The notes under the pieces are model-generated. The model saw nothing but the letters and a program-made list of their open reading frames with translations, was not told the DNA's origin and made no database searches. 64,000 bases of DNA from Chamaelirium japonicum (taxonomy: Eukaryota; Streptophyta; Magnoliopsida; Liliales; Melanthiaceae). The stretch covers positions 24,463,444 to 24,527,443 of the forward strand of contig OX393552.1 of NCBI GenBank assembly GCA_947650365.1, given 5' to 3'. Both the position numbers and the translations under genes were made by a program. Of this stretch, positions 1 through 64,000 are shown piece by piece (position 1 is the stretch's first letter; the number at the start of each line of letters is the position of its first letter).

Positions 1-331
1 TTAAATAACTAGCATAAATGCATCATGTGATATGTTTTCTTAAATGGTTAGTTTAATAGGGTGAGACAAAAGAGTGGACGAGAGTGACATGGAGAGGGAG
101 GAGAAAGAGAGATTATGACAAGGGGTGAGAGAGCGGCAGAGAGGGGCAAGTCATAGAGAACATAAGTTATGAGAGAGAGAGTGATAGAGGATGAGGTAGA
201 TATTGAGAGACAAATAGAGAGAGAGAGTGTGTGTGGCAAAGAAGGAAGAGAAGAGAGGGCGAGGCATAGTGGTCGCAAAGAGAGTGTGTGTGGCAAAGAA
301 GGAAGAGAAGAGAGGGTGAGGCCTAGAGGTC

Positions 332-363
<32 letters not shown>

Positions 364-378
364 AGGGAGGGAGGGAGG

Positions 379-426
<48 letters not shown>

Positions 427-2682
427 ACAAAAAACAAAAAAATCCGTACTTGATTGCCAAAGGTGGTGTTGTTATGAGAGAGACAAAATAATGTTTTTAT
501 ATTTATTTTTTTAATGATATTCAAACTAATTATTATACAAGGCTTAAAGGTTGTTTGAAAGTCTTGGTTCCTTGAGTGTCTCGTGTTATTTGACAACAGA
601 CAATTTCTACCTGCCTTACATACCGTCTAGTCGGTTGGTGCCCGAAAATGCCAAATGGACGCACTGACTACACTGGCCCAGAGGACCAAAAGGAATAATT
701 GGGCCACCTACTTTAACCTGTATCATTTTGTGTTGTCTTCAAAATTGCAAATATTCAGTTTTGGTGGATTGTATGTATTCTCTTGATTCATATTAAGCAA
801 GTCATTGCTTGAAATAATATAAGAAATGTTTTGCTATCTTTGCGTTATTAGTCAAAAGCATAGCAAGATGGATGTGCATATCCCAATTTTTTGTTTATGT
901 AGGAAGACAAAGTGAAGTTGTTTGGAGTGTTATATAGTCATTGAATACCATTTGGACTTTAAAAGAACATTATATAGGGTCGTTACTCGATAATTGGGCA
1001 GGAGCCAGCCATATGAGCATATGACTACCACCTTAAAGAAAATTGAGCTTTGTTAGTATTAGAAAGTGAATACACTAAGGGAGTGTAGGAGCAACACCAA
1101 TAAAGGACAAAGTGAGGGAGGACCATATGAGATGTTTGGTTATATGTATGATGTATCATGTCCTTCAATAGATAGGGTTCTCAATGTACGTAGAAAGGCT
1201 AAGGAAGTGGGAATAGACCAAAAATGATTTGGACTAAAGTAGAGTGGAGTTTTGATGACATTTTCCATTTGGTAGGATTAGGTCTTGAATGAGAAACAAA
1301 TCACAAAGTGTATGCTATAATGTCCACCATGAAAAGATGAAACACAGATTCTTGCTTATGTTAATTTCTAACTCCTGGACAAATTTCATGAAGCATAATA
1401 AGCAACCATTAGTCCTTTTATGGTTATGTAAAGTTGTATACCTTGCCATTTCTCAAGGGAAAGGTGATGCAGCCTTCTTGTTAGATTGTCACTGGTCATG
1501 TTTTTCACTAATACATTGGAGCTTCTGGAGATTTGAAACTGCAGATAGGCATGGGCCCCAAGGTATGGATTGAACCATAAACATTTTCTGCTACATGGAC
1601 ATCATTATAAGTACTATAGTGGCTTTGTTCACTACTGATACTTTATAAAACTTGCTTAGCTCAAGAATGAAAGTATATGCCAGTGAAAACTGAAATGATG
1701 TGTCATACCAATGTGATATGTAACAGATCTTAATGTGCTCCAAATTAAATATCAATCTTATTAGACTTCGGTCTCATGGTTCATGTCGGGCCACCACTTT
1801 ACTTCTATTTGGAAACTAGTGTGAAATCCGGGGCCAACACAATCACCACCACCTGGCCACGAATAGTTGCAGCGACCACTATCATCACGGTCACCATCCA
1901 ACACTCACCGGCCACCACCAACATCATCGTCCCAGTTACATTCTATTTGAGGAAACTAGGGATCAGATTTGAGGAATTTTGGAATGGAGGAATAAGAAAA
2001 GGATTTGGTTTGGGGATGAAATTACCATAAAGGATAAATTATAGGGAGGATGTTAATAACGTTATTCGGATGACTCCTCGTTTTCTTGCCTGAATAGTGG
2101 GTGAAGTTTCATTTCTTTGGCATTTAAAGAACGTGGAACAACCACATAATAGAGGCTTGTTGTGGTCCTCATTCTTCAATTGGAGCTATCATGTAGGTCA
2201 CTGATTCCCTCTTTTAAGTTGGGGCATTCTCATGATTGTGAAGTTGCGCCATTTTTCACAAATGACATTACAAACCATCTATTTATATGTATGTGAGACT
2301 AAGATTTAAAGCTATGGGCTTTTATTGGGCCATAACTTTTAATGCATCCACAACAAATGAATCTCACTAACAAATCCGTAAACACTTTCTGGTGAGAAGT
2401 ACTCTGATATTTTATTTTTGACAGTTGGAATGAAGGCCATGTGACACAACCGTATAATAGAGGCTTCAGTTTTAGTATTATTGGATTGGATTGGATCTAG
2501 ACTAGTAGGCAATAATATGTTCATCGGTAGTATTTTACTATACAATATATTTTGCTGGACACTGACAAGCAAGTGGACAATTAAAGTAGGAGAAGTAGAT
2601 CTACAATTATATTTTTCTTTCCTTGAGTTGAGAGAAGTAGATCTACACTTATACTTTTTCTTTTGATTTGTTGTACCAACAG
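1..2682. other. Region upstream of the first visible syntaxin exon, with a GA-rich microsatellite
   Basis: No gene is recognised here. Bases 160-424 are almost pure purine on the + strand: a long (GA)n tract from about 331 to 422, broken by a (GGGA)n block near 356-384. The rest is AT-rich and looks like intron or 5' flank of the syntaxin gene. Known SYP132 proteins start with about six residues before the DSFELPR block. I searched for a matching short ATG exon with a GT donor and did not find one, so that exon is probably left of the window. ORFs here are short and low-complexity. Confidence 0.5.
331..424. repeat. (GA)n / (GGGA)n microsatellite
   Basis: Uninterrupted GA dinucleotides flank a run of GGGA tetramers. 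Open frames across it encode only Arg/Glu or Ser/Leu runs and are artefacts of the repeat. Confidence 0.9.
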
Positions 2683-5600
2683 GATTCCTTTGAGCTCCCA
2701 CGAGATGAAGCTTCAAGAGATGGAGATATTGAACTAGGATTGCAGCTTCCAGCTAATTCTGGAGAACTGGGATTGGAAGGTTTTTTCAAAAAGGTAACTA
2801 ACTAACTATAGTTATCATAACTGTTCTTTTGTCCTATATGTATGTGCTTATCTAGCACTGTTGTTTAAGACTTCTGTTCATTTCCATGCTTCTTTTTTCT
2901 CTTAGGTTCAAGAGATTGAGAAGCAAATTGAGAAGCTCTCTAGGCTATTTAGGAAGCTTCAGGTATAGCTTTCCATTTTCTTTTGAAATTTTGTAAGATT
3001 TGTTGGATTCTTTTTTAACCAGTATTAAGGACTAAGGAGTTTTTATTGTTTCTTAAATGATATATTTATTTCCTTCAAAAAAAAGATCTATTTATCTTTC
3101 TAAATGGTAACCATACCCTCCCCTTTGATCTGTTCTTACGATTGGATCTTGCTTTCCTTTTCTCTTGTTGAATACTATTTGTTTTTTAATATGTTATTTC
3201 TTTGTCAGTGACAATGAGTTTAGTTAATAGGAAATGTAGAGAGGTGCCAATGTTTTTATTATGTTATAAGTAGTCTCATCCAAATTGTCATGTAACCTAT
3301 AGGATAGGACGTCTTATTTCATTCATTTCTTCAATAATTTACCAAGTTAGCTACTGAAATTGTCTCATATGGATGATTATGTTTGTTGACTTAAAATTGC
3401 TTCTCTTTTATATTGATCTTAGACTTCTTAGTATGGAATGCTCTTACTCACCAAGTGCTTTGTCTTGATGTTTTGGTATTCATTATGGGAGGGGTTGCTG
3501 TCTTGGGCTTCAAAATGTCTGACCAATATTATGAGGTCTGTAGTGTGTTCTTCTTGCAGAAAGGATCTTTGTTCCAAGCAGAAGAGATTAAGTTATAGAC
3601 ACGTATGAGGGTCTCAATCGTTAATAGGAAATGCTTTTTATTCAAACAAGCTCATGGGATCTCTATTACCAAAAACTCCGATTTTTGGAATAAGTCTCGA
3701 TTAAAACATGACTTTTTAAGTAGACGTTTGTTATGCGACTCTTTCCCGGTTTATTGAAAAAGTCATGATTTTGTGAAAAAAAACATTATTTTTTGGGTTT
3801 TAATCCCGATTTATCGAGTTTTAATCCCATCATGTACACTCAAAAAAACCTCTTCGAAAATTTTATATAAATATATTTTGAAATTCTACCGTTTGTTTCC
3901 CGACTTCAAATGCTAGTAGAGGGGGACTTTAGTGAAGATGAACCGGCTTGTACTTATGATGGGTGACAGGCATCGGTCCTCAAGTTGTGAAGCTACAGGT
4001 AGGAGTGGTGGCACTCGGTAGGGGTGGCCGGTGGGGTTGAGATGATGGTGGTAGGTCAGCGGTAGAGGGTTTGGGTGCCGTTGTAGAGGCGGGAGGAAGA
4101 AAGGGGCCCACACAATGGGGTGGCAGATGGGTTTCACTGAAGGGAAGAAACGAATGGTTTAGGTTTAAATAAGAGAAAACATGTTGGGTTCTGTCTGTTT
4201 AAGTTAAATGGGTTTTACCCAAATAACATAAGGGAGGGTGAAATGTAAAAAAGAAGAAACATGTTCGGGGTTAGTTATTTCTTTAGGGTTTTATGGGAAA
4301 TGGGTGTAGAGGAAGAAACTACAGTGATGGATGGTTGGGAACATGGTCGTGGTAAAGGATTAAGATGGATAGGGTTTGCTGCGAGGGAAAGGCCGGATAG
4401 GATTTGGGTGGATTAGGGTGTTGGTGGTTGATTGTAGTGGCATCAATGATGGATGCTTGATGATGCGCGCAGATTAAGGTGGAAATGGTGGTGGGTTGAT
4501 CGAGATGGTGGTGGTGACTCAGCTATTGACTGCGTAACGATAGCCGACGGTTAGTAGCTTCCCTGATAGGACGAGCATGGGCCTCGGGAGCGCCTCGTCA
4601 ACCTCGCTATGTTACCAAAATGGTGTCAGGCCACGATGCATTACACTTGTAAGACGGGCAAAAGAGAAGAGGAAAAGGAGAAAGGTCACTAGCGTCCAAT
4701 AGACATTAGAGTTACTCCTAACAATAAAGGCCTGGCAACTTTAGGGTTTGAGAGGACTTTTTTGTTTCGTTCATTCAACATTGAAGTAAGGGGAACCACT
4801 ACAAGGGTTTGTATGGCCTCCCACACATGGAGTGGATTATTTAGCATATCTGTGGAAACGCATTATCTTGTTAACTGCAGATATGGGCAGTTTGGGCACA
4901 AACACCTGACCTGATTCTGAAGTTTTTGTTTATGGTTTCTGGACTACTATATGAAGTTTTTGTTGAAATTGTATGCACCATTGTGTTGTTAGCTTATGCT
5001 TCTTTAGTCATTAACTTCTTGTTTACGCCTAAAGGATGCAAACGAGGAGTCAAAGGCTTTAACAAAGGCATCTTCTATGAAAGGTTAGTACATTCTAACC
5101 GTCAGTTGGTGCAACTCTTTGTATGGGTTATACGTGCTTCTAGTATAAACTTTTCATGTCTTTATAGCATAGTAGTTGACTAAGCAAATATTGGTTGCAG
5201 TAATTAAGCAGCGCATGGAGAAAGATATTGATGAAGTGGGAAAAATCGCACTCATAGCAAAGTCTAAACTTGAAGAACTGGATAAAGATGTATGCTATTT
5301 TTTTCTTTTCTTTCCCCAATGTTCTCTTGGCCTATAGTGACCACGGAGAAGATAAATAAAAGATATATTGTAAACTTCTATGCTTAAGTTTTTAAAAATG
5401 TCACCAAGAAAAGGCATAAATAATCTTAAGTTTTCTATATCATTATTCAGCATTTTTTGTTGTCCCTATACAATTCTTCTGATTTGATTTTTTTTTATCT
5501 AGTTTCGGATAAACGCTTTTTCCCCTCTTTTATTTCTCTTGTTCTTCCCTAATTTTCTTCAAATGTTCAGAAATGATGTAGAAGAAATTTCGAAATGCAA

Positions 5601-8600
5601 CTATGGTGAAGAAGAAAATACTCTAATGTTCCAATGCGTAATCTGTAGTGACAGGCAAAGTGTGTTGTTGCAGTATGCGTAATCTGTAGTGACAGTCAAA
5701 ATGTTTTATCTTCTGTTCTTTCTCTCTTTTCAACCCTTTGTTTTCTTTCTATACTCTTACCTTACCAGAAAAATTTGTTGTTGTAGTATTTGGTTAACAA
5801 TTACTTTATTCTCTTCTATTTCATAATTTTTATTTCTTTCAAGTTGGTTGAGCGTAAAACTATTGTGGTAGGGGACGTTTGAAATGGACCACCTGAATCA
5901 CTGTTCAAAAGATCCTTTTCGTCCAATCTATTGAAAGTTTTATAGCAGTATCGTATCTTGAAGCTTTTTGAAATAACTTCCGTCTTGTGGGATGGTATTT
6001 TGCTCCTTTTCTTGTATGATAAACTTGTTGCTAGTATCCTTCACATTCAAAAGCACTGACTTTGCTTTTTTATTATTCAAAACAGAATTTAACCAATAGA
6101 CAGAAACCAGGATGTGGGAAGGGGTCCGGCGTAGATAGATCAAGGACTGCAACTACCATGTAATTTGCATGCTGAGTTCATTACGCCTATATTTTCATGA
6201 AGAATTCTTTGGAGATCACTTATCTCATTTATTGATCCTATTAAATAACTGCAGTGCGTTAAAAAAGAAGTTGAAAGAGCGGATGTCTGACTTTCAGGTA
6301 AAATCTTCATGCCAAACTCTTCTGTCATCTATCGTGCTTATTTTATTCCTTGTATTCTTCATTAGAAGTTGTGTACAGTGTGGGAGGAGTTGTATTTACA
6401 CAATAAAATAAATGACTTGTGAAGAATACAGGTAAGAGTATAGATGTTCTTTTATCAAATTATAAGTAATTGCTTGAAAGTTGCACCTTTATTCCTGTTA
6501 TTGGCACCTTATTACTTATTAGATAATCATTAAATCCCTAACAGTGTGCCTTACTAGGGAAAAAGAGAAGGAACCTTTGTAATTTCCCAACGAATGATCA
6601 TAAGATATTAACTAATTGGTACTATGATTTAAAAAAAGGATACAAGATGAGAAACTAAGAAGGAAGGAGAGTGAATTTATGTGTGATAAAATAGGAGGAA
6701 AAAAGTTAATAATGTGTACTGTAGTGGTCTGGATTGTGCACATATTTATATTGTATTATCGGCTCACATGTACTGTACTGGTCCATTTGATGTGCATATG
6801 ATTCTAGTTTGTTGAAATGTGTGGTGTAGCTTCATTTAAATACTGGATACATACACACAATTTGTTGAAAGGTTTTCTAGAGCTATCATCGCTTGTCACT
6901 TTTGGAGCCGTGTCGTCGGAGATCTGACTATCATCAAGAGAATCTGGCCCTTGGTTGCTCCTGTATCGGACTAAATTCTTGGTGTCATCAACTTAGATTA
7001 TCACTGAAATTCTAAGCTCGCCATCAACAATTGCTGGAAAAGACCCCAGTTTTTGGTAACTTCTTTCATCATTGAGGTGGTTGACATCTTTTGGGTTCTG
7101 CAATCTAATCACTGAAAGGTGTCATGAAACCTTGGATTTGAATTCGTTTTCTTTGTGTGGGTATATTATGCTATCCTGATCAATTTGGGAAGTATTAGGT
7201 AAGAAGGAATCCACGTAGCCTTTAACCCTTAAACCCATAAACTCGATGTGATCCAACATGATCCACATGAACTAACTGGATCCCTATGATCTAACCAGCC
7301 CAACTCCCTATACTCGATCTGCCTGATCCAAACCTGGCCGTACTCGTAGCCCCATTAATTCTTTATATTGAGCTATTATTGACTATTTTGGTCCAATTTG
7401 AAGTCCTTTGACCTTAAAACCTTCCTGGTTGAGCCTGTATACCCCTGCATCACCTCTGACAGCCTTTCAAGCCATTTAGACCTCTAATTTCCAATAATTA
7501 ATTTTAAATCTTCCTGAAACACTAGGAAATTGGTAATGTAGCAATATTTTTTCTATAGGTGAGGCTCCCCTTAGCCTGGCCTGCATCAGTCCACCACCTT
7601 GAGTTTGAGGGAGAAAAGGGAGAAGCTGTGCATTGTTTCTAGTGAGTTATCTTTAGAAAGGTAGAAGGATCATGCAATTAGGATATGACCTTATAGAAAA
7701 GAAAGGGGGGAAGGGATTATAAAATTCAAATGCTGACAAAGACATAGCATGATCGAGTTGTCATGGGAAAACAGTATAGAGGGAATGGGATATGGGTTAC
7801 GGGATGCTCAGTACTGAAGCTGCCTACAACTCATTACCCTGTTTTTTATATGAGGATAAGAAAGAATAAAATTATGAAAGTGTTTTTCAGAACAGTAACT
7901 TTAGTAGCATGAACATATATCTTCTTGGCGCTAATTCTTGTTCAACTTGCCCTGTAGGCTTTAAGGGAAACAATCCAGCATGAATATCGGGAGGTTGTCG
8001 AGAGAAGAGTTTTTACAGGTGCCCCCATGGATATACTTAAATGGAACTAAATCCTGTAGCATATGGGGATATACTTGGTTTCCTTCTTTCTTATACAACA
8101 TTTTCTTTTCATCTCTTTTTTGACATTCTTTTCAACAGTAACGGGGACTCGTGCTGATGAAGAGGTGACACTAACCTTTTTCAATACATCCTTACTGTTG
8201 TTTATATTTTTAGTATAATAATTTTTTATTTATCATCTTTTACAGACCATTGATCGATTGATAGAGACAGGAAATAGCGAACAAATATTTCAGAAAGCAA
8301 TTCAGGAGCAGGGAAGAGGCCAGGTTTGTCCTTCATTGTTTTGTTTTTGTGTCTTCTGTATGGGTTGCAGTAATTCATGAAAGAAATCACTTTCCTTAAT
8401 AGTTTGTCAATTCATTGGCTGTGAAACTTAAAATAGAGTTCTAAACTACCAGGGAACCTTCATTTTTTGTTGTAGGTAATGGACACCCTTGCAGAAATCC
8501 AGGAGCGCCATGATACTGTGAGGGAAATAGAGAGGAAACTTCTTGAGTTGCAGCAGGTAATTACACCTCTGTGTTCACAACTCATGCACGATATGATTGA

Positions 8601-11600
8601 TCGTAATAAATTGAGGTCTGAGAGAGCACTTCTTTATGTAAATCCAAAAATTAGGTAATCAGAGATTCAGAATGCAGCACGAGTATCTTGTACCTTGATA
8701 GTGCTCAGTCATCTTAAGCCTTGGTCCTCACTTCTCATTGTGTTCTCATTTAAACTTTTCTTTGTCGTGCTCAGTCATCTTGAACTTTGGCCATCATTAT
8801 GTTCACATTAGAAAATAGTAAATGACTGGGTTGGTTTCTATATTTATTTGGACTACCTACTCTAAATTTCCATTCTACTCTTCTGAAAGGCTACCCAACT
8901 TTTAATTTGCTATTTTTCTTTTTATTATGTAGGGACTGTGGTAAAGGGCCCATTCTTTGTAGAAATGACAAATCAAATCTTCATAGTATCTTATGGTTAA
9001 TAAATAGAACTCGTGGCAAATATAAGAAGTCTAACATGACCTTAAACAAGCAGGACTTAATTGGTTTGTTAAGAAGAGGAAAAGCTGTGTGCTTGATTTG
9101 CTGCTTGGGCTTCAATGCTGACGATGAGGACGATAGTCATGATAATACTCTAAAAATTTAATTATGTAGCATCCTAACAAAACTTATATATGCATGACCG
9201 GCATGCTAATTGATCTTAGCTTTTTGTAGGGACATTGTGAGCACACAAAATTTATAAGTATCTTGACATAAAAGACCATGCTCTAGCAATCAATCATCTT
9301 GCGGCCTTGATCATCTTATTTTTTGTAGTTGTTAGGAGACGACGGCTAGGGTTTGGAGAGGAACAGAATGATTCCATTGAGGGACTCAAGCCCAATATAT
9401 GTACAGTAAACCCGACCCGACTATACAGTAAACCCGACCCATTACATTTACATTAACACTCCCCCTCAAACTCACGGTGGATCATGAACCGAGAGTTTGC
9501 CTAAAAAATGTCTGAAGCGAGCAGTCGTCAGTGGCTTCGTCAGAAAATCAGCAGTCTGCTCCGATGAGGGAATGAAAGGCAGGGAGATGGTGTGATCGAT
9601 AAACGCCTGGCGAACATAATGACAGTCAACTTCAATATGCTTTGTTCGCTCATGGAAGACCGGATTGCTAGCAATCTGAATAGCACTCCGGTTGTCACAG
9701 AAGAGAGGGGTCGGCCCGGATATCACCACTCCCAAGTCAAGTAGAAGACGGCGAAGCCAGACAATCTCGGCGGTGGTGGAAGCCATAGCCCTGTATTCGG
9801 CTTCGGTGCTGGAGCGAGCAACAGACTCCTGCTTCTTGCTGCGCCACGAAATCAGTGAGTCACCCAGAAACACACAGTATCCTGTAGTAGATCGACGAGT
9901 GTCTGCATCTCCTGCCCAATCTGCATCTGAGTAGGCGCGCAGCACCAACGGAGAGGTGGAGGGAAACAGTAGTGAACGGGTGATGGTGCCCCGGAGGTAG
10001 CGGATAATCCGGAGAACAGCTGCATGGTGTACTGACCGTGGAGCCTGAACAAACTGACTGACAATGCCAACAGCATGGGCAATGTCTGGCCGGGTCATGG
10101 TGAGATAGACAAGCATCCCAACCAACCTCTGGTAGCGGGAGACGTCCTGGAGCGGCTCACCATCTGTAGCTAGAAGCTTCAAATTGAGCTCCATGGGTGT
10201 GTCAGCAGTACGTGTGTCAGTAAGCGCAGCATCAGCAAGGATGTCGGAGATATACTTCTGCTGTGAGACCAACAGACCACGGGATGACCTGGCAATCTCA
10301 AGGCCCAGAAAGTAGCGAAGAGAGCCCAGATCTTTCATCTCAAACTGACTCTGGAGGTGCCGCTGGAGAGAGGCGATGGTGGCACTGTCATCCCCAGTGA
10401 TGAACATATCATCCACATAGAGGAGAAGAACTGCAATGCCCTGACTGGAGGAGCGAGTGAACAAGGCATAGTCGGAGTGACGCTCAACAAACCCGGCGGC
10501 CAGAACTGCACTGCGAAATCGCTCAAACCAGGCACGAGGGGCCTGCTTGAGCCCATAGATGGCTCGGCGCAACCGACACACGTGCCCTGGAGGAACTGAA
10601 GTGCCCGGAGGAGGAGCCATGTAGACTTCCTCGGAGAGATCACCGTGGAGAAACGCATTGGTGACATCCATCTGATGGAGAGGCCACCCTCGAGCAGCTG
10701 CCACAGCTAAGAGGGTGCGCACAGTAGTCATCCGAGCAACCGGAGCAAACGTCTCCTCGTAGTCAATCCCATACTCCTGGGAGAAGCCACGAGCAACGAG
10801 GCGAGCCTTGTGCCGCTCAATGGATCCATCAGGCCGAGTCTTGACCTTGAATATCCACTTGCAGCTAACAGGCACCACCCCGGAGGGACAAGGCACCAAC
10901 TCCCAGGTCTGGGTCCGCTGAAAAGCCTCAAGCTCAACTGACATGGCCTGCCGCCACTCTGGATGTAACGCTGCCTCACGGTACGATCGGGGCTCCCGAT
11001 GGGTGTGTATAGCAGTAAGAAAGGCCTGAAAGGATGGTGAATAGGAGACACTGGCAGAGTAGCCAGAAGAGTCAGGAGAGTCAGAGGGAGAAACAGAGTA
11101 GCCAAACCTGTCAGGAGAGTAGTCGTATCTGGCAGGAGGGTGATGTTCGCGCGCTGGGTAGCGCCGAACAGGAGCAGGATCCACGACCGGGGAGGAGGGG
11201 GCAGCAGCATCAGGTGAGGGAGTACCAGTGTGAACCGACGCTGGAGGAGGAGCTGCAGACCGACGAACATAGACACGAGTAACAGGTGGTGGTGGAGGTG
11301 GCGTGGGGGACTGAGGAGGTGGTGGTGGTGGTGGAGGTGGCGATGGAGACTGAGGAGGTGGTGGTGGTGGTGGAGTAGGCGTGGATGGGGCAACAGGAAC
11401 CGAGGGTAGAACAGGGATGTGGAGATGTGAGGAGGGCGAGGAGGATGACGAAGTAGGCAAGGAAAGATCCCGAGACTCAGGTGCAAAGTACGGAACATCC
11501 TCAACAAAGGAGTCGTGACGGGAGACACGGATCCGACGAGCTAAGGGATCATAGCAGCGATACCCCTTGTGCTCACGACTGAGCCCCAAGTGAACACACC

Positions 11601-14600
11601 TAACAGACCTCGCAGAAAGTTTGGTGCGCTCATGGGGAGGAAGAAGAACGAAGCACGTGCAGCCAAACGTGCGAAGAAGAGAGTAGTCAGGTGGACTGGA
11701 GTGAAGGCGCTCGTGAGGGGTGGCACCGGACAGAGCAGACGACGGAGTGATATTGATGAGGTGGACAGCCGTCATGACAGCTTCAGCCCAGTAGGAGTGA
11801 GGAACAGACGCAGAGAGAAGCAAGGCTCGTGCAGTCTCAAGGACATGACGATGCTTGCGTTCGGCAACGCCGTTCTGCTCATGGGTGTGGGGACATGACT
11901 GCTGGTGAAGAGTGCCGTGAGACTGAAGAATCTCACGCATCTCAGAGGAGAGATACTCCTTGGCACAATCAGACCGAAAGGTCTTGATTCGCCGACCAAA
12001 CTGGGTATGTATCATAGTGGTGAATCTCCTAAAGATGTGAGGTACTTCAGACCGATGACGCATGAGATAGACCCAGGTGCACCTAGAATAGTCATCAATA
12101 AAACACACATAATACATATAACCAGATAGAGAAGCAACAGGAGCAGGACCCCAAATATCCGAATGAACTAAGTCAAATAAAGCATCAGACTGGGAAGTAC
12201 TAGCGGAAAAAGGAAGAGCTAGATACTTTGCCAGTCGACAACCCGTACAGACAGAGAGGGGGGAGAAAGACGCTCGACCCAAAGCGCCCGAACGGAATAC
12301 GCTTTTGAGTCGATCACTCGATATATGACCTAACCTTCTGTGCCACAGGTCGGCATCAGAGGTGACAGACATGACAGACGCAACTGAAGACACATGGAGA
12401 TGGTCCAACTGGTAGAGTCCTTCTGCCCTACGGCCCAGCCCAATCCTCTGACCCGTCCGCGAATCCTGCACAACACAAACAGAAGGGGTGAAGGTGACAG
12501 TCAGGCCAGAGTCGCAAAGAGAACTGATGGAAATCAAATTAATATTAAGACGGGGGGCATGATGGACATGGGATAGGGTCAGGCGACCAGAAGGGTCAGA
12601 GGTGGTGGTGATGGAGCCACATTGCGGAATAGGGACGAGAGTCCCATCCGCAGTGCGAACCTCCTGGTGGGTGGTAGTGGGAGAACAGTCCGTGAGGACA
12701 GTGGAGTCAAAAGTAAGGTGACAGGAGGCACCCGAATCGAAGATCCATGGAGCAGTAGTACCAGAGGTGGCAGACAAGCCGTGCGCAGTCGCGGAGCCGG
12801 TGGAGGCTATGTGGCGAAGAAGGAGCTCCTCGAGGCGCTGAAGACGGTCCGGCTCAGGCGGCGAAGGAGCTGTGAGAGCAGTGGGGATCGGCGAGGCCTC
12901 TGCAGTAGCCGCTGTACCACCAAAGTGGCGGAAGGAAGACGAACCATGTCCTCGGCCCCGTCCACCTCGACCGCCGCGTCGATCGTCGCGAGAGGTGGAA
13001 GACCAGCGGGGGGATCTCTCATCCGGACCCCAGCGGGGGTTGCGTGGAGGACGTGTAGGGCACTCGCGCTTCATGTGGCCGGGCTCCTTGCAGTAGTGAC
13101 AAAACACAGCCTCATCGGAGAACCCGGCTGCCAGGACAGAGTCGGAGCTAGGAGCAAGTGGAGGAGGACGAGCGCCCTGAGTCTGAAGGCGGGTCTCCTC
13201 GTCGACCAAGGCGAGGAGAGCATCCTCGAGCCGAGGGAGTGGCTCACGGTGCAGGAGCTGGGCAGCTATGAGAGCAAAGTCCGGTCGAAGTGCTGCCAGG
13301 AACTGGTGCAGGTGGCCCTCGTCGAGGTAGCGCTGGAAATCCCGGGAGTGGGGGCAGGCACACCGCTCCGGAATCAGTGAGTCCAGCTCATGCCAGTAGG
13401 CACTCATCTGACTGAAGAAGTCCTGAATGGTACGCTCCCCCTGACGGGCAGACTGCGAGTCACAGATGAGCTGATGCCGGCGGGCGCCTCCGCGCGAGAG
13501 AAAACGGTCCCGGAGATACTCCCACATCGCGCGCGCTGTCGGAAGGCGGCCGATGGGAGCAAGGAGCGGACGAGTAACCGAGTCCAGGAGGTACGCCCGG
13601 ATGGCCTGATCGTGGCGGCGCCACGTAAGAGCAGCAACGGTGATGGCCGTGGTAGCAGTCGCTGCAGTAGATGCAGCACTGCTGGTGACAGAGGACGAGC
13701 CGGAGTAGTCAGTGGGAGGAGGATCCTCGCCGGTGATGTGACCCCACAGATCACGACTGGAGAGGGCGGCCTCGACGGTGAGGGACCAGTCAAGCCAGTC
13801 GCTGGCCGACGACAACTGAAACGCGACCGCCTTCAGCGGTGGAGAGATCGCAACGACGGACGGGACGGCTGGAGAGGCCATGGAGGATGCTGTAGGGTGT
13901 CAGGAGGTGTCGGGGGAGGGCTGTAGGTTGGCGGACGAGGGAGGCGGGGGCTGTAGGGGGCTCGGGAGGGGGTCGGGAGGGGCTGTAGGGGGCTCGGTAA
14001 GGGAAAAGGGGGGTCGGGTGGTGCGGAGGGAGGCGGAGGAGGCTGCCGGAGCAGGGGAAAAGGGGGTCGGGTGGGCCGGAGGGGGGGTCAGGTGGGCGGC
14101 CGGAGCAGGGGAGAGGGCTGGAAGGGGGCGGGTGGGCTGCCGGAGCAGGGGAAAAGGGGGTCGGGTGGGCCGGAGGGGGGGTCGGGTGGGCGGGAGGGCT
14201 GCCGGAGCAGGGGAACAGGGGGTCGGGTGGGCCGGAGGGGGGGTCGGGTGGGCGGCCGGAGCAGGGGAGAGGGCCGGAGGGGGGCGGGTGGGCTGCCGGA
14301 GCAGGGGAGAGGGCCGGAGGGGTGGAGGAGATGCCGGAGATGCCGCCGGAGGTGCTGCCGTCGCGCGGGAACCCTAGAGCTCTGATACCATGTTAGGAGA
14401 CGACGGCTAGGGTTTGGAGAGGAACAGAATGATTCCATTGAGGGACTCAAGCCCAATATATGTACAGTAAACCCGACCCGACTATACAGTAAACCCGACC
14501 CATTACATTTACATTAACAGTAGTGATCTATATTTCATGTTGTTGAGTGTACATAATCAAGACTTTGATAGATCTATTGAACTATAAGGCTTATCCGGTG

Positions 14601-16292
14601 GTTCTAGCTTTCATGTAGGAGCATGGCATCACATTCGGAGGAGACATGCTCTTGTAGCCATGATGATCTCGACTGCACTCTTGTTTATGTTGCTGTGGGT
14701 CATGGATGATCACCTTTTCATTTAGATGTGAGAGATGCATTTTTTAGCAACTCTGAACTCTCTTTAGGACGGGGTCTATTGAGCATAACATTTCATATTG
14801 CTTCTTCCGGTTCAGTTCCCCATTACCCAACTCCATATAAATGGACATAATCAAAGTCCTCCTTGTCCCCTTTCCTAACTTCTTTCCCTCTCCAGATTAT
14901 CTAGATTTTGTACTTGGTTGGTTTACATCTCTCAAACATGGAGAGACTTTCAGTTTGACACTCGAGCAAACCAACAAGGCCTGATTCCAAAGAGAGCAAC
15001 CCTCCTAGTTCACGATTCCCTCTTGAGATAGCCAATTGGGTTTGGGGGCACTTGTGACTATGCAACACCTGAAATAATTTGCCATTATTTGTTCAAAGTA
15101 AAACCAAACTACCTTTTCAGTTTGCTGAGCCCCTTCTGCTTGACGGTTGTTTTACCCTATATGCTCTACAAAGACCCTATTTCCTCTCCCTGGGTATCTG
15201 CATTAGATGTAGAAACGATAGATGAGTGATTTTCTTATTGCCCGAGTCCCACTGACACCTTTGGCGTTTCCTTGAGATACTTAGGGCAAGAGGTATTAGG
15301 AAAAGGGCATGATCAATCGTGAGCGGATGCAAAGACAGATAATATTCTTGGCACCCAAAGCTGTTGTCTAAGGTGTTAAATCTATAGGATAAATTACATA
15401 AACATCCCCTGAACTATACCCTTAGTTTCACTTTGCTCCCTCAAGTTCTATTTTGAACAACTTGGAACTATACTTTTCATTACAAATACAACCCCTGCGG
15501 AGGGGTCAATGGCATACTAATGCATAGTTGAAGGGTCAAAGCTGTTTAAAATAGGACTCGAGGGACCAAAGTGAAAATGAGGGGATAGTTCAAGTGGTGT
15601 TTATGTGATTTTCCCTTAAATCTAAGCAAACTAGGTTATGCTTGCATTTGGGCATCGGCAGGAGGCAAACATACTCAAGCTGCGTAGCTTAAGATGATCG
15701 TTAGCTTTTCCGTTCCGCACCTTGAGAAAGAACCCATATGTATCAGTAAATTTGGTTTGGGAGTAGATCTTGAGACATGGCATAATTGACCATCATCTAA
15801 CCTTGCAGTCTTGATCTTGAAACGTGGTATCAGTAAATGTCTTTTTTTATCAAACGGTAAAAAGAAAGAAAGAATTAATAGTATTGAAAAGCTTCATTTA
15901 TATTTATCGTGAATTTGCATCCATTTGTCATCCAGATTTTTCTCGACATGGCGGTGTTGGTGGAGGCTCAAGGCGACATGCTGGACAACATCGAAACCCA
16001 GGTATGAACCAGCATCTATAAATACTTATAAACAAGGAATTAAATTTTGAATTTTGGTTGCCTATCACAATCCTGAAAAATCGAGATATTTTGGAAAAAT
16101 ATCGTGAAATTTTGGGGGTATTTTGGGACTGCTGTACAAAAATGGAACATTTCGCTCTATCTCGGGATATATCTGCATACCTGGTTTCATTTAGGTATCC
16201 CGGAAAAAGAAGACATTTGGTAAAGTTTTGTAAAATATCTCGATTTTTCATTCCTTGCTTATAAAGCTGATGCCTATGTAGCCACATGTCAG

Positions 16293-16366
<74 letters not shown>

Positions 16367-16630
16367 GCATCTATCAGCATCACATCTGTTCATGCATTGC
16401 ACGGGATTAGCACTAGTGGTTTTCCTTTCTGTCTGAGACTCCGGTTTTGGTTATCTCGACAGGTTTCGAGCGCCGTCGACCACGTGCAATCAGGAACGAC
16501 CATGCTCCAAAAGGCGAAGAAGCTTCAGAAGAACTCCCGCAAGTGGATGTGCATTGCCATAATTATCCTACTCCTAATTGTCATCGTCATCGTCCTAGGG
16601 GTGATCAAACCATGGAACAAGGGCTCGTAG
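2683..16630 (+). CDS. SYP132: Syntaxin of plants, SYP13/SYP132-type Qa-SNARE (12 visible exons; first short exon not found)
   Basis: Plasma-membrane Qa-SNARE that pairs with SNAP33-type and VAMP72 partners to fuse secretory vesicles. Exons read: 2683-2793, 2906-2962, 5035-5083, 5201-5289, 6086-6159, 6255-6297, 7958-8018, 8139-8164, 8246-8323, 8476-8556, 15936-16001, 16463-16630. All have AG/GT borders, phases join in frame, and the 903 bp give 300 residues plus stop. The family is about 304 residues, so only some six N-terminal residues are missing. Visible landmarks are the N-terminal [19 protein letters not shown], the linker [20 protein letters not shown], and the Qa-SNARE motif, which opens near [20 protein letters not shown] and carries the zero-layer Gln in [16 protein letters not shown]. 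The protein ends with a basic stretch ([10 protein letters not shown]), one hydrophobic anchor and IKPWNKGS. No stop or frameshift is seen. The SYP132 rather than SYP131 or SYP12 assignment is from recall of family sequences. Confidence 0.93.
2794..8475 (+). other. Introns of the syntaxin gene, 5' part
   Basis: Introns between the first ten exons range from about 80 bp to 2.1 kb (2963-5034). They are T-rich with normal branch/acceptor tracts. Between 3600 and 4900, and between 6900 and 7900, I find no coding similarity or clear terminal repeats. Short ORFs here (for example near 3913-4137) lack any family signature. Confidence 0.6.
9330..9458 (-). repeat. 3' LTR of the copia element
   Basis: A 129-bp TG...CA repeat identical to 14391-14519. 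It contains an internal direct repeat of ACAGTAAACCCGACCC. Confidence 0.95.
9472..13881 (-). CDS. Copia gag-pol polyprotein, intact, 1469 residues
   Basis: A single uninterrupted ORF in the copia order gag, protease, integrase, RT, RNase H. Gag ends with a CCHC knuckle, [14 protein letters not shown], near residue 262. The protease active site is [12 protein letters not shown] near 378. Integrase shows its HHCC zinc part (WHRRLGH near 510, CTGCRLAK near 545), then D in HSDIWGP, D in FRSDCAKEY and E in [10 protein letters not shown] (about 670). A proline-rich linker near 830-865 separates integrase from RT. RT has KARLVARGF near 1015 and the catalytic YVDDMFITG near 1157. RNase H has SDADWAGD near 1314, STEAEYRA and DNRSAIQI. 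The stop lies next to the polypurine tract. Odd: the second integrase D sits in SDCAKEY rather than the usual SDNGGEF. The start at [10 protein letters not shown] is the first in-frame ATG after the C-rich leader. Confidence 0.96.
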   Translation of the reverse strand: MASPAVPSVVAISPPLKAVAFQLSSASDWLDWSLTVEAALSSRDLWGHITGEDPPPTDYSGSSSVTSSAASTAATATTAITVAALTWRRHDQAIRAYLLDSVTRPLLAPIGRLPTARAMWEYLRDRFLSRGGARRHQLICDSQSARQGERTIQDFFSQMSAYWHELDSLIPERCACPHSRDFQRYLDEGHLHQFLAALRPDFALIAAQLLHREPLPRLEDALLALVDEETRLQTQGARPPPLAPSSDSVLAAGFSDEAVFCHYCKEPGHMKRECPTRPPRNPRWGPDERSPRWSSTSRDDRRGGRGGRGRGHGSSSFRHFGGTAATAEASPIPTALTAPSPPEPDRLQRLEELLLRHIASTGSATAHGLSATSGTTAPWIFDSGASCHLTFDSTVLTDCSPTTTHQEVRTADGTLVPIPQCGSITTTSDPSGRLTLSHVHHAPRLNINLISISSLCDSGLTVTFTPSVCVVQDSRTGQRIGLGRRAEGLYQLDHLHVSSVASVMSVTSDADLWHRRLGHISSDRLKSVFRSGALGRASFSPLSVCTGCRLAKYLALPFSASTSQSDALFDLVHSDIWGPAPVASLSGYMYYVCFIDDYSRCTWVYLMRHRSEVPHIFRRFTTMIHTQFGRRIKTFRSDCAKEYLSSEMREILQSHGTLHQQSCPHTHEQNGVAERKHRHVLETARALLLSASVPHSYWAEAVMTAVHLINITPSSALSGATPHERLHSSPPDYSLLRTFGCTCFVLLPPHERTKLSARSVRCVHLGLSREHKGYRCYDPLARRIRVSRHDSFVEDVPYFAPESRDLSLPTSSSSSPSSHLHIPVLPSVPVAPSTPTPPPPPPPQSPSPPPPPPPPPQSPTPPPPPPVTRVYVRRSAAPPPASVHTGTPSPDAAAPSSPVVDPAPVRRYPAREHHPPARYDYSPDRFGYSVSPSDSPDSSGYSASVSYSPSFQAFLTAIHTHREPRSYREAALHPEWRQAMSVELEAFQRTQTWELVPCPSGVVPVSCKWIFKVKTRPDGSIERHKARLVARGFSQEYGIDYEETFAPVARMTTVRTLLAVAAARGWPLHQMDVTNAFLHGDLSEEVYMAPPPGTSVPPGHVCRLRRAIYGLKQAPRAWFERFRSAVLAAGFVERHSDYALFTRSSSQGIAVLLLYVDDMFITGDDSATIASLQRHLQSQFEMKDLGSLRYFLGLEIARSSRGLLVSQQKYISDILADAALTDTRTADTPMELNLKLLATDGEPLQDVSRYQRLVGMLVYLTMTRPDIAHAVGIVSQFVQAPRSVHHAAVLRIIRYLRGTITRSLLFPSTSPLVLRAYSDADWAGDADTRRSTTGYCVFLGDSLISWRSKKQESVARSSTEAEYRAMASTTAEIVWLRRLLLDLGVVISGPTPLFCDNRSAIQIASNPVFHERTKHIEVDCHYVRQAFIDHTISLPFIPSSEQTADFLTKPLTTARFRHFLGKLSVHDPP
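13882..14375 (-). repeat. C-rich (minus) / G-rich (plus) repetitive leader of the copia element
   Basis: The untranslated leader between primer site and gag consists of imperfect repeats built on GCCGGAGCAGGGG, GGTCGGGTGGGCCGG and long G runs on the + strand. Open frames through it in several phases are compositional artefacts. The + strand could form G-quadruplexes; the element's RNA would be C-rich here. Confidence 0.75.
14391..14519 (-). repeat. 5' LTR of the copia element
   Basis: Identical to 9330-9458. The tRNA-iMet primer site abuts its inner edge at 14376-14390. Confidence 0.95.
15387..15616. mobile_element. MITE in the same syntaxin intron
   Basis: About 230 bp with long imperfect terminal inverted repeats. 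The left end reads GGATAAATTACATAAACATC and the right end read backwards is GGGAAAATCACATAAACACC; the pairing continues for roughly 70 bp. I could not settle a target duplication. It lies between the copia element and the next syntaxin exon. Confidence 0.65.
16297..16361. repeat. (TC)n microsatellite in the last syntaxin intron
   Basis: About 32 uninterrupted TC dinucleotides, about 100 bp before the acceptor of the last exon. Likely length-polymorphic. Confidence 0.95.
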
Positions 16631-16857
16631 GACTGCCCCGAGTGTGCGATCATAGTAGTGATGTATCGTGTTTATGTTCTTCGGTGTCGGATATATTCAT
16701 ATTGTTGGCATGCCTGTTTTTTGTTAATGACCTATTTCTTGATTTATTATGCTTGTGGAGTTTCATGCTTGTCTACATTTTTTGAGTAGCGCATTCTTTG
16801 TAGGGGTTCAAACACTGCTCAGCGAATAAAATGAGGTCTTACTGTAAAAAAAAAAAA
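16631..16857 (+). promoter_or_regulatory. 3' UTR and poly(A) signal of the syntaxin gene
   Basis: T-rich sequence follows the TAG stop. An AATAAA hexamer lies at about 16825-16830, followed some 15 bases later by an A run (about 16846-16855) that could mark or mimic the cleavage site. Poly(A) placement is inferred from motif and spacing only. Confidence 0.55.
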
Positions 16858-17149
16858 CCGCGAAGAGCAAATGCAGAGACCTTCATTGTTTTCCTGTATC
16901 TAAAGATGCTATGAGATTTAATTTTGCACTCCAGCATCTCCTGACATCCAAGAAGAGAGAGGAGAGAGAGATGAGTGGGGGGTGCACTCTCCAAAGCAAG
17001 TTGAAGCAAGGGAGGAAAAATGGGTAAATTGGTCTACAGTCCTTCAAGCAGATCGTATTTAACACTAAGGAATAGGTAAAGAGATTCTTTAGCGTTTGGT
17101 CCCGATGTTTGGAAAATGTCCATTGTACCTCTACATCTCTACATGTTGT

Positions 17150-18460
17150 TGTACAGATAAATCACAGTAGGAGTAACAATTCAGTAATAAAGATTAACAT
17201 TTCTTTGAAGTGACATTTTACTGTAGTTGCAGCAATGATGTCACTGTAGATTGCTACAGTGATTATATCAAAGAGTAACAATCTGTCGCAGTATTTTGAA
17301 ATTGTTACTCTTTGCTATAGTACTTTACATATGGTTACTTTACTATAGTGAAATCATTGTAGTAGTCACTATATATGCTACGGTGAAGTCACTATAATAA
17401 TAATAATAATAAGGGGAAATCGATATTAGGTCCAAAAAACAAAACGTGTATTATATCTAATCCCACTTTAAGTTCATATTTACAGTAAGTTCACCGATAG
17501 GATTATTACGTAAAACCTGATCCACTGTCCATAGTTTTGCTTTCAAATGATTCGATCTTAACCGTTTAAATAACGTGTTTTTTTAAAATGTCATAAATAC
17601 CCATGATATCCTCCCGTATTAGATAGCGGTAGGCGATATATGGCACATTTTTTTTTACAGAATTTGTGGCGCGGTTGCTACAGTGAGTTTACTGTAGTTG
17701 TAGCAACCCATGATTTCATCGTAGATGCTACAGTGATTTCACTGTAGCTGCTACAGTGAAATCTCAGTAGTTGCTATAGTAAAATCACTATAGCAATCCG
17801 TGATTTCATCGTGGATGCTAAAAAATATTTCTACAGTAAAATCACTGTAGCAAAGTACTCAATTTTATGCAAATAATACTCAGTTGAATTGAGTATTATT
17901 TTATATAATTGAGTATCATGCACGGGTTGTTACAGTGATTTCATTATAGCTGCTACAATGAAATTCACTGTGCCGGCTAAAAATGCTTCCCTCCAGTGGA
18001 TCACTGTAGCAAAGTACTCAATTTTATTTAAATAATATTCAGTTTTATTGAGTATTATTGCGACTAAAATTGAGTACTATAGTGATTTTACTGTAGCAAA
18101 GTGTTTTTAGCAGTTACAAAAAAATCACTATAACAGCTACAATGATATCACTGTAGTAAAGATACTCAAATATATCCTAATAATACTGAATTGAAATGAG
18201 TACTATTACTACAAAATTGAGTATTATTGTTACAGTGGTTTGCTGTAGCAACGTGTTTTTTTACAGCCACGACCGAATCACTATGGCGCTACAGCGATTT
18301 CACTGTAGCTGCTACAACAATTTCACTGTAGCAGCTACAATAGAATCACTAGCGCTACAGGGATTTCACTGTAGCCGCTATAGCGAAATCACTATAGTGC
18401 TATAGTGAGTTTATTATAGCTACTACAGTGCAATCACTGTAGCAGTTATAGTGGTCTCAC
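17150..18460. repeat. Array of short palindromes built on GCTACAGTG / CACTGTAGC
   Basis: About 1.3 kb in which GCTACAGTGA and TCACTGTAGC recur dozens of times, usually as adjacent inverted pairs around TTT or AAA. They are interleaved with TTGAGTATTATT-type motifs. The same vocabulary appears at about 42490-42870 and 43240-43335. I see no terminal repeats or coding sequence. Confidence 0.8.
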
Positions 18461-18971
18461 ACTAGATCTCGAAACTGTACGTTCGTAGAGATCAGGTGAA
18501 GTTATATAGACAATGGTAGGTTGGTAAATTTGGTAACTTAACCAAGGCTATTTTAATCTTGCATTAACCAAAAGAGTTCTTGCAACTAATCTGTTGAAAT
18601 GTGGAACTGGGCTTAGAGGAAAAGGATATCGGAACCTATTCTAAAATGAAACCCTTAAAAAGGACTGTTTGCAGTCCGCCCCTAATAATAGTCACATTTA
18701 AGCTACATTTGGAGAGGGAAAGGCCTAGATTTATCGTGGGCTACATTTTTCCTCCTTAGGCCATATTTTGGGCCGTAATTTGGCTGGGCTTAGGCCTAAT
18801 AAAGTCAATTTTTGAATAGGCCCGACCCGACCAGTGTAGGTTGATACCTGATGGCCAATTTTAAGTTTTGAACAATCCTTGGTGTAAACTTCTGATATGG
18901 TCTTTACGAGTTCTTCAAGTCGAATGGAATAATTTTTTTTTTGGTTTCCAGTCGAATGAAATTTTTAAGAG

Positions 18972-19152
18972 CAATGCTATTCAGCCCGAAGGTTTTCCCT
19001 ATTCCGCTCAGCCCGAATGACATGGCAGCATGCAATTGGTGGTGTAAAAGACTTAAATGTCGCTAGTGGGTTTCAGCCACCAGTTGCACACTGCCATGTC
19101 AATCGGGCAGGCAAAATCGAGAAAGCCTTTGGGCTTAATAGCATATCTTAAT
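18972..19152. mobile_element. MITE with ATGCTATTCAGCCCGAAGG-type inverted ends
   Basis: Terminal inverted repeats of about 24 bp: left ATGCTATTCAGCCCGAAGG, right (reversed) ATGCTATTAAGCCCAAAGG. Body contains CATGGCAGC and the inverted CACTGCCATG. Related copies lie at about 44303-44510 and at 52056-52175 continued at 59291-59385. Confidence 0.6.
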
Positions 19153-19660
19153 TTTTAAGGGTGATTAGTGAACGGACCGTACAAGAGATCAGTTTTAGCC
19201 AAAGGACATAGGACAAAAATATGCCACTGTGATTCAAATTTTCACTTCAATACCACTCATTTCTAAACTAAACCAAATCCTAAACCCTATGACCTAATCT
19301 GAACCCTGTCTGCCACCTGCCTCTAGTCTCTGTTGCTCATCGTGCCATTGAGAAGGAAAAAGGAGGCGTCGGGGGTGGGAGGAGGCGGAGGCCGAGGTCT
19401 TCGCAGATGCTGAGAATGATAGAGTGGAGAAGGGCGTCGCGTCCACCCGCCGCAGGCACCTTTGTTGCTTGTGCTGTCTCTGCCACCGCCATAGCTGCTT
19501 GAGAGAGATTGGAGACTGGGGAGCAAGTGAGGGTAATTTTGGATTTATAAAATAAATCTAGGATCTTAGCTTAAAGAGATCTTACGAGTGTCCTGCTCAT
19601 TGAAGCGATATGTTGTCTTGGACCTAACATACGTGATACATTACTCCAATTTTTAATAAT
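19153..19660. other. Intergenic stretch, no feature recognised
   Basis: Low-complexity AT-rich DNA plus a short GC-rich patch (19340-19500). The only ORFs are short, without family signatures. Confidence 0.5.
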
Positions 19661-21237
19661 TGTGGGCATCGGAATTAGCCCGCAAATTAAACCCGGCCCG
19701 TACACATTGGTTCGCGAAAGAGACTGACCGGACCGGACTCAAACAGAACCGAGTGGGCCCACTCATGCAAGTGGGACACATCGGGCCCACCATCTGAAGT
19801 CAAATAGGGACCGGGTGGGCCCAACCGAAATAGGGGCCCACCAGTCCCCTTTTCTCAAAAAATGTTCCCCTCTTTTAGGGGAGGTGTTGCCGGCCATAGG
19901 GGAACGAATTAAGAAAAAAAAAAGGAAAAAAGGAAAAAAAAAAGAAAACAACCACCATGCGCGGGGGGAGGTAGCTCGGATGTCGACACATTGTCGTTCC
20001 GTGTCGATCCCTCAAGCCGACGTCATGTCATCATCGATTTGAATATGCAAATATGGCTCATATCTTAAAAGATTAAGCCATATCTTGCCCATAACAACCG
20101 TTACAAAAAAGAAAGAAGATAAAAATTGTTTACCCAAAAAAGGAAGGCAAATCCCAACGGTTATGGGGAGTGATATTAATGGGATTCAAAAAAATCGTAG
20201 CAATATCTCTCCTATCCCCTCCCCTTTGCCTATAAATAGAGGGGTGGGGGGATGGCATCAAAGGTCGAAAAGTGGAGGCTCGAAGCTATTGACGTGGAGG
20301 CTCTGAAGACGAGGAGGCTCCAACGCTCGACGATCCAAGACTTCACGAGGCAAAGGCAAGCTCATCCCAAAGGAACGACTTAGCCCACACAAGTCCTCAT
20401 CAACTTAAAGGCCTTGCACAAGAAGATCAAAACTTCAACTCCTTCCATGAAGAAGAAAGTTTAGAGAAGAAGGCCTAGAGTCGGCATCACCCCGTCGTCT
20501 CCAACAATCTTTATCAACTTCGAAGATTCCAAAAGTAAAGGCCGGAGAAGAATATCAAAGTTGTCATCATCCCGTCGTCTTCAACAAATCTTCAACTCCT
20601 CATACGAAGAAAAAAGCTTGGAAAAGAAGGCCCTAAAAAAAAAGAAGGCTCTCAAAAAATAAAAACTAACGTCTTCAACAAAAAGAAAGCTTGGAAAAGA
20701 AGGCTCGAAGTCAGTGCTACACCCGTCGTCTTCAACAAAAACCGATGCTACAACTATCGCACGGAGATAGGTGCTACGCACACCATCTTCATCAACAAAA
20801 GCCGATGCTACAACTGTTGCACAGAGATCAATACTACATCCGTTGTCTTCAAAAGAAGCCTTTGATTTCGAAAATACCAAAGAAGCCTGGAGAAGAAGAG
20901 AAGCCAAAGCCGACGCCATAACCGTCATTGCCAAAGTTCCGTCCACAAAAGAAAGAATCCGATAGAATAAAAAATTCTCGAAGACATCGTCATCGTCGTT
21001 CAAGGAGAAGATCAAGCCAAAACAGAAGCCGAAGCAAAGCACCGGTAAAGCCCGTGCTAAAGCAATGCACATGCCAAAACCAACGAACTACGATGAACAT
21101 GAACAAAAGCATCACACGTTCTAACCGATACGATGCGAATCCGGAAGAACTAAAGCATCACAAATCTTTCATCTACGTTCAAGTGTAAGCACCAAAGCAC
21201 CACAAAAGCCAAAGCCAAAGTTGATGCCAAAAGCACG

Positions 21238-21660
21238 CACTACAAAAAAAGGTTTATTGCCGACGGTAATATTAATTACCGTCGGTATAAAGAACTTAAT
21301 GCCGATGGATATCTATTAATTCGTCGGTATAATATATTTTATATTTTACTATTTTTTTTGTTTATTTTTCCCGACGGTATATATATATCCGTCGGTATAA
21401 TTAATATACCGATGGTAATATATTTAATCGTCTTTAAAATGTTATATTACCGATAGTATATATTTGTTCCATCGATAATATTAATATTTAATTTTTTTAC
21501 CGTTTTAATTACCGACAGGAAAAAATGTCCGTCAGTATAATATTTATACCGACGGAAGTTAATTAGCCGTCGGTACAAAACACCTTTGTACCGACGGAAT
21601 TAATAAAAACTGTCGGTATAAATGTTATATCGACAGACGTATATTCCGTCGGTAAAAAAC
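21238..21660. repeat. Left subterminal repeats of the CACTA element
   Basis: ACCGACGG, CCGTCGGTA and degraded variants recur in both orientations about every 20-50 bp after the 13-bp CACTACAAAAAAA terminus. These are typical binding sites of the TNPA-type protein. Confidence 0.88.
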
Positions 21661-22659
21661 CCTGCGATTTAAGCCAACCCGATCCCCGATCTTCTTTCTG
21701 TTTCGATCTAAATTATATACCCCCCCCCCTCCCCGGCCTCCCTCCCCTCTCTCTCGATCTAATTCCCCCCCTCCCTCGTGCGCCTCCGGCTGGCTACCCC
21801 TCCCCTCCCTCGCGCCTCCGACCACCCTCCCCTCCCCTTCCGCGCGCCACCGATCGGTGACGCTGCTCGACCCCCCCTATGCAGGCGTTGCTACTCCTCC
21901 TCCTCCTTAAGGCCTCCCTCTCCCTCTCTGGTGAGCTCCTTCTCCTCCTCCCTCTCCCCCTTAGTTTATTTTGTTCCAAATCGCATCCTAAAGTTTGAAA
22001 TGTTAGCACAATACCCCTTTTGTCATCTACTTATACTCTTGAGTTCATACTAGTGATTAGTGGGCTCAAGCGCACATGCCGATCGAGACTACTCTAATAA
22101 TCTGAACTCAAATTATAACATGACTTTTTAAGAAATTTTCTATAAAATGGATATTAATTAATTAACCCCTCGCAATTGTGTTGCATTCGAGTATGGTCGA
22201 TCCAACGGCTCGATTGATGCAAATGGTTCGTGTCAATCGAGCACATCGTCTATGCTCGGCTGCTGCACCGTGCGCACATTGCGCACACACACTGAGCCAA
22301 GCCTTGATCTGTAAATTCGCACCCTAAAATTAGAAATGTTAGCACAATACCCCTTTTGTCAACTGTTTTGTTCCAAAATGCACCCTAAAGTTTGAAATGC
22401 TAGCACAATACCCATTTGTTCAACTACTTAATTTTTGATTTTATCATTTTATCTAGGGCTGATTTTCGGATGGATCAGATCGGAATAGAGGTGTTCGGAA
22501 AATTGCCAAAATAATTTGGAATCCCAAATGTTATTTTGTTTTGATTCCGAAATTTCAGAATTTCAAAATCCAATTCCGATTCGGAATTATGGGAATTTTT
22601 TGGAATGTTACATTTTCAGAAATTAGGTTTAGGGTTTAGGTTAGGTTTAGGTTTAGGTA

Positions 22660-23660
22660 TGGCTACAAACGAACCAAGCTGTTCGTGAGCGGCTCGCGGC
22701 TTGGCTCGATAAAAGCTCGTTCGAGTTCGTTTGGTTACTAGTCAAGCCAAGCCCAAGCCTAGAGTTTAGGCTCGTTTAATAAACGAGCCAAGCTGAAGCA
22801 GACCAAATCTCGGCTCGTTTGGGCTCGCGAACATGCTTATTTACGGCTTGTGAGCAAAGCTCATGAACAAGCTCGATAGGCTCATAAAGGGCTTCTGAAT
22901 AGGCTCATAAATGGCTTAAATAAGCCCATATAGCCTAGTATGAAGTTTAGGCTCGTGAACAAGCTCGATAAGGGACTGTTCCATCACTAATTGAGCATAG
23001 CCTAGTCTGAAGTTTAGGCTCGTGAATAGGCTCGTGAACAAGCTCGAGCCGACCAAAGATCGGTTTAAGCTTGTTTAATAAATGAGCCAATCTCAAGCAA
23101 ACCAAATCTCGGCTCGTTTGGGCTCGCGAACATGCTTGTTTAGGGCTTGTGAGCAAAGCTCGTGAAAAAGCTTGATAGGCTCATAAAAGGCTCGTGAATA
23201 GGCTCATAAATGGCTTGAATAAGCCTAATATATAGACTAGTATGAAGTTTAGACTCGTGAACAAACTCGATAAGGGACTATTCAATCACTAATTGAGCAT
23301 AGCCTTGTCTGATGTTTAGGCTCGTGAACAAGCTCAAGCTGACCAAAGCTCGGTTTAAGTTCGTTTAATAAACAAGCCAAGCTTAAGCAGACCAAAGCTC
23401 GGCTCGTTTGGGCTCACGAACATGCTTGTTTAGGGTTTGTGATCAAAGCTCGTGAACAAACTTGATAGGCTTATAAATGGCTCGTGAATAGGCTCATAAA
23501 TGACTTGAATAAGCCTAACATATATTCTAGTATGAAGTTTAGGATCATGAACAAGCTCGATAATGGACTGTCCAATCACTAATTGAGCATAGCCTAGTCT
23601 GAAGTTTAGGCTCGTGAACAAGCTCAAGCAGACCAAAGATTGGCTCAGCTTTAACCCCCC
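22660..23660. repeat. About 293-bp tandem repeat, three copies, in the CACTA element
   Basis: Blocks starting near 22780, 23073 and 23367 share AATAAACGAGCCAAGC, CTCGGCTCGTTTGGGCTCG, TAGGCTCGTGAACAAGCTCG and CACTAATTGAGCATAGCC with moderate divergence. It lies between the left end and the transposase gene. Confidence 0.7.
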
Positions 23661-23921
23661 ACATATGAGATGCAGTGTGATGCTAAAAAAAAAAACATGG
23701 TGTGTACTTACCACGAAATCCTATCGATCATTTAAGCCATTTTATGTTCTAAGAACTGGTGTAGCTTGTCACAGCCGATGATTGGCTTTCGGGCTTGGGA
23801 TTTTTTTATTAACTAAAATTGGGCGGAAGTTATTGCTATTTTTCCATTAACTAAAATTGTGCAGAGTCTCATAGACATGGTTTGAAATTACTGCAGGTGT
23901 TGTGTGGCCAGATAGACGAAA

Positions 23922-26900
23922 ATGTCTTCGATAGATAAGAGTTGGATGCGTAATTCGAATCGGATGGGCCATGAGTATAGGGAAGGAGTCAGGAAATTTT
24001 TGGATTTTACATTTGAGCGTCTTGCACCGCTTGATGGAAAAATTATGTGTTCCTATATAGACTGCGGAAGAGTGACTAGGAAGGTTCGAGAGGAATGTGA
24101 GGTTGATCTGGTAATGCGTGGCATTGACATTAGCTATACTCGTTAGTTCTCGCATGGTGAGAAGCTAGATTCAGTCCTCATAGCAGCTCACGGTGAAAAT
24201 ACGAACACAATGATCGATGATGATAATATTAATACAGACGATGGCGATGACATACAGGTATGAAACATTATTTGCAAGGTGAAATAGGCACGGAAACACT
24301 GTCAGGTGATCAGCCTAATATTGAAGCGGACAAGTTCTACATATTGTTTAAGGATGCCGAACAATCTCTATACCTAGGGTGTGAGAAGTTTTCAAAACTC
24401 TCATTCACTGTAAATCTTCTTCATTTGAAATGCCTCAATGGTTGGAGTAATAAGTCATTTAATATGTTGGCAGAGTTGTTAAAAAAGGCTTTTCCTATAG
24501 GTGAGACAGTACCGAAATCATTCTACAAGACGAAGAAGACAATTAAAGATCTCGGACTTGGTTATGACAAAATTGATGCATGTGTGAATGATTGTATGTT
24601 GTATCGGAAGGAATACGAACATGCATAGTCGTGCTACATATGCGGAGTAACAAGATATATATAAAGAGGCGGATGTCGAGTCTAGTACCAATCGAAGGAA
24701 GAAAAATGTATCTGACAGGCTTCAGAGATTGTTTATGTTATCAAAGACTACTGAGCACATGAGGTGACATGCACGAGAACGTACAGATGACGGGGTTATG
24801 AGACATCTGGCTGACTCTTTGACGTGGAAAGATTTTGATCAGACTTATCTTGAATTCGCATGTGAAATTCACAATTGTAGGTTAGGACTTGCTAGCGATG
24901 GCTTTAATCCTTTTGGGAATATGAGTGTGTCGTACAGCATTTGGCCAGTTGTCCTAGTTCCATACAATTCACCTCCTTGGATGTGCTTAAAAAAGCCATA
25001 CACAATTCTCTCCTTGCTCATTACCGGACCCAGGTCACCTGGTAATGATATTGACATTTACTTGCAACCGTTGATTGAGGAGTTAAACGAGTTGTGGAAA
25101 ATTAGGGCCGATACGTATGATGTCTCATTGCGCCAGAATTTTCGGATGCATGTGGCACTTCTATGGACCATCAACGATATTCCTACATATGCCAACTTAT
25201 CCGGGTGGAGTACTAAAGAAAAATTAACATACTCTACATGCAATAAAGAGACATATTTATTACGGTTAAAGAACGAAGGCAAGTTCTGTTATATGGGCCA
25301 TCGAAGGTTTCTTGTTGATGGCCATAAGCGGAGGCAGAACAAAAGAGCATTAAATGGCAAGAAGGAACTTGCAAAGGCTCCGGAGCAGCTTTCGGGGGTA
25401 GAAGTCCTGTGTGAATTAGATTAGCTTGATGCGGTGATACTTGGGAAAGGCAAAAAGAAGAAAACGTATGAAGAATCTGCGCGTAAGCATAACTAGAAGA
25501 AGAGTATTTTCTTTAAACTACCGTACTAGAGCAGTCTACTCTTGCGGCATAACTTGGATGTCATGCATATCGAGAAAAATATGTGTGACAATATTATAGG
25601 AACACTGCTGAATCTCGACGGTAAGACGAAAGATAATCTTAAATCTCGTCTCGATCTTAAGGAGTTGGGCATCCGAAAATCACTTCATCCCTAAGAGATT
25701 GGGGATAAGTATGTGTTGCCAGTTGCATGCTACACCATGAGCTCACAGCAGAAGACAACCTTATGTGCATTCCTATGGTATGTGAAAACGTCGGACGGTT
25801 ACTTTTCGAATATCGCACGATGCGTCCAAGAGAACGACCGAAAGTTGTCTGGATTAAAAAGTCACAATTGTCATGTTCTTATGCAGTGATTGTTATCTCT
25901 TGCTATACGTGGAAATTTAACCGAACAGGTATCCGGTCCGTTAATTGAGCTCAGTACTTTTTTCAGACAGTTGTGCTCGAAGGTATTTAGACTGGACCAA
26001 CTTGATCAGATGGAGAGGGATATTGCAATCACATTGTGCAAGCTAGAGATGATATTTCCACCTTCCTTCTTTGATATCATGGTGCATTTGACCGTTACTT
26101 GGCAAAAAAGGCCAAACTCGGTGGCCCAGTTTATTACCACTCGATGTATTTTATCGAGAGATAATCATCTCGTCTTATTTTTTTAATATATTTAATCATT
26201 CTTGATGTATTTATCCATTAAATTTTTTCTCAAATTAGGTACTTGCAAACATTGAAATCATATATTCGTAATAAGAGTCATCCGGAGGGATCAATTACTG
26301 AAGGATACCTGGCAGAAGAATGTCTGACATTCTGCTCAAGATACCTATATGGTATAGACACGAGATTCAATCAACTTGAGCAGAACTATGACGGTAGTCC
26401 AATAAACTTCGATGAGAATCTGTCTATATTTGTCAAAATGGGTAGACCTCTAGAAGGAGGCAAAACCCATCGACTATCTGTAGATGAGATTCAACAGGCA
26501 CATATGTATGTATTGCGCCAATGTGATGAAGTGTGGTCATTTATTGAGTAAGTATTTTACGATCATTTACTCATTCTTTCAGTCCATTCATTAAATATAT
26601 GTTATAATTATAATCTAATTCATAACCTGCAATACAGGAAGCATAAAGTCATCATTAATAATCGGGGTACTCGAAATGCGCCATAATTTCATGATCGTGA
26701 ATTTTTATCATGGTTCGAGAAACACGTAAGTGTTTACATCATGACTGAATTTTATTGACATCCATTACCGAACAATAATTATGTGTTCACATCATAAATA
26801 TCATGTCTGTGATTATTATAGGTACAAGAGCTACATGGCAACCACAATCCGCTGATGAATGAGGATCTCTGGTGTTTATCTTGTAGCCTTCTGTAAGATG

Positions 26901-27457
26901 CAATATCATTTGATAGTTATATCGTGAACGGTTGTAGATTTCGGACGAAAGATAGTAAAAAGTCACGAAGAACGTAAAATAGTGGGGTTGTCGTTAACGA
27001 TGGGCAAGAAGAATTAGGAAATATCGACTTCTACGGTATTCTCAATGAGATTCTCGAGATTAAATTCTTTGGCCAAAATCAGATTGTATTATTCAAATAC
27101 GACTGGTATGAAGTTAATAATCATGGGACTGGTTATAATGTCGACAAATACGGTTTTATCAGCGTCAACACCGGTAAGAGATTGCATACCCAATATCAAG
27201 ATCCATTCATTCTTGCCTCTCAAGCGGAATATATATTTTACAATTATAGTTAGGTCACCACCCAGAGATTTTTATGACATGGAAGACAAAGATGCGGGGT
27301 CATCAATGATGATTTGGATGCGTACCAAAATGATGAGATAATCGTTATCGATGCAGTACACGACGAAAATGAAGAGGTCGACAATATAAACTGGACAGCG
27401 AATGAAAATCAAATGATAGAAGAGGGATGCGATGAGAGTGACGGAGATGAGACATAA
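23922..27457 (+). pseudogene. Decayed TNP2-type CACTA transposase
   Basis: The N-terminal transposase-associated domain opens at 23922 (DKSWM, YREGVRKFLDF, CSYIDCGR). It is followed by the TNP2 core: the zinc-like block with CVNDCMLYRKE and CYICG near 24590-24640, LASDGFNPFGN near 24890, LLITGPRSPGNDIDIYLQPL near 25015-25075, and HRRFL near 25300. Then come HNLDVMHIEKN (25550), a DUF4218-like part (ERDIAITLCKLEMIFPPSFF, about 26010-26070), SEGYLAEEC-like EGYLAEECLTFCSRY (about 26300), and a DUF4216-like end (GNIDFYGILNEI, about 27020; 27455-27457 stop). Introns interrupt it. At least seven in-frame stops occur, for example at 24144, 24626, 25422, 25494 and 25527. Not functional as it stands. 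Confidence 0.9.
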
Positions 27458-27475
27458 AATGACTAGACTTGGATT

Positions 27476-27745
27476 ATTTCATATGTAAATTGGACTGTTT
27501 CATATATAAACCAGATTGTTTCATATATAAATTGGACTATTAGAAAATGAATATCTTACTGTTTCATATGTAAATCAAATTGTTTCATATATAAATCATA
27601 TTGTTTCATATTATATCATATTGTTTTATACTGTTTCATATATAAATCAAACTGTTTTATATTGTTTCATATATAAATCATACTGTTTCATATTTATATC
27701 AAACTGTTTCATATTTATATCATATTATTTCGTATAAAAAAATAT
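27476..27745. repeat. TGTTTCATATATAAATCA-type minisatellite
   Basis: About a dozen imperfect 18-24-bp units between the two CACTA genes. No ORF. Confidence 0.8.
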
Positions 27746-27793
27746 TACTGCTTTCAGATGGCATCACGGTCGAGGGTTTGTAGAGGTAGGGGT

Positions 27794-28545
27794 TGTAACA
27801 TCCGCCGCAAACACACAAGATATTGTCCGCTTTGCCCGTGCCCGAACGAGAACTTCCCAGGGTGGTCACCCATCCTAGTACTACTCTCGCCCGAGCACGC
27901 TTAACTACGGAGTTCTTATGAAATCCGTAGCGGCGCACGGTTTTAAAACGCGTCTTCTATGTTTAGGAGGGGAAATTATATAAGTAGCTCAGGATCTCCT
28001 TCTCTCCAAGCGATGTGGGGCTAACTCATGGTCTTGTACACCTCACCTCACCTCATCCATCTTGGCATTCCCGCCTCAGGAGTCTTGGCTCTTGGTTATT
28101 GGCCTATTGGATCTTGGTCGTCACAATCCACCCCCTTAGGGCTACACGTCCTCGTGTAGGGTTAGAAACCCCATCCCGAGGAGAACCGGCTCTGATACCA
28201 TTTTGTAACATCCGCCCCAAACACACAAGATATTGTCCGCTTTGCCCGTGCCCGAACGAGAACTTCCCAGGGTGGTCACCCATCCTAGTACTATTCTCGC
28301 CCGAGCACGCTTAACTACGGAGTTCTTACGAAATCCGTAGCGGCGCACGGTTTTAAAACGCGTCTTCTATGTTTGGGAGGAGAAATTATATAAGTAGCTC
28401 AGGATCTCCTTCTCTCCAAGCGATGTGGGGCTAACTCATGGTCTTGTACACCTCACCTCACCTCACCTCACCTCATCCATCTTGGCATTCCCGCCTCAGG
28501 AGTCTTGGCTCTTGGCTATTGGCATATTGGATCTTGGTCGTCACA
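27794..28545 (-). mobile_element. Cassandra TRIM (5S-bearing LTR), left member of a head-to-head pair
   Basis: LTRs at 27794-28125 and 28204-28545, both TGTAACATCC...GGTCGTCACA on the + strand. They enclose only 78 bp. On the minus strand the internal part starts with TGGTATCAGAGCCGG (tRNA-iMet site) and ends in AGGGGGTGGAT (polypurine). Each LTR contains 5S rRNA-like sequence, the mark of Cassandra. There is no coding capacity. The left flank GGGGT (27789-27793) is not repeated at 28546 but at 33215-33219, the far end of the partner element. The LTRs differ mainly in the number of CCTCA pentamers. Confidence 0.92.
27834..27936 (-). other. 5S rRNA-derived segment of a Cassandra LTR (not a ribosomal gene)
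   Basis: On the minus strand it reads AAGAACTCCGTAGTTAAGCG, then TGCTCGGGCGAGAGTAGTAC and TAGGATGGGTGACC, matching the conserved 5S rRNA core and its internal Pol III promoter region. The 5' and 3' ends of 5S are replaced by LTR sequence. The same segment occurs in every other Cassandra LTR here (about 28244-28346, 31946-32045, 32356-32455, 32646-32745, 33070-33170). Confidence 0.9.
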
Positions 28546-28738
28546 CATTGTGACGACCAAGATCCAATAGGCCAATAGCCAAGAGCCAAGACCCCTGAGG
28601 CGGGAATGCCAAGATGGATGAGGTGAGGTGAGGTGTACAAGGGCATGAGTTAGCCCCACATCGCCTGGAGAGAAGAAGATCCTGAGCTACTTATATAATT
28701 TCCCCTCCCAAACATAGAAGACGCATTTTAAAGCCGTG

Positions 28739-31700
28739 TGTCACGCCCCGAATCTGACTACAAGGGTAAACGAGTCAAACCCGGGGGTGATGGGGTTTTA
28801 AGGGTAAGTCAATGTTATAAGGTTGCGAGGTCGATTTTATTATTTAGTTATTTATTATTAATTTATCATTAACTACTTACTAGCTGATGAGGGACGGGTT
28901 TGAGGAGAAGCCTACCAATAACTTGGCCTTGAGTAAAGGCCTACCAGGCATGAAGCTTTGAGGAGAAGCTTACCAAAGTAATATTACTGATTCTGGCATT
29001 ATTCAGAGCATCTAGAACATGGTTCTGCAGTTATTACATAATCAACTAAAAATAATAAAACTAATTAACACCTCTAATATCCTCCCTCGATAGCTAATCA
29101 AGCTCCTCTAGGAAGCGCCTGAGAAGGATCTATGGTACCTGAAAAGAGTATGCAACAACGGAGTGAGTTTACTAGGTAAACTCAGTGAACCGTTAACCCT
29201 AAACTAACTAGGGTAAACCATAGTCATACCCTGCCTTTCTAGAAGTCTACGAGGGCGACAACATATACATACATATAAGTTCAGCTAGCTAATATGACAG
29301 TTCTACAATGGTACTACTACAACTAGTAAATGTAAGACAGATAATCATCCAGATTAAAAGTATGCAACTAATCACCGAAGGTTAGTTCTACCTACTCCTA
29401 AAGTGAACCGACATTTTTCTAACTGAGTCTGCCAACAGAATCTGGGTCCAAGTGTACCTGGAGAGCCAGAAATACCCATATGGCAATAAGGGGGCTTGGT
29501 CTTTCACCACGGGGCACTCCCACCCACCTTGCTTTTAGGGGTCATTACCCAGGGGTGGACTACTAGGCCACTAGGGGCTTTACCGCCTGCCCAACCCTGT
29601 GACCCTACCTATTTGATTCGGATTATGCATAGGCGGTGGTTCACCTCCCATCCTGTGCACTCGGGTCCCCTACCCATACCCGTGAGTAGTGAGTCTTCCC
29701 TCTGAGAAGAGAACCTCGACTGAGGAAGTACAACAACCGGTCTCTCTACTGAGACCACCGGTCTTTCCACTGAGACCACCAGTCTTTGTTGCTCAATAGC
29801 AACTGGACTGCACCATGCGACCCATGGTCACCAAATACAGTCATTCAACAGAATATAATAAATAATCAGTACAAGTATCTACTTGTTTGCATGCATCCTA
29901 GTGTGAATCTAGATTGAGTCAATCACCGTCACAGCTATCAAAATATTTCATGCATGATTATTCAGATGTAAGGGATAGTATGCCCACCTCCCACATGCAG
30001 TACCGGTTTCCCGCCTACATGCATTGGACATACTATGCCACATATGGTTTTATTTATTATTTTACAGATACAACTACAATCTACTCTAACTAGAATAGAA
30101 TTAATCATGTTCACCTGGAGAATAGCTCGGTGGTCCACGCTCGTCACGCCTATCGGTCCGGTGTACCGTCGAAGGAGAAACTGACCATCATGGTTTAAAA
30201 TGTATAAGTTGTCACATCTATAAATTACTCAAACTAGGGTTCTAAAAAGGTTGGTTTAGCGATGAGGGACCCATGGGATCCGGTCTCGCTCGAATCCGAC
30301 TTCGGTCGGAGGTTTTAGGGTCGAACCGGTGAAAACCGGTCTATGATCGGTTCAATAGGGTAAAGGGGTCTCTAGGGTTCCAAACTAGGTTCAATACATC
30401 GGCATCGATGATCTGAGCACCATGCCACTGGTTTCATCCAATTCCGAGATCGGACGAAGAATTGGTGGTCAAACCACGGTGTGCCAACTAGATCGGGCGC
30501 ATGGATAAAAAGGGATCCTAGATAGTAAAATTACTGTACCAATTCTAGTTCAACAAGTGGGTCTCTTCGATCCGGTCGAAACGCCGCCAGTTTCGTTCGA
30601 TTCCAAGATCGGATGGAGAAATGGCGGCTGAATAATTCTAGACGGTTTACGGGTCTGGTTCAGGTGAACCAGACCGGTTCACTGTTGGGCCGGGTCTGTG
30701 GGTCTGCTGTGCACTTAAGCGGTTCGGGTTGCTGTGCAGTCGGGTCGGGTTGCAGTGCAGTCGAGTCGGGTCTGCAGTATTAATATTTTCTAAACGATCT
30801 GGGATAGATCTTTAATTACAAATTGGTCCCTGCCCTGTTTCTTCTCAACGAAAAACCAGTGCTCTGGTTTTTGAGTGACGCCGGCAGCGGGGTGACCGGG
30901 TTTGGATGCGCGGGTGGTGCCCGGTCGGTCTCCCCGTATTACCCTCACATGGGAGGCGCGGGAGGAGGTGGCCGGTGTGCCGTCGGAGCCCGGAAAAGAC
31001 CTTTGCCGGAGGGGTTTGTGGTGGAGGGTGCGGCTTCGGTGGCTTGGGGTAGTGCCGGCGGTGGCTTGGGGTGATGCCGGCGGTGGCTTGGGGTGGCTAT
31101 CGTGGGATCTCCGGTGGCGTTCTCCACCCGAGTGGGCCGCGGGCAAAGGAGGAGGATGGGGTGTCGGGTTCGCGGGTAAGGGATGAGGAAGGGAGGCGGC
31201 GGGTTTTGGGTCTGGTTCGGGTGAAGGAGGATAGGAGAGAGGGAGAGCTGACCTGTGGTAGTCCGCCGGGGTTGGGGAAGGTACTCGGAGGGACTGCTGC
31301 TGCTCCTCTCTCTTCTCCCTCGATCTCTGTCTTCTTATCTCCCTCCTTTCAATCTCTAGTCCTCTCTCTCTCTACTCCGCTCCGTCCTCTCTCTCTCTCT
31401 CCCTCTCTTCGGTTCACGTAAAAAGGAGGGTAGGGGTGATGCGGTTAAGGTAAGTATGCTGGGAAGATTGGGTTGTTAGAGCTTCCTAACAAAGAGGAGG
31501 GAATTATGGAGGAGAATATTTGGTTATATCGTCTTAAATATTCCCGATCTCCCAATCTGAATTTTGAATTTTAAATACCGGGGAGGGCGATCGAGGGGGT
31601 CTAAACCCAGCCAAAAGGTTGAAAGAAAGGTCCTATGGCTGGTCGGGCTTGGTCCCGAGCCCTGAACTGTGCTCGGTTGGAACCCGGGTGTAAACCGTCG

Positions 31701-31905
31701 ACTTACCTGGCTGAAAAGAATAATCAGCCATAAGTTACAAACCGGAGGTCAGAATTGAGCACGGAAGGATCCGTTGGAAAGGTCTCATCGATACGAACAC
31801 AATAGCGCTTGGTACATATTTTTCTAACTTGCAGATCTCCCACAATAAAAGAAATACTCTAAATTTTAAAATAGCAATAACTCATTGTCCGGGTGTCGGA
31901 TCTTT
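28739..31905. mobile_element. Probable long solo LTR of a Ty3/gypsy (Tekay/Del-like) element
   Basis: About 3.2 kb without coding sequence. It begins TGTCACGCCCCGAATC, a start common among long plant chromovirus LTRs, and shows typical internal landmarks (ACTAGGTAAACTCAGTGAAC; CATGCATGATTATTCAGATG). I do not see a second copy, a primer site or a clean CA end; it runs into the Cassandra at ...GTGTCGGATCTTT. The GC-rich part near 30800-31250 carries only spurious ORFs. Family call from memory of similar LTRs. Confidence 0.5.
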
Positions 31906-32645
31906 TGTAACATCCGCCCCAAACACACAAGATATTGTCCGCTTTGCCCGTGCCCGCACGAGAACTTCCCAGGGAGGTCACCCATCCTGGTACTACTCTC
32001 GCTCGAGCACGCTTAACTACGGAGTTCTTACGAAATCCGTAGCGGCGCACGGTTTTAAAACGCGTCTACTATGTTTGGGAGGGGAAATTATATAAGTAGC
32101 TCAGGATCTCCTTCTCTTCAGGCGATGTGGGGCTAACTCATGGCCTTGTACACCTCACCTCACCTCATCTCATCCATCTTGGCATTCCCGCCTCAGGAGT
32201 CTTGGCTCTTGGCCTATTGGATCTTGGTCGTCACAATCCACCCCCCTCAGGGCTACACGTCCTCGTGTAGGGTTAGACCCCCCTATCCCGAGGAGAACCG
32301 GCTCTGATACCATTTTGTAACATCCGCCCCAAACACACAAGGTATTGTCTGCTTTGCCCGTGCCTGCACGAGAACTTCCCAGGGAGGTCACCCATCCTGG
32401 TACTACTCTCGCCCGAGCACGCTTAACTACGGAGTTCTTACGAAATAAGTAGCGACGCACGGTTTTAAAACGCGTCTACTATGTTTGGGAGGGGAAATTA
32501 TATAAGTAGCTCAGGATCTCCTTCTCTCCAAGCGATGTGGGGCTAACTCATGGCCTTGTACACCTCACCTCACCTCACCTCATCCATCTTGGCATTTCCG
32601 CCTCAGGAGTCTTGGCTCTTGGCCTATTGGATCTTGGTCGTCACA
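31906..32645 (-). mobile_element. Third Cassandra TRIM, minus strand
   Basis: LTRs 31906-32235 and 32316-32645 with an 80-bp internal part holding the primer site (CTCTGATACCA on the + strand) and polypurine tract. Its left flank TCTTT does not match its right flank CCGTG, so it did not insert alone where it now lies. Confidence 0.9.
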
Positions 32646-33219
32646 CCGTGCGCCGCTACGGATTTCGTAAGAACTCCGTAGTTAAGCGTGCTCAGGCGAG
32701 ATCAATACTAGGATGGGTGACCTCCCTGAGAAGTTCTCGTGCGGGCACGGGCAAAGCGGACAATATCTTGTGTGTTTGGGGCGGATGTTACAAATTGGTA
32801 TCAGAGCCGGTTCTCCTCGGGATGGGGGGGTCTAACCCTACACGAGGACGTGTAGCCCTGAGGGGGGTGGATTATGACGACCAAGATCCAATAGGCCAAT
32901 AGCCAAGAGCCAAGACCCCTGAGGCGGGAATGCCAAGATGGATGAGGTGAGGTGAGGTGAGGTGAGGTGTACAAGGGCATGAGTTAGCCCCACATCGCTT
33001 GGAGAGAAGGAGATCTTGAGCTACTTATATAATTTTCCCTCCCAAACATAGAAGACGCATTTTAAAGCCGTGCGCTGCTACGGATTTCGTAAGAACTTCA
33101 TAGTTAAGCGTGCTCAGGCGAGAGCAGTACTAGGATGGGTGACCTCCCTGGGAAGTTCTCGTGCGGGCACGGGCAAAGCGGACAATATCTTGTGTGTTTG
33201 GGGCGGATGTTACAGGGGT

Positions 33220-33990
33220 GGGCTAGCTCAGAGCGCTCCGGCTGCGACCCCAGGGTCCGAGGCCGAGCCCTCCTGATCTGCGAGTGTTGTTCCTCTCTCC
33301 ACACCCGCTCCTGAGGTCGCAGTCTCCGGAGCTTCGAGCAGCGCTCAGTACTCGGCTACAGTGTCTACGCCCACAGATAATATTTAGATCTAAAGTTTTA
33401 AATATATTGTAAATACTTGTTTAATACTGATGTATATTTTATTTGCAGGGTCAAAGATCGCTAGGCACGTAGGCGACCGGGGCGTGATGACGGCCCGACG
33501 CTTGTTGAGCTTACACGAGCCGCTTTTTCTACAGTAGAGCAGTTGGTCCTTTGTGAGCGAGCACGCTTTTGACGCCGCCACGTGGGTCGGCATGATAGTA
33601 CGGGAGGAGAGGAATGCCCCTATTATCGGGATAAAGGGGTAAAAGAATATCAATACATCCTATAAGGAGAGGATGTATCAGGTCTTTTTTGTACGTTAGT
33701 TTTATTAAAGCATTTTAGAATAATATCATATTTTTTTATAATTTGAATTGATAAAATTATTTGTTTATAAATTGATTTTATAAGAGAAATTTAAATGGGA
33801 GAACATGGAAATCGACTCCCACCTGAAGGACTTGTGGAAGACAATGAGTGAGTGGTATAGGGATTACCGTCATGAGCTCTACCAGCTCTATGGTTACTTG
33901 GTCGACGAACCGGTTGAGGAGTTACAGGCTGCGACCGAGATGAGAGATGCACCTCCGCTACATGTTTTACAGTTTTTGGTCGCTCACTGA
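33220..33990 (+). other. Exon/intron remnants of the second CACTA gene
   Basis: 33220-33380 continues the reading frame cut at 27793 (LAQSAPAATPGSEAEPS, then a TGA and a further Ser/Pro/Thr-rich stretch). 33449-33690 looks like the next exon, with stops. 33805-33987 encodes a 61-residue piece with no stop. Confidence 0.5.
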
Positions 33991-35000
33991 GCCACCCCTC
34001 AGTTTCAGGTATAATTATTATTTTGTTGATTCGTACTTGTTTTAATGTTATACTAAAAATTTGTATTGATGTTTAAAAATTTAATCGATTGACACAGGCG
34101 AGTTCTGCTAAAGGCAAGCAGAATAGAAATGCCTCGACGACACCTGCTCCAGTGACGTGGAGGACCTCCATGCCCCAGCTTGCCCAGCAGTTGGTAAATG
34201 ATACAATAATTTTATTATTTAAAGCTCTATAAATCTTATGTTAACTCATCTATTTATTTTATATGTAAAAAACAAACACAGTCCTTGGGCCACGAGTCTA
34301 ATCGGATTAACCTTTTTGAGGCCTCTAGGAGGCGGCGTATCGATGGGACATTTATGGACGGCATGGTTGCCTCGCAAGTCGTAAGTAATTAAATTACTGT
34401 TAATACATTCGTATATATATGCCATCAAATATCATTGAATATCATTGATTGTTTTTATACATGAGAGAATGAGACTTATGGTGACCCCGTTGGGAAAGGC
34501 CGGCTCCTCCTCCAGTTCAGTATCTGTCGACTCAGCGATGGATACTGTGCTCAGACTTGCCACTCACGGTCGCGTCCTCGGTACGGGCATTGGAGTCATA
34601 CCCTCCTCCTACTTTAGACGAGAGGGTATGCGCTCGAAGGCACGGAATACCCAGACCAGGGTTATCACTCAGTTACAATCTGTGCTAGACGTGGAGCGCA
34701 AGCAGAGGCAGTCCCTCGAGCACAGGGTTGAGGCGGAGCATGAGGAAAGGCACGCCCTCGAGCACAGGATTGACGCAGAGTGCGAGGAGAGGCATGCCCT
34801 CGAGCGACGAGTTGAGGAGGAAAGAGAAGCTCATAGGGTACTGGAGCGTCGTCTTGATGAGTTCATGAGCCGGTCTAGTGGTGGCTCATGCTCATGATCA
34901 GGTACTTACTAATCTTTATAATATTAATATAAAGTATGCATCTTACCTAAATTAATACAAATACAATTGACATGTTATTTGAGTTTAGTACGATTATAAT

Positions 35001-38000
35001 GCTAACACGCTAACTTATGAATTTTCAACGCTTAGACTCTAAATTAGACAATCGGAGGGTAAATTCTTAAAATATGTACTTAAAACTTTCTCGCAAATTC
35101 GAAATACGAAAAAATATCCAAGTATGAATTATCGGATGCAATCCAATGACGATCCGATCGAATCCAAACCAATTTCAAATCTGAAACATGCCAACTTATG
35201 ATTTGTCAACGTTTAGACTCTAAATTGGTCAATCGGAGGGTAAATTCTTAAAATATCTAATTAGAACTTGCTTGCAAGTTCAAAATATAAAAAAATTCCA
35301 AGTATGAATTATCGGATGCGATCTGATGCCGATCCGATCGAATCCAAACCAATTTCAAATCCGAAATATGCTAACTTATGATTTTTTAACGCTTAGACTC
35401 TAAATTGGTCAATCGGAGGGTAAATTCTTTAAATATCTAATTAGAACTTGCTCGCAAGTCCGAAATATGTAAAAACATCCAAGTACAAATTATCGGATGC
35501 GATCCGATGATGATCTGATCGAATCCAAATCAATTTCAAATCCGAAACACGCTAACTTATGATTTTCCAACGCTTAAACTCTAAATTAGACAGTCGGAGG
35601 GTAAATTCTTAAAATATCTAATTAGAACTTGCTCGCAAGTCTAAAATACGAAAAAACATCCAAATACGAATTATCAAATGCGATCCAATGATGATCCAAT
35701 CGAATCCAAACCAATTTTAAATCTGAAACACACTAACTTATGATTTTTCAGCGCTTAGACTCTAAATTGGTCAATCGAAGGGTAAATTCTTAAAATATCT
35801 AATTAGAACTTGTTAGCAAGTCTGAAATATGAAAAAAAAATAATCCAAGTATGAATTACCGGATGCGATCCGATGATGATCCGATCAAATCTAAACTATT
35901 TTCAAATCCAAAACATGCTAACTTATGATTTTTCAACACTTAGACTTTAAATTGATCAATTGGAGGGTAAATTCTTAAAATATCTAATTAGAACTTGCTC
36001 GCAAGTCTAAAATACGAAAAAACATCCAAGTACGAATTATCGGATACGATCCGATGACGATTCGATCGAATCCAAACCAATTTTAAATCTGAAACACGCT
36101 AACTTATGATTTTTTAATGCTTAGACTCTAAATTGGTCAATCAGAGGGTAATTCTAAAAATATCTAATTAGAACTTGCTCGCAAGTTCGAAATACGAAAA
36201 AAATCTAAGTACAAATTATCGGATGCGATTCGATGACGATCCGATCGAATCTTATCCAATTTTAAATCCGAAACACGCTAAATAATGATTTTTCAATGCT
36301 TAGTCGCTAAATTGGTCAATCGGGGGGTAAATTTTTTAAATATCTAAATAGAACTTGCTCGCAAGTCCAAAATACAAAAAAACATCTAAGTACGAATTAT
36401 CAGATGCGATCCGATGACGATCCGATCGAATCCAAACCAATTGCAAATCCGAAACACGCTAACTTATGATTTTTCAACGCTTAAGACTCTAAATTGGTCA
36501 ATCGGAGTGTCAATTCTCAAAATATCTAATTAGAACTTGCTCGTAAGTCCGAAGTACGAAAAAAAATCAAAGTACAAATTATCGGATGCGATCCGATGAC
36601 GATCCAATCGAATCCAAACCAATTTCAAATCCAAAACATGCAAACTTATGATTTTCAACGCTTAGACTCTAAATTGATTAATCGAAGGATAAATTCTTAA
36701 AATATCTAATTAGAACTTGCTCACAAATCCGAAATACGAAAAAACATCTAAGTACGAATTATCGGATGCAATCCGATGAAGATACGATCAAATCCAAACC
36801 AATCTCAAATCTGAAACACGCTAACTTATGATTTTTCAACGATTAGACTCTTAATTGGTCAATCGGAGGGTAAATTCTTAAAATAACTAATTAGAACTTG
36901 CTCGTAAGTCCTAAATATAAAAAAAACATCTAAGTACAAATTATCAAATGGGATCTGATGACGATCCGATCGAATCCAAACCAATTTCAAATCCGAATTA
37001 CTCTAACTTATGATTTTTCAATGCTTAGACTCTAAATTGGTCAATCGGATGATAAATTCTTAAAATATCTAATTAGAACTTGCTCGCAAGTTCGAAATAT
37101 AAAAAAAATATAAGTATAAATTATTGGATGCGATCCGATGATGATCTGGTCGAATCCAAACTAATTTCAAATTCGAAACACGCTAACTTATGATATTTCA
37201 ACACTTAGACTCTAAATTGGTCAATCGGAGGGTAAATTCTTAAAATATCTAATTAGAACTTGCTCACAAGTTCGAAATATAAAAAAATCTAAGTACAAAT
37301 TATCGGATGCGATTCGATGATGATCTGATTGAATCCAAACCAATTTCAAATCCAAAACACGCTAACTTATGATTTTTCAACGCTTAGACTCTAAATTGAT
37401 CAATCAGAGGGTAAATTCTTAAAATATCTAATTAGAACTTGCTCGCAAGTTCGAAATATAAAAAAACATCCAAGTATGAATTATCGAATGCGATCTGATG
37501 ATGATCCGATTAAATCCAAACTAATTTTAAATCCGAAACACGCAAACTTATGATTTTTTAACACTTAGACTCTAAATTGGTCAATCGGAGGGTAAATTCT
37601 TAAAATATCTAATTAGAACTTGCTCGTAAGTCCGAAATACGAAAAAAATCCAAGTACAAATTATCGGATACGATCCGATGATGATCCGATCCAATCCAAA
37701 CCAATTTTAAATCTGAAACACGCTAACTTATGATTTTTCAACGCTTAGACTCTAAATTGGTCAATTGGAGGGTAAATTCCTAAAATATCTAATTAGAACT
37801 TACTCGTAAGTCCGAGTTAGGAAAAAACATCCAAGTATGAATTATCGGATGCAATCTGATAATGATTCGATCAAATCCAAACCAATTTCAAATCCAAAAC
37901 ACGTTAACTTATGATTTTTCAACGCTTAGACTCTAAATTGGTTAATCGGATGGTAAATTCTTAAAATATCTAATTAGAACTTGCTTGCAAGTTCGAAATA

Positions 38001-38299
38001 TGAAAAAAAATCCAAGTATGAATTATCGGATGCAATCCTATGACGATCCGATCGAATCCAAACCAATTTCAAATCTGAAACACGCTAATTTATGCTTTTT
38101 CAACGCTTAGACTCTAAATTGGTCAATCGAAGGGTAAATTCTTAAAATATCTAATTAGAACTTGCTCGCAAGTCCGAAATACGAAAAAACATCCAAGTAC
38201 GAATTATCAGATATGATCCGATGACGATCCGATCGAATCCAAACCAATTTTAAATTCGAAACACGCTAACTTATGATTTTTCAACGCTTAGACTTTAAA
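35001..38299. repeat. About 181-bp satellite-like tandem array, 18 units, inside the CACTA element
   Basis: The marker CTAACTTATGATTTTTCAAC recurs at about 35009, 35190, 35370, 35550, and so on to 38268, on average every 181 bp. Each unit contains TTAGACTCTAAATTGGTCAA, GGTAAATTCTTAAAATATC, TAGAACTTGCTCGCAAGTC, AATTATCGGATGCGATCCG and GAATCCAAACCAATTTCAA. Units differ by several percent, mostly transitions. The array sits just after the coiled-coil exon of the second CACTA gene. No ORF. Confidence 0.93.
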
Positions 38300-38718
38300 T
38301 TATAGATATAAACGATTTTTTTATATCTATATATATATATATATATCCTATTTTTTTAACAAATACATGTTAATTGCAGTATGTGCAGCATCAAGGGAAG
38401 AGGGCACCAGCGTTGGTACCGGGCGGCGTGGGGTGGTTGAGCTAGGGCACGCAGCTTCCCTCAGTTTTGGATTGTGTAAAAATAATTTTGTGATTAATAT
38501 GTGGTAATTTTTTTGTCTTGTCTATGATTGGCTGGTATTGTGGTAATATTTGGTAATTTATGGTAATATTTGATAAATTATGGTAATATTTGATTTAGTC
38601 AATTATGGTAATATTTATGATAATATTGTGGTAATATTTGAATATATTATGGTATTGTTGTAAATCATAGCAATTAAATAACTAAATATTTTAGTAATTT
38701 TTTTAAAAAAATTCAAGT
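38300..38718. other. AT-rich CACTA 3' region with possible last exon of the second gene
   Basis: After (AT)n at 38330-38346, an acceptor-like TTAATTGCAG (to 38379) is followed by a GC-richer 60 bp ending in TAG near 38447. It may be a last exon or 3' UTR. The rest is TGGTAATATT-type low-complexity sequence. Confidence 0.35.
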
Positions 38719-39137
38719 TTTATTACCGACGGATATTATATTTTCCGTCGGTAATAATCTATTATTTTTTTAAAAAAATATTTATATATTGCCGACATAA
38801 CTTAACTATCCGTCGGTAATAAACTTCTTTTTGCTGACAATATTAAATTTAACCGTCGGTAAAACTCTAATATATTTTAATTAAATATTTATACATTGCC
38901 GACGGACAGTAATAATCTATCGGTAATATACTTATATATTACCGACGACCAACAACTATCCGTCAGTATTAATGTTTAATACTGACGGATATTTATCCAT
39001 CGCTGTTTTTTTTCCGATGCATTTTTTTCAATAGCCTAGCGACGGAAATTCGTTCCGTCACCATAAAGCATTACCGACAGAAATGCAATATTACCGACGG
39101 ATATATTCCGTCGGTAAAAAATGTTTTTTTTGTAGTG
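38719..39137. repeat. Right subterminal repeats of the CACTA element
   Basis: Same ACCGACGG / CCGTCGGTAA motifs in both orientations, ending in TGTAGTG. Confidence 0.88.
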
Positions 39138-39776
39138 ACGATCGACTACGTGAACCGACTATCAAGGATGCCAAGGTCTAGCAAGAGCTGAGAGAGATGT
39201 GAAGATCGAGCAAACGATGCCAAGCCCCCTAGCCGAGAAAGCGTGAAGCACGGAAGGGACAAACGCAAAGGCAAAAACACTAGACCTCTCAAGAAACCCG
39301 AAACCTTGAAAAGACCTCTGTCCTGGGCAAGCCCTCCAGATCTCTAGCATGAAGTAATATAGAGACGCGGATCAAAGAAACCCTCCAAAGAATCTCTTCC
39401 ATAATTTTCTGATCAAATCTTTGACTCACCCGACTCACCACCCCCAAGTCCCCGGATCACAGCTCCGTAATCTTCGTGTGCGCAATAAAGATGATCAATA
39501 TATTTTTTACACGTATACAAATTTCTAGCACGCCCGGTAGGACATCCGTTCGTTTAAAGGAGTTACCTTAAGTTTCGCCATGGTGTGGACGAATGACGAT
39601 ACGTTTGTTCCAAGCCCATTACCTATCATCGAGTCTCCACTACTCCGACATAGTGATCTAGAAAACCCAGAAGATGATGTTCCCCAGGTAGTATGCATCT
39701 ACACTCAGTGTACTCAAACTTTTGTAGATGTCTTTGTGCCAGAAACTATGGTCGAAGATGCTCGTCGAAGTACCGA

Positions 39777-41165
39777 TCGCCTTTGCCTATAAATAGAAGG
39801 GTATAGGGATGGAATCAAAGGTCGAAAAGTGGAGGCTCAAAGTTAGAGACATGGAGGCTCTGATGACAATGAGAGTCCAACGCTTGAGGTAAAGACCAAA
39901 GTTGGAGAAGAGGCCGGCTCTGAAGACGAGGAGGCTCCAACACTCAATGACCCAAGGCTTCACGAGGCAAGAGCAAGTGCATCCCGAAGAAACGTCTTAA
40001 CCTACACAAGTCCTCATCAACGTGAATGCCTTGCACGAGAAGATCAAAGTTTTAACTCCTTGCACAAAGAAGAAAGCTTGGAAAAGAAGACACGGAGTCG
40101 GCATCACCCTAGCGTCTCCAATAATTTTCATCAACTCTGAAGATACCAAAAGCAAAAGCCGAAGAAGAAGATCAAAGTCGGCATCACCCCATCGTCTTCA
40201 ACAAAGCTTCAACTCCTCACACGAAGAAGAAAGCTTAAAGAAGAAGGACCGAAATCAGTGCTACATCTGTCGTCTTCAATAAAAGTCAACACCACAATCA
40301 TCGCATGGATATCAGTTCTACACTCACCATCTTTATTAACAAAAGTCGATGCTACAACCGTCGCACGAAGATCAGTGCTACTTCCGTCGTCTTCAAAAGA
40401 AATATTTGACTCTGAAAACACCAAAGAAACCCGAAGAAGAAAATAAGCCAAAGCCAACGCCACAACCGTTGTTGCCAAAGTTCCGTTCATAAAAGTAGAA
40501 AACCAAAAGAATAAAAAAGTCTTAAAGACGTCGCCATCGCCGTTCATAAGATCAATTCGAAGTAAAGCACCGGTAAAGCCCGCGCCAAAGCAACACATGT
40601 ACCCAAGCCAATGAACTACGACGAACACGAGCAAAAGCAACACAATTTCTAGCCGATACGACGTGAAGTTCGAAAGAACTAAAGCACCACAAATCTCCCG
40701 TCTACGTTCAAGCGCAAGCACCGAAAAAGCCAGAGCCACATCAAAGCCGATGCCAAAAGCACGATCGATGTTGCGAATTGACGATCAAGGACGCCAAGGT
40801 CTAGCAAGAGCCAAGAAAGATGCGAAGATTGAACAAACGACGTCAAAAGCCCCCTAGCCGAGAAAGTGCGAAGCACGAAAGGGACTAACGCAAAGGTAAA
40901 AACACTCGACCTCTCAAAAAAATCAAAACCTTGTAAAGATCTCTGTCCTGGGTAACCCCTCCAGAGCTCTCGCACGAAATAACGTGGAGATGCGGATCAA
41001 TGGGACCCTCCAGAGGATCTCTCCCATAATCTCCTAATCAAATTTTCGCCGCACCCAGCTCACCCCCCCCCCCCCCCCCCCCCCCCCTCCCGAGCCCCCG
41101 GGTCACGGTTCTATAATCTTCGTGTGCGCAATAAAGACGACCCGTATCTTTTTTCCGTGCATACA
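39777..41165 (+). repeat. Right LTR (U3-deleted) of the gypsy-type element
   Basis: Aligns with 20221-21237 plus 39141-39519 of the left LTR. At 40756-40770 it preserves the uninterrupted sequence AAAGCACGATCGATG, where the left copy carries the CACTA insertion. It ends ...GTGCATACA. Confidence 0.8.
41063..41087. repeat. Poly(C) tract, about 25 bp
   Basis: Uninterrupted C run inside the right LTR. The left LTR has only short C runs at the matching place, so the tract expanded after insertion. Confidence 0.9.
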
Positions 41166-41572
41166 ATAACTTCACCCTGAGATGTAGTTTCTTTACTTTA
41201 TTGCTTTGAATACAAACATGCCCTTATGATTAAGTGCTGGACTTCTAAATATAGGTTAAGTAGGTCGCAGTTCGCTTCTTTCTTTCTTTTTTTCTTTTCC
41301 TTTTTTTTTTCTTTAACCCCTCGGCATCTCATCTGATTAATGGTTAAGACAACCCCCTATCATTCAATGCAGGCAGGATTCTATCCCAGGTCTATTGTAC
41401 ATGAAGAGACTTTACCGGCTAACCTAGCAGGCACCCATTTTTTTCCATTCTGTGTCTACTTTTGGGGTTTACTAGTAATAACCATTTTATTATTTTATTA
41501 TGTTTTGGTTCTTCAAGGGGAGGTTACAATTGGACCTCCAGGAGGTGCCACATGCCAGCACAAGCAGAGAGA

Positions 41573-41597
41573 GGGGGGGGGGGGGGGGGGGGGGGGG
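41573..41597. repeat. Poly(G) tract, about 25 bp
   Basis: Uninterrupted G run. ORFs crossing it encode poly-Gly/Pro and are artefacts. Confidence 0.9.
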
Positions 41598-41813
41598 TAG
41601 AGACCGCACACCGGCGGGTAGGCAGACGCACACCAGCGCACAACAAGGCCGTCGACCAGGTGGGGGAACACCGGCGAACATCAACACCCAAGAAAAAGAA
41701 AAAAAAACCTAAAAAATCCAAAATAAAAGGGAAAAGAAACCATTAGAGTCGATCTCGGTGGAGATCACACCACAGCCAGAAAAAAAAAAAAAAAAACAAG
41801 TGACCACCACCGC

Positions 41814-41816
<3 letters not shown>

Positions 41817-41884
<68 letters not shown>

Positions 41885-41898
41885 CGCGCGCGCGCGCG
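41817..41898. repeat. (CT)n-(TG)n-(CG)n compound microsatellite
   Basis: About 28 CT units run straight into TG units and then about eight CG units. The CG/TG part alternates purine and pyrimidine for more than 20 bp. Confidence 0.93.
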
Positions 41899-42300
41899 GG
41901 GACGATTTAGAACCATAGGCTAATGTCTCCAGGGTCCAGCATAGCACCATCCATATCCATGCAACCATATCGTGAGCATAATAATTAGGCACATTTCTCA
42001 CATCATCCTATTCGACAAAGTTTTTTTTTTTTTTTGAGTATATTACAATTTAACCCCCTGAAGCTTGGGGAGAGTCACAAATGTGCCCCTGCATTTTTTT
42101 TTTTTTTTCCGCAACACTATCACGTACTCCTGTAATTTCAATACGTTAGCGCAGTCACTTGCTCGTGAAGGCCTCATGAGGGGGTGCAAGTAATATGTTT
42201 TTCAAACTTTAGACGTGTAAGTGTTACAAAAAAACTATAGGGACATAATTGTAACTGCTCCAAACTTTAGGAGTTCAAACTATATTTTTATCTTGGGGGA
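41899..42300. other. Intergenic, with a short MITE-like palindromic stretch
   Basis: 42030-42300 has weakly complementary ends (TTTAACCCCCTGAAGCTTGG and CCAAACTTTAGGAGTTCAAA), like a decayed MITE. No gene seen. Confidence 0.35.
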
Positions 42301-42304
42301 CTTA

Positions 42305-43060
42305 GCGAGAGGTCTCTGACGAGCAAGCAGCTTAAGGGGAAGGACATACAACAAGAAGGTGTTGCACCAGGTCCCTCCGGAAATGAATGCAGCTGTAAAA
42401 AGTCCCATATGTGACTTTTATCCCCATTTAATGACTAAATTGCCTCTTAGTGTGCATGTCCCTCCATCCTTGTCACTTTAGAGCTTAACCCACAGATTGG
42501 ATATAGTGATTTCACTGTAGCAAAATTTTTTTAAAAAAATCTGGATTAAAAATTGCATCAGTGAAATCAATGTGGCAATTGTTACTCAATTCGATAATAA
42601 AGAGTAACAATTGTAGACTGTTACTCTTTATTATCGAATTGAGTAACAATGGTTTCACTGTAGCAAATTTTTGTTGAGAAATCTTGATAAAATATTTTTT
42701 GCTACAGTGAAATCATTGTAACAATTGTTACTCACTTTGATAATAAAGAGCAACAATTGCTACAGTGATAGCAAAGAGTAACAATTGCTACAGTGATTTC
42801 ACTGTAACAAAAAAAAAAATTATCAAATCTTTTAAATTGTTTTTGCTACAATGAAATCACTGTATCAAATGTTACTCTATATTACCGGAATATTACTCTT
42901 CAAGTGGTTTCATTGTACAGCTATGAGTTGGGGTAAAATGGTTATTTTCCAAACGGTCAAAGGGAAAAATGAATTTTTTCCAAATGGGAGGACCTGGTGC
43001 AAAGGCATCTTGTTGTCGGTCCTTATCACTATAGTGATATGTTGTCAGGGACCTTACGCA
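42305..43060. mobile_element. Fold-back element with about 70-bp inverted ends and GCTACAGTG palindrome core
   Basis: The left end AGGTCTCTGACGAGC...GGTGTTGCACCAGGTCC pairs with the right end, which read backwards gives AGGTCCCTGACAACA...GCCTTTGCACCAGGTCC. The core (42490-42870) is filled with CACTGTAGCAA / TTGCTACAGTG palindromes and TTACTC(A/T)... motifs shared with 17150-18460. A related element lies at about 61690-62305. No coding sequence. Confidence 0.6.
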
Positions 43061-43373
43061 CATTACCCCTTTTTATTTTTTGGGGTAATGTGCTTAGGTC
43101 CTTGACAAGAGATCGGTTTGAACTAAAGGACTGGCAATGTTTCGGTTTAGTGAATAGTCTCTCCGAAACAACTTTAATCTCACTACTTGTTTTACCCCTA
43201 CATATGGTTGTATAGAAAATTATATAGAATCCAGATGTTGACACAAGTCACTGTAGTAATTTCGGACTGCTACAGTATGTCGAACTACTATATTGTTTTG
43301 GTCTGTTACATTGATTTCAGTTTGCTACAGTTACTTCGGTTAGGTTTAGGTTCACTGTTTGTTGAGATGGTCA

Positions 43374-43840
43374 TGCCTCACACAGGTGAGTCCCACATCG
43401 GTAATGGGAGCGGGCGATGGGACGTTTATATACCCACCTTGGACCTCCCCTTAAAAGATGGTTTTGTGAGGAGGCAGGTATCCAAGGGTCTAGGTTTCGT
43501 GACATGGTATCAGAGTAGACCTGCTCTGGGAGCTCCTCCCAATAGTGCCTTGCCAATGCTCATGACTCACACGGGTTAGTCCCATATCGGTAATGGGAGC
43601 GGGTGATGGGCCGTTTATATATCCGCCTTGGACCTCTCCTTACAAGCCGGTTTTGTGAGGAGGCAGGTATCCAAAGGTCTGGGGTGGTACGTGACATGGT
43701 ATCAGAGCCGAGGCCTGCCCCGCATCTCCCGAGTGTGCCTTGCCATGCGTGTGACGTGTGAGGGGGGTGTGAGATGTTCCACCGTGACATTAGTCCCACA
43801 TCGGTTTGGGAGCGGGGGCAGGGCACTTCATATGAAATTA
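43374..43840 (+). mobile_element. TRIM retroelement in tandem (LTR-internal-LTR-internal-partial LTR)
   Basis: LTRs 43374-43504 and 43563-43696 share CACATCGGTAATGGGAGCGG, CCTTGGACCTC and GTTTTGTGAGGAGGCAGGTA. Each is followed directly by TGGTATCAGAG, a tRNA-iMet site. After the second internal part, a purine tract (GTGAGGGGGGTGTGAG) leads to a partial third LTR (about 43785-43840). No coding sequence. The outer duplication is not resolved. Confidence 0.72.
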
Positions 43841-44302
43841 GAGTTAGGGTTCACTATATAGGGTATAGATTTAGGGTTAGGGTTGGTTGGTTGGATGGAT
43901 AATAGAATGCTGTCAATGAAGGGACTTGTTGTCATTGCATCTTATGGGGAGGGACCTGATGCAAAAGTATCTTGTTCTCTATCCTTTTCACGAAACTCTA
44001 ACAATAAGCGCCCCCCCCCCCCCCCCCCAGGAATTTCACGGTCGGTACATTGTCCGTTTAGTGCTTAGAGCACCAAAAAGACCAAGGTTCAAATCATACA
44101 TTGCCTGTAATATTGTCACATGGGTGCAGATAAACCAACCATAAAGGCGAGAGGTAAATCCACCACAAAGGCAAGAGTTAAGCCTTCAACAAAGAGGGAC
44201 AAGAGTTTTGACACCGGGATGCGATCTCGATTGTTATTTCAGAGAGCACTGTGATGCACTATTGTAGTGTGTTTTAGGACCCTTAACCTTAGGATATCAA
44301 AT

Positions 44303-44510
44303 AGGGCAATGTTATTCATCCCGAAGGTTTTACCAATTTCTTTAAACCCAATGGCGTGCTTCCAATCGCAACTTCCCTTTGCCTACGGTCGGAGATGAGT
44401 GCAATACACCAGTCGGGTCTGGGTGCAACAGACGGCTATGACTGCAACACATCATTATGTTTAGAGAAATCGATAAAAACATTCGAGGCAAATAGTATTT
44501 TCCTATCAAA
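44303..44510. mobile_element. MITE copy, same family as 18972-19152
   Basis: Begins GGCAATGTTATTCATCCCGAAGG and ends AGGCAAATAGTATTTTCC. The core GAGATGAGTGCAATACACC resembles the MITE remnant at 52150. Confidence 0.5.
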
Positions 44511-44604
44511 TACACTCAACACGCTAACATCACATTGATTACATCATTAAAAAAAAGAGAAAGGGTAGTAGCCCGTACTATACATTATACATGTACATCT
44601 ACCA

Positions 44605-44976
44605 TCATTCCTCAAAATCCAAGGGCTTGAAATGCTTGCCATCTAGAAGATAGGAGCCGATCGCAAGGCGAACCGCCCATACGTCTTTAGGCTTCCTTGC
44701 TATAATCCTGCAACATCAATAATGCCACAATTTAGTTGTTCTTCTCCAAGATTATAATCTTTCAACAAGAAATTGCTAGCAAGCCAACATTGTTCCACAA
44801 AAATAGGCTTGATTATGGAACACAAATCTTCATGAAATTCCAGATTGTGAGGGGGAGCTATCCACTTCGGCCACACACCAAGATTTGAGAATTCGTGTTC
44901 GGTACTCTGACTGCGCAAAAAGTGAACCAGTTCGCATTCGGGTTTGACCCTTTTGACCAAATCTCAATAATCATAA

Positions 44977-45063
<87 letters not shown>

Positions 45064-48000
45064 ACGGGGTATAGGCTGGTGGCCTAATTCGACGAAATGG
45101 GCAGCCGCCCATTTTACACCCTTAGGAGCCTTAGAATGTATTGATTTTTTGTGAGCATATGCACCTTACCTTAGATAGCACACCCACAAAAAATCAGCAC
45201 CTTACCTTATATATATATGAGTTTAATTCAATCGATCTAGATTCGAATCAGCTGATATGGCCTATTTTGGACTCAACTTGGGCTTGATTCGACTGAATTG
45301 GGTATGATTCGATTTTGTTTGAATCCAATTCAACCGAACCGGATGCGAACAAGGACGAACCAGATTTGAACCAAGTCGAACGACAATCCGAATCCGGATC
45401 GGAGCATATATTAGGGTTGGGTAATATTTCGGTTCGGGTCACACAATCCAAAACCGGCTCAGTTCGGATAAGTTACACGCATACAGAGAGAGAATTCAAA
45501 AAAAAAAAAATGGAACCAAATCACAAACAAGGCACGTAACCCCTACTCTACACTCCCCCTACAAATAAAACTTTCCTTCCTAGTCTATATGAACCTTATA
45601 GTTCTCCCCTAGTTGCATGCACTTCAATTGTGTAACCAATAACAAACGTATCCCTATTCATCAACTGGTCATCTAGACAATATTGGTATTATACCCCCCG
45701 CTTGACAACTTAGGGGGTGTTTGGCATGAGGAACAGCTGTCCCACTTAATCCTCATCCGACAGAGGGTATTTTTGTCAATTATCATTTCTAGTATAAATT
45801 CGATGGTTCAGCGTCCGGTTGGCAAAGAAACGCACGAAGCGATAAATCTCGCTCCCAACTCTTCATTCCACAAAAACAAACACTAACCGTTATTTTTAAA
45901 ATCTAGAGCCGGGAATAGAAACGGGAGGTTCTGCAATGATGCCAAACACCAATTCAGGGGGGCAACCAGCTGAAAAATTCTTATCCATCTTTCTATAGTC
46001 AACATCTTGATTAGGGCTGGCAATTTTGGACCCAGCACGAAGTTAGCGGGTCTGAGTTTGGGTTAAACGGGTTCGGGTCGTAAACGGGTTGACACGATAG
46101 ACCCGTTTAATAACGGGTCGTGTCGGGTTGGGTCTACCTGTAATATAGTACCAGCAGGTCTATCGAGTCAAGTCGGGTCGAGTCGGATTGGGTCGGATCG
46201 GGTCAACTGAATAGACCCGTGTGCTAAACGGGTATAACGGATCTTATCGGGTCTACCCGTTTATAAATGGGTCGGGTACGGGTTTATGATCTAGACACGA
46301 TTAGTTAAACGGATCAGGTCCGGGTCTAGGGGTCTTGGACACGACCCGAAACTAGACCCGACCCGACCCATTGCCACCCCTAATCTTGATGGAGTAAGAC
46401 TTGTACTGAAGATGATGAGTTGATTTACTTGTCTTGAACTGGTGGTGCTTGATGCATCGGTCTCGCCACTTTACTGTACGGGACACCTTATGGGATTACT
46501 ACATCCTTTATAGTTTTATGGGTTTTTTTGACCTTGGCCCCCAGTTAATTGGGGTACTTAAAAAGTACCCTCAATGGTCTTAATTTTCGAGTCTTGTCCT
46601 TTGTTGACCGTAAATCCACATGGTTTTTTGAAAGAAAAAGCAGTTTTTGAATGGTAAAACTTGAAAATTAAGATAAGAGGGGGATTACTACTCCATCCTT
46701 TTTAGTTTTATTACATGTACACCACACGTTCTAATGCTTGTTTAAGTTCCTATCTCTCCAAATCGTAAAGAATGACTAATCTAATTTCAATCTTCGACAA
46801 TGTTTTTGGATAAATTACACATAGATCCTTGTAGTTTGATTGATTATCACTTTCACCTTTTATATTTAAAATCCTACAAATACCCCCCACATAATTTCGA
46901 TTTTCTTGCACAAATACCCCTCGGGAGGTGGTAAAAGTGATACTCCTCAAACTATAGTGGGGCATTTGTAGCTAGAGCTTTAAAGATGGGGGGTGAAAGT
47001 GATAATCGGTCAAACTATAGGGGGTTTGCCATTTTCTAATTTCTAATCAGACCCGTAGCCGATCAAACTCTCAAGCATAGAAAAAATTAAGGGTAATTTT
47101 GACTTATCCCCCGTCCAAAATTATATGCTAATTAGTAAGCATCCCCCTTTTAATCATTATTAGACTTACCCCCAATTTGACTTACCCCTCAGAGGAATGT
47201 TACAGTGAGCTATGAGCTGCCGGTTTAGAAAGTGAGCTGCGGGTATTTTGACCCCTCTAGGAGTTTTTGAATTTGATGAAATTTGGTGAGGATATTGTCT
47301 AGGGTAAGATGATCATCCTCACCAATTTTTATCAAATTCCAAAATTTCTAGGGGGGTCAAATGGTCGAAGCAAATCTGTCATCCGCAGTTATCGTTAAAT
47401 TCTACAGATTTTGCTTCGACCATTTGACCCCCCTAGAAGTTTTGGAATTTGATGAAAATTGGTGATGATGATCATCTTACCTTAGACAACACCCTCACCA
47501 AATTTTATCAAATTTCAAAACTTCTAGAGAGTTCAAAATACCCGCAGTTCATTTTCTCCTACCGCAGCTCACAGCTCAACGTAACAGCCTTCCTTATCCC
47601 TCAAACTACTATATGATAATTTGTCAAAATAGGTTGTATGTCTAAATATCATATAGTTATGGGGGTGTATGTCTAAATATTATATAGTTATAGGGTGTAA
47701 GTCAACTTTTTAGGGGGTAAGTCTGTTAAAAGTTAAGTCAACTTTTTAGGGGTAAGTCCAATACCGGTTAAAAGGGGGGTGACTTACTAATTAACCTAAA
47801 AGTTGGAGGGTTAAGTCAAAACTACCGAAAAAGTAATTGAAGGTGTAAATGAAAATCCGTTGGACCATGAGTCCTTCCTACCTTCCGACGTCACCGGGTT
47901 TGACGAGCCCCGCGTTCAACCTCAGCGAAGGCATCGAGTCGGCGGTCTTCAACGTCGCGGGAGCCTCCACCACGATCACCGGAGACCCTATCTGGAGATC

Positions 48001-48156
48001 GGTTCCCCCACCTCCCGTGGCCGCCGTCGCCGGATCCGGCCGCTGCGAGGACTCGCATCTGGTGGCCGGCGCCGGGCGGCTGGACTTCGGGCGCGGTGGA
48101 GGGCACGGCAGCGGCAGCTTGGGAGATGGCAGCGCGATTCCGAGAGAGAGAGCCAT
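44605..48156 (-). CDS. CRR42: CRR42-like chloroplast protein (DUF3148), NDH subcomplex A assembly; two exons
   Basis: Exon 1 (48156-47882) and exon 2 (44707-44605) join at AG|GT...GCAG|G in frame, giving 125 residues. Residues 1 to about 37 (MALSLGIALPSPKLPLPCPP onward) are Ser/Pro/Arg-rich without acids, as in a plastid transit peptide. The mature part has the DUF3148 pattern: LQIGSPVIVVEAPATLKTA, SMPSLRLNAGLVKPGDVGR, then across the intron IIARKPKDVWAVRLAIGSYL and LLDGKHFKPLD, a small SH3-like fold in cyanobacterial relatives. Arabidopsis CRR42 is needed to assemble subcomplex A of the chloroplast NADH dehydrogenase-like complex. No defect is visible. The 3174-bp intron holds at least five repeats. 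The CRR42 name follows from recall of the conserved domain, not from a search. Confidence 0.88.
44980..45060. repeat. (AT)n-(AG)n compound microsatellite in the CRR42-like intron
   Basis: About 17 AT units followed by about 23 AG units, some 270 bp upstream (in gene sense) of exon 2. Confidence 0.93.
45713..45950. mobile_element. MITE with GGTGTTTGGCAT inverted ends (PIF/Tourist-like), in the CRR42-like intron
   Basis: Left end GGGGGTGTTTGGCATGAGG after TTA; right end GATGCCAAACACC. The interior (GTTGGCAAAGAAACGCACG, CCCAACTCTTCATTCC, CGGGAATAGAAACGGG) matches a second copy at about 49014-49257. Confidence 0.65.
46012..46382. mobile_element. hAT-type MITE in the CRR42-like intron
   Basis: Terminal inverted repeats TAGGGCTGGCAAT / ATTGCCACCCCTA and a perfect 8-bp duplication ATCTTGAT (46004-46011 and 46383-46390), the hAT hallmark. 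The body is rich in GGGTCGGGT and its complement. A decayed relative starts at 48294. Confidence 0.88.
47085..47830. mobile_element. Fold-back MITE carrying a second fold-back MITE, in the CRR42-like intron
   Basis: The outer element starts AGGGTAATTTTGACTTATCC, with AGTAAGCATCCCCCTTTTAA a little further in. It ends with the inverse order (TTAAAAGGGGGGTGACTTAC, then GGTTAAGTCAAAACTACC). Inside it, 47199-47586 is an almost complete hairpin of its own. Confidence 0.7.
47199..47586. mobile_element. Inner hairpin MITE, about 390 bp
   Basis: GTTACAGTGAGC at the left pairs with GCTCAACGTAAC at the right. The arms (CTAGGAGTTTTTGAATTTGA; CAAATGGTCGAAGCAAATCTG-type near the centre) are complementary over nearly 170 bp each side. 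Confidence 0.8.
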
Positions 48157-48293
48157 CGTGGTGGCTCTAGATGATGGATGATGTGTGTGGCATTGCTTAT
48201 CTGGCTAAGGTGTTGCTGTTTGCACCCACAAAATTATTGGGGCCCCAATTTTGTGTAAATACCTCAGCTCATTTATAATTTTTTTACTAGGGC

Positions 48294-48830
48294 TAGGGCT
48301 GGCAATTTCGGATCCGACACGGCAGACCCGACACGACCCGACACGAAGTTAGTGAGTCTGGGTCAGGACTAAACGGGTTCGGGTCGTAAACGGGTCGAAA
48401 ATAGACCCGTTTAATAAACGAGTCGGGTCCGGGTTTAGAGTCTGGACATGGTAGACCCGAAAAGACCCGTTTAGTATTCAACGGGTCGTGTCGGGTCGGG
48501 TCGGGTCTACCCGCAATCCGATACTATAATATATAATACCAGTGGATCTTTCAGGTCAGGTCGGGTCGAGTCAAATTGGGTCGGATCGGGTCAACTGAAT
48601 AGACCCGGGTGGTAAATGGATCTTATCGGATCTACCCGTTTATTAGCGGGTCGGGTACGGGTTTAGGATCTAGACACGATTAGTTAAATGAGTCGGGTCC
48701 GGGTCAATGGGTTTTGGACACAACACGAAACTAGACACGACACGAACCCGACACGACATGACCCATTTACCACCTGACACGAACACGACACGACCCAGTT
48801 AAACAGTTCGGGTCCTCTCCCTCTCTCCCT
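48294..48830. mobile_element. Decayed relative of the hAT MITE, just upstream of the CRR42-like gene
   Basis: Starts TAGGGCTGGCAATTTCGG, like the element at 46012, and is full of GGGTCGGGTC and ACGACCCG runs. No clean right end or duplication found. It begins within 140 bp of the CRR42-like start codon and so is likely part of, or next to, its promoter. Confidence 0.55.
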
Positions 48831-48904
48831 CCCCGTTTTCTTCTTTCTCCGACCCTCCTCTTACTCTCCCCATCCTCCTCATATAACATGAGGAGGGGAG
48901 CATG

Positions 48905-48991
48905 CACGTGGACATAAGGACCATGTGGGGGCCATCGGTTATCACACCGAGAGTTGGCTGATGGCCCACACGTTGGCATTATGTCCACGTG
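48905..48991. repeat. Perfect-stem short hairpin with G-box arms
   Basis: CACGTGGACATAA (48905-48917) is the exact reverse complement of TTATGTCCACGTG (48979-48991). GGGGCCATC and GATGGCCC extend the stem inside. Confidence 0.7.
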
Positions 48992-49013
48992 TGGTCTAAT
49001 TGTGATGTCCTTC

Positions 49014-49257
49014 CAATCGTTCCAGGCGGAGTGCATCCGACCCAATGGAAAACAAGAGGGGATTTAATTTTGCAATAACTGTAAGGGTATTTCTGTCAAT
49101 AGCCAAATCTAGTGAGTGGTTGGCAGAGAAACGCACGGTGTGACGATTTCTCATTCCCAACTCTTCATTCCGTCGGAACAAATATCAGCCACTACTTTTG
49201 AAATCCGGAACCGGGAATAGAAATGGGCGGTTCTGGATTGATGCCAAACACCCCCTT
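49014..49257. mobile_element. Second copy of the 45713 MITE, left end lost
   Basis: Shares GTTGGCAGAGAAACGCACGG, CCCAACTCTTCATTCCG and CGGGAATAGAAATGGG with 45713-45950 and ends GATGCCAAACACCCCC before TTA. Confidence 0.6.
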
Positions 49258-49305
49258 ACCTGACCAGGCAACTGGGAGAAGCAAGCGTTGTCACACGCAA
49301 ACTTA

Positions 49306-51252
49306 GGGTGTGTTTGGCATTGATTTTGGAGGCCTAGTTTTGCGTCAAAACTAGTTCCGCTTGCCAAACTGGTTTTGGTATAAGATTTTAGTGCGTTTGG
49401 GATTCGATTAGAAAATTGATTTTCCAAAACCAAAACCAAAAAATCATCAAAACCCAAAAGCAGAAATTTTCTGCTTTTGGGTTCTTCTTTTGGGTTCTTG
49501 AGGCAAGGCGGCAAAACAATAATTAAAAAAAATTATTGTGAATAACATATATGTTGTAGAGAGAAACTATTGTAAAGAGAAAAAATTAAACCCGAGAGAA
49601 TATATACATATCATATTGTAGAGAGAGAAAATTATTATAGAGAGAATACTATAGAGAAAATATATGATAGATATAAAAATATTATAGAGAGAAAATTCTA
49701 AAGAGAAGAATATAGATAGAGTATTAAATAAATAAATATATAGTGAGAGAAAATATTGAAGATAAAAAATATTATAGAGAGAGAAAATATTATAGAGAGA
49801 AAATATTATAGAAAAAGAAAATATTATAGAGAGAAAATATTATAGAAAAAGAATATTTTAGAGAGAGAAAATATTATAGAAAGATAATATTTTAGAGAAA
49901 GAATATGTTATAGAAAGTAGTTTATATAGTAAACATTGTAGAGAGAGAAAAAAACATAAAGAGGAGAAAATATTAATAATAGAGAGAGAAGATATCATAG
50001 AGAGAGAAAATATAATAGAAATAGAATATTTTAGAGAGAGAAAATATTATAAAAAGAGAATATTTTAGAGTGAGAAATGTTATAGAGTGAAAACTTTGTA
50101 GAAATAGGATATTTTAGAGAAAGAAAATATTGTAGAAAGAAAATATTTTAGAGAGATAAAACATTATAGAAAGAGAATATTTTATAGAGATAAAATATTA
50201 TAGAAAGAAAATATTTTAGAGAGAGAATATATTATAGAGGAAAATTTAGAAAAAAAATATTATAGAGAGAAAAAATAACGTAGAGGGGAAAAAATATAAA
50301 TTATAGAGAGAGAAGATATCATAGAGAGAAAATATTCAAGAGAGAATATTATAGAAAGAATATTTTAGAGAGAGAAAATATTATACAAAGAGAATATTTT
50401 AGAGAGAGAAATATTGTAAAGTGAAAACATTGTATAATATGATATTTTTGAGAGCACATTTTATAGAAAGAGAATATTTTAGAGAGAGAAAATATTATAG
50501 AGAGAATATTTTAGAAAGAGAAAATATTGTAGTGAGAGAAAATGACATAAAGAGGAAAAAATATTATACAGAGGAAATATCATAGAGAAAAAATGGTATA
50601 GAAAAAAAATATTATTGAAAGAGATCGAAGATATTGCAGATAGAAAAAATGTTATAGAAAAATAATATTTTATAAAGAGAAAATATCGTAACGAGAAATG
50701 ATGTAGAAAGAGAATATTATAGAGAAAAAATATTGTACAATAAAAATATTTTAGAGAGAATATTGTAAAGACAAAATATTTTAAAGAGTAAATATTTAAA
50801 AGAGAAACTGAATGAGAGAAAATATTATAGAGAAAAAATATCATAGAGAGAAAAAATGGGGTAGAGAGGAGAAATAATATTTTTAGAGAGAAAATATTAG
50901 AGAAAGTGTTATAGAGAGAATATTTTTAGAGAAAAAATCTTGTAGCAAGAGAATATTTTAGAGAGAGAAAATATTATAGAATGAATATATTATAGAGAGA
51001 ATATACTATAGAAAAAGAATGTGATGGATAGAGTATGTTATATAGATAATGTTTTACAAATAGAATATTTAAAAATAGAGAAAATAACTGCAAAACTAGT
51101 TTTAGGCTCAAAACTGGTTTTATTGCCAAATGCTCAAATATTGATAATTCGAGAACTGGTTTTCGATAAGCTAAAACTGGTTTTGCACCAAACTGGTTCT
51201 TGGTATTCCAAAATCAAAACCTAAAATTTTAAAACCAATGCCAAACGCACCC
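49306..51252. mobile_element. PIF/Harbinger-like element with a 1.5-kb microsatellite core
   Basis: Inverted ends GGGTGTGTTTGGCATTGATT and (reversed right end) GGGTGCGTTTGGCATTGGTT; TTA duplication at 49303-49305 and 51253-51255. The inner flanks also pair (AAACTGGTTTTG / CAAAACTGG). There is no transposase. The interior from about 49540 to 51060 is a degenerate AGAGAAAATATTATAG repeat. Confidence 0.8.
49540..51060. repeat. AGAGAAAATATTATAG-type degenerate minisatellite
   Basis: About 1.5 kb of units mixing AGAGAG, AAAATATT and ATAGAGA or TTTTAGAGA, with 14-20-bp periodicity. The minus-strand ORF at 50479-50844 reads Phe/Leu/Tyr/Ser repeats and is an artefact. Confidence 0.88.
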
Positions 51253-51255
51253 TTA

Positions 51256-52055
51256 GTGTAATCGATCTTATCCAACAACTACCATTGAAAATGGATTTTT
51301 ACGATTTTGCTTCCCTTTGACTTACAATCTCTATATTTTTTTCTTTATGTATTGCCACACCTAATCATCTTTTGTATTCAGTTCAAAATCAAAGGTACAA
51401 ACCATAATATATTCCAAAAATTTATATGGATGATGAGCCCTCGTAATTTTTTTTTTTTTTGTTGAGGATGTTGTGAGAGGCTCTAGTCCGTAGGGTTTCT
51501 TCTTGCCATTTTTCTTTTCATGTGAGGATTAATGTTCCATTTTTATTGATCTTTGTTGTGCCTCCTCTATAGAATTTTATTTTCTAGCAATTTGTTTTTA
51601 ATGGCAACAATTATTATTTATTTATTAAAATATCGATATGTTATATTATAATATAAGAAAATCATGGCTCCGCCCCTGATGTTAGGCTACTTGAAAAGGG
51701 TCCTAACCCATCTGGACATCATTGGGCTCACATGTAGAACTGATTTGGGTGATTAGTCTATGTATTGCCATGGGCGTGTTAAGCATTATTTATATAAAAA
51801 AATTCCTTCGAGGATTGCTAATTTTAGCATATAATTAGTTGCAATCATTAAAACCATTTTCAATATGGATCAGGTGTTAATTATAATACTTATCTAGCTT
51901 TATTGAGTCAACATGTAAGATAGAAGAGGCCTCCATGTGGCACCACATTATTCACATAGTGGCACCACGTGCTCGGTTGAAAGGCTTTCGTTTTAGTATA
52001 GTAGTATTAGATAGCTTGGGTGTTGGCTACAAATGAGTGTACTAAGTGTTACTAG
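51256..52055. other. Intergenic stretch, nothing recognised
   Basis: AT-rich, no ORF of note and no clear inverted or direct ends. Confidence 0.5.
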
Positions 52056-52175
52056 AGAGAAATGATAGTCATACCGATAGCTTTTACCGATTCGTTTACA
52101 CATAATGACATGGCATCCAATCATAGCATCCCTTGCCTTTCGCTTCGAGCTGAGTGCAATTTACTAGTTGGGGCT

Positions 52176-53112
52176 TGTGGGGGAAAATCTTCGTGCCGAC
52201 CCGAAGACTCTCGCAGCACCAGTCAATTGAATGTTCGTGTTGACGTCGAAGATCGTTGGTCGATCTGTTGATCGACTGTTGATCGAAGTTGAAGCTTTTG
52301 ATTTGTAAACAGAGAGATGCAATCAGAGAGAGTTTGACACGAGAAGTGATCTCGGAGTTCAGCCGAAGCCTACGTCTCCGTGCTATAGGGTGCAACCCGA
52401 ATTCACTAACACTTATATTGAAGTGATCTCGATAGGCCGAGTATCACTGTAAACACTGATCTTTCTAAAAGAAGATCAAAGGGAGATGGTAGATCGGAAG
52501 TGTGAAATCCCAGAGCTCTGGTTCTGAAAGTCAGATCTTAGAGTGGAAAGCAGATTTGTGGATCTGGATTTCGATCCTTTTACATTCGAAGGCTCTGCTA
52601 TTTATAGGATTCCCGGGGAGAAATTCCGGGGCAAATGGCGGTTTCTGCTGCCGTATCTGGGGATCCTCCAGGCAGGGCCGGTGGGTCCCTTGAAAGCCTT
52701 CAGGGGCCCACCAGGCAGGGCCGGTGGGTCCCGTTGCGGTCTCCGGGGGCCCACCGGGCAGGGCCGGTGGGTCCCGTTGCGGTCTCCGGGGGCCCACCAG
52801 GCAGGGCCGGTGGGTCCCGCTGTGGTCTCCGGGGGCCCACCAGGCAGGGCCGGTGGGTCCCGCTGTGGTACTCGGGGGCCCACCAGGCAGGGCCGGTGGG
52901 TCCCGCTGTGGTACTCGGGGGCCCACCAGGCAGGGCCGGTGGGTCCCGCTGTGGTACTCGGGGGCCCACCAGGCAGGGCCGGTGGGTCCCGCTGTGGTAC
53001 TCGGGGGCCCACCAGGCAGGGCCAGTGGGTCCCGCTGTTGTCTCCGGGGGCCCACCAGGCAGGGCCGGGGGTCCCGCTGCTTGCAGATTTCTTACCAAAA
53101 TTTGCACCCACA
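52176..53112 (-). repeat. 3' LTR of the LARD-like element
   Basis: 937 bp. Contains ten or so 42-bp units at about 52665-53085. Confidence 0.93.
52665..53085. repeat. 42-bp GC-rich minisatellite inside the LTR (copy also at 58843-59263)
   Basis: Unit GGGCCCACCAGGCAGGGCCG plus GTGGGTCCCGCTGTGGTACTC, about ten copies. Because 42 is a multiple of three, several frames on both strands stay open and give 14-residue repeats; none looks like a gene. Confidence 0.92.
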
Positions 53113-53222
53113 GTTACCCCCTTTGTTAGCTAAGAGGCCACCTTGGCTGGCTTGGATTCGTGGTGCAAAGCTAACGACCCCCTGTCACACACGTAGAGGA
53201 GCTTTGTCGAGTGTTAGCGTTT

Positions 53223-54425
53223 GAAAATAGACTGATCGGTCAATTTTGACTGATCGGTCAAACTTGACTGATCGGTCAAATTTTGACTGATCGGTCAAAT
53301 TTGACTGATCGGTCAAATTTAACTGATCGGTCAAATTTGACTGATCGGTCAAATTTTGACTGATCGGTCAAACTTGACTGATCGGTCAAATTTGACTGTT
53401 CGGTCAAATTTGACTGATCGGTCAAATTTAACTGATCGGTCAAATTTGACTGATCGGTCAAATTTTGACTGATCGGTCAAACTTGACTGATCGGTCAAAT
53501 TTGACTGATCGGTCAATTTTGACTGATCGGTCAAACTTGACTGATCGGTCAAATTTGACTGATCGGTCAAATTTGACTGATCGGTCAAATTTTGACTGAT
53601 CGGTCAAACTTGACTGATCGGTCAATTTTGACTGATCGGTCAAACTTGACTGATCGGTCAAATTTGACTGATCGGTCAATTTTGATCGATCGGTTAAAAT
53701 CAGCCGGTCAAGGTTTGGGTGATCTGGCAAAAAACCACGTTTTTTGCCAGATCCAGTAGAAAATCGACCGATCGGTCGAATTCGACTGATCGGTCAAGTC
53801 TGACCGATCGGTCAAAGTGATTGGTCGAAGTGATCGGTCAAATTTGATCGGTCAAAAGTGATCGGTCAAATTCAACCGGTCAAGGATCGGGTGATCGGTC
53901 AAAAGATATGGTTTTTTGACAGATCTAGTAGAAAATCGACCGATCGGTCGAATTCGACTGATCGGTCAAGTCTGACCGATCGGTCAAAGTGATCGGTCGA
54001 AGTGATCGGTCAAATTTGATCGGTCATTTTTGATCGGTCAAAAGTGATCGGTCAAAAAGTGATCGGTCAAATTTGATCGATCAAGAGTGATCGGTCAAGA
54101 GTGATCGGTCAAATTTGATCGGTTAAGAGTGATCGGTCAAAAGTGATCGGTCAAATTTCAACCGGTCAAGGATCGGGTGATCGGTCAAAAGACACGGTTT
54201 TTTGACAGATCTAGTAGAAAATCGACCGATTGGTCAAATTCGACTGATCGGTCAAGTCTGACCGATTGGTCAAAGTGATCGGTCGAAGTGATCGGTCAAT
54301 TTTGATCGGTCAAATTTGATCGGTCAAAAAGTGATCGGTCAAAAGTGATCGGTCAAATTTGATCGGTCAAATTTTGATCGGTCAAAAAAAATGATCGGTC
54401 AATTTCGACCTATCGATCGAGGTGA
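53223..54425. repeat. GATCGGTCAAA(TTTGACT) minisatellite in the LARD-like element
   Basis: About 18-bp units, TGACTGATCGGTCAAATT, tightly repeated to 53690. After that come looser GATCGGTCAAA units and three longer 200-300-bp blocks that share AAAATCGACCGATCGGTCGA and TTTTTTGACAGATCTAG. Confidence 0.92.
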
Positions 54426-54879
54426 TCGGGTGCAAATCGCCGATGGAAGGGGAGTGTGCGAACACCTTCATGTCTGTTTATGGTGCTAAAGGGAGAAGTG
54501 GAGGATGGTATGGTATGTTCGATCAGGTAGAGATCAGATTTTGAGAGAAGAAGGTTGATTGATCAGCTAAATGATCAGAGAAGTAGCTGTTGAGTTGCCC
54601 AATCTTCGATCTGCTACTCGCCGCTCAGGTGCCGTTTATGTTGAGGGCAAAGGGCTGCTGTTTGGAGAAGCTGATCGGGTAGGTGTTGCCGATCGAGAGG
54701 AGCTCGCCGATCGGGTGAAGGTCACCGATCGGGTGGCAGTTGCCGTTCGGGAGGAGGTCGCCGATCGGGCAAAAACCAACCGGTTAGGATTTGGTTGATC
54801 GGTCAGAAACACACGTTTGGCGTCAGATCCAGTATGTTTTTGGCCGATCAGGTGGAGAACGAAGGGGAAGAAGGGGATC

Positions 54880-55110
54880 GAGGTTCGGGGATGGATGATC
54901 GAGGTTCGGGTGCCGGAGTTGAGAGGATGATCGAGGCTCGGGGATCCCTCTCAGTGTCCGATCGAGGCTCGGGGATCGGTCTTCCGAGGATGATCGAGGC
55001 TCGGGGGCCGGAGTTGAGAGGATGATCGAGGCTCGGGGATCCCTCTCGGTGTCCGATCGAGGCTCGGGGATCGGTCTTCCGAGGATGATCGAGGCTCGGG
55101 GGCCGGAGTT
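54880..55110. repeat. Tandem repeat of GATCGAGGCTCGGGG units, about 110 bp period
   Basis: GGATGATCGAGGCTCGGGG and CCGATCGAGGCTCGGGGATC recur; 54930-55010 is repeated nearly exactly at about 55020-55100. ORFs here are repeat artefacts. Confidence 0.75.
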
Positions 55111-57132
55111 TTGAGAGGGGAGGAGCTGCTACTGCGAGAGGCCACCATCGTCTGGTGTCGAGGTCGAGGGTACAGATCGGAGTCGGGGTTTGAAGGAGAT
55201 GGTTGCCGATCGGCAAATTTTACACTAAATCGGGCAAAACACCCCTCTATTTGACCGATCCCTCGAATCCTGACCGGTTGCCAGCGACCGATCGGTCGCG
55301 GGCAACCGATCAGAGGTCTTGAGTCCGGCAGCCGAGAGGGGAGGATCTGCTAGATTGGATCTGAGGGTGAAGAGGTGGAGACTGATCTGCTTCCCACGTT
55401 GCTGTTGCTCGATCGAAGATGGGGAAGGAGGCTGATCCCCTCTTCGAGCTGTCATCGGTGCGGCGAGAGGAGATGGCGAGCTGGTGTCGATCAGGTTTGA
55501 CGCCATCAGAGTCGATGCAGGCGCTGCTCCCTTGATCGTCCGGCCTGAAGATTTTGTTGTCTTCAGTCCCGAGAGTTCACATGATCCGGTGATTGAATGC
55601 CAGGTTGAATCTCCAATGGAAACCTCGTGATCGGATGCCACGTCATTGAGTGCAAATTTCAGCCGTCGATAATGGTGTTCGGTGAAGACTTCGCCGCTGA
55701 TTGCACAATGGGGTTGAGAGTGGGTCTCTCACGTGAAGACCTTGCTGGCAGCACAATGGAGTTGATAGTGGGCTTCTCACGTGAAGACCTTGCTGGCAGC
55801 ACAATGGATGGAGTTGATAGTGGGCTAGTGGGTCATTCGGTGGTACCTTCCCATTTGGTTGGTTGGTAACTCTCTCTCTGATTGTAGTTTGTCTTGGGCT
55901 TCACTTGAGAGTGGATGACATATGGCCCATGTGGATGGATGCCACTCTGTGCTCTGGTTAAATCAATGCCCTCCAATCCATAGATTTGAAAGAAGCAATG
56001 CTACTCACACCTTTTTTACAATTTAAATAGTATCCTTCTCCTTGATTGCAATCTAATCCTTGGGTAACTGAATGTACTGATTCTTTGATATGTCAAGTAT
56101 TTGGACAAGGTGTATTGTAGGAAAGTGCGAGTCATGGCTGTTGATGTCGCACACGACCTATGTAGATGTAGAGAGACGTTTTGATATGTCGATGGTTGAA
56201 TGTTGCAAATTGTATCGAATCTTGACTGATCAATTAAGATGACCAGTTACTATATAAAGGTTGACGGTAGTCGGAAGATCGACCACCGACCGACCGTTTG
56301 TAGCACTGAACGCCGTCGTGATTGTCGGCCCTCTCACAGTAGTTGGTGCCTGCTAACTTAGGAAAGCAATTTGAATGTTTGGGTATTCTGAATAGAATTC
56401 GAATGCCTTGCTACTGAATAGTGTTGAGGCCACGAGCGAAGACTTTGATTGAATGCCGAGACTCAGGTCTCGGACTTTGCTGCCACGTGCCAAGGTTGCA
56501 AGCTTGGACTTTCGACCAAATGTCAAGATGTCGGTCTCGGACTTTGCTATCAAACACTAGGACTAAATTTGGAGTTTGTTCGAATGCTGCGGTTCATGTC
56601 TCAGACTTTGCCCTTGAATGGTTGATGAGTTTTCGCCTTTGTTAATCGGCTTTTGAATCTTAGGACGATCTGCAACGTCGGAAGATTTTTGAGGGTTGGT
56701 CGGAAGATCACGCGACTCCTGGGTGATAGTCGTCTCGTCGTTGATGCTGGCTATGAAAGATTGTAGATTCACCCCCTCATCGATGGTGGACTTCCAGAAC
56801 GAGTCTTCCTCGAGCATGAGAGCGCATGATGCTTGATTTTTGCCGATCGGATAAGTTTGTCCGATCGGTAAAAATTATCCGGTCAAGGTTCGAGTGATCG
56901 GCAAAAAACACTCTTATAAGTGTCGAGTGGTAAGTTTGAGAGATGTCCTGCCTCTGGAGTGACATTGGCTGAATGCTGCTCGACGCGTTTGACCTTGATC
57001 TTCATGTCGAGATGTGTTGGGGCAAAGAGCTTTAGGCTTTGCTAGGGTGCCGAGAGCTGGTCTCGGATTTTGGACTTACTGCACGTCGAGGCAGCGAAGG
57101 TGTCTTGGATTATGTATCTGAGTGTTGATATT

Positions 57133-57560
57133 CTGGTAGCTTGAAATTGAGAGTTGTGCTGTTTCACAACCCGAAACCGTTTAACATTTGCACGTAAAGG
57201 GTCGTGTCGCAACACGAGGCCCTAAACTTGTTAAACGACCTGGTAGCTTGAAATTGAGAGTTGTGCTGTTTCACAACCCGAAACCGTTTAACATTTGCAC
57301 GTAAAGGGTCGTGTCGCAACACGAGGCCCTAAACTTGTTAAACGACCTGGTAGCTTGAAATTGAGAGTTGTGCTGTTTCACAACCCGAAACCGTTTAACA
57401 TTTGCACGTAAAGGGTCGTGTCGCAACACGAGGCCCTAAACTTGTTAAACGACCTGGTAGCTTGAAATTGAGAGTTGTGCTGTTTCACAACCCGAAACCG
57501 TTTAACATTTGCACGTAAAGGGTCGTGTCGCAACACGAGGCCCTAAACTTGTTAAACGAC
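57133..57560. repeat. Four apparently identical 107-bp tandem repeats
   Basis: Units start CTGGTAGCTTGAAATTGAG at 57133, 57240, 57347 and 57454. Each contains the inverted pairs CCGTTTAAC / GTTAAACG and GTCGTGT / ACACGAG. I saw no differences between units. Confidence 0.92.
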
Positions 57561-57799
57561 CTGGTAGCTTGAAGGTTGAGCTGGCTCAACTTGAATTTGC
57601 TTGAAGGTTTGAAACTGAATGTTGCGCTGTCTCATAACTCAGAATTTGAACGGACAGGTAGATGTTTGAGAGCAATCTTTATTCATCATAGAAATTACAT
57701 CAGAGACGGAAATCTATCTCTTTTTGGCGAGATCAGTCGATAAGATCCTTTGCTTGCGATAGATTCGACGGTGTAGGTTCCTTCCCAGTTGGGAGTTAG

Positions 57800-57945
57800 T
57801 TTGCATTCGAGTGACAAAGCTGTCTCATTGGGCTTCGCCAAATGCCGAGGCAGCGAGTGCGCCTCGGACTTTGCTTTCGAGTGCCAAGGCTGTTTCCTTG
57901 GGCTTCACCAAATGCCGAGGCAGCGAGTGCGCCTCGGACTTTTGC
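57800..57945. repeat. Two-copy 67-bp direct repeat
   Basis: TTGGGCTTCGCCAAATGCCG and GCGAGTGCGCCTCGGACTTT occur at about 57828-57870 and again 67 bp on with few changes. Confidence 0.7.
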
Positions 57946-58353
57946 CTATCACCTCGTTGTAGTCTTCAAGTGAGCCTTTTCGTTTCGAACCTCACCCCCA
58001 ATGTAGGGATTGGAGGAGAGTCAGACTTGAAAGGCTTATGATATCGATGGGAGATATCGATGATGGATTGTCTAGAAAGAGCGGGTTATTGGATTGAAGT
58101 TCAGCTGCCAACTCATTGAGCGAGTCTCGACTGATGTCATTCTGAGTAACTTCCCTCTGGATGATCCTGATAGAGTCTTCGCCATTCAGTGAAAGCGGAG
58201 GAAGCAACCAGATCGCTCGTGTCCATTCGATTGTCTACTCAACCGAGGGAGCTGGGAAGTTTGACTTTGAAGATCAGTTGTCTGCTCAACCGATTCGATG
58301 TTGTCGTCAAGCACATTGAGCTTTTTGAACGAATCCCACAGACGGCGCCAAAC

Positions 58354-59290
58354 TGTGGGGGAAAATCTTCGTGCCGACCCGAAGACTCTCGCAGCACCAG
58401 TCAATTGAATGTTCGTGTTGACGTCGAAGATCGTTGGTCGATCTGTTGATCGACTGTTGATCGAAGTTGAAGCTTTTGATTTGTAAACAGAGAGATGCAA
58501 TCAGAGAGAGTTTGACACGAGAAGTGATCTCGGAGTTCAGCCGAAGCCTACGTCTCCGTGCTATAGGGTGCAACCCGAATTCACTAACACTTATATTGAA
58601 GTGATCTCGATAGGCCGAGTATCACTGTAAACACTGATCTTTCTAAAAGAAGATCAAAGGGAGATGGTAGATCGGAAGTGTGAAATCCCAGAGCTCTGGT
58701 TCTGAAAGTCAGATCTTAGAGTGGAAAGCAGATTTGTGGATCTGGATTTCGATCCTTTTACATTCGAAGGCTCTGCTATTTATAGGATTCCCGGGGAGAA
58801 ATTCCGGGGCAAATGGCGGTTTCTGCTGCCGTATCTGGGGATCCTCCAGGCAGGGCCGGTGGGTCCCTTGAAAGCCTTCAGGGGCCCACCAGGCAGGGCC
58901 GGTGGGTCCCGTTGCGGTCTCCGGGGGCCCACCGGGCAGGGCCGGTGGGTCCCGTTGCGGTCTCCGGGGGCCCACCAGGCAGGGCCGGTGGGTCCCGCTG
59001 TGGTCTCCGGGGGCCCACCAGGCAGGGCCGGTGGGTCCCGCTGTGGTACTCGGGGGCCCACCAGGCAGGGCCGGTGGGTCCCGATGTGGTACTCGGGGGC
59101 CCACCAGGCAGGGCCGGTGGGTCCCGCTGTGGTACTCGGGGGCCCACCAGGCAGGGCCGGTGGGTCCCGCTGTGGTACTCGGGGGCCCACCAGGCAGGGC
59201 CAGTGGGTCCCGCTGTTGTCTCCGGGGGCCCACCAGGCAGGGCCGGGGGTCCCGCTGCTTGCAGATTTCTTACCAAAATTTGCACCCACA
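58354..59290 (-). repeat. 5' LTR of the LARD-like element
   Basis: Same length and, but for one observed base, same sequence as 52176-53112. Confidence 0.93.
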
Positions 59291-59385
59291 GGGCTGGATG
59301 AAACGGACAGCTATGATCGCCACACGTCATTTTGTGCGAATGAATCAGTAAGAGCTTCGGGGTAAATAGTATTTTCCCTCATAAG

Positions 59386-60175
59386 GACTACTTGGTGGAT
59401 TTAAACCACCAAGTCTTTGTTTGATGGTGTCGTACGACCCTTACTAAAAAGAAGGATGAATCACAAATTATGTGTTGCTATTTGCACCCCATAAATTACT
59501 ACTGCCCCCAACTTAACAAAAAAGAAATTATCGGATGTGTTCCCAAAGCCTCACAAACATATTGAAGAGGACACCACTAACAGAGCCGTCGATCCCATGT
59601 ACCTCACCATCACCTCTGTCATCGCGACCGATCCTCCTTATACTCCTTCCTCATCCTCATCCTCCCTCCTCCCTTCTACCTCTTCCCATCCTTCCTAGAG
59701 AAGTGAGGAGGGGTAGAAGGAGGAAAGGAGGAAGAAGAAGAAAGGGCTAGGGAGGAGGTGGAAGAAGAAAGGGAGGAGGACCAAAGGAGGAGGAGGAGAA
59801 AGAAGAAGGGGAGGACGAGGGTGGACACGGTGGCAAAGACGGCCGAAGCTGGTAGGATGGGGAGAGGGCGGCAAACACTTATCTAAAGTGTCCTATCAAA
59901 ATGGGGGCTCTAGTAAAAAAATCGAAATGGGTTGCTCTGCCTGCATAAAATTTGGGCCCTAGTAATTTTGTGAGAGCAAATAGGAACACCCAAAATGAAT
60001 TTACTAATCGACAATTTTATTGTGTGTGATTTTTACGGAGTAGGCATATCTTATAATTCATGTGAAGAAACATGGGGAGAGCAAGAAAACAACGCACAAA
60101 AGCAAAACAGATCGAAAGTTGAAAGTTTGCAATGAAAAGAAAAATTGGTGTCAAAAAACTCTCGAGTCACTATCA
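59386..60175. other. Intergenic, with a pyrimidine/purine-rich switch
   Basis: 59600-59700 is C/T-rich and 59700-59860 is almost pure purine (GGAGGAGGAAG...). No gene recognised. Confidence 0.5.
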
Positions 60176-60427
60176 CAAAAAGGTACATTATATTTATCAT
60201 AAATTGCTCATTGTGCAATGTCATAGATAAACTCCGTAGATACTGTCAACGTTTTGCTCTACTATGGGCTCTTACCATATATAGTGTCTTCAATCCTAAC
60301 CATTACTTACTACAATCGAATAAACTAGTTATACTTCCGGTTTATCTTCTTTCTTCCTTTAAGAAAATATTGGTAATGTCCATCTAGAATAAGCATGCAT
60401 TCCGAGTTGAACATTATTCATTGTCTC

Positions 60428-60748
60428 TGTGAGATTTCTTCTATTCCAAAACCCAGGTATTGAGATGAGATCCCATCATATATATAAGGATCGTTTCTGC
60501 CCTCTACTTTATCGAGGTGGGATTAATCTTCAAACACTCCTTCTCGTGCAGGCCAATCTTTTGTAGTACCTGTCACGTGGATGATAGATGTGTGAAGACC
60601 ACACCCAATAGGTGAGTATACAGTTAGGCTCTGATACCATGTGAGATTTCCTCTATCCCAAAACCCAGGTATTGAGATGAGGTCCCATCATACATATAAG
60701 GATCATTTTCACCCTCTACTTTACCGAGGTGGGACTAATCTTCCAACG
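60428..60748 (-). mobile_element. TRIM inserted in the RRM3 exon of the PABP pseudogene
   Basis: LTRs 60428-60536 and 60640-60748, 109 bp each, sharing AAAACCCAGGTATTGAGATG and CTCTACTTTA(T/C)CGAGGTGGG. The 103-bp internal part has TGGTATCAGAGCC (primer site, minus strand) beside the right LTR and a C/T-rich tract beside the left. The duplication GTCTC lies at 60423-60427 and 60749-60753. Confidence 0.9.
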
Positions 60749-61689
60749 GTCTCATCGCCTTTTTAGCACTATAGGGTTTTCAAACATGACAAACCCAAAC
60801 CCACCCTTCTCATCATCATTCTTTGCAATTATCACATTAAAGATATTACAAAACTCAAGAAACATCAGTTTGAAAAGTTCTTATGTTATGTCCTCATCTA
60901 GTTTCTTAATATATAGGCTACTAAAGTCAGTTTTTAGATCTAGAAATTACTCATTTCCTCTTTTCGAAGATATTGACAACATATTTACATTACAAAACAA
61001 CAATAAAGCAATAAAATACTAATAGATCATTCAATGGCAATATTTAATCAGAAGTGAAGATATTCAACATCTGAAATTAGGGTCTCTTCTTTTGTGCGAA
61101 AAATAACCTCGGAAACGGATTATTGAATGGAAATTGGGTTTCCGTTCAAATTTTCGGCGTTCTTTTGCCAATCAAATTGTGGAAAGAAATTTCCGAGTGA
61201 ATGTATTTCCACAACAAGGAAGAAAACTATTTCCCTACTAAACCTGCAGAAATTCTCTTTCCCTTCATTTCCCTGCTTAAAAAAAAATAGATTTTCACTG
61301 TGTTTAATTTCTTTCTTTTATTTTCCTGCTAAAAGAATAAAGAAAATTAAACGGCATAGAAAGAATTTATGTTGAAATTATTTTCTTTATTTTATTTTCT
61401 AGAAAACTAAAAGAACAGACCCCTAATGGAATAGTTATTATCTATAGACATATAGAAAAATTAAAAAGATGTATACATCTGCTCGACTCCCACGATGGAT
61501 CCATTAAGTTTTTCAATAGCAGATTTTGCCAATTCTTGAGAATCGAACTGAACAATTCTACATAAATTTGACCGTCGCATGCTTGCTTCCTAACAACTTT
61601 GCAAAACAAAAGAGCTTAGTGTTTCGAAAACATATCATGGAGTCCCACATTAACAATTCAAAATTTGGGGGGCAAAGTCAAAATAACCC

Positions 61690-62305
61690 TTAAAAAAAAG
61701 GGCTAATGTGCCTAAGGTCCCTGGAAACATATCCATCCCGCCTATAGGACCTCCCGAACTTTCATTTTGTCTAAGGTCCGTGCGGTAAACCCGACCTCAA
61801 CCTCGACATTTTTCTCTCACAGCTCCGGCGGCCCCGACCTCTGACACCGACAAGGGCGACCTCGACCTCGACGACCCCGACCTCGACCCCCCCGACCTCG
61901 ACGACTCCGACGACCTCCGAAGTAGCTCCGGCGGCGGCGGCTGCAGTAGAGGAGGCAAGGGTAGCGGTCAGCAGCTCCGGCGGCGGCGGAGACGGCAGCG
62001 GCGAGCAGCAGAGGAGTCGGCGGCAGCGAGGTGGTTCGGTTGAACTCCCTAGGTCTAGGGTTCATCCCATGGCATGTAGATTAGGTCCGGCCGGCCGGAG
62101 CGGGGTTCGGTTAGGTTCGGCGGCGGTGGGCGAGAGGTGCGGGGGGTTCAGTTAGGTCTGGCGGTGGCGGGTGGTTCGGTTAGGTCCGACGGCGGCGGGA
62201 GGGATTGCACCAGGTTCGGAGGGATCTGGTGCAACACCATCTTGTTGCTGTCCTTCCCCTTAAACTGGTCTCTTGGTCAGGACCTCTCACTAAGGCCTCC
62301 TAAAA
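61690..62305. mobile_element. Fold-back element, relative of 42305-43060, in the PABP pseudogene
   Basis: Left end GCTAATGTGCCTAAGGTCCC; right end GGTGCAACACCATCTTGTTG then TCAGGACCTCTCACTAAGGC, the reverse of the 42305 end. The interior is GC-rich: CGACCTCGACCTCGACG and GGCGGCGG runs. It falls between RRM1 and RRM2 pieces. Confidence 0.55.
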
Positions 62306-62513
62306 AAAATCGCATTAAGGAAATCAAAAGTATCAAAATTAATATCAAGGTAGCTCAGTATGCAAACCTTCACAAAAAAACTTCCAACGCTGTTGTTCCT
62401 AGGATTAAAATCTGCAAGTTGCCACACAACTTGTATCAGTTTCTATTCAATATAGTGATTCAGCTCCTCCACTGCTCAGAAGGCTGCTCGATAGAAAATC
62501 AAGCCAATAAATG

Positions 62514-62827
62514 AGTGACTAAAAGTAGGTCTTCAAAATCCAAAATCCGGATCGTAAGAGGAGGTCTTCAAAGGATATACGAAGACAACACTGCCCAGCC
62601 CGCTAGCCGATATGGAACTAAACTCCAACACTCCCCCTCTCGTGCAAGCCGGTTTCGTTCAGTCTTTGTCACATGGGTAGGCTCTCACTCGGCTTAACGG
62701 ACATAGATCAAACATGCTCAGATACCATGTTAGATACCCTAGCATCCCAAAGCCCATGTAGTAAGGAGAGGTCCTCAGAGGGTATATAAAGACAACACTA
62801 CCCAGCCCCCTTGCCGATGTGCCAACA
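62514..62827 (-). mobile_element. Second TRIM in the PABP pseudogene
   Basis: The right LTR 62728-62827 (TGTTAGATACCC...GTGCCAACA) matches a diverged left copy ending at 62630 (AAGACAACACTGCCCAGCCC; CTCCAACA). The internal part has CTCCCCCTCTCGTGCAAGCC and CTCAGATACCAT (primer site on the minus strand). Left border and duplication uncertain. Confidence 0.7.
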
Positions 62828-63255
62828 AAGATAATCCATCAAAAATAAATGAATAAACATCATATATCTGCATCAAGAGAGGAAATTAGAGACATGGTGC
62901 ATGAAGAAACCAATAATTATGGATTAAAAAAGGAGAGTAACCATTACGATTAATCTAAAGAACCAAGCAAAAATCATGGAAATTATATTTTAAAAAATGA
63001 GAAAGCATCGAACGAAGAAAAAAACTAGAATTATAAGAAGAAAAAAAACAAAATCTAAGGAAAAATATGATGACAGCGGAGCAATCTGAAGAACACCACA
63101 CGATTTAGCCAAAAAACTTAGCAGAATAAAACTAAAAAGAAAAATCATCTAAATAAGCAATCTGTAATCCACTCAATAAAAATAAAAAACACCACGTCTG
63201 GGTCGAGGTTCTTGACGTACAGCGACGGCACCGGCACCGTTGGAGGGGCCGCCAT

Positions 63256-64000
63256 CGGAACGCTCCACACAGCCGACGATCAGGAGACATGATGGCCTCT
63301 AGGGATATTAGGGTTTGGAGGCGTGGGTGAGAAGGGTGAGAAACCGAGAGGGGAGGGGTAAGAGGGCGAAGAGTACGCGGCTTTGCATAGGGGGCGGGAG
63401 TTTTCGGGGGTTGGGGCAAGGCCGGGAATTGAGAGTGAGAGAGAGGTATGCTATATAGTATATAGAGGTCTGCTTAAATAATCTCAAAAAAGATTTAAAA
63501 CTAATCACAGCATATGTACATCACAATATCTTCTAGGGTGGGGTTATCTACATCCCTTGGTCTGGTTTAGGCAGCTCCCATCTAAAGACCACCTCTCTTT
63601 TGTCTATGCATGTCATCACCTGCTGCCGCCCACCTCCGCCATCAACAACCCACCATCGCCTGTCACAGCCACTGGCAACCCACCACAGCCTCCTTCCTTT
63701 TCCTACTTCCATTCGTCTTCATCTTCCTCCTGCCCTTCCTCCTCCTTTTTCCTTCCCTTTTTCTCCCTCCCTTTTCCTTCTTTCTCCTCCTCCTCCCATG
63801 AAATCGCGACACTTGGTCAGGAACTCTAAATGCATCTATTGTGTATTCCGTCTGGTTTGGTTGAGTGTCGTGATTTTAGAGAGGGAGGGGGGATGCGAAA
63901 GAAAAAGAATAAGGGGAGAAAAAAGGAGGAGAAAGGGGAGGGGGAAAAAAAAAGGAGGAGGGAGGAGGAGGAAGAAGAAGGGAGGAAGGAGAGGAGGACG
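63256..64000. other. 5' flank of the PABP pseudogene and purine-rich end of the window
   Basis: 63256-63460 looks like the former 5' UTR/promoter on the minus strand. 63700-63800 is C/T-rich and 63870-64000 is almost pure purine (GGAGGAGGAAGAAG). Short ORFs of Ser/Pro/Phe composition are artefacts. Confidence 0.5.

Follow-up and report, generated by a model that had tools for sequence, protein, structure and literature searches.

An inverted pair of TRIM elements with one target-site duplication is already in print. In maize, two Zma-SMART elements in inverted orientation are flanked by a single duplication, CTTCA (Gao et al., 2016, PMC4717578, Fig. 2C legend); this pair measures 559 bp against 280 bp for a single element, and the arrays of Fig. 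2 in that paper were confirmed by PCR and sequencing. For Cassandra arrays the origin is left open in the part of the account of Kalendar et al. (2020, PMC7215508) available to us, with either recombination between LTRs or template switching to concatenated cDNA as the source. The two-LTR circles of retroviruses and of Ty1 are ascribed to host end joining of linear cDNA in the accessible text of a review (PMC12786077), and for Ty1 cDNA multimers in yeast the portion of the paper at hand attributes multimeric integration to homologous recombination (PMC7524711).

The DNA analysed here is a stretch of 64,000 nucleotides from Chamaelirium japonicum (assembly GCA_947650365.1, contig OX393552.1, positions 24,463,444–24,527,443; the window). 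It contains the arrangement GGGGT–A(minus)–CAT–B(plus, interrupted)–GGGGT, which is confirmed as a single insertion of two Cassandra elements joined 5′ end to 5′ end (Table 1). The coordinates given in a first-pass annotation of the window for A, CAT, B and both copies of GGGGT all hold in the sequence. Cassandra A (27794–28545, minus strand) is a complete LTR–internal–LTR element; Cassandra B (28549–33214, plus strand) is complete but 4.67 kb long, with its 5′ LTR split at CCGTG by a 3.9-kb compound that consists of a fragment X and a third Cassandra, C. The LTRs of 330–342 bp and the internal domains of 78–80 bp with TGGTATCAGAGC and a G-rich tract are those of a Cassandra-type TRIM; the primer site is presumably of the tRNA-iMet type. 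The Rfam 5S rRNA model gave five matches in the window at the gathering threshold, every one inside these Cassandra elements: the two LTRs of A, those of C and the 5′ LTR of B, the 3′ LTR of B scoring below threshold. A Pfam search of six reading frames from the window identified a tnp2 transposase and a copia polyprotein; X had no match.

Table 1. Features of the composite insertion, in coordinates of the window.
Feature	Coordinates	Strand	Basis
Target-site duplication GGGGT, left copy, common to A+B	27789..27793	.	sequence
Cassandra A 3′ LTR, 332 bp; U5 end is the left outer end	27794..28125	-	
Cassandra A internal domain, 78 bp; AAA then primer site TGGTATCAGAGC; polypurine tract then AT	28126..28203	-	
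Cassandra A 5′ LTR, 342 bp; U3 end is the inner end	28204..28545	-	
5′-5′ junction spacer CAT	28546..28548	.	
Cassandra B 5′ LTR, first part, with CCGTG at its end	28549..28738	+	
Duplication CCGTG flanking X+C, left copy	28734..28738	.	
X, a broken LTR from a high-copy LTR retrotransposon, with a genuine element end on the left and a break on the right	28739..31902	-	
TTT, the AAA of the U5-side cDNA end of Cassandra C; outside X	31903..31905	.	
Cassandra C, complete; 3′ LTR 31906-32235, internal 32236-32315, 5′ LTR 32316-32645	31906..32645	-	
Duplication CCGTG flanking X+C, right copy	32646..32650	.	
Cassandra B 5′ LTR, remainder	32651..32792	+	
Cassandra B internal domain	32793..32872	+	
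Cassandra B 3′ LTR, 342 bp, starts TA, not TG; U5 end is the right outer end	32873..33214	+	
Target-site duplication GGGGT, right copy, common to A+B	33215..33219	.	

The annotation had also held that neither A nor B has a 5-bp duplication of its own, and the flanks bear this out: GGGGT faces CATTG across A (0/5 bases identical) and CACAT faces GGGGT across B (1/5). A separate second duplication for either element was looked for in these flanks and was not found, and C likewise has none (TCTTT versus CCGTG). TG…CA ends with a 5-bp duplication belong to A+B and to X+C as units and to none of A, B and C singly. A+B therefore has the form of an inverted TRIM array, namely two complete inverted TRIMs within one outer duplication. 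It is not a head-to-tail array of the L3I2 type: A and B are inverted, there are four complete LTRs and a 3-base spacer lies between the elements. The arms of other composites in the genome (e.g. L047, L048 and L059) do contain head-to-tail arrays of that type. When one copy of GGGGT is retained, the flanks join in a single frame of 30 codons with its ATG at 27758, which is weak support for GGGGT as the target site; no intact relative was found for comparison.

About 4 kb was read around 29 places other than the window, and outer duplications were compared in 22 chains (20 of the 5′-5′ type including the window and two of the 3′-3′ type) with outer ends set by hand; the left end of L057 was placed at 883 rather than 685, the motif actgcttc preceding both. 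The 5′-5′ places read numbered 30. Apart from the 20 tested and L053, which was added afterwards, they comprised L051 and L052, excluded as near-copies of L050, the independent insertions at L054, and six with a broken outer end that is uninformative for a duplication (L014, L016, L028, L044, L060 and L061). All five outer bases matched in 19 of the 22 chains, four matched in L015 and L058 and three in L056. In a control with mismatched locus pairs a 5/5 match arose in 2/462, both from the pair L009/L011, each of which has the duplication CATAT; the claim that GGGGT flanks the pair as a whole stands against this background of chance matches. Two further chains were then counted. L053/L090 has six units (a minus-strand element, AT, a plus-strand array of four LTRs and three internal domains, ATT and a minus-strand element) with CGGAC at both outer sides, and the 3′-3′ place C6:64518752 has CTTAG at both ends, only its ends having been read. 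An exact 5-bp duplication was thus present in 21 of the 24 5′-5′ or 3′-3′ chains with readable outer ends, the others being two at 4/5 and one at 3/5.

L050 is another chain of more than two units with a single duplication, GTATG. In each of L015 and L058 one arm also scores 4/5 for a duplication of its own, and L054 is plainly two insertions, its right element having its own GCGAC. Both outer ends were readable at 3/16 sampled 3′-3′ places and at 0/5 sampled 3′-5′ places; single insertion is supported for 5′-5′ and 3′-3′ chains only. Two composites outside the count of 24, L019 (GCCCC) and L021 (TAATG), have matching outer bases by eye. Plain Cassandras, found through a query holding ATTGTG and hence not a random sample, showed a 5-bp duplication by eye in L017, L023, L025 and L026 and none in L018, L020 and L027; partners of the latter three were sought within 2 kb and none was found. 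For the window, the one duplication, the intact outer LTR ends and the lack of inner duplications favour the earlier suggestion that a 5′-5′ joined DNA was inserted once at its outer U5 ends, and the same architecture at many places with different duplications backs it further.

Junctions were searched across the 1.52-Gb genome (3253 contigs) with exact LTR-end patterns separated by at most 30 free bases. The search for other 5′-5′ junctions that the annotation had proposed returned 25 places including the window, together with 29 of the 3′-3′ and 65 of the 3′-5′ type, so that its expectation that an inverted dimer would be unusual does not hold in this genome. These counts are lower bounds since only exact matches were taken; a backwards control pattern gave no match for any of the three junction types, and a similarity search added five 5′-5′ places with altered ends (L012, L014, L015, L016 and L028).

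Within the element, GGTGGAT precedes the 3′ LTR and AAA with the primer site follows the 5′ LTR in nearly every unit examined. A linear cDNA should carry such element-internal bases at its ends, whereas a copy in the chromosome has target DNA beside it. Spacers were tallied for 23 distinct 5′-5′, 29 3′-3′ and 59 distinct 3′-5′ junctions. The 5′-5′ spacers are AT, ATAT, ATAAT/ATTAT, ATCCAT/ATGGAT, ATCCAAT, ATTCTGGAT and similar, with AT at the end in 19/23, at the start in 17/23 and at either in 20/23. AAATTT and close variants characterize the 3′-3′ spacers (AAA at the start in 17/29, TTT at the end in 21/29, either in 23/29), eight of the 29 hold a piece of the primer site, and six show neither AAA nor TTT, three of these being tandem copies whose spacer has 16 bases. 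Among the distinct 3′-5′ spacers 44/59 start with AAA, 54/59 end with AT and 40/59 do both; the commonest, AAAAT, occurs at nine places. The element-internal bases in most spacers are probably the mark of linear cDNA ends. The window spacer CAT fits this pattern on the B side only: its AT would be the dinucleotide from the polypurine-tract side of the U3 end of B, and its C an added base. A 5′-AT overhang left by integrase at U3 ends would be able to pair with itself and may, as an attractive possibility, have given the AT spacer of L046 and L053.

LTR-flanking bases are likewise retained at the junction inside B, as AAA (read as TTT) on the C side. X+C lies in the 5′ LTR of B and is flanked as one unit by CCGTG. 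Among the best 40 of 1844 matches to 28700–28938, all 39 scored matches other than X itself start at most three bases from 28739, the left end of X. At the right end, all 39 other scored matches among the best 40 of 1643 to 31726–31905 halt at 31901–31902, and the TTT beside C is therefore the AAA of C itself; two more distant relatives (L018 and L024) continue into other sequence at this point. Match positions place the LTRs of the X family about 6.4 and 7.7 kb apart. That X was an independent insertion trimmed by chance near C was rejected, as the break abuts exactly the AAA of C and CCGTG brackets X+C; an ordinary chimeric reverse transcript was rejected as well, both LTRs of C being plain Cassandra. 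The partner of this unprocessed Cassandra U5 end was thus a broken cDNA from a different family, and the joined product was inserted with one duplication. Elsewhere, a 77-base Cassandra LTR fragment is linked via TTT to a U5 end (L055), and an X-like fragment lies between Cassandra pieces (L021).

The window composite very probably arose when a concatemer of two Cassandra cDNAs, end-joined before integration, was inserted once by integrase. RNAs from several Cassandra copies would be reverse transcribed into linear double-stranded cDNAs whose complete ends are (GG)AT-TGTG at U3 and TTACA-AAA at U5. These ends would be joined in any orientation before integration, probably by host DNA end joining. 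Some joins would lose or gain a base or involve a broken partner, which may be the cDNA of another LTR family such as X. Integrase would then insert the concatemer once through its two intact outer LTR ends, leaving one 5-bp duplication; the ends used would be two U5 ends in a 5′-5′ pair and two U3 ends in a 3′-3′ pair. In the window, A and B would have been joined U3 to U3 with CAT between them and have landed at GGGGT, and a second concatemer, made by attachment of the U5 end of C to the broken X, would later have landed in the 5′ LTR of B at CCGTG.

Another agent of joining is conceivable, though fairly unlikely: reverse transcriptase in the particle could jump from one cDNA end to another, the joined molecule being integrated once and the later steps being the same. 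One-base additions, which are typical of end-to-end jumping by reverse transcriptase, occur in the spacers ATAAT and ATTAT, and the tiny RNAs could be packaged together. Template switching is also listed as a possible source of Cassandra arrays in the part of Kalendar et al. (2020, PMC7215508) at our disposal. The broken partners (X, the fragment of L055 and a half-element in L019) nevertheless fit break repair more easily and favour host end joining as the agent, and ends of the GGAT type are kept whole on single sides (ATCCAT, ATGGAT, ATTCTGGAT).

Joining might instead have been completed in the chromosome, if two separate cDNAs were co-inserted by an integrase that paired one U5 end of each, with the free U3 ends sealed later by the host. 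Retroviral integrases are known to pair like ends in vitro, and the process yields exactly A–CAT–B with one duplication. Chains of at least three units (L050, L053/L090) would still require prior joins, however, and co-insertion favours pairs of like ends, whereas 3′-5′ junctions occur at the frequency expected of random joining. The counts 25:29:65 were compared with the 1:1:2 expected for random joining (chi-square 1.29, p = 0.53); with local copies merged they become 23:27:59 (p = 0.60), and with only those spacers that carry a cDNA mark 20:23:58 (p = 0.30). Ends thus seem to be joined irrespective of which end they are. Co-insertion of separate cDNAs is accordingly held to be unlikely, and the long chains and the share of 3′-5′ junctions speak against any joining that was partly post-integration.

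The two arms of the window pair were compared. A and B differ by 16–19 substitutions over about 332–342 bases, with nine fixed differences, that is, states common to both LTRs of A and absent from both LTRs of B. Of the palindromic two-element DNA proposed in the annotation, the inverted pair therefore stands and the exact palindrome does not. The two LTRs within an arm differ at 7/332 in A and 11/332 in B, a similarity that fits a single date of insertion. The third copy, C, carries a 7-base LTR deletion of its own; it must be younger than B yet its LTRs differ at 11/330, so these counts are too noisy for dating.

Fifteen composites with at least two LTRs in each arm were examined in the same way, the arm pieces being set by hand. 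At least one fixed difference between arms was present in 11/15 and at least three in 9/15, with none in L047, L048, L049 and L062. In L045, L050, L058 and L068 a 113-base insert is present in both LTRs of one arm and in neither LTR of the facing arm. The median distance is 1.73% for LTRs within an arm, 2.65% between the arms of one composite and 2.75% between composites. Nearly identical arms do exist, with 0–1 differences over 342 bases in L009 and 2–4 over 335–342 in L049. Between the inner LTR of one arm and the outer LTR of the opposite arm, L062 and L047 show 0–1 differences, a pattern that could come from inversion of the central part by recombination between arms.

These comparisons bear on a self-copied palindrome, in which a cDNA strand would fold back at its U3 end and prime its own copy. 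The few composites with nearly identical arms (L009, L049) would suit it and fall outside its refutation for the window, where A and B, with their nine fixed differences, come from different source copies as distant as copies from different composites; the arm-specific 113-base insert of other composites, and flanks outside GGGGT that are not inverted copies of one another in the window, make it highly improbable as well. Two independent insertions that lost their inner duplications, or an ectopic exchange between Cassandras that left matching flanks by chance, are hardly credible although L054 proves that close independent insertions exist: 21/24 chains would have had to acquire the same 5-mer on both outer sides together with deletions that stop at LTR ends, against the rate in the mismatched control, the spacers hold element-internal rather than target bases, and the outer-duplication test rules them out for the window pair. 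Assemblies are known to be error-prone at inverted repeats, and a folded read or missed adapter could produce one, but this too has a negligible chance of applying here, where the arms differ in sequence, the flanks differ, the 5-bp duplication is present on both sides and many contigs carry the pattern with other duplications.

With finished cDNAs end-joined before integration as the preferred reading, more than 100 junctions in one genome favour a third route to Cassandra and TRIM arrays. On balance we consider it probable that Cassandra cDNAs are routinely ligated at random, occasionally to the broken cDNA of other retrotransposons, and that integrase inserts the resulting concatemers, whole and of mixed orientation, by whichever two LTR ends lie outermost, whether of the same kind or not. 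If so, integrase in plants is able to insert a molecule whose outer ends are both U5 or both U3, dating based on duplications and the annotation of solo elements miss a class of insertions, and Cassandra arrays stem from insertion of concatemers as well as from recombination. The chromosomal junctions would form a fossil record of cDNA end chemistry, revealing the start of plus-strand synthesis (AT or GGAT) and that of minus-strand synthesis (AAA, sometimes with a primer-site tail) without biochemistry, and joined partners such as X may indicate elements active in the same cells, perhaps the helper of Cassandra.

A full-text search that was thin on subscription papers yielded no description of TRIM concatemers in random orientation with cDNA ends at their junctions, which is weak evidence of absence, and the literature searched contained no proposal of end joining before integration for Cassandra tandem arrays or for the inverted maize TRIM pair. 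A+B resembles the Zma-SMART pair in being two inverted TRIMs with one duplication (PMC4717578). The maize pair belongs to another TRIM family and another species, and its account, in the portion available, is without junction bases, the distinction between 5′-5′ and 3′-3′ orientation, frequency or mechanism. The head-to-tail Cassandra arrays (PMC7215508) are, like the composites described here, made of several Cassandra units, but as far as the accessible part of that account goes their units share one LTR and run in one direction, whereas A and B are inverted; inversion, two abutting complete LTR ends and cDNA-end bases are absent from that part. As with the Ty1 multimers (PMC7524711), the genome gains several cDNAs in a single array, although inverted pairs do not figure in the available text on Ty1. 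The likeness to two-LTR circles, as described in the part of the review at hand (PMC12786077), lies in the joining of complete cDNA ends, and the 3′-5′ junction TTACA-AAA-AT-TGTG is the expected product of such a join; those circles are closed within one molecule, whereas here different molecules would have been joined and inserted with a duplication.

In view of the tnp2-type transposase frame of the window (see the table), the Cassandra pair (two units joined head to head) is probably located in the adjacent gene of a CACTA transposon. The broken LTR of another retrotransposon inside the pair, which together with its TTT junction occupies positions 28739-31905, is a member of a very abundant LTR family. 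Three LTR copies of this family lie in the same direction at a spacing of 7.7 kb at G000:C4:28991863-29010578 (28.99-29.01 Mb) and, on account of this arrangement, look like a three-LTR tandem. Elsewhere in the window, the two direct copies are identical or nearly so (at or near 100%) in most 300-base pieces and contain 43-bp tandem repeats; they may represent the LTR pair of a young element.

Features of the window around and beyond the Cassandra pair
Feature	Position	Strand	Details
tnp2-type transposase frame	24768-25421	+	Pfam Transposase_21, E 1.4e-87
copia-type polyprotein, open frame	9475-13899	-	1475 residues; gag, integrase and reverse transcriptase domains
satellite-like tandem array	35004-38378		180-bp unit, about 18 copies
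direct copy, first	52176-53174		6178 bases from the second
direct copy, second	58354-59352		

Among the other Cassandra loci of the genome, a subfamily is marked by a 113-base insert in the LTR, seen in L010, L011, L045, L050, L058, L068 and others. In L010 the insert is present in only one LTR of an element, which should not result from normal reverse transcription.

A three-unit composite of alternating orientation is found in three near-identical copies (L050, L051 and L052; G000:C3:32.55-32.74 Mb) spaced by about 90-100 kb and is a local segmental triplication. One 3'-3' pair, with a 16-base spacer that lacks the mark of a linear cDNA end, is likewise present three times, in steps of about 5 kb (G000:C9:65647098, 65652112 and 65657139). 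In the composites L062 and L047 the inner LTR of one arm equals the outer LTR of the other; these crossed relationships suggest that the middle may have been inverted through recombination between the inverted arms.
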